Source of the DNA: an uncultured Gammaproteobacteria bacterium
Lineage (GTDB): Bacteria; Pseudomonadota; Gammaproteobacteria; Magnimaribacterales; Magnimaribacteraceae
Assembly: GCA_913031395.1 (NCBI GenBank)
Contig: CAJWDT010000007.1
Span: forward strand, 1 to 51,107
Length of the DNA stretch: 51,107 nt
Direction of reading: 5' to 3'
This document shows, one piece after another, positions 1-51,107 of this stretch (positions within the stretch are counted from its first letter, which is position 1; the number at the start of each line of letters is the position of its first letter). A program made the translations under genes and the position numbers. The notes under the pieces are model-generated. The model did not search any database. It saw only the letters and a list, made by a program, of their open reading frames with translations, and was not told the DNA's origin.

Positions 1-786
1 AAATCTTGGGCGGCTGGAGACGCTACGAGTAGAGCTTTGCAGTTGGTTCTATTAACTCAAAAAGGCCAAATTGGTTATCCAAGCGTCCTTACTGCACCAA
101 CTTGGGGTTTTTATGATGTTCAATTTAAAGGCAATTCATTTAGTCTTCCAAGAGAGTTTGATTCTTATGTGATGGAAAATGTTCTATTTAAGATTTCATT
201 TCCAGCAGAATTCCACGCTCAAACAGCTGTTGAGGCTGCAGTCACACTACATGGCCAGATCAAGGATAGATTAGATGATATCGATAAGATTCTTATCTCA
301 ACTCATGAGTCAGCTATTAGAATAATCAGCAAAGAAGGAACTTTAAACAACCCTGCAGATAGAGACCACTGTCTTCAATACATGACCGCAATAGGACTTT
401 TAAAGGGTGATTTAATTGCAGAAGATTACGAAGATGATGTCGCATCTGATCCAAGAGTTGATCAGCTTAGAGAGAAAATGGTAATAGAAGAAGATACAAG
501 ATATTCGAAAGAGTATTTAGAATCTGATAAAAGATCAATATCTAACGCGATTCAGATATTCTTTAACGATGGTTCATCGACTGAAAAAATTGAAGTTGAA
601 TATCCAATAGGCCATAGAAGAAGAAGAGAGCAAGGCATTCCATTATTAGTAGAAAAATTTGAAAGAAACCTCAAAACCCAATTTTCAGAGGCTAGAGTAG
701 AATCAATATTGAGTCTTTGTTCTAATCAAAAGTCGCTAGAACAGACCTCAGTTACAGATTTTATGAATTTAATGGTTGCTGAATAA
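1..786 (+). CDS. prpD: 2-methylcitrate dehydratase PrpD (3' part, 5' end outside window)
   Basis: The reading frame is open from base 1 and reads KSWAAGDATSRA before the first possible internal start, so this is the C-terminal ~261 codons of a longer gene; the TTG at 37 is not the true start. PrpD dehydrates 2-methylcitrate to 2-methyl-cis-aconitate in the methylcitrate cycle, which disposes of propionyl-CoA. Recognisable MmgE/PrpD stretches are KSWAAGDATSR, GYPSVLTAPTWGFYDV, SYVMENVLFKISFPAEFHAQ, NNPADRDHCLQYM and EYPIGHRRRR, all close to what I recall of E. coli PrpD (about 483 aa). The C-terminus is intact. prpB and prpC, if present, would lie upstream outside the window. Confidence 0.93.
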   Translation, partial: KSWAAGDATSRALQLVLLTQKGQIGYPSVLTAPTWGFYDVQFKGNSFSLPREFDSYVMENVLFKISFPAEFHAQTAVEAAVTLHGQIKDRLDDIDKILISTHESAIRIISKEGTLNNPADRDHCLQYMTAIGLLKGDLIAEDYEDDVASDPRVDQLREKMVIEEDTRYSKEYLESDKRSISNAIQIFFNDGSSTEKIEVEYPIGHRRRREQGIPLLVEKFERNLKTQFSEARVESILSLCSNQKSLEQTSVTDFMNLMVAE

Positions 787-805
787 GATATTTCATTAAA
801 GTGTC

Positions 806-1318
806 ATGAATTATTTAGAGAATTTATTAGAAAAATCTATATTCGCCAGTAGGTGGCTACTGGCACCTATTTATATAGTGCTTTCAATCTCTCTCTTTTT
901 TATAACTGTTAAGGTAATTCAAGAGTTAATTTATTTTGCTCCTATACTCTTATCAATAGACTTAAAAGATATGATGTTGTTTGTACTTCATGTTGTTGAT
1001 CTGGCGCTTATTGCTAATTTAGTCCTTATGATAATCTTTGCAGGCTACGAGAATTTTGTTTCAAAAATTTCTGTAGCAGACGAGAGTGAAGACAAACCAA
1101 GCTGGATGGGAAAAACTGATTTTGGTGATTTGAAATTAAAATTAGTAGCTTCAATTGTAGCCATTTCTGGAATCAATCTTTTAGAAACATTTATGGATAT
1201 TTCTGAAGTATCGGATAGAGAAATTCAATGGATGATTATCATTCATGTGGTATTTATTTTCTCAGGGCTTCTATTGGCCTTAATGGATTATTTTTCTCCA
1301 AAATCCGCCAAAGATTAA
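806..1318 (+). CDS. YqhA / UPF0114 (TIGR00645) family inner-membrane protein
   Basis: A 170-aa integral membrane protein. The N-terminus (ENLLEKSIFASRWLLAPIY) and the stretch VVDLALIANLVLMIIFAGYENFVSKI are characteristic of the UPF0114/YqhA family. Three to four hydrophobic segments are visible, at about 18-42, 56-82, 110-128 and 140-163. The molecular function of the family is not established. It starts 19 nt after prpD and may be co-transcribed with it, but nothing else links the two. Confidence 0.85.
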   Translation: MNYLENLLEKSIFASRWLLAPIYIVLSISLFFITVKVIQELIYFAPILLSIDLKDMMLFVLHVVDLALIANLVLMIIFAGYENFVSKISVADESEDKPSWMGKTDFGDLKLKLVASIVAISGINLLETFMDISEVSDREIQWMIIIHVVFIFSGLLLALMDYFSPKSAKD

Positions 1319-1345
1319 ACTTTTAGTTTTTCGCATTAAAATCAA

Positions 1346-2569
1346 ATGAAATATGATGTTGTTGTACTTGGTGCAGGGGCAGCAGGCCTTATGGCGGCTA
1401 TAACTGCTGCTTCAAGAAAAAAAAGTGTATTGGTTATAGAAAGGTCCAATAAGGTTGGAAAAAAAATTCTTATGTCTGGTGGAGGGCGTTGCAACTTTAC
1501 GAATACAGATTTGGAATTTGATAATTTTCTTTCTAAGAATAAACATTTTTGTAAATCAGCCCTTTCTAGATACACCGCTTGGGATTTTATTGATCTTGTA
1601 AAAAAACATCAGATTGAGTTTGAAGAACGAAAACATAATCAATTATTTTGTATTCATTCGGCTAAAGATATTGTGAAAATGCTTCTTAAAGAATGCGAAC
1701 TCAATAACGTAGAAATAATAAAAAACACAGAAATCACTTCAGTTTCTAATTTAGAAACTGAAATAACAGATTATTATAAATTTAGAGTTAAAGGGCATGA
1801 ACATAGTAGTGACGAAAACTCTTTCAAAATTGATTGTAAGTCTTTAATCGTTGCTACTGGGGCACTTTCTGTACCAACTTTAGGAGGTAGCGACTTTGGA
1901 TATAGGCTTGCTGAGCAATTTCATATGCCTATCGCTATGCTCAGTGCAGGTCTAGTTCCTTTTATGTATAGCGACTCTTTAAAACCATTTTGTGAGAAGC
2001 TCTCTGGAATTTCTACTGATGCAGAAGTAAGTTGTAGTAATAAATCTTTTAGAGAAAATATATTATTTACTCATAGAGGTATGAGTGGTCCTGCAATATT
2101 ACAAATATCTAATTACTGGAAACCCGGAATGGAAATAATTATTGACTTACTTCCGGGTAGAAATATATCTAAAGAGCTTATAGAGCAAAAAAGAAGTAAA
2201 AATAAATCTTTAATTAGAAATTACTTATCATCCTTTTTAAGTAAGTCACTTACGATAGAGTTACAAAATCTCCTTTGGAAGGAGTTAGCTGATACTCCCT
2301 TAAACCATATTGCTGATAATCATTTGAAATGTATAGGTGATACATTGAATCAATGGAAGATAAAACCCTCTTCTACTGAAGGTTACAGAACTGCTGAGGT
2401 CACTTTAGGCGGTATAGACACTAATTTTATTAACTCTCAAACAATGGAAGTAAATCATCAAGAAGGGCTCTATTTTGTAGGAGAGCTTTTGGATGTTACC
2501 GGACATTTGGGCGGTTTTAATTTCCAGTGGGCTTGGTCATCAGGCTACTGTGCTGGACTGGTAGCTTAG
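1346..2569 (+). CDS. BaiN/HI0933-type NAD(P)/FAD-dependent oxidoreductase
   Basis: A 407-aa flavoprotein of the HI0933/YhiN/BaiN family. The N-terminal Rossmann dinucleotide motif GAGAAG is at residues 9-14, followed by the family signature SGGGRCNFTN near 44-53. The C-terminal FAD-contact region GELLDVTGHLGGFNFQWAWSSG lies near 377-398. Length matches the family (about 390-415). Substrate is unknown for most members; BaiN in gut bacteria acts in bile acid metabolism, which should not be carried over here. It ends one base before the convergent HAD gene. Confidence 0.88.
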   Translation: MKYDVVVLGAGAAGLMAAITAASRKKSVLVIERSNKVGKKILMSGGGRCNFTNTDLEFDNFLSKNKHFCKSALSRYTAWDFIDLVKKHQIEFEERKHNQLFCIHSAKDIVKMLLKECELNNVEIIKNTEITSVSNLETEITDYYKFRVKGHEHSSDENSFKIDCKSLIVATGALSVPTLGGSDFGYRLAEQFHMPIAMLSAGLVPFMYSDSLKPFCEKLSGISTDAEVSCSNKSFRENILFTHRGMSGPAILQISNYWKPGMEIIIDLLPGRNISKELIEQKRSKNKSLIRNYLSSFLSKSLTIELQNLLWKELADTPLNHIADNHLKCIGDTLNQWKIKPSSTEGYRTAEVTLGGIDTNFINSQTMEVNHQEGLYFVGELLDVTGHLGGFNFQWAWSSGYCAGLVA

Positions 2570-2570
2570 A

Positions 2571-3209
2571 CTAGAATATTTCGTAGTCTAAATAAGATTG
2601 AAGCTCACTTAAGGCCTTATCGGGATCAATCACCTTAATAGTAGTCATTCCCAATTCTTTAGCCGGCTTTAGATTTATTCCAAGATCATCTAGAAATATG
2701 GCTTCGTTAGGTTCTATTCCTGCTCTTGTGCAAGCCAATAAATAGAAATTAGGATCTGGTTTTCTAACATTTTCTTTGCTTGATTCAACAACAAAATCAA
2801 ATAGTTTCATTACCTCGTCATGCTTCCCGGATGCGGATACATTGCCTGCAAACTCTTCATCCATGGCTTGAATATTATTTGTCAAACAAGCTTGTATCAT
2901 TTTATTCTTTATGATTTTTAAAGCATTAATCATTTGAGGTCTTACCTCGCCTTTCAAGAGAGCGATGACTTCTTTTCCAGGGACTGCATGACCAAGATTT
3001 TGGCTTTCTTCTAAAAAAAGTTCATCAAATTTTTTAAGATCTACTTCACTCCTTTCAAGCTTTGCCCAAGCATTATTATTAGGATTTGTAGAATTGACAG
3101 TTCTTAAAAAATTTTCAGGGAGATCATTATCATTTTCATATCTATTAAAGGATTCAAAAGGACTTGAAGTAATGACACCACCAAAATCCCAAAATACTGC
3201 TTTTATCAT
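2571..3209 (-). CDS. HAD-IA family hydrolase (phosphatase-like)
   Basis: A 212-aa HAD-superfamily protein. Motif I is FWDFGGVI, giving the nucleophile Asp8; the usual second Asp of DxD is replaced by Gly, as in the YihX/epoxide-hydrolase-N-domain branch. Motif II Asn/Thr is in ACLTNN near 107, motif III Lys is in RKPDPNFY near 149, and motif IV is FLDDLGINL near 172-175. It probably hydrolyses a small phosphorylated substrate; which one cannot be told. It is convergent with the flavoprotein gene and divergent from aroC. Confidence 0.8.
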   Translation of the reverse strand: MIKAVFWDFGGVITSSPFESFNRYENDNDLPENFLRTVNSTNPNNNAWAKLERSEVDLKKFDELFLEESQNLGHAVPGKEVIALLKGEVRPQMINALKIIKNKMIQACLTNNIQAMDEEFAGNVSASGKHDEVMKLFDFVVESSKENVRKPDPNFYLLACTRAGIEPNEAIFLDDLGINLKPAKELGMTTIKVIDPDKALSELQSYLDYEIF

Positions 3210-3293
3210 AAAAATTCTCAGATTATTTTAGAGAATTATATTTGAGTTTTATAAATAAATATTAAATTTAATACCCAAAATGTTTAAAAATTC

Positions 3294-3299
3294 TATAAT
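3294..3299 (+). promoter_or_regulatory. Probable -10 element of the aroC/leu/trp block
   Basis: A perfect TATAAT hexamer 31 nt before the aroC ATG, in the 121-nt divergent gap with the HAD gene. No good -35 hexamer is visible. On the opposite strand a TATAAT (3235-3240) lies 26 nt before the HAD start and could serve that gene. Both are inferred from motif and position only, in AT-rich DNA where chance matches are common. Confidence 0.4.
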
Positions 3300-3330
3300 C
3301 GCACACCCTAAAACGTATTAAGATAGAAAA

Positions 3331-4419
3331 ATGTCAGGAAACTCTTTTGGAAGGTCTTTTGTCGTGACTACATTCGGAGAGAGTCACGGGGCTGCTCTTG
3401 GATGTATTATTGACGGTTGCCCGCCTGGATTGGAGATATCTGAAGCAGATATTCAAAAGGAATTAGACAAAAGGAAGCCCGGCTCCTCTAAATATACCAC
3501 TCAAAGAAAAGAAGATGATGAAGTAGAAATCCTTTCAGGTGTGTTTGAAGGTAAAACCACTGGAACACCTATAGGGCTCGTTATCAGAAATAACGATCAG
3601 AAATCTAAGGATTATGATGATCTTAAGGATACATTCAGGCCTTCTCATGCTGATTATGTATACTCAAAGAAGTACGGTTTTAGAGATCACAGAGGAGGTG
3701 GAAGATCTTCAGCACGAGAGACTGCCATGCGTGTTGCGGCAGGTGCAGTAGCAAAGAAATATCTCAGTGAGCATCTAAATATTCAAATTACAGGTTATTT
3801 ATCTCAGATTGGACCTATTAAAATTAACAATTTTGATAAAAAAGAAATAAATAAGAATCCTTTCTTTTGTCCCGATACAAACATTTTAAAAGATATCGAA
3901 AAACTAATAGACAAACTTAGAAAAGAGGGTGACTCTACAGGAGCTCGGATAGAGGTTTCCGTCTCCAACATGCCTGTAGGTCTTGGCGAACCTGTTTTTG
4001 ACAAACTTGAAGCCGATTTAGCTAAAGCAATGATGAGTATAAATGCTGTTAAAGGTTTTGAGCTCGGAGGAGGTTTTTCTTTAGTTGACTCAAAAGGTTC
4101 GGAATCTAGAGATGAAATGAGTCCAGAGGGTTATTTATCAAATAATTCAGGCGGTATTTCAGGTGGTATAAGCACAGGACAAGATGTTAAATTATCTATT
4201 GCGCTCAAACCTACATCAAGTATCAATAAAGAGGGTCTGACTATAAATAGCTTAGGTCAGTCTGAGCAAATTCAAGTCAAAGGTAGGCATGATCCTTGCG
4301 TTGGAATAAGAGCTACACCTATCGCTGAAGCAATGGCTTCTCTAGTTATTTTGGATCATTTTTTAAGAAATAGAGCTCAAAATGCTGATGTTGTAACTGA
4401 CATTCCAGACATTTCATAG
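3331..4419 (+). CDS. aroC: Chorismate synthase
   Basis: A 362-aa chorismate synthase, which makes chorismate from EPSP using reduced FMN as the last shikimate-pathway step. Family motifs are [12 protein letters not shown] near 13-24, [14 protein letters not shown] near 104-117, [16 protein letters not shown] near 118-133 and [13 protein letters not shown] near 318-330. Full length. First gene of a long co-directional block; leuC follows at about 10 nt. Chorismate feeds the trp genes further down the same block. Confidence 0.97.
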
Positions 4420-4429
4420 TTTCTTGATT

Positions 4430-5821
4430 ATGCCAAATACTTTATACGATAAGTTGTGGAATCTTCATGAGGTTGATCTAAGGGCAGATGGAACATATCT
4501 ACTTTACATAGACAGGCACCTTATTCATGAAGTCACTTCACCTCAGGCATTTGAGGGTCTTAAATTGGCTGGACGCAAGCCTTGGAGAATATCAGCAAAT
4601 ATAGCTACACCTGATCACAATGTCCCTACAACAAACAGATCTAAAGGATTAGAAGGTATAGATGACGAGGTTTCAAAATTGCAGGTTATTACCTTAGATG
4701 ATAATTGCAAGGAACACGAAATTTTACAATTTGATATTAACGATCATAGACAAGGTATTGTTCATGTTGTTGGTCCTGAGCAAGGATTAACCTTGCCTGG
4801 CATGACCATTGTTTGTGGTGATTCTCATACATCTACTCATGGAGCTTTGGCTACGCTTTCAATGGGTATTGGAACTTCTGAAGTCGAGCATGTACTCGCT
4901 ACTCAGTGTTTAAAAACTTCAAAATTAAAAAATATGAGGGTAGTGATATCTGGTGAATTACAAAAAGGTGTAACTGCAAAGGATGTAACGCTAGCTGTAA
5001 TAGGAAAGATAGGAACTGCTGGAGGTACAGGATATGCAATTGAATATGCAGGTTCTGTTATTGAAAATATGTCGATCGAAGGTCGAATGACGGTATGTAA
5101 TATGGCAATTGAAGCTGGAGCAAGAGCTGGCTTAGTCGCTTATGATCTCACAACTGAAAAGTACATAGAAAATAGACCTTTTGCTCCATCCGGAGATCAA
5201 TGGATTCAAGCTACCAAACAATGGAGTCAACTAGTGAGTGATGATAATGCTTTTTTTGATCATGAAATAACAATTGATGGATCTTCCATAGCCCCTCAAG
5301 TGACTTGGGGTACATCTCCAGAGATGGTTAGCGATATTGACGGGTTAATTCCTGAATCTACTAGCGATTCGATAAAACACGCACTGGAATATATGAATCT
5401 TGAGTCAGGTAAGAAAATCAAAGATATACAATTAGACCAAGTTTTCATTGGCTCTTGTACAAATTCTAGAATTGAGGATTTAAGAGAGGCTGCAAAAATT
5501 TTAGAAGGAAAAAAAGTCTCAGATTCTATCAAAAGAGCAATAGTTGTCCCTGGGTCCGGTTTGGTTTCTGATCAAGCTATAAGAGAAGGGTTGGATAAGA
5601 TATTCATAGAATCTGGATTTGAATGGAGAGCTCCAGGGTGTTCAATGTGTTTGGCTATGAACCCTGATCAGCTAGGAGATGGAGAGCATTGTGCATCTAC
5701 ATCAAATAGAAATTTTGAAGGCAGACAGGGCTATGGTGGCAGAACTCATCTCGTCTCACCGGCTACAGCTGCTGCTTCCTCCATAGAAGGAAGTTTTGTT
5801 GATGTTAGGGAATATCTGTAA
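4430..5821 (+). CDS. leuC: 3-isopropylmalate dehydratase large subunit
   Basis: The large subunit of isopropylmalate isomerase in leucine synthesis, 463 aa. The [4Fe-4S] cysteines are Cys343 (IGSCTNSR), Cys404 and Cys407 ([10 protein letters not shown]). The substrate region [10 protein letters not shown] is present. ATG 4430 ([11 protein letters not shown]) was preferred to an in-frame TTG six bases upstream, because family members start close to the TLYDK segment. It ends by overlapping the leuD start by one base (TAATG), which suggests translational coupling of the two subunits. Confidence 0.97.
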
Positions 5822-6474
5822 TGAAAAATACCATAACGTTCCATACTGGACAGGCGGTGCCTCTCGATAGAGATAATGTAGATACAGATCAAATCATCCC
5901 CAAGCAGTTCCTAAAATCAATCAAAAAAAGTGGCTTTGGAGAAAACTTATTTGATGCTTGGAGATATGAAGATGAAGGTTTTCCTGGTCAAGATGTTAGT
6001 AAAAGAAAATTAAGTGAAAATTTTATCTTAAATCAATCCAGATTCTTAGATTCGGACATACTTATAAGTAAAAAGAATTTCGGTTGTGGGTCAAGCAGGG
6101 AGCATGCTGTTTGGTCTTTAATGGATTATGGTTTTAGGGTTGTAATTGCAGAGAGTTTTGCAGATATTTTTTATAATAATTGCTTTAATAATGGGCTGCT
6201 TCCTATAGTTTTGTCTAGTAATGAAATTGATAAACTATTAGCACTCTCTCACGAGAGAAAGATCATTGAGATTGATTTAGAGAATCAAGTCATATTTTCA
6301 GAAGATAGCCAAGTAGCTCAATTTGAAATTGATCCATTTAGAAAAAAATGCATTCTTGAAGGATTAGATGAAATAGGACTGAGCTTAACCCATTCAGAAC
6401 AAATAAAAGAATTTGAGAAAAAGAGAGCATTAGACTCCCCTTGGATTTTTATAAATGAGAAAAAAAATGGATAA
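5821..6474 (+). CDS. leuD: 3-isopropylmalate dehydratase small subunit
   Basis: A 217-aa small (swivel-domain) subunit partnering LeuC. Motifs are [13 protein letters not shown] near 20-32, [15 protein letters not shown] near 87-101 and the [16 protein letters not shown] segment near 115-130. Length is normal for the bacterial form (about 200-215). Its 3' end overlaps the leuB start by 8 nt (ATGGATAA). Confidence 0.97.
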
Positions 6475-7540
6475 GCTCAAACAAATTCTTATATTGCCTG
6501 GTGATGGCATCGGACCTGAAGTTTGTGATGAAGCTAGAAAAGTTTTAATACATGTTAACGAAGTCTATAACTTAGGAATAATTCATAAAGAGGCCGCAGT
6601 AGGAGGCATAGCTTATGATACTTTTGGCAAGCCTCTTCCAGATGAAACATTAGAAGCTGCTAGAGACTCTGATGCAATTTTATTAGGAGCCGTAGGGGGT
6701 CCAGCTTGGGATAATTTAGATTATCAACTTCGTCCGGAGAGGGCCTTGTTAGGGCTTAGAGCGGAACTAGATTTATTTGCAAATTTAAGACCTGCCATTT
6801 TATCAAAGCATCTTTCTGATTCATCTTCTCTTAGGGCTGAAAAAGTTCAAGATTTAGATCTGCTTATTGTCAGGGAGCTTACAGGCGGTATTTATTTTGG
6901 AGAGCCAAGAGGAAGGTCTGAAGATGATCAATCTGCTTTTAATACCATGGTATATAACAGGAATGAAATCGAAAGAATTGGCAGAGTGGCTTTCGAGGCC
7001 GCACAAAAGAGAAATAAAACTTTATGCTCTGTTGATAAAGCAAATGTATTAGAAGTAAGTGTTTTATGGAGAGATGTTATTACTAATATTTCCAAGGATT
7101 ATCCGGAAGTAGAGTTATCTCATATGCTTGTGGATAATGCTGCGATGCAATTGGTAAGAGATCCAAAACAGTTTGATGTCATGGTTACAGGCAATCTTTT
7201 TGGGGATATTCTTTCTGATATCGCAGCAATGTTAACAGGCTCTATAGGGATGTTGCCCTCAGCTTCATTAAACTCTAATAATCAAGGTATGTATGAACCA
7301 GTGCACGGATCTGCCCCAGATATTGCTGGGCAAGGATTGGCAAATCCAATTGCTGCAATTTTATCTTTAGCCATGATGCTAAAGTATAGTTTCAATGAAA
7401 ATAAGGCATCTGCATCAATTGAACATGCTGTTGAAACAGTTTTATCTGAGGGTTATAGGACAAATGATTTAGAGGGAAATGACGACAAAAAACTCTCTAC
7501 TTCTCAAATGGGATCTAAAATAATTGAGAGACTTAATTAA
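6467..7540 (+). CDS. leuB: 3-isopropylmalate dehydrogenase
   Basis: NAD-dependent oxidative decarboxylase of leucine synthesis, 357 aa from the ATG at 6467. The N-terminus [11 protein letters not shown], the substrate-binding [14 protein letters not shown], and the metal and cofactor segments [14 protein letters not shown] and [14 protein letters not shown] are all present. An in-frame ATG at 6455 would add MRKK; 6467 is preferred because it gives the compact 8-nt overlap with leuD and a normal family N-terminus. asd follows one base after the stop. Confidence 0.96.
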
Positions 7541-7541
7541 A

Positions 7542-8552
7542 ATGAAAAGGAATGCAAGAAAGATAGCTGTTGCAGGAGCTACAGGAATGGTCGGACAAGC
7601 CTTTTTAAGGCTTCTTGAAGATAAATTCACCGATGCTGAAATTGTATTATTAGCTAGTAAAAAATCCGAAGGGAAAAAAGTTTATTTCAGAAATAAAGAC
7701 TATGTTATCCAAAATCTCTCTGATTATGATTTTACTGATACAGATTTGGCACTTTTTTCTGCCGGAGCTTCTGTTTCAAAAGAATTCGCTCCCATAGCAG
7801 TTTCTCAAGGTTGTGTAGTAGTCGATAATTCTTCTTGTTTCCGTTACGAAGAGAATATTCCTTTGATTGTTCCTGAAGTCAATGGATATGAGCTAAATGA
7901 TTATAAGCAACCAGGAATTATTGCGAATCCTAATTGCTCGACTATCCAGATGTTAGTGGCATTAAAGCCAATTCATGACGAATTTAATATAAAGAGAATT
8001 GATGTTACAACCCTACAAGCAGTCTCTGGTACGGGCAAAGAGGCAACAGAAGAACTTATAAGTCAATTAGATGCTTATCAAGGTAGTAGTGATCAATCTG
8101 TGGCTATATATCCTAAACAGATAGCAAATAATGTTCTTCCTCATTGTGATGTATTCGAAAGTAATCGATATACAAAAGAGGAGAATAAATTGCTAAAAGA
8201 AACTCATAAAATTCTTGATCCTGATATTCAAGTCGCCGCTACTTGTGTAAGGGTGCCTGTATTAAATGGTCACTCAGAATCTATTCACATAAAATCGGAG
8301 AAGCCTCTTACAGAAAAAGCTGTTGTAGAACTTTTAAAAAATGCTCCAGGAATATCTTTAAGTTACGGTACTGGAAAAGATGATTATCCCACGGCTGCAA
8401 CTGATGGAGACGGAGATAATCTTGTCCATGTTGGAAGAGTCAGACAGGACTTATGGAGTGATCGAAGAATAAATTTATGGGTTGTAGCAGACAATTTACT
8501 AAAAGGCGCTGCTTTGAATAGCATACAAATAGCTGAATTGATCTTTGAATAA
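7542..8552 (+). CDS. asd: Aspartate-semialdehyde dehydrogenase
   Basis: A 336-aa NADPH-dependent enzyme that reduces aspartyl phosphate to the semialdehyde for Lys/Met/Thr/DAP synthesis. The Rossmann motif AVAGATGMVGQAFL is N-terminal, and the catalytic Cys132 lies in NPNCSTIQM. ATG 7542 is chosen over an in-frame TTG at 7524 that would run into leuB. The enzyme acts after aspartate kinase, encoded at 39371 in the same window. leuB-asd-fimV-truA is the standard order in Pseudomonas-like genomes. Confidence 0.96.
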   Translation: MKRNARKIAVAGATGMVGQAFLRLLEDKFTDAEIVLLASKKSEGKKVYFRNKDYVIQNLSDYDFTDTDLALFSAGASVSKEFAPIAVSQGCVVVDNSSCFRYEENIPLIVPEVNGYELNDYKQPGIIANPNCSTIQMLVALKPIHDEFNIKRIDVTTLQAVSGTGKEATEELISQLDAYQGSSDQSVAIYPKQIANNVLPHCDVFESNRYTKEENKLLKETHKILDPDIQVAATCVRVPVLNGHSESIHIKSEKPLTEKAVVELLKNAPGISLSYGTGKDDYPTAATDGDGDNLVHVGRVRQDLWSDRRINLWVVADNLLKGAALNSIQIAELIFE

Positions 8553-8559
8553 ACAGTGA

Positions 8560-8895
8560 ATGGAAAATCTTTTATTAAGTTTAGAAACTGAATTTTTCTT
8601 TTTGACAGGAGTTTATCTTGAGGGTGTAAGCGGGCTTATTCTCGGCGTTATTATTTTTTGTCTGATACTGGCTCTAATAAGGTACGAGGGTAAAAAAGAA
8701 GTCCCTAATATAAATGTCGATATTTCTAATGAAATAGGTGATGAGAGAAAAGCTAAGATCAATTTGTCCAGAAGCTTAATAGAGATGGATCAAAAAGATG
8801 AAGCTCAAAAGCTTCTAAATCAATTGCTAGAAGATAATCCTTCTCAAGAAGAAAAACAAACTGTCCTTAGCTTACTGAATAAAATAAATATATAG
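8560..8895 (+). CDS. Miniature FimV-like protein (TM segment plus C-terminal TPR-like motif)
   Basis: A 111-aa protein with one hydrophobic segment near 23-43 (VSGLILGVIIFCLILALIR) and a helical C-terminus near 60-111 (KINLSRSLIEMDQKDEAQKLLNQLL). This C-terminus resembles the conserved FimV C-terminal domain (LARAYIEMGD..GARDLL type). It lies exactly between asd and truA, where fimV sits in many gammaproteobacteria. Typical FimV is 600-900 aa with a periplasmic LysM domain; no LysM or long acidic linker remains here. Position and C-terminus argue for a reduced FimV; its role (pole or peptidoglycan scaffolding) is inference. truA begins immediately after the stop. Confidence 0.6.
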   Translation: MENLLLSLETEFFFLTGVYLEGVSGLILGVIIFCLILALIRYEGKKEVPNINVDISNEIGDERKAKINLSRSLIEMDQKDEAQKLLNQLLEDNPSQEEKQTVLSLLNKINI

Positions 8896-9684
8896 ATGGA
8901 TTTTACAAGAATTGCTCTAGGCATTGAGTATGACGGCACTGACTATTATGGTTTTCAAAAACAAAAAAGTACCAGTAAAACTATTCAAGGACACATTGAT
9001 CAATCAATAAGTAAAGTTGCTAATCATAAAGTTAGAACTTTTTGTAGTGGTAGAACCGATGCAGGAGTACATGCCTGTATGCAAGTAGTTCACTTTGATT
9101 CTCAAGTTCATAGAACTCAAAATGAGTGGGTTAGGGGAATTAATTCTTATCTGCCAAAAGATATTCGTATTTTATGGTCTAAGGAGGTTGATGAATCCTT
9201 TCATGCAAGGTTTTCGGCTAAAAGTAGGACATACCTATTTAATATTTTAAATAGCCCAACTCCATCAGCACTTTGGTCTAAAAGGTCTTTATTTATACCT
9301 CACAAGCTTGATTTAAAAAATATGAAACTTGCATCAAGATATCTAGTCGGAGAACATGATTTCAGCTCATTTAGAGGTTCGGGTTGTCAGTCTAAATCGC
9401 CTATTAGGGATATGCAGGAGATAAAGATCCTAAAAAATAAGAATTTTATCTCGGTAGAGTTAAAGGCAAATGCATTTTTATTACACATGGTTAGGATAAT
9501 TATTGGGACATTAATAATGACAGGCAAAAAAGAAATTACTCCAAAGGAAGTAGATAAAATTTTGAAAGCTAAAAATAGATCAATAGCAGGTAAAACTGTA
9601 AATTCGTCTGGACTTTATTTTTTAGGCCCAGAGTATCCTCAAAAATTTAAAATACCCAAAATCAATTCTGACCTTATTAGGTAA
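8896..9684 (+). CDS. truA: tRNA pseudouridine(38-40) synthase TruA
   Basis: A 262-aa pseudouridine synthase acting on the tRNA anticodon arm. The catalytic Asp55 lies in CSGRTDAGVHA, preceded by the N-terminal IEYDGTDYYGFQ. The second conserved region LLHMVRIIIGTLI is near 195-207. The start abuts the preceding stop directly (TAGATG). Full length. Confidence 0.96.
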   Translation: MDFTRIALGIEYDGTDYYGFQKQKSTSKTIQGHIDQSISKVANHKVRTFCSGRTDAGVHACMQVVHFDSQVHRTQNEWVRGINSYLPKDIRILWSKEVDESFHARFSAKSRTYLFNILNSPTPSALWSKRSLFIPHKLDLKNMKLASRYLVGEHDFSSFRGSGCQSKSPIRDMQEIKILKNKNFISVELKANAFLLHMVRIIIGTLIMTGKKEITPKEVDKILKAKNRSIAGKTVNSSGLYFLGPEYPQKFKIPKINSDLIR

Positions 9685-9715
9685 AATTACTAAATAAATA
9701 TTCTATAATTTTCAT

Positions 9716-10339
9716 ATGGGTACATATATTAAAGTCTGCGGTCTAACGAATACGGAAGATGCCATCATGGCATCTAAATTAAATGTAAATGCTATAGGTT
9801 TTAATTTATTTGAAAAAAGTAAGCGTTATATTAATTTAAATCAGATAACTAAAATAAAAGCAAAACTACCTGATGACATCGAAATATTTTTATTATTTGT
9901 AAATCAACAAAGAGAATTTGTATCGGAGTCTTTAAAGGCTCTTCCCGGAGCAATACCACAGTTTCATGGAGAAGAAACAATCGAATATTGTGAAAGTTTT
10001 AATACTGATTATGTAAAAGCAGTAAGAATATATCCAACCATAGATTTAGAAAAAATAAATCAAGATTATAAAAGTGCTAAAATGTTGATATTAGATAGTT
10101 TTAATGACGATGCATACGGAGGCACAGGTCAAACATTCAATCTCTCTCTGATAGAAGGAAAGATCAACTTACCTTTTCTTGTTGCAGGTGGGATTGATGA
10201 GTCAAACTTTAAGCAAGCTGTCGTGCTAGACAATTGTATTGGCATAGATGTATGTTCCAGTATTGAAGATAAACCAGGAATAAAGAATCATAAAAAATTA
10301 AAAAATTTAGTTAAAAACGTGAGGAGTTTTAATGTCTAA
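9716..10339 (+). CDS. trpF: Phosphoribosylanthranilate isomerase
   Basis: A 207-aa TIM-barrel enzyme of tryptophan synthesis (PRA to CdRP). The catalytic Cys8 is in IKVCGLTN and the catalytic Asp in LILDSFND near 125, followed by YGGTGQTFN. The phosphate-binding region VAGGIDESN is present. It overlaps trpB by 8 nt. truA-trpF-(trpB-trpA)-accD is a common gammaproteobacterial order. Confidence 0.95.
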
Positions 10340-11531
10340 AGAATTGTTACCTGATAAAAACGGACGATTTGGAGTTTATGGAGGGAGATATGTCGCTGAG
10401 ACATTAGTTCCTGCCTTAGAAGAACTATCCGAGCAATACGAATTTATTAAGAAAGATAAAAATTTTCTTAAAGAATTTAGAGATGATTTAACTCACTACG
10501 TAGGCAGGCCTTCCCCTTTATACTTTGCTAAACGTTGGACTGAATTATTGGGAGGCGCAAAAATCTTTTTAAAAAGAGAAGATCTTAATCATACAGGGGC
10601 CCATAAAATTAATAATACTGTTGGTCAAATTCTCTTAGCAAAGCACATGGGAAAAAAGAGGATTATTGCTGAGACGGGTGCAGGGCAGCATGGCGTAGCT
10701 AGCGCAACAGTTGCAGCGCGACATGGTCTGGAGTGCCTTGTTTACATGGGGGAAGAAGATATTCAAAGACAATCTCTAAACGTATTTAGGATGAAGTTAT
10801 TAGGTGCAGAGGTTATAGGTGTTAGCTCAGGGACTAGTACATTGAAGGATGCAATGAATGAAGCGATGCGAGATTGGGTTACAAATGTCGATGATACTTA
10901 TTACATTATCGGTAGCGTGGCAGGGCCACATCCTTATCCTCAAATAGTTAGAGACTTTAATGCAGTCGTAGGAGAAGAAGTCTTGGAACAAAGTAAGACA
11001 GAAATTGGCCAAGACCCAGATGTTTTGGTTGCATGTGTTGGAGGGGGATCTAATGCTATGGGTTTATTTTATCCGTTTATTGAAAACAAGAATGTTAGAT
11101 TGATTGGAGTAGAAGCTGGAGGTTTAGGATTGAGCAGCGGTAAGCATGCAGCTCCATTAAATGACGGTAAAGAAGGGGTTCTGCATGGTATGAGAACTTA
11201 TTTAATGCAAGATGATTCAGGTCAAATTACTGAAACTCACTCTGTCTCTGCTGGTCTTGATTATCCTGGAGTAGGGCCTGAGCATGCTTGGCTCAAGGAC
11301 ATAGGAAGAGCAGAATATGTTACTGCAGATGATGAAGAAGCGCTTGAAGCATTTAAAGAACTGACCAGAATAGAAGGAATAATGCCTGCACTTGAAACAG
11401 CCCATGGTATTGCACATGTTAAAAAAATTGCACCTTCAATGAGTAAAGAACAATCTATTGTTGTAAATGTTTCGGGAAGAGGAGACAAAGATATCAATAC
11501 AGTCGCGGACATAGAAGGAATAGAGCTTTGA
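10332..11531 (+). CDS. trpB: Tryptophan synthase beta chain
   Basis: A 399-aa PLP enzyme that condenses indole with serine. The PLP lysine is Lys92 in [19 protein letters not shown], the phosphate-cup [10 protein letters not shown] and the C-terminal [10 protein letters not shown] are all present, so the active site looks intact. It overlaps trpF upstream and trpA downstream (TTGA, 4 nt), as expected for coupled subunits. Confidence 0.97.
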
Positions 11532-12319
11532 CCTCCAGAATTAAAGAAACATTTTCTAAGGTTAATGCACAAGATCAAACTGCACTGATAACTTATATTG
11601 TTTCAGGAGATCCTGATCTTGATACTACTCTCAAAATTATGGATACGATGGTAGAGGAAGGTGCCGATATAATTGAGTTAGGCATACCTTTTTCCGATCC
11701 CATGGCAGAGGGTATATCCATCCAAAGGGGACATGAACGAGCACTAAAAAAAGGGACTTCCTTGAAGAGTGCTTTGGATTTAGTAAAAAAGTTTAGGTCT
11801 ACCAATAGCATTACACCAATTGTTTTTATGGGTTATATGAATACTTTTGAATCTATGGGAGCTGAGAGGTTCATGATTGAAGCAGTAGATGTTGGAGTGG
11901 ATGGTATTTTAATTGTTGATATGCCTCCTGAAGAAAGTTCTAGTTTTAGCGAACAAGCAAAAAAATATGACATTGACATTATTAGACTGATAGCCCCAAC
12001 TACAAGCTCAGAAAGAGCACAAAAGATTTCATCTCAATCTTCTGGGTATATTTATTATATTTCAGTAAAAGGAATTACAGGAGCAAGTAATATTGATTCA
12101 GATGATGTCAAAGATAAAGTGGGAATATTGAGGACGTATACAGATTTACCTATTGCTATAGGGTTTGGTATAAAAGATTCTGATTCTGCATCTTCAGTTA
12201 AAGATGTTGCTGATGGTATAGTTGCAGGTAGCGTTTTTGTAGACTTGATCGGTCAAGGCGAAGATATTATTGAAAAGGTGGCTTCCAAAACAAAAGAACT
12301 TTCAAAAGTTCTTCAATAA
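11528..12319 (+). CDS. trpA: Tryptophan synthase alpha chain with Asp-to-Glu at the catalytic Asp60 position
   Basis: A 263-aa alpha subunit that cleaves indole-3-glycerol phosphate to indole and passes it to TrpB. The only plausible start is TTG 11528, overlapping the trpB stop. The catalytic Glu (E49 in E. coli) is present as Glu50 in [10 protein letters not shown]. The following loop reads PMAEGISIQ where the family has P(L/M)ADGPTIQ, so the second catalytic acid (E. coli Asp60) is Glu61, from codon GAG 11708-11710. The rest ([10 protein letters not shown] phosphate-binding segment, AGSVFVDL) is normal. Confidence 0.94.
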
Positions 12320-12321
12320 CT

Positions 12322-13179
12322 ATGGCAAATTGGTTTGAAAAGATTTTACCTTCTTTTATAAGAAAGGAGACAACCAAAAAATCTACTATTCCTGAAGGAC
12401 TCTGGCAGAGCTGCAGTTCATGTAACAATATTCTCTATGTTCCTGAATTAGAATCTAATCTATTTGTCTGCCCAAAGTGTGATCATCACATCAGAATAGG
12501 TGCTCGTAAGAGACTAGAGCTTTTTTTGGATGCTGCTGAAATAATTGAAATTTCAGAAGATAAAGCTCCTCGGGACTGGTTGAAATTTAAAGATACTAAA
12601 TCTTATAAAGACAGGATTGATTCGGCAGAAAAAACAAGTAATGAGAAAGAAGCCTTGATCGCTATGAAGGGCTATCTAAAAAAAATGCCTATTGTCGCTT
12701 CAGCTTTCGAATTTAGATATATGGGGGGATCCATGGGCTCAGTGGTTGGCCAGAAATTTGTGGATACAACTAATTATGCCTTGGAGAATCAGCTACCGAT
12801 GGTTTGTTTCTCTACAAGTGGTGGGGCAAGGATGCAAGAGTCTCTTGTATCCCTATATCAAATGGCTAAAACAAGTGCAGCAATAGAAAAAATGAGGCAA
12901 GCAAAGCTACCCTATATTTCTGTAATGATAGATCCTATTTATGGAGGAGTTTCTGCAAGCCTTGCTATGTTGGGCGACATAAATATTGCTGAACCTAAAG
13001 CCCTTGTAGGTTTTACTGGGCCGAGAGTTATAGAGCAAACCTTGAATGTCCAGCTTCCCGAAGGATTCCAAAGAAGTGAATTCTTACTTGAACATGGTGC
13101 AATTGACATGATCGTTCATAGAAAAGAATTGAAAGATACTATTCATAGACTTTTATCTAGCCTGATTTCTAAAAAATAA
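12322..13179 (+). CDS. accD: Acetyl-CoA carboxylase carboxyltransferase subunit beta
   Basis: A 285-aa carboxyltransferase beta subunit; with AccA it makes malonyl-CoA. A four-cysteine zinc finger is present (Cys31, Cys34, Cys50, Cys53), then the crotonase-like core with [12 protein letters not shown] and [10 protein letters not shown], and the oxyanion-region [11 protein letters not shown]. Length is standard. It begins 2 nt after trpA and is followed 6 nt later by folC, the usual accD-folC pairing. Confidence 0.97.
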
Positions 13180-13185
13180 AATTAA

Positions 13186-14436
13186 ATGAATTCCAACCTT
13201 TTATCAGATTGGCTTGGATATATAAACTCTAATAGACCTGATGAAGGTGAGTTTGGATTAGAGAGACTTCAAAAAATTTTTACTAAGATTGTTAAAAAGC
13301 CTCTAGCAAAAAAATCAATTATCATTGGAGGCACTAATGGAAAAGGAACAACTGTAGAATACTTAAAGAATCTTTTTCTAAACACAAACTATAAAGTTGG
13401 AGTTTACACATCGCCACATTTAATCAACTTCAATGAAAGAATTCAGATCAATGGTAAAAATATTGATGATGAGAGAATTATTGAGGCGTTCAAGGAAATA
13501 GAAAGTATAAAAGAAGAAAGTAGACTAACTTATTTTGATTATGCGACATTAGCAGCTTTTTACATATTCTCGCAGGAGCAATTAGATTTTGTTATTTTAG
13601 AAATTGGTGTTGGAGGAAAGTACGATCCGGTAAATCTAATTAATGCCGATATTTCCATTGTCACCAATATAGAGATGGATCATGAGAAATGGCTAGGTAA
13701 CTCTTTGGAAGAAATTGGTTCTCAAAAAGCCGCCATTTTTAAACAAGGTAAAGTAGCTATTTTAGGTTCAGAAGTTATGCCTAAATCGATCACTTCAAAA
13801 GCTCATGAAGTTTGCTCTTCTGTTTATCAGCTTGGTGAAGGTTTCATTATTCAACCTCTAAAAGGCAGTTGGGATTATTCTTTTAATGGAAAAGATCTTA
13901 ACTTAAAAGGTTTGTCCAATCTTAGCCTTAATTCTGAATCGGCTGCATGTGCATTAACTGCATTTAAATTACTTTCTAAGAGGGATGCTAATTATAAGGA
14001 AGTGATTACTGGTACTTATTTAAAGGGCAGGTGCGAGGTTGTAGATAACTTTGTGCTAGATGTATCCCATAATCCTGCATCAGTTAAAAATCTTATTATT
14101 TTTCTCCAAAATAATTATAAGAACCAAAAATTCAATGCTATTTTTTCTTCTATGTCAGATAAAGATATAGTTTCCATCATTCAGGAGATTTCTGATTTAA
14201 TATCTGAATGGAGTGTTTGTGTAATTGATGATGACCGTTTTAATATTACTAACCAGGAATTATTGATTAAAGATTTAACTAAAAAACAAGCAACGGTCTA
14301 TGACTCAGTTTATTCAGCCGTTAAAAAAGGTTACGATGAAGGGACGCCTCAAGTGGTATTTGGATCTTTTATTACTGTGAGTGAAGCTTATAAGGCTATA
14401 GACAAAATTAAGAATAATAGCAGTGAAAAGAATTAA
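13186..14436 (+). CDS. folC: Dihydrofolate synthase / folylpolyglutamate synthase
   Basis: A 416-aa Mur-ligase-fold enzyme that adds glutamate to dihydropteroate and extends folate polyglutamates. The ATP-binding loop GGTNGKGTT is at 48-56, the TSPHLINFNERIQ folate-site segment near 75-87, the metal-site GVGGKYDPVNLI near 141-152, and the C-terminal domain segment DVSHNPAS near 293-300. Full length. Its 3' end overlaps the SPOR-domain gene by 14 nt. Confidence 0.95.
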   Translation: MNSNLLSDWLGYINSNRPDEGEFGLERLQKIFTKIVKKPLAKKSIIIGGTNGKGTTVEYLKNLFLNTNYKVGVYTSPHLINFNERIQINGKNIDDERIIEAFKEIESIKEESRLTYFDYATLAAFYIFSQEQLDFVILEIGVGGKYDPVNLINADISIVTNIEMDHEKWLGNSLEEIGSQKAAIFKQGKVAILGSEVMPKSITSKAHEVCSSVYQLGEGFIIQPLKGSWDYSFNGKDLNLKGLSNLSLNSESAACALTAFKLLSKRDANYKEVITGTYLKGRCEVVDNFVLDVSHNPASVKNLIIFLQNNYKNQKFNAIFSSMSDKDIVSIIQEISDLISEWSVCVIDDDRFNITNQELLIKDLTKKQATVYDSVYSAVKKGYDEGTPQVVFGSFITVSEAYKAIDKIKNNSSEKN

Positions 14437-14875
14437 TTATTTTTTAATAGCTTTCATTTTTGGGTTTTTTCTCTTAACTTTATTTATTGAACCAGTCATC
14501 TATGAGACTGAAGACAGAAGTCCCTTTTCTAATCAAATACCAAATATTAATCTCAATATACCAATTAATGAAAACGTGGAATATGATAATTTTGAAGCTA
14601 TTCTAGAAGAAAAATTATCCCATAACGGACGAACTGAATTCACACCCGCTTGGACAGTAAAGGTAAAGACTTATGCAAACGAAGATAACTTGCTAAATGA
14701 TCTAGTTTCTTTAAAAAAGTTAGGTTTTAAAGTTTATTCAAGATATCAAAAGAGCAGCTCTGATAGATTCGATTTATATGTCGGACCTACCTTGATTAAA
14801 AAAGATTCGTTAGAAGTGTTAGAGAAGCTGAAGAATTTAGATGGTTTTGATCCTAAGATTACGCAATATGATTGA
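14423..14875 (+). CDS. dedD: DedD-like SPOR-domain membrane protein
   Basis: A 150-aa protein with one N-terminal TM helix near 5-22 (INYFLIAFIFGFFLLTLF), a short linker, and a C-terminal domain from about 78 to the end (WTVKVKTYANEDN..LKKLGFKVYSRY..LYVGP) with the spacing of a SPOR peptidoglycan-binding domain. It sits between folC and cvpA, the usual place of dedD. DedD binds septal denuded glycan during division; the role here is inferred from domain and position. It is shorter than E. coli DedD (about 220 aa), mainly in the linker. Confidence 0.85.
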   Translation: MKRINYFLIAFIFGFFLLTLFIEPVIYETEDRSPFSNQIPNINLNIPINENVEYDNFEAILEEKLSHNGRTEFTPAWTVKVKTYANEDNLLNDLVSLKKLGFKVYSRYQKSSSDRFDLYVGPTLIKKDSLEVLEKLKNLDGFDPKITQYD

Positions 14876-15395
14876 AGATTTTGCACTCATTGATTGGTTT
14901 TCAGTAACTCTTATTATTACTTTCGGCCTAATTGGATTATTTAATGGATTTGTAAAAGAAGTTTTTTCTGCAGCCGCTTGGATCCTATCTTTATTAATTG
15001 CTTGGGTTTATGGACCTTTTCTTTTTCCTTTTGTTCAGGATTACGTTAATTCTGACTCTTTAAAAAATATAATCAGCTTTATTTTGATGTTTTTAATAAG
15101 CTTTTTAACTATGAGAATAGTTGGTTCTGTAATCTCAAGATTTATTTCTGCTATTGGTTTAAAAGGATTAGATCGGCTTTTGGGTTTATTTTTTGGGTCT
15201 GTAAAAGTATTGGCGATATTGAGCAGCATATTTGTTTTTAATTTAACTTCTCTAGACAAAAATCAATGGTGGTTAGATTCTTATTCTAGAATATATTCTC
15301 TACAGGTATATGAATACTCTAAACCTATCTTTGATAAGTGGATAAAAAAAGCCGATATTATTCTCGATAAAGACAATCCTAAAATTACTCTTTGA
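14868..15395 (+). CDS. cvpA: CvpA family membrane protein
   Basis: A 175-aa integral membrane protein of the colicin V production family, immediately upstream of purF as in E. coli. Four hydrophobic helices lie near 7-27, 30-48, 63-85 and 105-125. GLIGLFNGFVKEVFSAAAW and the GLDRLLGLFFGSVK segment are family hallmarks. ATG 14868 gives an 8-nt overlap with dedD and a normal N-terminus (MIEDFALIDW); a longer reading from 14841 is less likely. Linked in other species to envelope homeostasis; the exact role is unsettled. Confidence 0.9.
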   Translation: MIEDFALIDWFSVTLIITFGLIGLFNGFVKEVFSAAAWILSLLIAWVYGPFLFPFVQDYVNSDSLKNIISFILMFLISFLTMRIVGSVISRFISAIGLKGLDRLLGLFFGSVKVLAILSSIFVFNLTSLDKNQWWLDSYSRIYSLQVYEYSKPIFDKWIKKADIILDKDNPKITL

Positions 15396-15409
15396 TATAG
15401 AATGTAAAC

Positions 15410-16891
15410 ATGTGTGGTGTAGTTGGAGTTGTAAGTCAAAAAGAGGTTTCTCCTGCTATTTATGATGCTTTAACAATTCTACAACACAGAGGACAAGATG
15501 CTGCAGGAATAGCAACTTCAACACATAATAGATTCTTTATCCGCAAACAACTCGGCCTTGTTAGGGATGTTATAAGAAGTCAGCATATGCTTAACTTGAG
15601 AGGGCAGATGGGTATAGGCCATGTAAGATATCCAACTTCTGGTAGCGAGGACAGAGAGTTAGCTCAGCCTATGTATGTAAATTCTCCTTTTGGTATAAGC
15701 ATTTCTCATAATGGAAATCTTACCAATCAAGAAGAGCTCAAAGATATTCTTGTTAATAAGGATCTTAGGCATTTGAACACAGATTCAGATAGTGAAATCC
15801 TTCTCAATGTATTTGCACACGAACTTCAGAAACAAGGATCAATCAAACCAGGGTCAAAAGAAATATTTGCTGCTGTTAGAGCTTTACACAAAAGAGTCAG
15901 AGGAGCTTATTCTGTTGTAATTATGATCAATGGCGTGGGAATCGTTGGCTTTAGAGATCCTTTTGGTATTAGACCTTTGATGGTTGGCTCTAAAGAAAGA
16001 GATTTGATTGGAAGTGATTATGTCATTGCCTCCGAAAGTACCGTATTAGACTATTTAGGCTATGAAACCATTGATGACATTCAAGCTGGTTCAGCTGTTT
16101 TTATAAGTGCTGACGGTGTTCTAGAAACTGAGTCTTGTATAAAAAATCCTATACCCACTCCTTGTATCTTTGAGTATGTGTATCTTGCAAGGCCTGATGC
16201 TACTATTGATAAAATATCTGTGCACAAATCTCGTTTGAGAATGGGAGAATATTTAGCAAATAAGATCATGGAACAAAGACCTGAACATGACATTGATGTC
16301 GTTATACCTATCCCTGATAGCAGCACAACTTCTGCACTTCAATTGGCCTCAACTTTAGGAATAAAGTATCGTGAAGGGTTTGTTAAAAATAGATATATTG
16401 GCAGAACCTTTATTATGCCTTTTCAAGAAAAAAGAGAAAAATCTGTAAAACAAAAACTTAATCCTATTGGTTTAGAGTTTCAGGACAAAGTGGTTCTGTT
16501 GGTCGATGACTCTATTGTTCGTGGAACAACGAGCAGGCAAATCATAGAAATGGCGAGGTCTTCCGGAGCAAAGAAAGTGTATTTTGCTTCTGCAGCTCCT
16601 CCGATTCGATATCAGAATGTGTACGGTATTGATATGGCTGCTACTACAGAATTGGTAGCTCATAAAAGAACAGAGAAAGAAGTTGAAGAGTTCATAAAAG
16701 CAGATTGGCTAATTTATCAGGACCTAGATGATCTTGTTCAAGCAGCACAAATTGGAAACGAGGCAATCAAACAATTCGAATGCTCAATATTCAATGGTAA
16801 ATATGTCACTGATGACATTGATGACAAGTACTTAAAAGATCTAGAAGATACTAGAAACGACAAATCTAAAGCTTCAAGGCAACTTAGCTAA
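15410..16891 (+). CDS. purF: Amidophosphoribosyltransferase
   Basis: A 493-aa enzyme for the first committed step of purine synthesis (PRPP + Gln to phosphoribosylamine). The N-terminal nucleophile Cys2 (MCGVVGVV) directly follows the start, so there is no propeptide. QHRGQDAAGIAT and the glutaminase SHNGNLTN segment are present, and the PRPP loop VVLLVDDSIVRGTTSRQI is near 363-380. It ends flush against the convergent acnB stop, leaving no room for a separate terminator. Confidence 0.97.
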   Translation: MCGVVGVVSQKEVSPAIYDALTILQHRGQDAAGIATSTHNRFFIRKQLGLVRDVIRSQHMLNLRGQMGIGHVRYPTSGSEDRELAQPMYVNSPFGISISHNGNLTNQEELKDILVNKDLRHLNTDSDSEILLNVFAHELQKQGSIKPGSKEIFAAVRALHKRVRGAYSVVIMINGVGIVGFRDPFGIRPLMVGSKERDLIGSDYVIASESTVLDYLGYETIDDIQAGSAVFISADGVLETESCIKNPIPTPCIFEYVYLARPDATIDKISVHKSRLRMGEYLANKIMEQRPEHDIDVVIPIPDSSTTSALQLASTLGIKYREGFVKNRYIGRTFIMPFQEKREKSVKQKLNPIGLEFQDKVVLLVDDSIVRGTTSRQIIEMARSSGAKKVYFASAAPPIRYQNVYGIDMAATTELVAHKRTEKEVEEFIKADWLIYQDLDDLVQAAQIGNEAIKQFECSIFNGKYVTDDIDDKYLKDLEDTRNDKSKASRQLS

Positions 16892-19471
16892 TTAAGTCTT
16901 TACTTCTTCAATGGTGACGGAGGGAAGAATCGCACTATTGGCTGCCTCTTTATAAGAAGCGATTTCATGGAAATTTAAGTATCTGTAAATATCAGAGCTC
17001 ATCGAATTAATTTCTGACATGTAACGAGAGTATTCTTCCTTAGTGGGTATGTGACCTAATGTTGCTGAAATTGCAGCAACTTCCGCAGAAGCTAAATAGA
17101 CATTTGCTCCATCACCTAATCTGTTAGGAAAATTACGAGTAGATGTCGACACAACAGTTGATTCAGCTTCAACTCTCGCTTGGTTGCCCATGCACAAAGA
17201 ACATCCTGGCATTTCAAGCCTAACGCCAGCATTCTCAAAAATATCATAGTAACCTTCTTGAGTAAGTTGATGCTTATCCATTTTTGTTGGAGGTGACACC
17301 CAAAGTTTTGACGGTAGTTCAGATTCATTTTCTAAAAGTTTTCCTGCTGCTCTAAAATGTCCGATATTAGTCATGCATGAGCCTATAAAGACTTCATCTA
17401 TTTGAGTATTAGCTATTTCTGATAATGGTTTTATGTCGTCTGGATCATTAGGGCAAGCTAAGAGAGGTTCGGTGATCTCATTCAGATCAATTTCAATTAC
17501 AGCGGCATACTCTGCATCTTCGTCTGCTCTCATAAGTACTGGATTTTCAAGCCAAGACTCCATAGCTTGAGCTCTTCTTTCTAAAGTCTTTTTATCTTCA
17601 TATCCTTCAGAAATTAACCACCTTAGTAGCGTAATATTAGATTCTAAGTACTCTCTGATTGGCTCTTCATTAAGCTTGATGGTACAACCTGAAGCAGATC
17701 TTTCGGCCGAAGCATCTGATAATTCAAAGGCTTGTTCGACTTTGAGATCAGGTAAACCTTCAATTTCTAAGCATCTACCTGAGAAGATATTAATTTTACC
17801 TTCTTTGGGAAGAGTCAGCTGACCTGATTGCAGTGCGGCATAAGGAATAGCATTCACTAGATCTCGAAGAGTAATTCCCGGTTGAATTTCACCTTTAAAC
17901 TTTACTAAAACAGATTCAGGCATGTCTAGTGGCATAACTCCAAGAGCAGCTCCGAATGCCACTAATCCGGAACCAGCAGGAAAACTTATCCCAAGCGGAA
18001 ATCTGGTATGAGAGTCTCCTCCAGTTCCTACCATATCTGGTAATAGCATCCTGTTAAGCCAAGAGTGGATTATTCCATCACCAGGTTTTAAAGCTACACC
18101 ACCCCTTGTTTGTATAAATTCTGGCAGAGAGTGTTGCATCTCTACATCTTTAGGCAGAGGATAAGCGGCTGTATGACAAAAGGATTGCATTACTAGGTCT
18201 GAGTTAAAACCTAAGCAAGCTAATTCTTTTAGCTCATCTCTTGTCATGGGTCCAGTAGTGTCTTGACTTCCAACCGTAGACATTCTTGGTTCACAATATA
18301 TTCCTGGTCTTATACCTTCTACGCCACACGCTTTGCCGACCATTTTCTGAGCTAGCGTGAAGCCTCTCTGACTTTTTTCTGCTTCATCAGGTCTAGTAAA
18401 AATTGTTGAAGTTTCCAACTTTAATATTTCTCTTGTCTCATCTGTGAGACTTCTTCCAATGATCAGAGGTATTCTTCCTCCAGCTCTCACTCCATCGAGT
18501 AAGGTATTAGATTTATATTCATAATTGCATAATTGTTCTTTGGTTTCAGAGTTAACAACTTTCTGTTCGTAGGGATATATTTCTATTACATCACCAAGAT
18601 TCATTTTGCTAACATCACATTCGAAAGCTAAAGCTCCAGAATCCTCTAAAGTATTGAAGAAGATTGGCGCAATTTTTCCTCCGATACATATACCGGCCTG
18701 TTTTTTATTAGGAATGAAGGGGATATCTTCACCTATGTACCATAGAAGAGAGTTAGTTGCAGATTTTCTTGAAGAACCTGTTCCAACAACATCACCTACA
18801 AAAACAATCGGGAGACCTGATTCTTTTAATTTTTTAATTTTTTCTAGAGGATGATCCATAGTCTTTTTGAGCATCGCCAATGCATGAAGAGGTATGTCGG
18901 GCCTCGAAGGAGCATCTGGAGCAGGAGATAGATCGTCCGTATTTATTTCTCCCTCTACTCTAAAAACTATTGCTTTAATTACTTCAGGAAGTTTTGGTTT
19001 ATTTGTAAACCATTCAGCATCGGACCATGAATCTACAACTCTTTTAGCATTTTTATTTGTTTTTGATAGCTCAATAACATCATGCTTGGCATTGAACATT
19101 AGAAGCGTCTTACTTAAGCCATCAGCAGCCAATCCTCCCACCGCATCATCTTCTAAAAGTCCTATAAGTGATTCCACATTGTAACCACCTAACATTGTTC
19201 CCAATAATTTAGTAGCAAGTTGTTTGTCTATCAATGGTGAAGAGGTTGCACCTTTTGCAACATCAGTTAAAAAAGCAGCTTTTACATAAGCTGCAGGATC
19301 AACCCCTGCAGGCGTTCTATTTGTTATTAGGTCTAATATAAAATCTTCTTCACCAGCTGGAGGCGCCTTTAAAAGCTCTACAAGCTCTGAAACTTGTTCG
19401 GCATTAAGAGGAAGAGGGGGTATCCCTTCTTGTAATCTTTCTTCTACATGTTCTTTATAATTTTTTAGCAT
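16892..19471 (-). CDS. acnB: Aconitate hydratase B (also 2-methylisocitrate dehydratase)
   Basis: An 859-aa aconitase of the AcnB type, with the helical HEAT-like N-terminal domain then the swivel domain, the reverse of AcnA order. The start at 19471 (MLKNYKEHVEERLQEG) matches the AcnB N-terminus; twelve upstream codons are open but not family-like. Fe-S cluster cysteines are in IGSCMTNIGHF and PGCSLCMGNQ near the C-terminus. TGGDSHTRFPLGISF is present. It serves the TCA cycle and, in organisms using PrpD, the methylisocitrate step. Convergent with purF with zero spacing. Confidence 0.97.
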   Translation of the reverse strand: MLKNYKEHVEERLQEGIPPLPLNAEQVSELVELLKAPPAGEEDFILDLITNRTPAGVDPAAYVKAAFLTDVAKGATSSPLIDKQLATKLLGTMLGGYNVESLIGLLEDDAVGGLAADGLSKTLLMFNAKHDVIELSKTNKNAKRVVDSWSDAEWFTNKPKLPEVIKAIVFRVEGEINTDDLSPAPDAPSRPDIPLHALAMLKKTMDHPLEKIKKLKESGLPIVFVGDVVGTGSSRKSATNSLLWYIGEDIPFIPNKKQAGICIGGKIAPIFFNTLEDSGALAFECDVSKMNLGDVIEIYPYEQKVVNSETKEQLCNYEYKSNTLLDGVRAGGRIPLIIGRSLTDETREILKLETSTIFTRPDEAEKSQRGFTLAQKMVGKACGVEGIRPGIYCEPRMSTVGSQDTTGPMTRDELKELACLGFNSDLVMQSFCHTAAYPLPKDVEMQHSLPEFIQTRGGVALKPGDGIIHSWLNRMLLPDMVGTGGDSHTRFPLGISFPAGSGLVAFGAALGVMPLDMPESVLVKFKGEIQPGITLRDLVNAIPYAALQSGQLTLPKEGKINIFSGRCLEIEGLPDLKVEQAFELSDASAERSASGCTIKLNEEPIREYLESNITLLRWLISEGYEDKKTLERRAQAMESWLENPVLMRADEDAEYAAVIEIDLNEITEPLLACPNDPDDIKPLSEIANTQIDEVFIGSCMTNIGHFRAAGKLLENESELPSKLWVSPPTKMDKHQLTQEGYYDIFENAGVRLEMPGCSLCMGNQARVEAESTVVSTSTRNFPNRLGDGANVYLASAEVAAISATLGHIPTKEEYSRYMSEINSMSSDIYRYLNFHEIASYKEAANSAILPSVTIEEVKT

Positions 19472-19567
19472 GATATTTCGTGAGGAAGTTAGTAATTGCG
19501 GCGGCATTTTATCATAAACTGCAATTTAAAGTTGCGTTGAAATCACTTCGATATATCATAAGAGAGG

Positions 19568-20023
19568 ATGAGTAAATCAGTAAAAACCCCATGTATAGGC
19601 GTATGCTCAACTGTCTTTGGAGATGAAGTCTGCAGGGGTTGCAAACGTTTTCAACACGAAATAATAGAGTGGAATTCCTACAAAGATAAAGAGAAAGAGC
19701 TTGTTTTACAAAGGCTTGAGAGCTTAAAGGTCCAGATTATGGAATCAAAGATTCTCATCACTGATGAAAGTCTCCTCAAATCAAAGCTTATCGAGTATAA
19801 AATCAAATTCGACGAGGAGAGTAATTCATTATGTTGGGTTTTTGATCTTCTTAGATCAGGAAGTCAATCAATCCTCAATCCTAATGATTTTGGTTTTGAT
19901 CTTGTAACTAAAACTATAACAAATTTATCTGATTTAAAAAGAATCATGGAAGAAGAACTTTTTCAGTTATCAGAAGCCCATTATCAGCGTTATTTTAAAA
20001 CTGAAGAATATTTCAATGTCTGA
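19568..20023 (+). CDS. DUF1289 four-cysteine protein with C-terminal extension
   Basis: A 151-aa protein. Residues 9-25 carry Cys9-x3-Cys13-x8-Cys22-x2-Cys25, the DUF1289 pattern (PCIGVCSTVFGDEVCRGC), followed by a helical EWNSYKDKEKELVLQRLE stretch. The cysteines probably bind a metal or Fe-S cluster. Residues from about 58 to 151 form an extra segment I do not recognise (LCWVFDLLRSGSQS). It overlaps miaE by 8 nt (ATGTCTGA), so the two are probably co-expressed. Function is unknown. Confidence 0.75.
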   Translation: MSKSVKTPCIGVCSTVFGDEVCRGCKRFQHEIIEWNSYKDKEKELVLQRLESLKVQIMESKILITDESLLKSKLIEYKIKFDEESNSLCWVFDLLRSGSQSILNPNDFGFDLVTKTITNLSDLKRIMEEELFQLSEAHYQRYFKTEEYFNV

Positions 20024-20603
20024 GACCTGGGAAAGTATTCTTAGTTCTCCTACACCTCAAGCTTGGATAGACCGCGCATTAAATTCGCTTGATATCCTGT
20101 TAATTGACCATGCTCATTGTGAAAAGAAAGCTGCCAGTTCTGCCATTTCTTTAATTCATAAATATCCTCATTTTAATTTAGCTAAACTTCTTTCACCCTT
20201 AGCAAGAGAAGAGCTTTTACATTTTGAACAAGTTCTCAGGCTTATTGACAAACATGGTTATCAATACAGAAACTTAAAATCTGGTAAATATGCTCAAACT
20301 TTACATGATGCATCTTCTAATCAAGAGCCATACAAACTTAAAGATAGTTTGATTACTTGTTCTTTAATAGAGGCTAGGTCATGTGAGAGATTTCATGCCC
20401 TGTTACCTTTTCTTCCAGATTCTCTTAAAAAGTTTTATTCAAAGCTCCACGAAGCTGAATCGCGCCATTGTGATCTTTACTTAGATATCTACTCCAACAT
20501 CTTTGATGAAGACTGGTCCGATAGATTAAAACAATTATCTATAATTGAATCCAATTACATTAATCAGAAAGATAGTCTTTTTAGATTTCATAGCGGTTAT
20601 TAA
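20016..20603 (+). CDS. miaE: tRNA-(ms2io6A37) hydroxylase MiaE
   Basis: A 195-aa ferritin-like diiron monooxygenase that hydroxylates the isopentenyl group of ms2i6A37 in tRNAs reading UNN codons. Helical diiron ligands are visible as DHAHCEKKAA near 31-40, REELLHFEQV near 66-75, IEARSCERFH near 111-120 and EAESRHCDLY near 147-156. Length matches the family (about 190-200). It ends two bases before the convergent umuC stop. Confidence 0.9.
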   Translation: MSETWESILSSPTPQAWIDRALNSLDILLIDHAHCEKKAASSAISLIHKYPHFNLAKLLSPLAREELLHFEQVLRLIDKHGYQYRNLKSGKYAQTLHDASSNQEPYKLKDSLITCSLIEARSCERFHALLPFLPDSLKKFYSKLHEAESRHCDLYLDIYSNIFDEDWSDRLKQLSIIESNYINQKDSLFRFHSGY

Positions 20604-20605
20604 AC

Positions 20606-21862
20606 TTACTTAACGACAGGCATTTCTTCCCAGCTGGTAAGATACCTGGGGGATTTTAATAATCTCTTCATAGACCAGGACTTCTTAATTCCCTGAGAAG
20701 CAAATGTAATTTTTCCAATTCCTGAAGAATTGATTTTATCGATTGTCGTCATTAATTTTTTACTATCCTCTCTTCCATTAAAAACCCTAAATAAATCACC
20801 TTGATAAATACCTTCATCATAAAAATCACTGAGCATCACACCTGCTTTAATGAAATTAATATCCTTCTTGAAAAGCTTCTCTGTCAGATATCTTGTGGCA
20901 TTTAAAATATCTCTAGTATCATTTGTTGGAGAAAATAATTTATAACTTTGGAACCCATTATATTGTCTGTCTTGCTTTCGAAAATAGTTTGTTCTCATAA
21001 AAACTGAAACCATTTTACAATATTGATTTTCCCTTCTTAGCTTTTCACATGCGCGTGAAGCATAGTCACTAACAGCCTCATTGATAGAAGAAACATCATT
21101 AACTTTTTTACCAAATGTTCTACTTACAACAATTTGTTTTTTAGTTTTTGGTTGGTGCTCTAAACCTATGCATGGATAGCCTTTTAGCTCCATTACAGTT
21201 CTTTCTAGGACACTGCTAAACTTTCTTTTTATTAATTTAGTGTCTATCTCAGCCAGCTCTAGAGCTGTCTCTATTCCTAGGCTATTTAATTTTTTATTAA
21301 TTCTACTTCCAACACCCCAGACTTCTCTTACTGGCATTAATGAAAGCAATTTATTTCGCCTTCTGACATCCAATAAACTAACAACGCCATTAGTCGCAGG
21401 ATAATGCTTGGCTCCGTAGTTAGCCGCTTTTGCTAGAGTCTTTGTTGGACCTATGCCTACACAAACAGGTACACCAACCCATTGATCTATAGTTCTGCGA
21501 CATTGATGTCCAAATTCTTCATGATTACGTAGGCCGGTTAGATCCAAGAAGGCCTCGTCTATGCTATAGACCTCTACTTTAGGTGATAAATACTCCAAGG
21601 TTTGCATAACTCTAGAAGATATATCAGCATATAGCTCATAGTTAGAAGAAAACGCTACACCTCCTTTTTGTAAAAAAGGCTTTTCTATCTTAAACCAAGG
21701 TTCACACATTTTAATTCCAAGCTGTTTGGCTTCTTTTGATAGAGCAACTACACAGCCATCATTATTTGACAAGACGACTACAGGTTTTCTTTTAATATCT
21801 GGTCTAAATATTCTTTCACATGATGCATAAAAGCTATTACAGTCAACCAAAGCAAATGCCAT
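20606..21862 (-). CDS. umuC: DNA polymerase V catalytic subunit UmuC
   Basis: A 418-aa Y-family translesion polymerase. Palm motifs are DCNSFYASCERIF at 7-19 (catalytic Asp), NNDGCVVALS, and YSIDEAFLDLTGL near 99-111 (catalytic Asp-Glu). GVGIGPTKTLAKAANYGAK and the HhH-like WGVGSRINKKLNSLGI follow. Full length. It is 3 nt downstream of umuD in a two-gene SOS operon under the LexA box at 22313-22332. Confidence 0.96.
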   Translation of the reverse strand: MAFALVDCNSFYASCERIFRPDIKRKPVVVLSNNDGCVVALSKEAKQLGIKMCEPWFKIEKPFLQKGGVAFSSNYELYADISSRVMQTLEYLSPKVEVYSIDEAFLDLTGLRNHEEFGHQCRRTIDQWVGVPVCVGIGPTKTLAKAANYGAKHYPATNGVVSLLDVRRRNKLLSLMPVREVWGVGSRINKKLNSLGIETALELAEIDTKLIKRKFSSVLERTVMELKGYPCIGLEHQPKTKKQIVVSRTFGKKVNDVSSINEAVSDYASRACEKLRRENQYCKMVSVFMRTNYFRKQDRQYNGFQSYKLFSPTNDTRDILNATRYLTEKLFKKDINFIKAGVMLSDFYDEGIYQGDLFRVFNGREDSKKLMTTIDKINSSGIGKITFASQGIKKSWSMKRLLKSPRYLTSWEEMPVVK

Positions 21863-21865
21863 ATT

Positions 21866-22294
21866 TTAGTAGAGATTTATCGAGGCTATAACTGTACCAG
21901 CTACTTCTAGTTCTTCTTCTTTATTAACCATTATGGGTGGATATTTTGGATTCTCAGATACAAGACAGACTTTTGGTTTAAGCAATAGCCTCTTGCATGC
22001 ATAGGATCCATCTATTGAAGCTATAACAATCTTATTATGACTTGGCTCTATGCTTCTATCGACTATCAAGATGGCCCCATCCCCTATATGCGCATTAATC
22101 ATTGAGTCTCCACTTACACGAACAAAATAAGTAGCTGCAGGATTCTTTATTAGATATTCATTTAGGTCTATAGCTCTTTCAACATAATCATCTGCAGGAC
22201 TAGGCCATCCCACTCTGACGGTATTTAAGAAATAGGGGATTTCTAGAGGAGATAGATCATCCTCTGGTGCATCGCCCAGATAATCAATTTTCAT
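21866..22294 (-). CDS. umuD: UmuD, LexA-like autocleaving subunit of Pol V
   Basis: A 142-aa S24 peptidase-fold protein. The catalytic Ser64 (SGDSMI) and Lys101 (YACKRLL) match E. coli Ser60/Lys97 with a constant +4 offset. The PSPADDYVE segment follows the cleavage region, which reads VRVGWPSP, so the scissile pair aligned to Cys24-Gly25 is Val28-Gly29. RecA filament-stimulated cleavage would yield UmuD', which pairs with UmuC. First gene of the operon, with the LexA palindrome 19-38 nt upstream of its start. Confidence 0.95.
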   Translation of the reverse strand: MKIDYLGDAPEDDLSPLEIPYFLNTVRVGWPSPADDYVERAIDLNEYLIKNPAATYFVRVSGDSMINAHIGDGAILIVDRSIEPSHNKIVIASIDGSYACKRLLLKPKVCLVSENPKYPPIMVNKEEELEVAGTVIASINLY

Positions 22295-22312
22295 AAGGGT
22301 TTAATGATTTAA

Positions 22313-22332
22313 TACTGTATATATATACAGTA
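22313..22332. promoter_or_regulatory. LexA (SOS) box upstream of umuDC
   Basis: A perfect 20-bp palindrome, TACTGTATATATATACAGTA. Its core CTGT-N8-ACAG with an alternating AT spacer is the gammaproteobacterial LexA consensus. It lies 19 nt upstream of the umuD ATG and overlaps the likely promoter, as expected for a repressor site. It also lies 65 nt upstream of the divergent gene at 22397, which could share the control. Confidence 0.93.
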
Positions 22333-22396
22333 TAATTAAAGAGTGATCTTGTAAAGCTTTTAACTTATTATTGAAGAAAATTACATTTTACAGAAT

Positions 22397-23041
22397 ATGA
22401 AAACTTGGTTAATTTTAGGAGCGGTCTACATTGGATTTTTCTTTTGGTATACGGATATGGGAGGAAAATTAAGCCAAGAAGAAATACAAATCTTTATCAA
22501 AAAACACGAACAAAATATCATCAATGATGGAGTATCTCCAGATTCAGAAGAGTTTCAATTAAGAATAGATTTCCTTAAAAAGTTCATGGAAGAAGATAAT
22601 GGTAAGCAATTCATTATGGTCAATAATATTGAAATGAATAAAAATCCTGGAGATGTGGTTGGCGCAAATCCTGGAGAATCTGCTGACCAATTAATGTCTA
22701 GATATATGGAGTATATGTGGCCCAATCTTTTAAAGAGAGCTTCTCATCCTATTTTTATGAGTAATGCCGTCTATCAATCTATGGATCTAGTTGGAATAGA
22801 GGGAGCAGAAACTTGGGATCAAGCAGCATTAATGAGATATAAAAGTCGCAGAACGATGATGGAGATAGTCACTAATCCAAATATGATGAATAGGCATGGC
22901 TTCAAAATTGCAGCTCTGCAAAAGACTATTGCATATCCTGTTGAGCCGTTTGGTTTTTATAGTGATATGAGACTTATCTTCGGGATGTTAATAGCGATAG
23001 TTGGTCTTTCGATTAGGTTATTTCTTACTTCTAAGAGATAG
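22397..23041 (+). CDS. Uncharacterised membrane-anchored protein, possibly DUF1330/dimeric alpha-beta barrel-like
   Basis: A 214-aa protein I do not recognise with confidence. One hydrophobic segment is N-terminal (4-19) and another C-terminal (about 190-209). The middle has FIMVNNIEMNK near 72-82, an RYMEYMWPNLLKRASHPIF segment, and a late MRYKSRRTMMEIVTNPN..ALQKTIAYPVEP stretch. This pattern resembles stress-responsive or DUF1330-type dimeric alpha-beta barrels, but that is only a resemblance. It is divergent from umuDC across a 102-nt gap with the LexA box, and its 3' end overlaps lpxH by 11 nt in convergent orientation. Confidence 0.7.
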   Translation: MKTWLILGAVYIGFFFWYTDMGGKLSQEEIQIFIKKHEQNIINDGVSPDSEEFQLRIDFLKKFMEEDNGKQFIMVNNIEMNKNPGDVVGANPGESADQLMSRYMEYMWPNLLKRASHPIFMSNAVYQSMDLVGIEGAETWDQAALMRYKSRRTMMEIVTNPNMMNRHGFKIAALQKTIAYPVEPFGFYSDMRLIFGMLIAIVGLSIRLFLTSKR

Positions 23042-23753
23042 AGAATTTTTTCAGTTCGCAAGAACTAGAATCCATCCAAAGATACCATCCGTATTTGTCC
23101 CAATCTCCTAGGACAATTCTTTTGGCAGGTTTGTTATTAATTTCAATATCATGTGAATCTGGTCTGTGAGTGTGACCATGGATTAGAAGATTTACAGAAG
23201 ATTTTTCCATAGTTTTAAATACTTCTGAGGGATTTACATCCATAATATTTTCTTTTTTTTGCCCAGTAGCTTGCTTGCTTATATCTCTTAATTCTTTAGC
23301 AATCTCGTTTCTTTCGATCAAAGACTTACTTAGGAATTCTTTTTGCCATTGAGGATCTCTACTGGTTTTTCTAAAAGATTGATAATCAATATCTTCGGTA
23401 CAGAGTAAATCACCATGCATTAGCAAAACAGGTTTACCAAACATTTCTTCGAGTTTTGGATCATTTATAAGTTTCATGCCGGATGATGACGCAAAGTCAT
23501 GCCCTAGAAGAAAATCTCTATTTCCATGCATCATAAAAATCTCAGAAGTTTTGTTAGCTTTCAGAAGGGCTTCTCTGATATCGGAGATAAAATCATTTTG
23601 ATTATCATCTCCTATCCAAGTCTCAAATAAATCACCCAGTATGTAAAGTTTTTCTGCCTTTGAAGCAGTCTCTTCAAGAAAAGTTAAAAAGGCTTGGGTG
23701 ATATCTGGTCTGCCTTCATGCAAGTGCAAATCAGATATAAAGCAGTACGCCAT
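23031..23753 (-). CDS. lpxH: UDP-2,3-diacylglucosamine diphosphatase LpxH
   Basis: A 240-aa calcineurin-like phosphoesterase of lipid A synthesis, cleaving UDP-2,3-diacylglucosamine to lipid X and UMP at the inner membrane. All metal motifs are visible: FISDLHLHEGRPD (Asp8, His10), GDLFETWIGDD, HGNRDFLLG, HGDLLCTED and HGHTHRPDSHD. Full length. It follows the cyclophilin by 2 nt, the conserved ppi-lpxH pairing. Confidence 0.96.
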   Translation of the reverse strand: MAYCFISDLHLHEGRPDITQAFLTFLEETASKAEKLYILGDLFETWIGDDNQNDFISDIREALLKANKTSEIFMMHGNRDFLLGHDFASSSGMKLINDPKLEEMFGKPVLLMHGDLLCTEDIDYQSFRKTSRDPQWQKEFLSKSLIERNEIAKELRDISKQATGQKKENIMDVNPSEVFKTMEKSSVNLLIHGHTHRPDSHDIEINNKPAKRIVLGDWDKYGWYLWMDSSSCELKKFSIS

Positions 23754-23755
23754 TT

Positions 23756-24346
23756 TTATTCTGTTGTAACTTTGGTATCGATAATTGAAATATCTTCAAG
23801 AGGAACATCTTGATGGAAACCGGAGCTTCCAGTTGCAGTTGCAGCAATTGCTTCAACGGTTTCAAAGCCTTCAACAACTTCACCAAACACTGCATAACCC
23901 CAACCTTGAACAGTCTCTTCGGTATGATCTAAAGAAATATTATTCACGACATTTATAAAAAACTGAGAGCTGGCAGAATGAGGATCATTAGTTCTGGCCA
24001 TCGACAGACTCCATTTAGTATTTTTTAAACCATTGTTGGCTTCATTCATGATGGGAGGATTACCTTCTTTATTTACCATACCGGGTTCCATGCCCCCGCC
24101 TTGTATGACAAAACCTGGTATTACTCGATGAAAGATAGTTCCGTTAAAAAAACCGCTTTCAGCGTACTCTAAAAAATTTTTAGATGTTACAGGTGCTTCT
24201 TCTTCAAATAGTTCAATTACAATAGGGCCCAGGGTTGTTTCAAAAGTTATCACTTTTATCTCCTTTTCGTTTTGCGAACATCCTGCAATCCAAAATATAG
24301 CTATAAAAATGACTAATAAGCTTATGTTGGATGAGAGTTTGTTCAT
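23756..24346 (-). CDS. Cyclophilin-type peptidylprolyl isomerase with lipoprotein signal
   Basis: A 196-aa protein. Residues 1-22 form a signal peptide ending in a lipobox (IAGC, Cys23), with Ser at +2, so an outer-membrane-directed periplasmic lipoprotein is predicted. The cyclophilin domain runs from about 33 (FETTLGPIVIELFEEEAP), with NFLEYAESGFFNGTIFHRVI and the catalytic-core FHRVIPGFVIQGGG. FFINVVNN and the later GYAVFGEVVEGFE strands are also present. In E. coli the gene at this location is the cytoplasmic PpiB; here the same position encodes an exported form. Confidence 0.9.
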   Translation of the reverse strand: MNKLSSNISLLVIFIAIFWIAGCSQNEKEIKVITFETTLGPIVIELFEEEAPVTSKNFLEYAESGFFNGTIFHRVIPGFVIQGGGMEPGMVNKEGNPPIMNEANNGLKNTKWSLSMARTNDPHSASSQFFINVVNNISLDHTEETVQGWGYAVFGEVVEGFETVEAIAATATGSSGFHQDVPLEDISIIDTKVTTE

Positions 24347-24377
24347 ATTTCTTTTAAATTCATCTGCATGAGGAGGC

Positions 24378-24383
24378 TATAAT
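24378..24383 (+). promoter_or_regulatory. Probable -10 element for gltX-cysS
   Basis: A TATAAT hexamer 38 nt upstream of the gltX ATG, in the 74-nt divergent gap with the cyclophilin gene. No convincing -35 is visible. Inferred from motif and position only. Confidence 0.4.
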
Positions 24384-24420
24384 ACGAACTTTATGGTTAA
24401 GCTTCCAATAAATTAAGGAT

Positions 24421-25827
24421 ATGAAAGCAAATAAAACTAGATTTAGTCCAAGTCCAACCGGTCTATTGCACTTAGGAAATTTAAGGACGGCCCTGTTTAG
24501 CTTTCTTATGGCACAAAAGCACAAGAGTCCTTTTCTGCTACGTATCGAAGATACAGACTTTGAACGGTCTAAAGAAGAATTTTCCAAAGCTATTTGCGAA
24601 GATTTAAATTGGATGCAATTAAACTGGGATGAAGGACCGCATTCAGGAGGAAAAGAAGATTCTTATTATCAGTCAGAAAGAGTTCATTTGTATGAAGAAT
24701 TTTATAGTGAATTATTAGATAAAAACTTAATCTATCCTTGTTTTACTAGCGAAGAAGAACTCAAGATTATTCGAAGAAATCAAATAGCAGCTGGTGAACC
24801 CCCACGCTATACTGGGGTTTGGTCTGAGGCATCCGAAAATGAGATACAAGAAGAACTTGATAAAGGTAACCAACCTGTTTATCGGTTTAGGATTCCCAAA
24901 GATCACAATATTAAATTTGTTGATCTGGTAAAAGGAGAGCAGTCTTTCTCTACGAATGATCTTGATGATTTTATTGTAAGGAAGAAGGATGCCACCCCGA
25001 CTTTTATGTTTGCCAATGCAGTAGATGATTCCTTAATGGAGGTCGATCTAGTTTTGAGAGGTGATGATCATTTGAGCAATACACCTAGGCAGATTGCTCT
25101 ATTGAAAGCGCTTAATTTATCTCTTCCCCAGTACGCACATGTATCTCTTTTTACAGGTTTAGATGGAGCACCTTTATCCAAAAGAAATGGAAGTCTATCA
25201 ATTAATGATTTGAGAGAAATGGGTTACCTACCAAAAGCTGTCGCAAATTATCTATCGAGAGTAGGACATACTATTCCAGACAATGATCTTAAAACTCTTG
25301 AAGATTTAGCTTTAGTTTTCGAAACTCAAAATATTTCCAGTTCTCCTAGCAAGTTTGATATGGATCAACTCCTTTTTTGGCAAAAAAAGACCGTTGAATC
25401 TCTTACAGTCAATGAATGTAAAGAATGGTTAGAAAAACATCTTAGAGATTTGCCTTCTGATCTAAATCATGAAGATTTTATTGAACTTATAAAAGATAAT
25501 ATCAATTTTCCTGAAGAGGCTAAAAATTACCTTAATAAACTTTTTTATCAACCTTTGACTGCGCAAACAGAAGTTGAAAATATTATAAAAACCGCTGGAA
25601 AAGAATTCTATCTAGTAGCATATAAGGTCATAGATTCTGGGTTTGATAATTGGATTGAAGCTACCAAACTGATTGGTGGAGAATCTGGAAAAAAAGGTAA
25701 AGATTTATTCATGCCTCTTCGGGTAGCAATAACTGGTCAAACAAAAGGACCTGAATTAGATAAAGTTGTCGATTTTATTGGTGTAAACAGAGTTCTGGAA
25801 AGGGTTAAAGAGGCATCTGAGTTGTGA
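24421..25827 (+). CDS. gltX: Glutamate--tRNA ligase (zinc-less form)
   Basis: A 468-aa class I synthetase. The HIGH-equivalent is PSPTGLLHLGNLRTALFS near 10-27, the KMSKS-equivalent is PLSKRNGSLS near 255-264, and RGDDHLSNTPRQ lies between. An all-helical bacterial GluRS-type anticodon-binding region is C-terminal (LRVAITGQTKGPELDKVVD). The zinc-binding cysteines seen in E. coli GltX are absent (YPCFTSEEEL). It is 4 nt-overlapped with cysS (GTGA). The place upstream of cysS and divergent from ppi-lpxH is held by glnS in Pseudomonas, so a specialised or tRNA-Gln-charging role is conceivable. Confidence 0.93.
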   Translation: MKANKTRFSPSPTGLLHLGNLRTALFSFLMAQKHKSPFLLRIEDTDFERSKEEFSKAICEDLNWMQLNWDEGPHSGGKEDSYYQSERVHLYEEFYSELLDKNLIYPCFTSEEELKIIRRNQIAAGEPPRYTGVWSEASENEIQEELDKGNQPVYRFRIPKDHNIKFVDLVKGEQSFSTNDLDDFIVRKKDATPTFMFANAVDDSLMEVDLVLRGDDHLSNTPRQIALLKALNLSLPQYAHVSLFTGLDGAPLSKRNGSLSINDLREMGYLPKAVANYLSRVGHTIPDNDLKTLEDLALVFETQNISSSPSKFDMDQLLFWQKKTVESLTVNECKEWLEKHLRDLPSDLNHEDFIELIKDNINFPEEAKNYLNKLFYQPLTAQTEVENIIKTAGKEFYLVAYKVIDSGFDNWIEATKLIGGESGKKGKDLFMPLRVAITGQTKGPELDKVVDFIGVNRVLERVKEASEL

Positions 25828-27194
25828 GGATATTTAATACACTTACAGGCAGCAAAGACTTATTTGAGCCTTTAGAGAATAATAAAATCAAAATGTATAT
25901 CTGTGGCATGACTGTTTATGATGATACTCATATAGGGCATGCAAGAACCTTTGTTTCTTTTGATGTGATAGTGAGATACCTAAGAAGTATTGATTATGAA
26001 GTTCAATATATTAGAAATATTACTGACGTTGATGACAAGATCTTAGACAGATCTAAAGAGTTAGCAATCGACCCAATTGAACTGACAGAAAAATATATAG
26101 AATCTATGCAGGATGATTTCCTCTCTCTCAACATGATCAAGCCTGATGCGGAGCCTAGAGCAACTCACAACATTGATTCTATTATTAATCTTATAGAAAA
26201 GCTGATTATCAAAGGTCACGCATACGTAGGCGAGTCAGATGTATATTTTTCTACTGAATCTCATAGTGATTACGGAAAACTTTCCAGAAGAAATTTAGAG
26301 GATATGCTAGCTGGTGCAAGGGTTGAAATAAATCCAAGTAAAAGAAATCCTGCAGACTTCGTTCTCTGGAAAAAAGATACAGAAGGAATGAAATGGGATT
26401 CACCATGGGGAGAGGGAAGGCCGGGATGGCATATAGAATGCTCGGCTATGAGCATGGATGCACTTGGAGAAACATTTGATATTCATGGAGGCGGTGCAGA
26501 TCTAAAATTTCCTCATCATGAAAATGAGATAGCTCAGTCTGAGTGTGTTACTGGAAAAGATTTTGCAAGGTTATGGATGCATACAGGACCTCTTAGAATA
26601 GACAAAGAAAAAATGTCAAAATCACTTAAGAATTTTATTACCATTAAGGATGCTTTAAAAAATAATTCATCAGAAGTTTTACGCTTTTTCTTGATCTCAA
26701 GCCATTACAGAAGTCCTCTGAATTATTCAGAAGAAGGTTTAGATGAGGCTCGTAACTCATTAGACAGGCTTTATAATTCTTTAAAAGATTTGGATTACGT
26801 AGACTCACCTTTAATTGAAAGTGAATTTTCTGAGAAGTTCCACCATGCCATGCAAGACGATTTCAATACACCATCAGCGATTTCCGTTCTTTTTGAAATG
26901 GCCAGAAAGATTAATACTCACAAAAAGGTTGATGATCTAGTTAAAGCTACTCAATTGTCCAATGAGTTAGTAAGCCTTTCAAATTCTTTGGGAATACTTC
27001 AAGACTCTCCTCAAGAGTATTTCACTTCAGGCATAAGCTTAAGCGATAATGAAATTGAAGGGTACATTCAAAAGAGAAAACAAGCCAGAGAAGACAAAGA
27101 TTTTAAACTTTCAGATAAGATACGTGATGATTTGCTAGACAAAGGCATTGTATTAGAAGACAGCGAAGCAGGAACTATTTGGAAAAAACTTTAA
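25824..27194 (+). CDS. cysS: Cysteine--tRNA ligase
   Basis: A 456-aa class I synthetase. The N-terminal MYICGMTVYDDTHIGHARTF carries zinc ligand Cys27 and the HIGH motif. The other zinc ligands lie in WHIECSAMSM and the HHENEIAQSE segment, and KMSKSLKNF is the KMSKS motif. The GTG start overlaps the gltX stop. The stop abuts the convergent nuclease gene. Confidence 0.97.
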   Translation: MRIFNTLTGSKDLFEPLENNKIKMYICGMTVYDDTHIGHARTFVSFDVIVRYLRSIDYEVQYIRNITDVDDKILDRSKELAIDPIELTEKYIESMQDDFLSLNMIKPDAEPRATHNIDSIINLIEKLIIKGHAYVGESDVYFSTESHSDYGKLSRRNLEDMLAGARVEINPSKRNPADFVLWKKDTEGMKWDSPWGEGRPGWHIECSAMSMDALGETFDIHGGGADLKFPHHENEIAQSECVTGKDFARLWMHTGPLRIDKEKMSKSLKNFITIKDALKNNSSEVLRFFLISSHYRSPLNYSEEGLDEARNSLDRLYNSLKDLDYVDSPLIESEFSEKFHHAMQDDFNTPSAISVLFEMARKINTHKKVDDLVKATQLSNELVSLSNSLGILQDSPQEYFTSGISLSDNEIEGYIQKRKQAREDKDFKLSDKIRDDLLDKGIVLEDSEAGTIWKKL

Positions 27195-27923
27195 TTAGAC
27201 CATTAAAGTTTTTTTGACATATGAACAGTAGCTGCATTTCGGGTTTGCTTCTGGCACTTCATCTTTCAATAGTGTTTCTTTTACATCAAAGAGAGTAGGT
27301 TCTACCCAGCTGTCATTTCCTTTATAAGGTATGAGCTTGGTTTTAAATTCAAGCTGGTCATTAAACTCATCCTTCTCTGAAATACCATTACAGTAGACAA
27401 AATAACCAATATCCGAAACATCAAATGAATTACCTCTGAGAAGCCACTGATAAAATTCTATTTGCCTTTTATATCCAATCTGCCAATCTGCATCAATACT
27501 TACTTCTCCTTTTTTAGAGGTTGCTTTGTAATCTACAACTATTAGTTGCTTAGTCTCAGTATTTATCCAAAGATCATCTAAACCACCTCTCAAAATTAAA
27601 TTAGTTTCTTCGTGGCTTCTTTTTACTCCGTGCCTTAAAGATTCTCTCCATTTTTCTAGATCGGGATGTTGGTAGGGAAGAGCCTTCAATCTATTTTCAA
27701 CCATTATTGGATGGGGTTTTTGTTGATCTCTATAGATATCAAACTCATTCTTTAAAAGTTCATCAACAGCATTATTTAGATTAAAGGGATAAGAAGGTGG
27801 TCTGGCGATACCTATTCTATTCGTTAAATAAAAACATCGAGAACACTCTAAAAAATTGTCGATTCTAGAACGACTTAAAACAAAAGGTTCTTCAGAGGAA
27901 GGATTAAATAATTTTGCTGGCAT
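27195..27923 (-). CDS. PD-(D/E)XK nuclease with four-cysteine (possible Fe-S) arrangement
   Basis: A 242-aa protein from ATG 27923 (MPAKLFNPSS). A longer in-frame reading would run through tRNA-Asn and is rejected. The N-terminus has FLECSRCFYL (Cys27, Cys30). The central GGLDDLW..VVDYKATSK gives the PD-(D/E)XK core (Asp116 or 117, Asp131, Lys133), and the C-terminus has KCSYCSY (Cys230, Cys233). CxxC pairs flanking a RecB-like core recall the Fe-S clusters of Cas4 and AddB nucleases. No cas or recombination genes are nearby apart from uvrB, so a repair role is a guess. Confidence 0.8.
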   Translation of the reverse strand: MPAKLFNPSSEEPFVLSRSRIDNFLECSRCFYLTNRIGIARPPSYPFNLNNAVDELLKNEFDIYRDQQKPHPIMVENRLKALPYQHPDLEKWRESLRHGVKRSHEETNLILRGGLDDLWINTETKQLIVVDYKATSKKGEVSIDADWQIGYKRQIEFYQWLLRGNSFDVSDIGYFVYCNGISEKDEFNDQLEFKTKLIPYKGNDSWVEPTLFDVKETLLKDEVPEANPKCSYCSYVKKTLMV

Positions 27924-27944
27924 ATGAAAGTTAATACTATCACA

Positions 27945-27975
27945 ATAAAAAAGGCCCACTTTATAAGCAGGCCTA
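27945..27975 (-). terminator. Rho-independent terminator of tRNA-Asn
   Basis: Read on the minus strand just after the tRNA 3' end: AGGCCTGC, a 7-nt loop, GTGGGCCT (hairpin 27952-27974, 8 pairs with two G-T), then six T residues. Position and shape fit an intrinsic terminator for the tRNA transcript. Confidence 0.8.
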
Positions 27976-27979
27976 AAAT

Positions 27980-28055
27980 TGGCTCCCCGAGCTGGGCTCG
28001 AACCAGCGACCCAATGATTAACAGTCATTTGCTCTACCAACTGAGCTATCGGGGA
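27980..28055 (-). tRNA. tRNA-Asn (GTT)
   Basis: A 76-nt cloverleaf with encoded CCA. The acceptor stem TCCCCGA pairs with TCGGGGA, the discriminator is G, the D-arm is GCTCAGTTGGTAGAGC, and the T-arm contains GGTTCGAGCC. The anticodon loop is CTGTTAA, giving anticodon GTT (Asn AAC/AAU). All stems pair. Followed on its own strand by a terminator. Confidence 0.97.
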
Positions 28056-28063
28056 ATAATGTA

Positions 28064-28069
28064 ATTATA
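28064..28069 (-). promoter_or_regulatory. Possible -10 element for tRNA-Asn
   Basis: A TATAAT on the minus strand ending 9 nt upstream of the mature tRNA 5' end, with a weak TTATAC 17 nt further upstream. It is back to back with a plus-strand TATAAT (28088-28093) that could serve uvrB 16 nt before its ATG. Both are motif-and-position inferences. Confidence 0.4.
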
Positions 28070-28108
28070 ACTCTTACAAACTCAGCGTATAATATTTTTT
28101 GTAAAAAT

Positions 28109-30127
28109 ATGTCAAAGAAATTTAATTTAGTTTCAAATTATAAACCAGCAGGCGATCAGCCTAATGCCATAAATGAGATAGTTAATGGTTTAAATAATGG
28201 ACTACTCAATCAAACTCTTCTTGGTGTTACAGGATCTGGTAAGACCTTCACAGTCGCTAATGTAATTCAGCAAGTCCAAAGACCTGCAATTGTCATGGCC
28301 CATAATAAAACATTAGCAGCACAGCTTTATGGAGAATTCAAAGAGTACTTCCCTGATAATGCAGTTGAATACTTTGTTTCATACTATGACTATTATCAAC
28401 CGGAAGCTTATGTTCCTTCTTCGGATGTATTTATTGAAAAAGACGCCTCTATAAATGAGCATATAGAACAAATGCGCTTATCTGCAACTAAGGCAATAAT
28501 GGAGAGAAGAGACGTAGTAATAGTTGCCTCAGTGTCTGCAATCTATGGCTTAGGTGATCCTCAGTCCTATCTGCAAATGGTTCTACATTTGGATAGAGGC
28601 GACGAAATTGATCAAAGAACATTATTAAGAAGGCTGGCTGAACTCCAATATCAAAGAAATGAAGTAGAATTTAAACGCTCCATGTATCGAGTTAGAGGAG
28701 ACGTAATCGATGTATTCCCAGCAGATTCTGAAAAGGAAGCGCTTCGAATAGAGCTTTTTGGAAATGAAATTGACTCTCTCAAGCTTTTTGATCCTTTAAC
28801 AGGAGAAGTATTAAGAGAAGTTCCAAGGATAACTATTTACCCAAAATCTCATTATGTAACTTCAAGAGAAAAAGTTCTTCAAGCTATCGAGTTTATAAAG
28901 GAAGAGTTAGTTCTTAGATTGGACTACTTAAGAAAGGAAAATAAGCTTGTCGAAGCTCAAAGACTAGAGGAAAGAACAAAATATGATATTGAAATGCTCA
29001 AAGAGCTTGGATTCTGTTCAGGTATTGAAAACTATTCAAGATTTTTATCAGATAGACAACCAGGTGAACCTCCACCCACGTTGTATGAATATCTTCCTCA
29101 AGATGCTTTAGTATTTATTGATGAATCTCATGTCTCTTTACCGCAATTAGGGGGGATGTATAGAGGAGACAGATCCAGAAAGCAAACATTGGTTGATTAT
29201 GGGTTTCGTCTGCCCGTAGCATTAGATAACCGACCTCTTAGGTTTGATGAGTGGGAGAAATTATCTGGTCAGCGCGTATTCCTTTCTGCAACACCTGCAA
29301 AGTATGAAACTGAAAATTCTGGAAATATAGTTGAATTGGTAGCTAGACCGACTGGATTGACGGATCCAGAAGTAGAGATAAGACCAGCTACTCATCAGGT
29401 AGATGATCTGCAGGAAGAAATAAATAAAATTGTTAAAAACGGTGACAGAGTATTAGTTACTGTTTTAACAAAAAGAATGGCAGAAGATCTAACTGAGTAC
29501 TTAGATGAGAACGGTACTCGAGTTCGATACCTACATTCAGATATAGACACTGTCGAAAGAGTTGAAATTATAAGAGACTTGAGACTCGGAGCTTTCGATG
29601 TTCTTGTAGGTATAAATCTACTAAGAGAAGGTTTGGATATACCTGAAGTAGCCTTAGTGGCGATTCTGGATGCAGACAAGGAAGGCTTTCTTAGGTCTGA
29701 AAGCTCATTAATACAAACTATAGGAAGAGCAGCGAGACATATCGAAGGCAGGGCAATTCTTTATGCAGACAAAATGACCGGTTCTATGGAAAGAGCCATA
29801 GGCGAAACCAATAGAAGACGAGATATACAAGAGGCCTTTAATAAAGAAAACTCCATACAACCTAAAGGTATAAAAAAGAAAATTGGGGATATTATGGAGG
29901 GCGCTAGGTCTGTTAAAGGAAAATCGAAGACTAGAAGAAAGCTTGATAAGTTAGGTGAGATAGAATTCGATCCAATTGAAAGTTTTAATGATCCTGAAAA
30001 AATAAAAAAAGAAATAGTTAAAATAGAGGACCAGATGTACAAATATGCGAAGAATTTAGAATTTGAAGAAGCTGCGTCTTATCGAGACCGAGTAGAGGAC
30101 TTAAAAAAGAAATTACTTTTGACTTAG
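28109..30127 (+). CDS. uvrB: UvrABC excinuclease subunit B
   Basis: A 672-aa nucleotide excision repair helicase-like subunit. Walker A is GVTGSGKT (39-46). The beta-hairpin and damage-clamp region [15 protein letters not shown] is near 92-106. DEXH-type FIDESH, the helicase motif [14 protein letters not shown] and QTIGRAARH follow, and the C-terminal UVR domain ([20 protein letters not shown]) binds UvrC. Full length. No LexA-type palindrome is visible in the 53-nt gap upstream, unlike E. coli uvrB. Confidence 0.97.
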
Positions 30128-30143
30128 AAACATTTCTAATTTA

Positions 30144-30167
30144 TTCGTTAACAAAGTTGTTACCGAA
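30144..30167. promoter_or_regulatory. Imperfect 24-bp dyad upstream of purL (candidate operator)
   Basis: In the 92-nt uvrB-purL gap, two 12-nt half-sites (TTCGTTAACAAA and GTTGTTACCGAA) match as inverted repeats at 10 of 12 positions. No T-run follows, so it is not a standard terminator. It does not match the E. coli PurR consensus. It could be a regulator site for purL, 53 nt upstream of its ATG; the regulator is unknown. Confidence 0.4.
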
Positions 30168-30219
30168 TATAAGTTATTTACTTCGCATATGCTTTTATTA
30201 CAATATCTCTTAGACATTA

Positions 30220-33200
30220 ATGAACTCAATAATCGAAGTTTCGCCTAATATCATAGCCTTAATCGGCTCCGTTGGCGTCTCTGAGTTCAGATTAAACCAA
30301 CTTATACAAACCATAAACTCTGAAGAGATTACAGATATTAGCTGCCGTGAAATCTATTTTTGTGAGCTTAACGACTGCCTGTCTAAATTTACAGAAAATG
30401 AGATATCAAGACTGAGTAATCTTTTAAATGCTAATGAGAATATCTATGATTTAGAAGAAAGTTTTTTCTTTATAACACCAAGAATTGGGACCATATCTCC
30501 ATGGTCTTCAAAGGCAACTGATATAGCAAAGAACTGTGGGTTGAGTTCCGTAAAAAGAATTGAAAGAGGCACCTACTACTATTTCAATAAAAAATATGAC
30601 ACTGAGATTTTACAAGATTTAGGAAATTTACTTGTCGATAAAATGACTCAGGAGGTTGTCTATAGCCTTAATGATATTAATAAGTTTTTTTCTAATCTTA
30701 AACCTGGTTTATCAAAAGAAATAGATATATTTACCAATCAAGAGGCTTCTCTCAAAGAGGCGAATATAGAACTAGGTCTTGCATTAAGTGAAGATGAAAT
30801 AATGTATCTTTATGAAAGTTATATAAAGACGAATAAAAATCCTACTGATGCTGAATTAATGATGTTTGCGCAGGCAAATTCTGAACATTGCAGACATAAG
30901 ATTTTTAATGCTGATTGGGCAGTGGATGGAAAGACACAACCAAATAGTCTTTTTGATATGATAAGAAACACTCATAAAAATAATGCTAATGGTGTTATTT
31001 CGGCTTATGAAGACAATGCTGCCATTCTGAATGGCCATGTATCGAACAGATTTTACCCTCAGGATGGAAAGTATAGTTCTCATGAAGAGGAAGTTAACTT
31101 GGTTATTAAAGTTGAAACACATAATCACCCTACAGCAATCTCTCCTTTTTCAGGTGCCTCTACTGGTTCAGGTGGAGAAATCAGAGATGAAGGCGCAACT
31201 GGAATTGGGGCTAAACCTAAAGCAGGACTTACTGGGTTCTCTGTATCGAATCTCCGTATTCCTAAACTTATTGAAGATTGGGAGTTTGATGAAGAGCTGC
31301 CTCAAAGAATAGCATCTCCTTTAAAGATAATGATAGATGCTCCAGTAGGGGCTGCTTCATTCAATAATGAATTCGGTAGACCGAACGTACTTGGATACTT
31401 TAGGTCTTTTGAGGAAAAGGATAATGATATTCATTATGGCTATCACAAACCAATTATGCTGGCAGGAGGCTTAGGAAATATAAAGAAAGATCATGTTTTT
31501 AAGAAAGATGTACCTATTGGATCAAAACTAATTGTTCTAGGTGGCCCAGCTATGCTCATAGGTTTAGGTGGTGGCTCGGCATCATCTTTAGCATCAGGTG
31601 AAGGAGATGGCGATCTAGATTTTGCTTCAGTTCAAAGAGAAAATCCTGAAATGGAGAGAAGATGCCAAGAAGTTTTAGATAGATGCTGGCAAGAACAAAA
31701 TAATCCAATTTTATTCATCCATGATGTTGGGGCAGGAGGTCTTTCAAATGCAATACCTGAATTAGTCAAGGATAGTGGGCATGGTGGTTTGATTAATCTT
31801 CGCGATATCCCAAATTCAGAGCCTGGTATGACGCCGATGGAAATTTGGTGCAATGAATCTCAGGAAAGATACGTCATGGCGGTATCTGAAGATAATATCA
31901 ATAATTTTGAAGAGATATGTAATAGAGAAAGATGTCCTTTTTCGATTGTAGGAGAAATCACTAAAGGAAATAACTTAGAAGTTTATGATTCCTTCTTTGA
32001 TAATTACCCTATAAGTCTTTCTTTAGAAATTCTTTTTGGAAAACCACCCAAGACCTATATGGCTTTTGATCGACAAGAAAAACTATCATCCAAGATTAAT
32101 TTACCAAAGAAAATACATAAAGATCTTGTCTATAGCGTTTTAAGGCATCCCACTGTAGCTAGTAAAAGTTTCTTGATAACAATAGGCGATAGATCTATCA
32201 CTGGGCTGGTTGCAAGAGACCAGCTTGTTGGACCGTGGCAAGTTCCTGTTTCGGATTATGCACTCACTAAATCAAGTTTTTCAGGATACACAGGCGAGGC
32301 TATGGCAATTGGTGAAAGAACTCCTCTTGCAGTTTTGAATGCGAAAGCAGCCGCTAAAATGTCAGTTGGAGAAGTTGTAACAAATATCCTTCCTTCAGGA
32401 ATTGGAAATATTTCAGATATAAAGTTATCTGCTAATTGGATGGGGGCTCCAGGTAAACTCAGAGGAGATCAAGATTTATATGAAGCTGTAGAAGCTATCG
32501 GTATGGATCTATGTCCTGAATGGAATATAACAATTCCTGTAGGTAAAGACTCTTTATCAATGTCTACGGAATGGGTAGATGATACAAAAGATAAGTCAGT
32601 GATATCTCCTTTATCACTTGTAGTTACAGGTTTCTCTCCGATTCAAAATACATCAATTGCAATAACTCCTGAATTAAAAAATGAGATTAACTCTTCTTTG
32701 TTGTTTATAGATTTAGGCAAAGGAAGCACTAGGATGGGTGGCAGTATTCTTGCTCAAATTAATAACGAAATCGGTGGTATTTCTCCTGATGTGGAGTGTA
32801 TTGAAGAAATGCCTAATTTCGTTTCAGCTTTTTACGGACTGCTGAAAGAAAATAAAATATTAGCTTATCATGATCGGTCTGATGGAGGATTAATTACCAC
32901 CTTAGCCGAGATGTCATTTTCTAGTCGACTTGGATTAAACATAAATCTTGATTCTTTAATCCAAGAAGAAGAAAAAGTAATTGAACAAATTTTTAACGAA
33001 GAACTAGGGGCGGTAATTCAAGTTTCAAATGATGACCTCAATGAAGTATTAACCACCCTTGAAAGTTCTGGACTTGCAGGTCACTTGCACAATATTGGAT
33101 CAATTTCTTCTGAAGAAAAGATAAATTTATTATTAGATGATCGGCAATTATTATCTCTTTCTATTGAAGATCTTTTGAAAAACTGGTTTCAAGTTAGTTT

Positions 33201-34104
33201 TGAAATTCAATCTTTAAGAGATAATCCTGAAACAGCTAAAGCTGAGTACGATCATGATACTAATCTTCAGAATCTAGGATTGAAATCTGTCTTGCCTTTT
33301 CTCATTCCAGAGAGGATTAATATAAAGAGTTCTAGGCCTAGGATTGCAATATTAAGAGAGCAGGGTGTAAATGGACAAAACGAGATGGCAGCGGCTTTTA
33401 ACGAAGTTGGATTTGATTGTATTGATGTCCATATGACAGATTTATTATCTAATAAACAGAAGTTAGATGATTTTGAGGGGCTTGTTGCATGTGGTGGTTT
33501 TTCTTACGGAGATGTTCTTGGCGCAGGAGGTGGTTGGGCTAATAGTATTCTTTTCAATAAACATTTGAGAAACCAATTCGGAGACTTCTTTCATAACGAA
33601 AATGTTTTCTCTTTAGGAGTCTGTAATGGCTGTCAAACTTTATCATTACTATCCTCTTTGATACCAGGAAGCGATGGTTGGCCTACTTTTAAAAGAAATT
33701 ATTCAGAAAAATTTGAATCTCGATTGATTCAAGTCAAGGTTAAAGACTCTCCTTCAATATTCTTTAGAGATATGGAAGGAGCGATCATTCCTGTTCCGGT
33801 TGCACATGGAGAAGGAAAAATTGAAATCTCAGAAGGATCTTTAGACGATTTTTCTAGATTGAATTTAAACTCCATTTCTTATACTGATGACAAGGGCATA
33901 GAAACTGACCTTTATCCGCACAATCCTAATGGCTCGCCTTTTGGAATTGCGGGATTAACAAACCAGTCTGGAACAGTAACGGTTATGATGCCCCATCCCG
34001 AAAGAGCATTTTTAACAGATCAGCTGTCTTGGCATCCTGAAGAATGGAAAAACTATAGCCCCTGGATAAAGTTCTTTTTGAATGCTAGAGAATTTATAGA
34101 TTAA
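30220..34104 (+). CDS. purL: Phosphoribosylformylglycinamidine synthase (single-chain)
   Basis: A 1294-aa large PurL (FGAR to FGAM, glutamine-dependent), matching the E. coli length of about 1295. The N-terminal PurS-like region is followed by the two-lobe synthetase core (ANSEHCRHKIFNA, VKVETHNHPTAISPFSGAS, IHDVGAGGLSNAIPE). The C-terminal class I glutaminase domain from about 1040 has GVNGQNEMAAAF, the nucleophile in SLGVCNGCQTLS, and the MPHPERAF segment. It ends 5 nt before the convergent Nudix gene. Confidence 0.97.
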   Translation: MNSIIEVSPNIIALIGSVGVSEFRLNQLIQTINSEEITDISCREIYFCELNDCLSKFTENEISRLSNLLNANENIYDLEESFFFITPRIGTISPWSSKATDIAKNCGLSSVKRIERGTYYYFNKKYDTEILQDLGNLLVDKMTQEVVYSLNDINKFFSNLKPGLSKEIDIFTNQEASLKEANIELGLALSEDEIMYLYESYIKTNKNPTDAELMMFAQANSEHCRHKIFNADWAVDGKTQPNSLFDMIRNTHKNNANGVISAYEDNAAILNGHVSNRFYPQDGKYSSHEEEVNLVIKVETHNHPTAISPFSGASTGSGGEIRDEGATGIGAKPKAGLTGFSVSNLRIPKLIEDWEFDEELPQRIASPLKIMIDAPVGAASFNNEFGRPNVLGYFRSFEEKDNDIHYGYHKPIMLAGGLGNIKKDHVFKKDVPIGSKLIVLGGPAMLIGLGGGSASSLASGEGDGDLDFASVQRENPEMERRCQEVLDRCWQEQNNPILFIHDVGAGGLSNAIPELVKDSGHGGLINLRDIPNSEPGMTPMEIWCNESQERYVMAVSEDNINNFEEICNRERCPFSIVGEITKGNNLEVYDSFFDNYPISLSLEILFGKPPKTYMAFDRQEKLSSKINLPKKIHKDLVYSVLRHPTVASKSFLITIGDRSITGLVARDQLVGPWQVPVSDYALTKSSFSGYTGEAMAIGERTPLAVLNAKAAAKMSVGEVVTNILPSGIGNISDIKLSANWMGAPGKLRGDQDLYEAVEAIGMDLCPEWNITIPVGKDSLSMSTEWVDDTKDKSVISPLSLVVTGFSPIQNTSIAITPELKNEINSSLLFIDLGKGSTRMGGSILAQINNEIGGISPDVECIEEMPNFVSAFYGLLKENKILAYHDRSDGGLITTLAEMSFSSRLGLNINLDSLIQEEEKVIEQIFNEELGAVIQVSNDDLNEVLTTLESSGLAGHLHNIGSISSEEKINLLLDDRQLLSLSIEDLLKNWFQVSFEIQSLRDNPETAKAEYDHDTNLQNLGLKSVLPFLIPERINIKSSRPRIAILREQGVNGQNEMAAAFNEVGFDCIDVHMTDLLSNKQKLDDFEGLVACGGFSYGDVLGAGGGWANSILFNKHLRNQFGDFFHNENVFSLGVCNGCQTLSLLSSLIPGSDGWPTFKRNYSEKFESRLIQVKVKDSPSIFFRDMEGAIIPVPVAHGEGKIEISEGSLDDFSRLNLNSISYTDDKGIETDLYPHNPNGSPFGIAGLTNQSGTVTVMMPHPERAFLTDQLSWHPEEWKNYSPWIKFFLNAREFID

Positions 34105-34109
34105 ACGAT

Positions 34110-34646
34110 TTATTTTTTTCTTTCTATCGTGTGAGTAGTAAGTGGGAACTCACCTTTTTTCAAATCAGCAAAGAAATTTTTTATCGCTATTGGTACAAAT
34201 GGAAAAGCAAGTTCTTCCCAGGGCATATTTTCTTCGTTATAAAACTCAACCTCCAAACTCTCGCTTGTAGATGAGAAATCATCTTTTACAACTCGTGCCA
34301 AATAAAGCATATAAACTTGATTGATTTGAGGAACATTAAAAATTGAGTAAAGTTCTCCCATCTCAACTTCAGTATTAGTTTCTTCTAATGTTTCCCTAAA
34401 AGCGCCATGAGATACAGTTTCGCCATTCTCTAGGAATCCTCCAGGAAGAGTCCATTTACCGTATCTCGGTTCAATGGCTCTTTTACATAAAAGAATAGAG
34501 TTATCTTTTATGGGGATAGTACCAACGATAATATTCGGATTGGTGTAATGAATTAAGCCGCAGCTCGTGCAACAGTCTCGTTCTCTGTTGTCTCCTTCAG
34601 GAATTTTTCTCTCTGTTTTAGATCCGCATTGACTACAGTACTTCAT
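34110..34646 (-). CDS. Nudix hydrolase with N-terminal zinc ribbon
   Basis: A 178-aa protein. The N-terminal zinc ribbon has CSQC (Cys4, Cys7) and CTSC near 26-29. The Nudix box reads GGFLENGETVSHGAFRETLEE, intact through the REUXEE glutamates; the usual following Gly is Asn. The arrangement resembles the NudC-like and ADP-ribose pyrophosphatase-like small Nudix proteins, cleaving a nucleoside diphosphate derivative. Substrate cannot be told. Head to head with a second Nudix gene across 70 nt. Confidence 0.85.
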   Translation of the reverse strand: MKYCSQCGSKTERKIPEGDNRERDCCTSCGLIHYTNPNIIVGTIPIKDNSILLCKRAIEPRYGKWTLPGGFLENGETVSHGAFRETLEETNTEVEMGELYSIFNVPQINQVYMLYLARVVKDDFSSTSESLEVEFYNEENMPWEELAFPFVPIAIKNFFADLKKGEFPLTTHTIERKK

Positions 34647-34716
34647 TATAATTTTTTATTTCGATTTTAAAGCGACAGAAGTATAAACTATCCCTACAAA
34701 CAATTTGTATTTATTC

Positions 34717-35295
34717 ATGCTTGATAAAATTACGGAGAAAATAAAGTTATATTCCGGGACTCCACCTGTAGACGAGCTCAGACAAGCCGCTGTTCTGATT
34801 GCAGTAACGGAGTCAGAAAACCCTGAACTTATTTATACTCTAAGATCAAATAAAGTTGGTTCTCACGGCGGAGAAGTCTCTTTTCCAGGGGGAATGTTTG
34901 AGACAGAGGATAAAAATTTACAAGATACAGCACTTAGAGAGTCTCATGAAGAAACAGGTCTAGATAGGTCTAAGGTTAATATATTAGGCTCTATTGATAC
35001 CGTTGTTTCTCGATTTAATATAAGTGTCACTCCTTATGTAGGAATTGTCCCAAGCGACATCGAGCTGAATGATAATTCAGATGAAATTGAGGCTTGCTTT
35101 AGAGTGCCGCTTTCATTTCTTCTAGAAGATAAGCGTCATAGAAATGACGAAATTAACCGAAATGGAGATATCTTTTTTATGCCTGCATACTCGTATGATT
35201 CTTATATAATATGGGGATTAACTGCGATGATTACAGTGGATTTCCTTAATATTGCATTAGATGCAAATATTGATTTAAAGACAAAAGGTAATTAA
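34717..35295 (+). CDS. CoA pyrophosphatase-like Nudix hydrolase (NudL type)
   Basis: A 192-aa protein from ATG 34717 (an in-frame TTG at 34705 would add four residues). The N-terminal [12 protein letters not shown] leads to the CoA-Nudix hallmark [15 protein letters not shown] and the Nudix box [11 protein letters not shown]. The family hydrolyses CoA and acyl-CoA to 4'-phosphopantetheine and 3',5'-ADP. Divergent from the zinc-ribbon Nudix gene; the gamma carbonic anhydrase follows 16 nt later. Confidence 0.85.
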
Positions 35296-35311
35296 CTTAG
35301 GGGAAAAAATA

Positions 35312-35833
35312 ATGCTTTATAAATTGGGAGAAGCAGAGCCGATAATAGACGGAGATTTCTATGTTTCTGAGTCTGCATCCGTTCTAGGAAAAGTAAGGCT
35401 TTGTAACAATTCAAGTGTTTGGTTTGGGGCTACTTTAAGGGGTGATACTGAACTAATAACAATTGGAGAAGGATCGAATGTTCAAGATGGCTCTGTTTTA
35501 CACACCGACTTAGGATTCCCTTTGAATATAGGAAAAGATGTAACAATTGGGCACAAGGTAATGTTACATGGATGCACTATAGGAGATGGAAGCTTGATTG
35601 GAATAAATTCTGTTGTCTTAAATGGAGCAAAAATTGGAAAAGGGTGTCTAATTGGAGCTAATGCTTTGATTACTGAAGGTATGGTTATTCCCGATGGCTC
35701 ACTTGTAATGGGCTCACCAGGAAAAATTAGAGGTGAGCTTAATGAGGACCAGAAACAAGGTCTCTTACTCTCTGCAAAACATTATGTAGAAAACGCAAAA
35801 AGATTTAAGGCAGAACTCGTAAAAATAACTTAA
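35312..35833 (+). CDS. Gamma carbonic anhydrase / YrdA-type hexapeptide protein
   Basis: A 173-aa left-handed beta-helix protein. Hexapeptide repeats run from about residue 25 to 130. The metal-binding histidines are in VLHTDLG and [15 protein letters not shown], the expected gamma-CA/YrdA spacing. ATG 35312 has a good AGGGG Shine-Dalgarno. The family includes true carbonic anhydrases and ones with no detected activity, so activity is uncertain. Confidence 0.88.
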
Positions 35834-35838
35834 AAAAT

Positions 35839-36540
35839 ATGAAAACAGAAATTCTAAATTATAGTTTTGATAAACAAGACTACTCAACTTTTGTAGCTTA
35901 TCCTGAAATTGAAAATGCTCCCTTAGTTCTTATAGCTCATGCTTGGGGAGGTAGAGATAATTTCGTAGAAGAAAAGGCTACACTTTTAGCAAAAGAAGGC
36001 TTTGTTGCTATGGCTGTAGATATGTATGGTGAAGGCAAACAGGGAACATCTGTTCAAGAGAACCAATCTTTAATGACACCATTAGTAGAAGATAGAGATA
36101 AGCTTAAATCTGTAATCAATGCGGCATTAAATGAAGGAAAAAAACTAAACGGTGTAGATCCAACTAAAGTTGCGGCAATTGGGTATTGTTTTGGTGGCTT
36201 AGTAGTATTGGACTTAGCTAGGTCGGGTGCAGACGTAAAAGGAGTAGTAAGTTTCCATGGACTACTAATGGATTCTAAAATCTCAGAACAAGGAATAAAA
36301 AGTAAAGTTTTAGTTTTGCACGGCGAAAGAGACCCAATGGTTCCTCCTGTTATGGTAAATGAATTTCAAAAAGAAATGACAGAAGCGGGTGCAGATTGGC
36401 AATTACATAGTTACGGAAATGCTTATCACTCTTTCACCAACAAAGAAGCTAATGATCCAGATTTAGGCACACAGTATCATGAAGATGCAGATAAAAGATC
36501 GTGGCAATCAATGATGAACTTTTTTTCTGAAATACTTTAA
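35839..36540 (+). CDS. Dienelactone hydrolase family protein
   Basis: A 233-aa alpha/beta hydrolase. The nucleophile Cys117 is in GYCFGG, the acid Asp in GERDPMVPP near 174, and the His in AYHSFTNKEANDP near 201. These make the complete Cys-Asp-His triad of dienelactone hydrolases. The natural substrate outside aromatic catabolism is unknown; nothing else in the window suggests chlorocatechol metabolism. It starts 5 nt after the carbonic anhydrase-like gene and ends 6 nt before alaS. Confidence 0.87.
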   Translation: MKTEILNYSFDKQDYSTFVAYPEIENAPLVLIAHAWGGRDNFVEEKATLLAKEGFVAMAVDMYGEGKQGTSVQENQSLMTPLVEDRDKLKSVINAALNEGKKLNGVDPTKVAAIGYCFGGLVVLDLARSGADVKGVVSFHGLLMDSKISEQGIKSKVLVLHGERDPMVPPVMVNEFQKEMTEAGADWQLHSYGNAYHSFTNKEANDPDLGTQYHEDADKRSWQSMMNFFSEIL

Positions 36541-36546
36541 CTTTAA

Positions 36547-39348
36547 ATGTCGGATACATTATCTACAAATCAAATTAGGAAGATTTATTTAGATTTCTTC
36601 CAAGAGAAAGGGCATACATTGGTTGAGAGTGCTTCTTTAGTTCCAGTTAATGACCCATCTCTTTTATTTACAAATGCTGGGATGGTTCCATTTAAGGACC
36701 TTCTTTTAGGTGTAGAAAAAAGAAGCTATACAAGAGCAGTCAGTTCTCAAAGATGCATCAGGGCTGGAGGGAAGCATAATGATCTAGATAATGTAGGTTA
36801 TACCGCGAGACATCATACCCTTTTCGAGATGCTAGGAAACTTCAGTTTTGGTGACTATTTCAAAGAAGAGGCAATATTTTTTGCATGGGAACTTTTGACC
36901 GAGAAATACAATATAGACCCGGACAAATTATGGATAACTGTTCATGAGAGTGACGATGAGTCGGAAGATATATGGATAAATAAAGTAGGAGTTGATCCGT
37001 CAAGAGTATCTAGATTAGATGATGAAGAGAATTTCTGGACTATGGGTGATACAGGTCCTTGCGGTCCTTGTAGTGAAATTTATTATGATCATGGTGATCA
37101 CCTTGAAGGTGATCCTCCCATACTAGGTAACGAACCTGGTGACAGATTCATCGAGATTTGGAATTTGGTATTTACCCAATTCGATAGAGATAAAAACGGT
37201 TCTCTTAATCCTCTTCCAAACCCTTGCGTTGATACTGGAATGGGTCTGGAGAGAATGGCAGCCGTACTTCAAAACGAACACAATAATTACGATACCGATA
37301 TCTTAAAGGCAATAGTTTCTGAGGCAGGAAAACTAACCAAAGTTGATGATCTTAAAAATCCTTCATTAAGGGTTATTGCCGATCATCTTAGGGCAGGCGT
37401 TTTCTTAATTGCAGATGGAGTCGTTCCTTCCAATGAAGGAAGAGGTTATGTCCTAAGAAGAATAATAAGACGTGCATTGAGGCATGCTCATAAGCTTGGA
37501 ATGAAAGAGTTAATTCTTGCGAAACTTGTTCCTGTCTTGGAAAAAAAAATGGGGGAAGCTTATCCTCTGCTGATAAAAAATTCAGATATTATTAAGGCTA
37601 ATCTTTCAAAAGAAGAAGAACAGTTTTCCACTACTCTTGAACAAGGAATGCAGCTTCTTGAGTCGGCTGTTCAAAACCTAAAAGGTAAAGAAATTCCTGG
37701 TGAAGTGGTGTTTAAGTTGTATGACACTTACGGCTTTCCTGTCGATATGACGGCTGACTTTGCAAGAGAAAAGAATCTTACTGTAGATATAGATTCATAT
37801 GATTCTTTAATGCTAGAGCAAAAGGAACGGGCAAGATCTTCAAGCAGTTTTAACTCTATAATTCCTGAGTCACTCAATATCGAAGGCTCAACTAACTTCT
37901 TAGGTTACGAGTCTTCTTCCTTAAGCTCTAACATTATAGAGATAATTTCTAACTCAGATAACCATATCAATGGAGAATTAACTGAGGAGCAAGAGGGCTT
38001 GATTTTACTTAATGAAACACCATTTTATGCTGAATCTGGAGGCCAAGTAGGTGACATAGGGTTAATCAAAACAAGTGATTCTTTATTTGAGGTTTATGAC
38101 ACTCAAAAAAAAGGAGATCATTTTTTACATATAGGTATTGTTAAAAATGGATCATTTAAAAAAGATGACCAAGTGGACGCTGAGATAAATCAAGAGCACA
38201 GGAACAGAATAAAAAGCAATCACAGCGCGACCCATTTACTCCATGCAGCTTTAAGAAATGTTCTAGGAGATCATGTTGAGCAAAAAGGCTCATTAGTTGA
38301 AGAGTCTCGCTTAAGATTTGATTTTGCTCACAATAGCTCTATCGAAAATGAAGACTTAGAAGCCATTGAGGATCTTATCAATGAAGAAATAGCTAAAGAT
38401 TCAGAATCAAAAACAGAAATTCTTCCTATAAGCGAAGCAAAAGAAAGGGGGGCTATCGCCTTTTTTGGAGACAAATATGGTGATGAAGTAAGAGTGCTAG
38501 ATATCGCTAATGGTTTTTCAATCGAGTTGTGTGGCGGAACTCATGTTGAAAGAACCGGTGAAATAGGTTGGATGAAGATTATTTCAGAATCAGGAATTTC
38601 TGCTGGCGTTAGAAGAATTGAAGCGGTAACCGGTCAGGGAGCTAATTTTCTGTTAGATGAATTGGAGCAAGATTTTTCATCAATTAATAATGAATTATTT
38701 GTAGATTTAGATGATTCAAGAGAAGGTTTAGAGGCATTGGAATATTCACGTTTTTTACAGAATGAAATCAAATCTTACGGAAAAATTCTGAATTGTTCAT
38801 CTGATCAAGTGTTAAAAAGAATTATTCAAATTAAAGAAGAGAACATTACATTTACAAAAGAACTGGAAATCAATGAAGCTAATATAGAGATATTTGAAGA
38901 CGTCGTTGAGGCCATAGAACATCTTGTATCTATTAATCAATCTTTAAAACAAGAAGTAAAGAAAGCCCAATCAGAAGATCTAGGGTCGTCTGTTGAAGGA
39001 TTAATTAAAAATTCTATGGATGTTGAGGGATATAAGCTTATTATGAATGTTTTTGATGGGCTTGATTCCAAAGAATTAAGAGAAACCGCCGACCGATTAA
39101 GAAATCAAAGTCCTAATTCAATTATCGCCCTAATCTCTATTTGTGAAGACAAGGCACCTGCAATAGTTGCTTGCTCTAAGGGGGTTGATATAGATGCTAA
39201 AGAAGTAATGAAACATTTAGTAAATCAATTGGGTGGAAGCGGCGGAGGAAGGCCTGATTTTGCACAAGGTGGTATAGAGAATAAAAAAGATGTAGATATT
39301 GCTCTAGCTTCAGTTGCAGACTTAATTGTTTCTTTAAATAACCAGTAA
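36547..39348 (+). CDS. alaS: Alanine--tRNA ligase
   Basis: A 933-aa class II synthetase, longer than E. coli AlaRS (876) through modest insertions in the editing/C-terminal region. The catalytic core has RCIRAGGKHNDLDNVG and the TARHHTLFEMLGNFSFGDYF segment. The editing domain zinc ligands are HSATHLLHAALR and the CGGTHVERTGEIG segment, and the C-Ala domain ends with GGSGGGRPDFAQGG. lysC follows after 22 nt, the usual alaS-lysC order of many gammaproteobacteria. Confidence 0.97.
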   Translation: MSDTLSTNQIRKIYLDFFQEKGHTLVESASLVPVNDPSLLFTNAGMVPFKDLLLGVEKRSYTRAVSSQRCIRAGGKHNDLDNVGYTARHHTLFEMLGNFSFGDYFKEEAIFFAWELLTEKYNIDPDKLWITVHESDDESEDIWINKVGVDPSRVSRLDDEENFWTMGDTGPCGPCSEIYYDHGDHLEGDPPILGNEPGDRFIEIWNLVFTQFDRDKNGSLNPLPNPCVDTGMGLERMAAVLQNEHNNYDTDILKAIVSEAGKLTKVDDLKNPSLRVIADHLRAGVFLIADGVVPSNEGRGYVLRRIIRRALRHAHKLGMKELILAKLVPVLEKKMGEAYPLLIKNSDIIKANLSKEEEQFSTTLEQGMQLLESAVQNLKGKEIPGEVVFKLYDTYGFPVDMTADFAREKNLTVDIDSYDSLMLEQKERARSSSSFNSIIPESLNIEGSTNFLGYESSSLSSNIIEIISNSDNHINGELTEEQEGLILLNETPFYAESGGQVGDIGLIKTSDSLFEVYDTQKKGDHFLHIGIVKNGSFKKDDQVDAEINQEHRNRIKSNHSATHLLHAALRNVLGDHVEQKGSLVEESRLRFDFAHNSSIENEDLEAIEDLINEEIAKDSESKTEILPISEAKERGAIAFFGDKYGDEVRVLDIANGFSIELCGGTHVERTGEIGWMKIISESGISAGVRRIEAVTGQGANFLLDELEQDFSSINNELFVDLDDSREGLEALEYSRFLQNEIKSYGKILNCSSDQVLKRIIQIKEENITFTKELEINEANIEIFEDVVEAIEHLVSINQSLKQEVKKAQSEDLGSSVEGLIKNSMDVEGYKLIMNVFDGLDSKELRETADRLRNQSPNSIIALISICEDKAPAIVACSKGVDIDAKEVMKHLVNQLGGSGGGRPDFAQGGIENKKDVDIALASVADLIVSLNNQ

Positions 39349-39370
39349 TATAGAATACAAACCCTTTTTT

Positions 39371-40600
39371 ATGGGTAGATTAATAGTTAAAAAGTTTGGA
39401 GGCACTTCGGTAGCAGATAGTGTCCGCATTGAAGCTGTAGCGGATAATGTAGAAGCTGAAATCAGAAAGGGCAATAAAGTCACAGTTGTTTTGTCAGCTA
39501 TGGGCAAAAGTACAGATGCTCTTATTGAACTAGCTAAAGAAATCAACCCTGAACCGGATTTGCGGGAATATGATGCGTTAGTCTCAACCGGAGAACAAAT
39601 CTCTGTTGCCTTATTGGCCATGGCACTTTTAAAGCGCGGAATTAAGGGAAAGTCTTATACTGCCTATCAATTAGGTATCAAGACAAACTCAAGCCATAGC
39701 AGGGCACGTATCTTAGATGTAGAGGTAAGTAAAATAACCTCAGAACTTAATGATGGAGTTGTACCTGTAATCACTGGCTTTCAAGGTATGAACGAATCTG
39801 GAGATATAACTACTTTAGGGAGAGGGGGCTCAGATACTACCGGTGTAGCTCTGGCTGTAGCTTTAAAAGCTGATGAGTGCCAGATTTATACAGATGTTGA
39901 TGGTGTATTTACAACAGATCCTAGAGTTTGCTCTAAAGCAAGATTACTCAAAGAAGTGAGTTTTGAAGAAATGCTAGAATTATCGAGTTCAGGAGCTAAA
40001 GTTCTTCAGTTAAGAGCAGTAGAATATGCTAGTAAATTCAAATTACCCCTTCGCGTCTTGTCGAGTTTTAACGAAGGCGAGGGGACATTAGTTCAAGAGG
40101 AGAAAAACATTATGGAAAGACCAATTGTATCGGGGATTAGTAGTATTGATACTGAAGCAAAACTCACTATTAGAGGTGTGCCTGATGTTCCAGGCGTTGC
40201 TGCAAAAATCTTAAGTCCCATTAGTGATCAGGAAATTGAAGTTGATGTTATTGTTCAAAATATCAGCGCTGATAATAATACTGACTTTACTTTCACTGTC
40301 GACAAAGCTGATGCAAAAAGAGCAGAAGATATTTTAAGAGAAGTCTCTGAATCTTTGGGTGGTGGACTTGTCGAAGTAGACGACAACATAGCAAAAATTA
40401 GTATTGTTGGAAGAGGGATGAGAGCCCATGCCGGTGTGGCTAGCAAAATGTTTCAAGCACTTGCAAAGAGTGAAATTAATATCTCAATGATTACAACTTC
40501 TGAAATTAAAATATCTGTTGTTATAGAAAAATCTGAAATGTCTAAAGCGGTTACTGCTCTTCATGAAGCTTTTGATTTAGATAAAGAGTTAGATACTTAA
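39371..40600 (+). CDS. lysC: Aspartate kinase
   Basis: A 409-aa monofunctional aspartate kinase feeding Asd. The kinase-domain signature VKKFGGTSVAD is N-terminal, with TTLGRGGSDTTGVALA near 147-162 and YTDVDGVFTTDPR near 177-189. Two C-terminal ACT-like regions (about 265-330 and 345-400) are expected to mediate feedback inhibition by lysine and/or threonine. The stop overlaps the next gene's ATG by one base. Confidence 0.96.
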   Translation: MGRLIVKKFGGTSVADSVRIEAVADNVEAEIRKGNKVTVVLSAMGKSTDALIELAKEINPEPDLREYDALVSTGEQISVALLAMALLKRGIKGKSYTAYQLGIKTNSSHSRARILDVEVSKITSELNDGVVPVITGFQGMNESGDITTLGRGGSDTTGVALAVALKADECQIYTDVDGVFTTDPRVCSKARLLKEVSFEEMLELSSSGAKVLQLRAVEYASKFKLPLRVLSSFNEGEGTLVQEEKNIMERPIVSGISSIDTEAKLTIRGVPDVPGVAAKILSPISDQEIEVDVIVQNISADNNTDFTFTVDKADAKRAEDILREVSESLGGGLVEVDDNIAKISIVGRGMRAHAGVASKMFQALAKSEINISMITTSEIKISVVIEKSEMSKAVTALHEAFDLDKELDT

Positions 40601-40974
40601 TGGAAGCATTCATCGAACTATTCGGTCTAGAACAAGGAATCTTAAGGGGTTTTATTTTTGGTTTAGTTCATGTTGGAATCCTGATTATCGGCTATTATTC
40701 TGGTTGGAGCATTAATCGACTTTTAAAAAAAACCTCTAATGGGCATATCGCTGGAATAATAGGGGCTGTTATCGCTCATATAATGGCCGACCTTATCGCA
40801 TCTCTTCTGGATCCCACAATGCGCTCTGCTGCCTTTGGCATTATGTTAGGAGGGTTACTTCCTCTACTTTTCATTCCTTTGCTTGAAAAATATATCGTTA
40901 AGAGTGATGACCATATTATGGTTGGAGATCATGAAGATATAGAAAAAGATTTAAAATCCCACACTCAAAACTAA
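40600..40974 (+). CDS. Uncharacterised small membrane protein following lysC
   Basis: A 124-aa protein I do not recognise. Three hydrophobic helices are visible near 12-35, 48-70 and 74-95, with His24, His48 and His59 in or near them. A charged tail follows (SDDHIMVGDHEDIEKDL). It overlaps the lysC stop by one base (TAATG), so it should be translated with lysC. csrA normally occupies this position in Pseudomonas-like genomes, and this is clearly not CsrA. Confidence 0.6.
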   Translation: MEAFIELFGLEQGILRGFIFGLVHVGILIIGYYSGWSINRLLKKTSNGHIAGIIGAVIAHIMADLIASLLDPTMRSAAFGIMLGGLLPLLFIPLLEKYIVKSDDHIMVGDHEDIEKDLKSHTQN

Positions 40975-41018
40975 ATTAATACCTCTCTATAAATAAAACT
41001 TATTTTTATAGTTGCATT

Positions 41019-41033
41019 TGAGAATCATTCTCA
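41019..41033. promoter_or_regulatory. Fur box 1
   Basis: TGAGAATCATTCTCA is a perfect 7-1-7 inverted repeat matching the Fur consensus TGATAATNATTATCA in all but symmetric changes. It lies 80 nt upstream of the TonB receptor ATG. It indicates repression under iron sufficiency. Confidence 0.85.
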
Positions 41034-41049
41034 TCTATAATGCGACTCG

Positions 41050-41079
41050 TTCTCATTCTAATAATGAGAATCATTATTA
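41050..41079. promoter_or_regulatory. Fur box 2 with overlapping palindromes
   Basis: TGAGAATCATTATTA (41065-41079) is a second 7-1-7 Fur site inside the perfect palindrome ATAATGAGAATCATTAT (41061-41077). A further perfect 8-5-8 inverted repeat (TTCTCATT, 5 nt, AATGAGAA; 41050-41070) overlaps it. Together with box 1 this allows more than one Fur dimer to occupy the promoter region of the receptor gene. Confidence 0.8.
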
Positions 41080-41112
41080 ATTAGTTTTAAAAATTAACTT
41101 AGGGGTTAAAAA

Positions 41113-43296
41113 ATGAAAAGAATTACTTTATTTATAACAGCTTTATTTCTGAACTTTTCCATTTTTGCATCTGATGTAGATATGGAAGTAATAGAAATAA
41201 TTGGTTCTAAAGAAGACGCTACTAAAATAGCGGGATCGGCTTCTGTTATTACAGAAGAGGAGTTAGAGACTTATGAATATACGGATATTCACAAGATTTT
41301 ATCAAATGTTCCTGGTGTAAATTTCAGGCCTGAAGAGGGTTACGGATTAAGACCTAACATCAGTATTAGAGGAACTTATGCTGACCGTTCTGGTAAAATA
41401 ACACTAATGGAAGACGGGGTTTTGATAGCTCCTGGGCCATATTCAGCTTCTTCAGCTTATTATTTTCCTACTGCAGGAAGAATAGCTGGAGTTGAGGTTC
41501 TTAAAGGACCTGCTGCTATCTCTCAAGGACCTTACACTATCGGTGGTGCGATCAACTTATTAAGCACACCTATAGCTGAAGAAACTGGCGGTCTTATCAA
41601 CCAAGAGTTCGGTGAAGACGGATTTTCAAGAACACATCTTCATTACAGTATGGTTGGAAAAAATGCTGCTATGCTCATTGAATCCCATACTTGGGAAACT
41701 GATGGATTTGATTCCATTAAAGGTTCTGATGCTGATACAGGATTTGATAAAGATGACCTAGTGATCAAATTGAGACTTAACACCGATGCAGACGCAGCTA
41801 TTTATCAAGAATTAAATATTAAATATCAAGATTCAGATGAAGATTCTGATCAAACTTATGTTGGTTTAGCTGATGCTGATTTCAGAAAAAATGCTCATCA
41901 ACGTTATGGTCTTTCAGCTTATGACAATATGGATAATAGTCATGAAACGACTTCTTTCAATTATATTGCTGATTTTGGAGACCTAGAAATAAGTGCAACA
42001 ATGTATGAAAACGACTTTGCCAGAAATTGGTTTAAAGTTGATAAGATCGATAACAACAAAGTCTACGGCCATGGCAATGGTATCAATAATATAATTGCAG
42101 CAGCAAATGCTGGCGAAGCAACCGCCTCTGCGATCTTAAATGGTACTAATGACGAAGCTGTTGAAATTAAGCTTAAGAATAATAACCGTGCTTATACTAA
42201 TGAAGGTACTGATCTTAAACTTCAATACAAAACTGAAAATCAAACTCTTACCTTAGGTTATAGAGATACTGAAGATTCTGAAGATAGATTCCAAGTGTAC
42301 GCATATACTCCATGGTCAGGTGGTCAATTAGGCCCTTTAACGGTGGGATCTGATCCCGGTTACAGTTCTAATAATAGACTTACAACAGCTGAAGCAGACG
42401 CGTTTTATATCAATGAAGAGTTAACTATGGGAGCTTTAACTGTAAATGTGGGATACCGTTCAGAAGATTGGACAATTGTTCAAGAACGCTATACTGATGC
42501 AGCAAGAACAGCAGTTAATACCGATAAAGGATACCCTAAGACTTTGTCTGATAACGACAATTCATTGATGGGATTCGGAGCTACATATGATATGAATGAG
42601 ACTACACAGATATTTGTAGGTTTTCATGAAGGCTTTACTCCAACGGGTGGAGGAGCAGATCCTGAAGAGGCTGATAACCTTGAAATGGGTATTAGATACT
42701 CAAATGACAATACATTTGTAGAGGCAGTATATTTTGATACTGATTATCAGAATATGTTTGGAAACTGTACAGCTTCAGGTGGAGCTACAGGATATTGTGA
42801 AATAGGTGATTCTTTTAACGCCGGAGAAGCTTCAATAAGTGGAATAGAGCTAGTTGCTAGAACTGAAATGACTGCTGCTTCTGGGACTACTTATCCTCTT
42901 AGCTTAGTCTACACATCAACAGATGCTGAATTCGATAATACCTTTGAGAGTGATTTCTGGGGTGACGTAACAGCTGGAATGGAAATACCAGATCTTCCAG
43001 ATACTCAATTAGCTTTAACTGCTGGTTTTGAAACTGTAAATGGTTTACGCGGAAGCGCTACTTTATATTCTTATGGAAGCACTTGCTCAGTTGCAAGTTG
43101 TGCAGCTGGAACAGAAATTGATTCCTATAATGTAATGGATGCTTCGTTGACCCAAGCAATTAATGAAAGTCTTTCAGTATATGTAGTTGCGGCTAACCTT
43201 ACTGACGAAACTGATGTTATTGCTAGAGCTCCTAAAAACGGCGCAAGGGCTCAAATGCCTCGTACGTTCTTAGTTGGAATTCGTTACAGACTATAA
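41113..43296 (+). CDS. Fur-regulated FecA-like TonB-dependent outer-membrane receptor
   Basis: A 727-aa receptor. The signal peptide spans 1-20 (ending IFAS), followed by a TonB-box-like EVIEIIG. The plug domain, about 40-155, includes ILSNVPGVNFRP, ISIRGTYADRSGKI and GVEVLKGPAAI. The 22-strand barrel ends LVGIRYRL with a C-terminal hydrophobic residue. Plug sequence resembles FecA-type ferric dicitrate/siderophore receptors. The Fur sites upstream and an AGGGG Shine-Dalgarno support an iron-uptake role; the ligand is not determined. Two cysteine pairs in late loops (CTASGGATGYC, CSVASC) may form disulfides. Nothing suggests partner transporter genes nearby. Confidence 0.92.
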   Translation: MKRITLFITALFLNFSIFASDVDMEVIEIIGSKEDATKIAGSASVITEEELETYEYTDIHKILSNVPGVNFRPEEGYGLRPNISIRGTYADRSGKITLMEDGVLIAPGPYSASSAYYFPTAGRIAGVEVLKGPAAISQGPYTIGGAINLLSTPIAEETGGLINQEFGEDGFSRTHLHYSMVGKNAAMLIESHTWETDGFDSIKGSDADTGFDKDDLVIKLRLNTDADAAIYQELNIKYQDSDEDSDQTYVGLADADFRKNAHQRYGLSAYDNMDNSHETTSFNYIADFGDLEISATMYENDFARNWFKVDKIDNNKVYGHGNGINNIIAAANAGEATASAILNGTNDEAVEIKLKNNNRAYTNEGTDLKLQYKTENQTLTLGYRDTEDSEDRFQVYAYTPWSGGQLGPLTVGSDPGYSSNNRLTTAEADAFYINEELTMGALTVNVGYRSEDWTIVQERYTDAARTAVNTDKGYPKTLSDNDNSLMGFGATYDMNETTQIFVGFHEGFTPTGGGADPEEADNLEMGIRYSNDNTFVEAVYFDTDYQNMFGNCTASGGATGYCEIGDSFNAGEASISGIELVARTEMTAASGTTYPLSLVYTSTDAEFDNTFESDFWGDVTAGMEIPDLPDTQLALTAGFETVNGLRGSATLYSYGSTCSVASCAAGTEIDSYNVMDASLTQAINESLSVYVVAANLTDETDVIARAPKNGARAQMPRTFLVGIRYRL

Positions 43297-43359
43297 GTAA
43301 TTATGGAAGTAATGCAATTAGCGATACTTAAGAAGATTAGTTATTGCTAAAAAGCGCCC

Positions 43360-43393
43360 TAGAGTGAGTCCCAAGCGCAGTGGACTCACTCTA
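43360..43393. other. Perfect 12-bp stem-loop downstream of the receptor gene
   Basis: TAGAGTGAGTCC, a 10-nt loop, then GGACTCACTCTA: a strong hairpin 64 nt after the receptor stop. Only ATTTAG follows, so it is a poor Rho-independent terminator. It could protect the mRNA 3' end or be part of a small RNA. Confidence 0.6.
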
Positions 43394-43395
43394 AT

Positions 43396-43435
43396 TTAGT
43401 CGGAATCCGTTACTGACATTAAACAATAACGGATT
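43396..43435 (+). repeat. Duplicate of the receptor gene 3' end (LVGIRY-stop) with 9-bp inverted repeat
   Basis: 43396-43413 (TTAGTCGGAATCCGTTAC) matches 16 of 18 bases of the receptor's own end (43270-43287). Read in the same relative frame it encodes LVGIRY followed by TGA; both mismatches are silent third-position changes. Weaker similarity continues for about 14 nt past the stop. The copy begins a 9-bp inverted repeat, AATCCGTTA (43404-43412) with TAACGGATT (43427-43435). It is probably a remnant of a duplicated or decayed receptor end. Confidence 0.65.
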
Positions 43436-43462
43436 AATCACACCCTCCCCAAGGTTGATTAA

Positions 43463-43496
43463 AAAAGGGATCAAGATACTTTTTTTGGTCCCTTTT
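43463..43496. terminator. Bidirectional terminator between receptor and hemH
   Basis: AAAAGGGATC, a 14-nt T-rich loop, GGTCCCTTTT: a 10-pair hairpin (one G-T) flanked by A-run and T-run. It lies between convergent genes and touches the hemH stop codon, so it can end transcripts from both sides. Confidence 0.7.
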
Positions 43497-44493
43497 ACTT
43501 TTCTGAGGCAGCAACTAAAAAATCTACCCAAGAATCTTCATTATTTAAACAAGGAATATAGTTAAAAGATTTTCCTCCAGCCTCTAAGAAAGTTTCCCTT
43601 CCTCTAATGTTCATCTCTTCAAGTGTTTCAAGATTATCCGTCACAAAAGCAGGGCAAACTACATCTAAGTGTTGTACACCTTCTTCAGCAAGTCTAACCA
43701 ACTCTTTATCTGTAAAAGGCTGAATCCAACCAGGACCTATTCTAGATTGGAAAGATACTCCCCATTCGTCATCTTTGAGTTCTAATTTTTTTGCGCAAAG
43801 TTTAGAAGTTTCAAGGACTTGGGCTTTATAGCAAAAAGGTTTTGCTTTTGATTCAATTTCACAACAATTTGTTACTTTTAAACAATGACTTTCAGTTGGA
43901 TCTGTCTTAATAAGATGCCTATTGGGTATGCCGTGATAACTAAACAACAAGTAATCACTTTCTTTTTGTCTATTACGATTTATAACATCACTCAAGCTTG
44001 AGATATATCCTCCTTCATTATAAAAAGCTCCTATGAAGTTCAGTCGAAGATCAAGTCCAAGTTTACTTTCAATTCTTGTAACTTCTCTTTCAGTAGTAAG
44101 GACCGTAGACATTGCGTAATGAGGATATAGTGGAACTACAAAAATTTCAGAACATCCTTTTGCCTTCAACTTTTTTAAGCCTTCTTCTATGCTAGGAAAT
44201 TGATATCTCATAGATACTTCAACCAATGCACCTGACTTAGCACCTACCTTTTCACCCAATGCAATAGTGTCATGAATCAATGGAGATCCATTCTCTGTCC
44301 AAATTTCAGAATAAGCTTCTCTTGTATTCTTGTATCTAGAAGGAATGATTATCCAATTTACAAGTATTTGCTGAAGAAACTTTGGGTAATCGATTACAAG
44401 ATCATCAGACAGAAACTCTTTTAGATAATCCTTTATAGATTTTAGTTCTAGATCTCTGGGAGAGCCCAAATTAATAAGAAGAATTCCTTTCAT
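43495..44493 (-). CDS. hemH: Ferrochelatase
   Basis: A 332-aa enzyme that inserts Fe2+ into protoporphyrin IX as the last step of haem synthesis. The N-terminal LLINLGSPRDLELKSIKDYL is typical, the active-site His lies in FSYHGIPNRH, and the late FQSRIGPGWIQPFTD stretch carries the conserved Glu-neighbouring region. A cysteine-rich segment follows the active site (CLKVTNCCE...FCYKAQ). Cysteines in this region occur in other bacterial ferrochelatases and may bind a [2Fe-2S] cluster; that is not certain here. Convergent with the iron receptor. Confidence 0.95.
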   Translation of the reverse strand: MKGILLINLGSPRDLELKSIKDYLKEFLSDDLVIDYPKFLQQILVNWIIIPSRYKNTREAYSEIWTENGSPLIHDTIALGEKVGAKSGALVEVSMRYQFPSIEEGLKKLKAKGCSEIFVVPLYPHYAMSTVLTTEREVTRIESKLGLDLRLNFIGAFYNEGGYISSLSDVINRNRQKESDYLLFSYHGIPNRHLIKTDPTESHCLKVTNCCEIESKAKPFCYKAQVLETSKLCAKKLELKDDEWGVSFQSRIGPGWIQPFTDKELVRLAEEGVQHLDVVCPAFVTDNLETLEEMNIRGRETFLEAGGKSFNYIPCLNNEDSWVDFLVAASEK

Positions 44494-44576
44494 ACTGTTA
44501 ATTATAAGTAAATTTTATTGTGAAGAGACTAATTTCTCAGATACTTATATAGTAAAATACTCTTGGAGATAACATT

Positions 44577-45134
44577 TTGGATACCTTAACAGCAATACAA
44601 ACTAGAAATTCTATTCCTCATCTAGAAGGTCCTGCCCCAACACATGAGCAAATGCGTGAAGTTTATAAAGGAGCCTTAAGAGCTCCTGATCATGCAAGAT
44701 TAAGACCTTGGAAGTTTATTGAAGTAAGAGGAGAGGCCAGAGAGAGGCTAGGAAAGACTTTCTTAGAAACTGCCAACTCTTTAGAAGAAAATTTAACAGA
44801 CGGAGATAAAGATAAACTGCTGAAAGCCCCATTGAGGGCACCAATGGTTATCATTCTTGCAGCTGATATTAAGCACCATCCTAAAGTACCTGAAATTGAA
44901 CAAATAATATCTCTTGGAGCAGCCGCGCAAAATATCTTGTTGGGTATTCACGAAATTGGCTTTGCGGGAGTTTGGAGAACCGGAAAGATGGCCTTTAATC
45001 CAAGAATTACAGAAAAACTAGGTTTGAAAGAAAATTTCCAAATTATTGGATACCTCTACATAGGAACTTCCATGGGAAAAGAAAAACCTTTACCTGAACA
45101 TGATTTAAATGAGTTTCTTGAATTCTGGAATTAG
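44577..45134 (+). CDS. Nitroreductase family protein (YdjA-like)
   Basis: A 185-aa flavoprotein. The TTG at 44577 is the start, with GGAG eight bases upstream, no better codon, and the N-terminus MDTLTAIQTRNS aligning with YdjA-type MDALELL. FMN contacts are visible at RNSIPH, RAPDHARLRPWKF and GAAAQNILLGIHEIGF. The short YdjA branch is an FMN-dependent NAD(P)H oxidoreductase of unknown physiological substrate. Divergent from hemH across an 83-nt gap. Confidence 0.87.
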   Translation: MDTLTAIQTRNSIPHLEGPAPTHEQMREVYKGALRAPDHARLRPWKFIEVRGEARERLGKTFLETANSLEENLTDGDKDKLLKAPLRAPMVIILAADIKHHPKVPEIEQIISLGAAAQNILLGIHEIGFAGVWRTGKMAFNPRITEKLGLKENFQIIGYLYIGTSMGKEKPLPEHDLNEFLEFWN

Positions 45135-45185
45135 TCTTTTCTTCTATAGGGCTATAAATAGTAATAAGACATAGATAAAACTTAG

Positions 45186-45214
45186 AAAAAAAACTTTCTT
45201 TGGGGGTTTTTTTT
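45186..45214. terminator. A/T-stem terminator-like hairpin after the nitroreductase
   Basis: Eight A plus C (45186-45194), an 11-nt loop, then G plus eight T (45206-45214). The stem contains only one G-C pair, but its 3' arm is itself the T-run. Likely the end of the nitroreductase transcript before the next receptor gene. Confidence 0.5.
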
Positions 45215-45219
45215 GTTAG

Positions 45220-45236
45220 AGTGATAAAACATCACT
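45220..45236. promoter_or_regulatory. Small inverted repeat upstream of the second receptor
   Basis: AGTGAT, AAAAC, ATCACT: a perfect 6-5-6 inverted repeat 18 nt before the receptor ATG at 45255. It could be an operator or mRNA hairpin close to the ribosome site. It does not look like a Fur site. Confidence 0.35.
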
Positions 45237-45254
45237 TAAATTATGGAGAGTTTT

Positions 45255-47663
45255 ATGTCGGTTAGAAATCTACTTATCCTTTCGTTTTTATCGTTCCCTG
45301 TATTTTCTATTTCATCAGATGATGAAGTTTCTATTTTTGATGAGGTTGTTGTAACAGCCAGACAAAGAGAAGAAACTGCTCAGTCTGTGCCAATACCAAT
45401 AACAGCTTTGGGCGGAGATCAGATCGAAGCTAGGAACATTACTGAACTTGCAGATATAGGTAAATTAACACCTAATATGAATTTTGAAGCACAGGGTATT
45501 AATTCAACTGTAACCAATGTCTTTTTAAGAGGTATCGGTCAAACAAATTGGTCTGAAACACAAGATCCAAAAATTGGAATTTATATTGATGGTGTTTATT
45601 TAAGTCGTCCACAGGGTGGAATGGTTGACCTAATTGACGTCGAGCGTGTTGAGGTCCTTAGAGGGCCGCAAGGAACATTATTTGGAAGAAATACAACTGC
45701 TGGATTAGTTCACATAATTACAAAAGCCCCAACAGATGATTTTGAAGGATTTGTAAATCTAGGTATTGGAACAGAAGGTCACAGAGTTTTAAGAGGAGTG
45801 GTTAATGTTCCTCTATCAGATAGGTTTTCTTCCAGATTTGCTGTGATGTCAAAAGAGACTAATGGTTTTATGAAGAATCAAATTACAGGAAATTACCAAG
45901 GTAATGAAGATTCTCAATCTATAAGAGCATCTCTTCAATATTCCGGAGATGCTTACAACGCAAGATTTACATATGATCATTTTGAATCAGATGAGCTTGC
46001 AACTTTATCGAGTTGTCGTTTTATCAATCCAGAAAATGGTGCTCTAGCTACTGGGTTTGGTGCTGTTGCCTATCTTGCAGGAACATATGCCACGATGTTT
46101 AAGAACTGTAACGAAACTAGTTATGGTCTAGGAAGAGATAATAATCCTAATCAACAAGTAACCTCAGACACAGATTCTTTCACACTCACTCAAACTTTAG
46201 ACATGGAAATCGGTACTCTAACTATTATTTCTAATCATAGAGAAATTGAAAATTACAATGGTACTTGGGGTTGGGGTATGGGTTCGGGTAATTCTTCGAC
46301 CACTACCACAACTAATTTATTGGATGTAATCAATAATGCTAGTGAGAATGATATAGATTCGCATGAGATTAGACTCACTGGAGATACAGGCAATCTATCT
46401 TGGACATTAGGTGCTTATATGTTTGAAGAAGATAGTTTTGGCTCTATAGATGTCCCGGTTTTGAGAGGGTATACACCTCCATCAGCTGCTGATTGGCCGA
46501 TGTATTATCTTGTTATCCCTGGAGTTTTAAATGTAGCTCAAACTGTTATGGGCACAAAAATGTTTGGCTCTAGATCTCAATCAAATGATGTCACTAATTC
46601 TAATGAAGCTTTCTATGCAGAGGGAACCTATGCCTTTAATGATCAAACAGATTTAACTATCGGTATGAGAAGGACTGAAGATGAGAGGGAATATCTGAGA
46701 ATACAAAGTCTTATTGGAGGAGGTTTTGATCCTGCATATGCTTGTCCTGGAAATATCGATGGTACAACTGGAGTGGCTAAGAGCGATCGTTGTTATCAAG
46801 AGATCGATTATAGTGAGACAACTTCAAGAGCAATTCTTAGTCATGCTTATAATGAAGATTTCCTAGTCTATGCTAGTTATAGTAAAGGCTATTCATCTGG
46901 CGGCTTTAACCAAGATGTAAGAATGAAACCTTTCTTACCTGAAGTATCTGATAACTATGAAGTTGGATTCAAAAGTACTCTTAGAGATGGAACGATACGT
47001 CTAAATGCTACTTATTTTTCCACTATATATAAGAATCAGCAGATTACTGTTGGCAGAGTAATTGATGGCCAACCCACGGCAGATATTATTAATGCCGCAG
47101 AAGCAGATTTAAGTGGTTTAGAATTTGAATTAGCTGCTCAGTTAACAGATAACTTGGCATTAACTATGACTTATGGCCTGCTAGATGGGGAATATAATGA
47201 CTTTAATGTAATTGACACGCTTTACGATCCTGCAACTTTTGTTTCAACTGATGTTTTAAGGGATTTGACAGCAACTCCTTTTGGAGGCTCAGGAGATAAT
47301 GGTAAAAGTAACACCTTTGATATTGGACTAATCCATGACCAAACTTTATCAGATGGCACTTCCGTCACCAGCCAAGTTAGTTTGAATAAACAAGATAATG
47401 TTTGGGGAACTTTAGAGCATGTTCCAGGTTCAAATGCACCAGGATATACCTTAGTAGATGGAAGAATTGCAATGAGACTACCTGATGGCGTTACAACTAT
47501 TACGTTATGGGGTACTAACCTGACTGATAAAAGATATATAGCTAATATGCTTTGGCAGGGTGGAGACGTACCTGCAGGAGGAGTGGATCCTTCTCTTGGA
47601 TTTACTGCTGATTACTGGGGTCAACCGAGAAGATTTGGAATAGAGTGGCGTAGAGATTTTTAA
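45255..47663 (+). CDS. TonB-dependent receptor (SusC/sphingomonad-like OMR type)
   Basis: An 802-aa receptor. ATG 45255 is chosen because TATGGAGAG just upstream supplies a GGAG Shine-Dalgarno that would otherwise lie inside the coding region; ATG 45243 would add four residues. The signal peptide is 1-21. The TonB box DEVVVTARQREE is followed by a plug with FLRGIGQTNWSETQDPKIG, GIYIDGVYLSRP, DVERVEVLRGPQGTLFGRNT and GLVHIITKAP, a pattern of the large receptor group abundant in marine bacteria. The C-terminus PRRFGIEWRRDF is intact. The ligand is unknown; no Fur site is seen. An alpha/beta hydrolase follows 8 nt later. Confidence 0.92.
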   Translation: MSVRNLLILSFLSFPVFSISSDDEVSIFDEVVVTARQREETAQSVPIPITALGGDQIEARNITELADIGKLTPNMNFEAQGINSTVTNVFLRGIGQTNWSETQDPKIGIYIDGVYLSRPQGGMVDLIDVERVEVLRGPQGTLFGRNTTAGLVHIITKAPTDDFEGFVNLGIGTEGHRVLRGVVNVPLSDRFSSRFAVMSKETNGFMKNQITGNYQGNEDSQSIRASLQYSGDAYNARFTYDHFESDELATLSSCRFINPENGALATGFGAVAYLAGTYATMFKNCNETSYGLGRDNNPNQQVTSDTDSFTLTQTLDMEIGTLTIISNHREIENYNGTWGWGMGSGNSSTTTTTNLLDVINNASENDIDSHEIRLTGDTGNLSWTLGAYMFEEDSFGSIDVPVLRGYTPPSAADWPMYYLVIPGVLNVAQTVMGTKMFGSRSQSNDVTNSNEAFYAEGTYAFNDQTDLTIGMRRTEDEREYLRIQSLIGGGFDPAYACPGNIDGTTGVAKSDRCYQEIDYSETTSRAILSHAYNEDFLVYASYSKGYSSGGFNQDVRMKPFLPEVSDNYEVGFKSTLRDGTIRLNATYFSTIYKNQQITVGRVIDGQPTADIINAAEADLSGLEFELAAQLTDNLALTMTYGLLDGEYNDFNVIDTLYDPATFVSTDVLRDLTATPFGGSGDNGKSNTFDIGLIHDQTLSDGTSVTSQVSLNKQDNVWGTLEHVPGSNAPGYTLVDGRIAMRLPDGVTTITLWGTNLTDKRYIANMLWQGGDVPAGGVDPSLGFTADYWGQPRRFGIEWRRDF

Positions 47664-47671
47664 GATTTCTA

Positions 47672-48640
47672 ATGGCCCAAGGAATTGCCGAAGTAAATAA
47701 CATCAATATTTGGTGGGAAGACTTCGGTGATTCTTCCAGTTCTACTGTGCTCCTTATCATGGGGGCAAATGCAAACTGTATGCAATGGACTCCTGAGTTC
47801 ATTGACCCACTAGTTGATGCAGGTTTCCATGTCGTTAGGTTTGATAATAGAGATGTCGGCAAGAGCACTTGGTTTGGTAAGGAATCTTTTTCTGCAAAGC
47901 TAGTTCGACTATTTCTACCCAAATTCTTATTAAAGTTTTTTCTAAAAAAAGCCTTCAATTCAATTATTGATGAGAATGGCTATATGCAAGAGTTTGATAT
48001 TAAAGATCCTGACTATACTTTAGATGATATGGCTAAAGATGCGGTTTGCTTGATGGATCACTTAAATATAGAAAAAGCTCATATCATTGGAGCTTCAATG
48101 GGAGGTATGATAACTCAATTACTTGCGCTCGATTATCCTGATCGCACCCTAACAATCACTCCAATTATGTCTTCTCCAGGTATGGGAGATCCGGAACTTT
48201 CAAATATGACTCCTGCTCTAGTTAAAGGAATACAGGAATCCGCTTTCATGGATGCTAAGGGAAATCATGCTGATTCAGTCACAAGGATTTACAGGGAACT
48301 TACAGGCTCAAGATTCCCTTTTAATGAAGAAAAATTTAGGGAAAAAATGATTCCGGTAATGGCTCACGGCCATAACCCAAACTGTAAACATGGTGATGCT
48401 GCAGGAGCCTCGCCAAGTAGAAAAAATAGACTCAATCAAATTTCTAAACCTACTCTAGTTATACACGGAACAGAAGATGCTATCCTTGGTTTAGATCATG
48501 GCATGGCCCTATATGAAAATATCCCTAATGCTAAGAAATTAATAATGGAAGGAGTGGGTCATGAAATTCCGGAAGAGCTTGCCGATGAAATAACGTCTAC
48601 TATCATTGACCATCTAAAAGATTCTAGGAGCATTGCTTAA
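47672..48640 (+). CDS. Alpha/beta hydrolase (esterase/lactonase-like)
   Basis: A 322-aa single-domain alpha/beta hydrolase. The nucleophile elbow is GASMGG with Ser142. The oxyanion/HG-like region is LIMGANANCMQW, the acid is in HGTEDAILGLD, and the His in GVGHEIPEEL. A lid-like insertion lies around residues 70-105. No signal peptide is obvious, so it is probably cytoplasmic. With 8 nt to the upstream receptor, it may act on an ester or lactone imported by it; this is inference. Confidence 0.85.
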   Translation: MAQGIAEVNNINIWWEDFGDSSSSTVLLIMGANANCMQWTPEFIDPLVDAGFHVVRFDNRDVGKSTWFGKESFSAKLVRLFLPKFLLKFFLKKAFNSIIDENGYMQEFDIKDPDYTLDDMAKDAVCLMDHLNIEKAHIIGASMGGMITQLLALDYPDRTLTITPIMSSPGMGDPELSNMTPALVKGIQESAFMDAKGNHADSVTRIYRELTGSRFPFNEEKFREKMIPVMAHGHNPNCKHGDAAGASPSRKNRLNQISKPTLVIHGTEDAILGLDHGMALYENIPNAKKLIMEGVGHEIPEELADEITSTIIDHLKDSRSIA

Positions 48641-48727
48641 ATAAAACTATCAAGTTATAATTACTGTTTATATCAACTCATAAATGGTGTTTATATCAAA
48701 GCTCTAATCTCTTCAATTCCCAGTCGT

Positions 48728-49297
48728 TTGTCAGATAAATTTGCTATGTCTATGACAATGTTTTTTCGATTCGTTGCAGATACTTTTTTTGTTGATCGAT
48801 ATGGCCACCGCGCTGTTGTTCTTGAGACGGTAGCTGGTGTACCCGGAATGGTCGCAGGCGTTCTTATGCACTTTAAGAGTTTAAGGTCTATGAAAACGGG
48901 TTATGGAGAGGGCATAAGGGAAATGTTGGCAGAAGCAGAAAATGAGCGAATGCATCTTATGTTTTTTATAGAATTAACAAAACCGAACTACCTCGAAAGG
49001 CTTTTAGTCTTCATAGCTCAGGTTGTATTTGGTACCTTTTACCTCATTATGTATCTATTTTTTACACGAACGGCTCATAGAATGATTGGTTATTTTGAAG
49101 ACGAGGCAGTCAAAAGTTATACAGAATACTTAACTATGGTAGAACAGGGTAAACTGGAAAACTTTCAAGCACCATTACTAGCCATCAACTACTACGACTT
49201 GGATCGTAACGCCAAACTTTCAGACCTAATCAAAGCTGTTAGAAGCGATGAAGAGAAACATAGTCAAGTAAACCATGCATACGCGGATTTAATTTAA
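48728..49297 (+). CDS. Alternative oxidase (diiron ubiquinol oxidase)
   Basis: A 189-aa diiron membrane-associated quinol oxidase. All AOX ligand motifs are present: LETVAGVPGMV (Glu33), AENERMHLMF (Glu73, His76), YFEDEAVKSYT (Glu124-126) and RSDEEKHSQVNH (Glu175, His178). It reduces O2 to water without pumping protons and is insensitive to cyanide. TTG 48728 is the furthest upstream standard start. The frame stays open to the hydrolase stop and reads PSRLSDKF across the TTG, resembling the conserved AOX N-terminus, so a non-standard start or a lost ATG is possible. The GMC gene is 98 nt downstream. Confidence 0.9.
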   Translation: MSDKFAMSMTMFFRFVADTFFVDRYGHRAVVLETVAGVPGMVAGVLMHFKSLRSMKTGYGEGIREMLAEAENERMHLMFFIELTKPNYLERLLVFIAQVVFGTFYLIMYLFFTRTAHRMIGYFEDEAVKSYTEYLTMVEQGKLENFQAPLLAINYYDLDRNAKLSDLIKAVRSDEEKHSQVNHAYADLI

Positions 49298-49395
49298 TTA
49301 TTCCTCTAAATTACTACGTACTCTTTTCTTCAAAAAACTAAGGTTTATCTTTAAACTACTCTAGGATCAATACTGATTTTTATACTAGGAGAGAC

Positions 49396-51024
49396 ATGGA
49401 AGAAACTTTTGATTATATCGTGATAGGAGCTGGCAGCGCTGGTTGTGTACTTGCTAATAGACTTTCTGAAGATACTAAAGATACTGTACTAAGTATCGAG
49501 GCTGGAGGAAAAGATAGGAATTTCTTTATACACATGCCATCTGGATACTCTCAAATAGTTCCAACAAAAAGTAATTTAAATTATGGGTATGAGACCGAAC
49601 CTGAGGCTACTACCAATAATAGGCCTTTATATTGGCCACGGGGCAAGGTTTGGGGGGGTTCGTCTTCGATTAACGCAATGGTTTATATCCGAGGTCATGC
49701 TTACGACTATGATTTATGGAGACAATTAGGTAATACAGGATGGTCTTATGATGATGTCCTTCCCTATTTTAAAAAAGCCGAGAGTTTCCAAGGAGATGGC
49801 GATGAAGAATTTCATGGATTTGACGGCCCACTGAGTGTAAAAAAATCCTCTAGAACTGATGACCCTTTATTAGATGTTTTCTTAGAGGCAGGCTCTCAAG
49901 CAGGATTTCCTCTAACAGATGACTTCAATGGTAAAGAACAAGAGGGTTTCTCTAGATATGAACACACAATGAAGGATACAAATTTCGGCCCTAGAAGATG
50001 GAGTTCTGCAAGAGCCTATCTTCATCCTGCTCTTAAAAGGCAAAATCTATCTACTGAAACTAATGTCCAAGTAAACAAAATTCTCTTTGAAGGGAAAAAA
50101 GCCATAGGAGTCGAGTATTCCAAAAATGGTCAACTCTTCACTTGTAAATCTAATAAAGAGATTATTATTTCTGCCGGTGCCATTAACAGCCCCCAAATCT
50201 TAATGAATAGCGGGATAGGCGATGCCGAAGAATTAAATAAGCACGGAATTAATGTTGTACATGAGCTTAAAGGGGTGGGTAAGAATCTTCAAGATCATTA
50301 CGGTGTTTTAAATTCATTCTATTCCACTCAGCCTATAACCCTTCATAGATCGGCAGGACTGTTGAACACAGGAATTGCTGGCATCAGATATTTATTATTT
50401 GGAAATGGTGATGCCGCTTATCCGCCTACAAGTGCAGGAGCTTTTTTCAAATCTAGTCCTGATAAAGATATACCTGATACTCAACTTCATTTCACAGCTA
50501 TACAGACACCTGATTTACATGGAAGGGAAGGGATTGATGATAAACATGGTTTTACTGCAGTTATTTATATCTGTAGACCTCAAAGCAGAGGCCACATAGC
50601 ACTCAAGAGCTCAAATCCAAGTGATGCTCCTCTGATGTACCCTAATTATTTATCCGAAGAACAAGATATGATCGATACTAGGAATGCTTTGCGTGAAACT
50701 AGAAGAGTTTTTCATCAAAAAGCATTTGATCCCTTTAGAGGAGATCAAACTAAACCTGGAAAAGATATAGATGTAGATGATGATGATCAGCTAGATGACT
50801 GGATAAGAGGAACTGGAGAAACACTCTATCATCCTGTCGGAACCTGTAAGATGGGTGATGATGATATGGCTGTTGTAAATGAGGATCTTAAAGTCCATGG
50901 AATTAAAGGTCTAAGGGTTGTTGATGCTTCCATCATGCCAACTCTCATAGGTGGAAACACAAATGCGCCAACTATTATGATTGCTGAAAAGGCAGCAGAT
51001 TCTATTAGACAATCACGAACATAG
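49396..51024 (+). CDS. GMC-family FAD-dependent alcohol dehydrogenase (choline dehydrogenase-like)
   Basis: A 542-aa glucose-methanol-choline oxidoreductase. The FAD motif is GAGSAG at 11-16. WPRGKVWGGSSSINAMVYIRG is the first PROSITE-type signature, GAINSPQILMNSGIG the second. The active-site His479 is in YHPVGTCKMG, with the later GGNTNAPTIMIAEKAAD segment. Dehydrogenase members pass electrons to quinone, which would suit the neighbouring quinol oxidase. The substrate is an alcohol of unknown type; BetA-like sequence alone does not prove choline. An AGGAGAG Shine-Dalgarno precedes the ATG. Confidence 0.93.
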   Translation: MEETFDYIVIGAGSAGCVLANRLSEDTKDTVLSIEAGGKDRNFFIHMPSGYSQIVPTKSNLNYGYETEPEATTNNRPLYWPRGKVWGGSSSINAMVYIRGHAYDYDLWRQLGNTGWSYDDVLPYFKKAESFQGDGDEEFHGFDGPLSVKKSSRTDDPLLDVFLEAGSQAGFPLTDDFNGKEQEGFSRYEHTMKDTNFGPRRWSSARAYLHPALKRQNLSTETNVQVNKILFEGKKAIGVEYSKNGQLFTCKSNKEIIISAGAINSPQILMNSGIGDAEELNKHGINVVHELKGVGKNLQDHYGVLNSFYSTQPITLHRSAGLLNTGIAGIRYLLFGNGDAAYPPTSAGAFFKSSPDKDIPDTQLHFTAIQTPDLHGREGIDDKHGFTAVIYICRPQSRGHIALKSSNPSDAPLMYPNYLSEEQDMIDTRNALRETRRVFHQKAFDPFRGDQTKPGKDIDVDDDDQLDDWIRGTGETLYHPVGTCKMGDDDMAVVNEDLKVHGIKGLRVVDASIMPTLIGGNTNAPTIMIAEKAADSIRQSRT

Positions 51025-51043
51025 CCTTAGAATAGGGCATCCC

Positions 51044-51107
51044 GGAGAGGTGGCTGAGTGGTTGAAAGCGCTCCCCTGCTAAGGGAGTATAGGGTAAACC
51101 CCTATCG
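51044..51107 (+). tRNA. tRNA-Ser (GCT), 3' end cut by the window edge
   Basis: Starts GGAGAGGTGGCTGAGTGG, the typical tRNA-Ser acceptor/D-arm. The anticodon arm is CTCCC-CTGCTAA-GGGAG, giving anticodon GCT (Ser AGC/AGU). A long variable arm begins (ATAGGGTAAACCCCTAT). The T-arm and acceptor 3' strand lie beyond the window. In E. coli the equivalent gene (serV) follows csrA next to alaS. Confidence 0.93.

Follow-up and report, generated by a model that had tools for sequence, protein, structure and literature searches.

Why should the last codons of an outer-membrane receptor gene be written a second time a short way behind the stop codon that ends it? The question is raised by a 51,107-nt stretch of DNA (hereafter the window) from an uncultured gammaproteobacterium of the SAR86 group, whose own genome is a draft of 42 contigs at 80.8% completeness. 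In the window, the open reading frame of a TonB-dependent receptor, here receptor A, ends in the residues FLVGIRYRL, and an initial annotation had already pointed to a second LVGIRY downstream, to a set of inverted repeats around it, and to several ways in which the duplicate might have arisen. In the explanation that we favor, and to which we assign a probability of roughly 0.8, different receptors would have been swapped at one chromosomal slot, the tail of an earlier receptor A would have been left behind as a fossil and kept as a structured RNA, and A would later have re-entered the slot. The features on which the argument draws are collected in Table 1.

Table 1. Features of the receptor slot in the window, in order of position
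Feature	Position	Strand	Remarks
Promoter block GTTGCATTTGAGAATCATTCTCATCTATAATG, common to A and B	41011-41042	+	Marks the left end of the exchanged tract
Receptor A, TonB-dependent receptor, 727 aa	41113-43296	+	Pfam TonB_dep_Rec_b-barrel 1.5e-24, Plug 4.8e-16
Copy 1 of the repeat, TTAGTTGGAATTCGTTAC	43270-43287	+	Last codons of receptor A
Right junction, A replacing B	43297-43317	+	G001/G014 (A) and G006 (B) differ here and are alike again from ~43318
H1	43318-43351	+	Consensus helices 2 and 3; 7 pairs changed on both sides
Decayed C-terminal end of a former receptor A, ~80 nt	43340-43421	+	Codons ~VIARAPKNGARAQMPRTFLVGIRYRL; nhmmer E 2.7e-6
H2, 12-bp perfect stem, loop CAAGCGCAGT	43360-43393 (43360-43371/43382-43393)	+	Decayed KNGARAQMPR codons
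Copy 2 of the repeat (LVGIRY), TTAGTCGGAATCCGTTAC	43396-43413	+	5' arm of hairpin H3
H3	43404-43435 (43404-43415/43424-43435)	+	9 pairs, 5 changed on both sides, 99.3% of cells paired
Lineage switch point	43431-43438		From informative sites, just 3' of copy 2
H4, C-rich loop CCCUCCCCAA	43436-43462	+	Present 3' of A and of B alike
Bidirectional terminator-like hairpin, receptor/hemH gap	43463-43496 (43463-43474/43485-43496)		14-bp consensus helix, 98.1% of cells paired
hemH (ferrochelatase)	43495-44493	-	Fixed right neighbor of the slot, with synteny in genus and family; name predicted from its sequence

The repeat itself is as it was first described, with 16 of 18 bases identical between the two copies at a spacing of 126 nt. 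A chance repeat is ruled out by the comparison of copy 1 with all 18-mers of the window, none of which elsewhere agrees at more than 13 of the 18 positions, and the direct repeat of G001, a sister genome, is exact over 25 bp. The order of receptor A, fossil, and RNA is shared by three SAR86 MAGs that were assembled separately; this recurrence, together with similarity that reaches beyond the 18-mer back to ~43340, shows that the repeat arose neither by chance nor through an error of assembly.

The extent of that similarity was measured with an nhmmer DNA profile that covered the final 120 nt of A and was drawn from other genera only (G029, G026, G032, G030, G027, G022, and G024). In the window the profile matches at two places, first at the end of the gene (43178-43295) and again at the decayed C-terminus of Table 1. 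In most members of the window's genus (g1), the gene 5' of this fossil is a different TonB receptor, B, and the profile matches the equivalent place 3' of B in ten genomes of the genus (best E 8.7e-12, all below 0.001). Its matches in G002 and G008 are weak (E ~0.04), and in G003 it has none. The match 3' of B in G021, which belongs to another genus, has an E of 7.5e-16, and there the tail is nearly intact, still reading NGARAEMPRSIPVGIRYRL up to a stop codon with one base deleted just upstream. Conversely, R1, a covariance model derived from the sequences of the genus, matches the coding end of A in G029, G026, G030, G027, G032, G022, and G028, as well as copy 1 in G001, G014, and the window's own genome (G000). 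From these reciprocal matches it follows that copy 2 is the last part of a decayed A tail of ~80 nt, which combines, as a pseudogene fragment does, homology to coding sequence with a reading frame that is lost in g1. A direct repeat, GTTATTGCTA, at 43216 and 43340 marks the start of the fossil in the profile alignment, the 3' arm of H1 being too variable for base-level certainty. In two genomes of g4 (G033 and G034, loci L109 and L111) the fossil sequence 3' of B is largely replaced, and hairpins remain at the positions of H2 and H3.

Receptors A and B are alternatives in a single slot, lying at the same place between lysC/orf124 and hemH in family f1 of SAR86. Receptor A, whose close relatives are found in SAR86 MAGs, is 97-98% identical in G001 and G014, while B ends in NARLSITRRF and scores above the cut-off as a member of TIGR01783 (TonB-dependent siderophore receptor); the two are not alignable as DNA. 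Across the family (G000-G034) 14 genomes carry A, 17 carry B, 4 carry neither and none carries both, the calls of neither or absent being soft since nearly all of the genomes are MAGs or drafts from which genes may be missed. Under independence, zero overlap would have a probability of ~1e-6 by simple counting that ignores relatedness. On both the hemH and the alaS trees, G006, which has B, is nested within the cluster of G001 and G014, which have A. The hemH tree calls for about six A/B switches, at least five of them forced by supported branches, a number similar to that for shuffled labels; the long-branch placements of G018, G003, G033, and G024 are unsure. Outside the family, at L115, L116, and L119 of the f2 genomes, B adjoins a tRNA gene instead of hemH, so that B may have reached the hemH slot from elsewhere. 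Two further observations concern the genes of the slot. At L047 (G025:C72), A is spread over two reading frames with a break near residues 353-365, which is either a sequencing error or a broken gene. The gap between lysC and the receptor slot holds a conserved 124-aa open reading frame (40600-40974) in most of the family, not found in G005, G008, G009, G012, and G015, which matches no Pfam family and has a sub-threshold NCBIfam match.

These distributions bear on how the duplicate arose. Had A been doubled in tandem, with all but the last codons of the downstream copy lost to decay, copies 1 and 2 would share an orientation, as they do, and in genus g2 another receptor does come directly after A. 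Such a tandem duplication nevertheless seems improbable to us, given that the fossil is present in B genomes without any A, and that the close sisters G006 and G001/G014 differ in the upstream gene and otherwise share the fossil. Of the origins proposed in the initial annotation, the decay of a receptor and the recombination of receptor genes both stand and the tandem pair does not: the stump belongs to the slot's previous occupant, left when a different receptor took the slot. Less probable still, and close to negligible, is a mobile origin, in which copies 1 and 2 would be target-site or att duplications around a mini-element of ~108 bp at the gene end. The perfect 25-bp direct repeat of G001 and the strong inverted repeat within the insert have the look of such an element, yet the DNA between the repeats is single copy and confined to this locus, it aligns to the coding tail of A, and B loci possess it with one repeat copy only. 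Across 203 genomes of the order, the stretch 43318-43395 was found at no other site, with no more than a single locus per genome, which rules out a multi-copy, REP-like, or mobile repeat. The expectation that the 126-nt unit would recur behind other receptors of the same genome was likewise not borne out, as a DNA search and the RNA model each returned this locus alone; the sole other ACCCTCCCCA in the genome lies inside a coding region.

The edges of the exchanged tract can be read base by base. On the left, the promoter block is identical in G000, G001, and G014, which have A, and in G006, which has B; judged by the known consensus, we take it to be a putative Fur-box-like element. G001 (A) and G006 (B) have different receptors within flanks that agree at 92% and 94% identity. 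The window's A is 92-93% identical as DNA to that of G001/G014, against only 74-81% for lysC, orf124, and hemH, and its hemH is closer to that of G011/G013 than to that of G001/G014. Marker sites tell the same story at finer scale: between 43312 and 43431, 16 of 18 are G001/G014/G006-like, and from 43438 into hemH they are mostly G011/G013-like. Taken together, the identity profile and the marker sites show that the imported DNA comprises the promoter, A, and the first three hairpins (H1, H2, and H3), with its right end just past copy 2. The position of copy 2 at this seam is as expected if the conserved 3' UTR was the homology used. Elsewhere in the window, a second TonB receptor, rec2 (45243-47663), has 91% DNA identity to both G001 and G006 amid neighbors at ~70%, and 56% to G014, which has a different receptor there; rec2, too, looks as if it had been swapped as a unit.

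The DNA that follows either receptor is strongly structured. The inverted repeats reported initially are all present, namely the 12-bp perfect stem, the repeat overlapping copy 2, and the terminator repeat, and the suggestion that they might form a structured RNA gains strong support from paired changes and from conservation across the genus. The 204-nt stretch 43297-43500 has a predicted fold of -66.6 kcal/mol (z = -6.5 against 200 dinucleotide shuffles). A consensus fold of 15 genus sequences comprises 47 pairs, with 96.6% of cells paired and 22 of the 47 pairs changed on both sides, so that the stems covary; none of 500 shuffles reaches either value, and slid controls give 35-48% paired cells and 3-11 changed pairs. 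The + strand holds 64 G-U cells against 9 A-C cells, which identifies it as the RNA and disfavors an RNA read from the (-) strand of hemH. Mean identity is 0.63 in H1, 0.76 in H2, 0.84 in H3, 0.93 in AGTCGGAATC, and 1.00 in GCGCCC, compared with 0.40 at the fourfold sites of hemH in the same genomes. A known RNA family is ruled out by the Rfam search, which found a single tRNA in the whole window and, over this region, weak chance-level matches below the gathering score. By these comparisons, a conserved structured RNA is predicted between an iron-type receptor and the terminator, whichever receptor occupies the slot, and the substitution pattern indicates that the tail is under selection at the RNA level. 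Recombination that spreads the 3' UTR could aid its conservation; alone, it would not yield compensated changes.

The same pattern overturns one earlier argument, that the silent-only differences between the copies reflect selection on the protein. The same bases are missense in other species, copy 2 reading LVGICYRL in many members of the genus and PVGISYRL in G007, and the changes in copy 2 are matched by complementary changes in the opposite hairpin arm (alignment columns 139-162, 140-161, and 141-160). The alignment indicates that the silent differences are pair-preserving swaps in a stem, without codon selection. Part of the structure is dispensable in at least one setting: at L077 of G008, between B and hemH, H1 and H2 have been deleted between two short GTTCTAA repeats, and H3, H4, and the terminator directly follow B, from which it follows that H1 and H2 can be spared there.

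Could the RNA have come first? The hairpin RNA would then be the older element, and the C-terminus of A would have been read into it and come to overlap it. Predicted folds of the A loci in g4 and g5 do already have the last codons paired to the 3' UTR. Against this order of events, which we hold to be as improbable as tandem duplication, protein-level conservation of the tail of A (ARAPKNGARAQKPRT to GLR) is seen in g2, a genus in which the RNA model has no match in three of four genomes, and the fossil tracks the codons of A over ~26 residues. An outgroup RNA without a history of A was not found among the 203 genomes of the order, the one exception being a partial match of marginal strength in G185 (E 0.006). 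Predicted folds of the g4/g5 gene ends already show parts of H2 and H3, so that near-palindromic stretches of the coding tail may have been the starting point of the hairpins.

The homology of the fossil, the swapping at the slot, the recombinant tract, and the conservation at the RNA level are each demonstrated by the comparisons above, and the history that we propose would join them as follows. The slot between lysC/orf124 and hemH would hold one gene, with A and B exchanged by homologous recombination anchored at the 5' side in the common Fur-box-like promoter and at the 3' side in the conserved 3' UTR adjoining hemH. A would have been the first to stand beside hemH, and B would have displaced it in the ancestry of the window's genus through a crossover within the last ~26 codons of A; with the crossover there, the tail of A stayed behind as a fossil. 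No longer coding, this tail would have been retained as RNA, its codons becoming H2 and H3 beside H4 and the terminator. An intact A would then have re-entered the slot in the G001/G014 lineage, from which the tract from A to H3 would have passed into the lineage of the window. The outcome would be an intact receptor followed by the fossil of its own tail, with A returned in three species.

As for function, the most likely role is that of a putative structured 3' UTR on the mRNA of an iron-regulated receptor, where it would shield the 3' end; perhaps the 3' UTR also releases a candidate small RNA that would pair through the C-rich loop of H4. That the RNA serves 3'-end protection, insulation, and termination alone, with no trans-acting or regulatory role and the history unchanged, we judge to have somewhat less than an even chance. 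It adjoins a bidirectional terminator, and G008 kept its receptor after losing H1 and H2; against this, unpaired stretches (GCGCCC, AGTCGGAATC, and the C-rich H4 loop) are conserved like the stems or more so, and stability alone is therefore insufficient as an explanation. At the bolder end, the dead tail would be a trans-acting, Fur-regulated small RNA released with either receptor, its C-rich loop repressing other outer-membrane genes, and would double as a crossover anchor that preserves regulation. We consider this proposal rather unlikely; were it true, the anchor would let receptors be exchanged without losing their regulation. Between the H4 loop and the receptors' own ribosome-binding sites, those of A and B, there is a 5-bp complementarity, no more than with any strong Shine-Dalgarno site, in a comparison where a few leaders were taken from the first Met of the open frame and not from the likely start. 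This generic pairing, like the loss of H1 and H2 in G008, speaks against strong claims about function.

Small RNAs that derive from 3' UTRs or intergenic regions and carry C-rich anti-Shine-Dalgarno loops exist, and the present locus resembles them in its exposed CCCUCCCC-type hairpin loop just before an intrinsic terminator, here predicted from sequence. In E. coli, the IpeX RNA is located behind the remnant porin gene nmpC, in the interval from its stop codon to its terminator. IpeX is part of an outer-membrane porin transcript and lowers porin expression (PMC12197685, PMC5069750). It is a precedent for an RNA made within a porin transcript; unlike IpeX, the RNA described here is itself predicted to be decayed coding sequence, and a sequence relation between the two is not to be expected. 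A search of the literature for coding remnants turned bacterial small RNAs found no usable precedent, and it is this step from fossil to RNA at a swap seam that is the unusual part.

The exchange itself has closer parallels. Replacement flexible genomic islands are exchanged by homologous recombination in aquatic bacteria (Lopez-Perez et al., 2014; PMC4033161), and the slot is like them in that different genes, providing alternative surface functions, occupy the same chromosomal site and are exchanged between lineages through conserved flanks. It is unlike them in that a single receptor gene of ~2.2 kb is exchanged, whereas that study, which mentions neither TonB nor SAR86, reports complete clusters rather than individual genes, and in that the edges are a common promoter and a structured 3' UTR, with the fossil of the former occupant marking the seam. 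In Neisseria meningitidis, according to the accessible portion of PMC3068627, the TonB-type hemoglobin receptor gene hmbR is missing in some isolates, which have the exl2-4 ORFs instead, and its diversity has been shaped by horizontal exchange; in that case no second receptor under a common promoter serves as the alternative, and that portion reports no retained structured tail. TonB transporters are abundant across SAR86, and the swapping of one receptor by recombination is not discussed in the available part of that account (PMC11582366).

Outer-membrane receptors are at once nutrient doors and phage targets, and a slot that has flipped between A and B at least five times within one family allows selection by iron source or by phage to be tested directly. 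The locus offers a base-by-base record of receptor switching, complete with an earlier seam, in one of the most abundant bacterial groups of the ocean. Under the history proposed here, it would also preserve the stepwise passage of coding sequence into structured RNA in bacteria, with the tail still coding in g4 and g5, a fresh fossil in G021, and a covarying RNA in g1.
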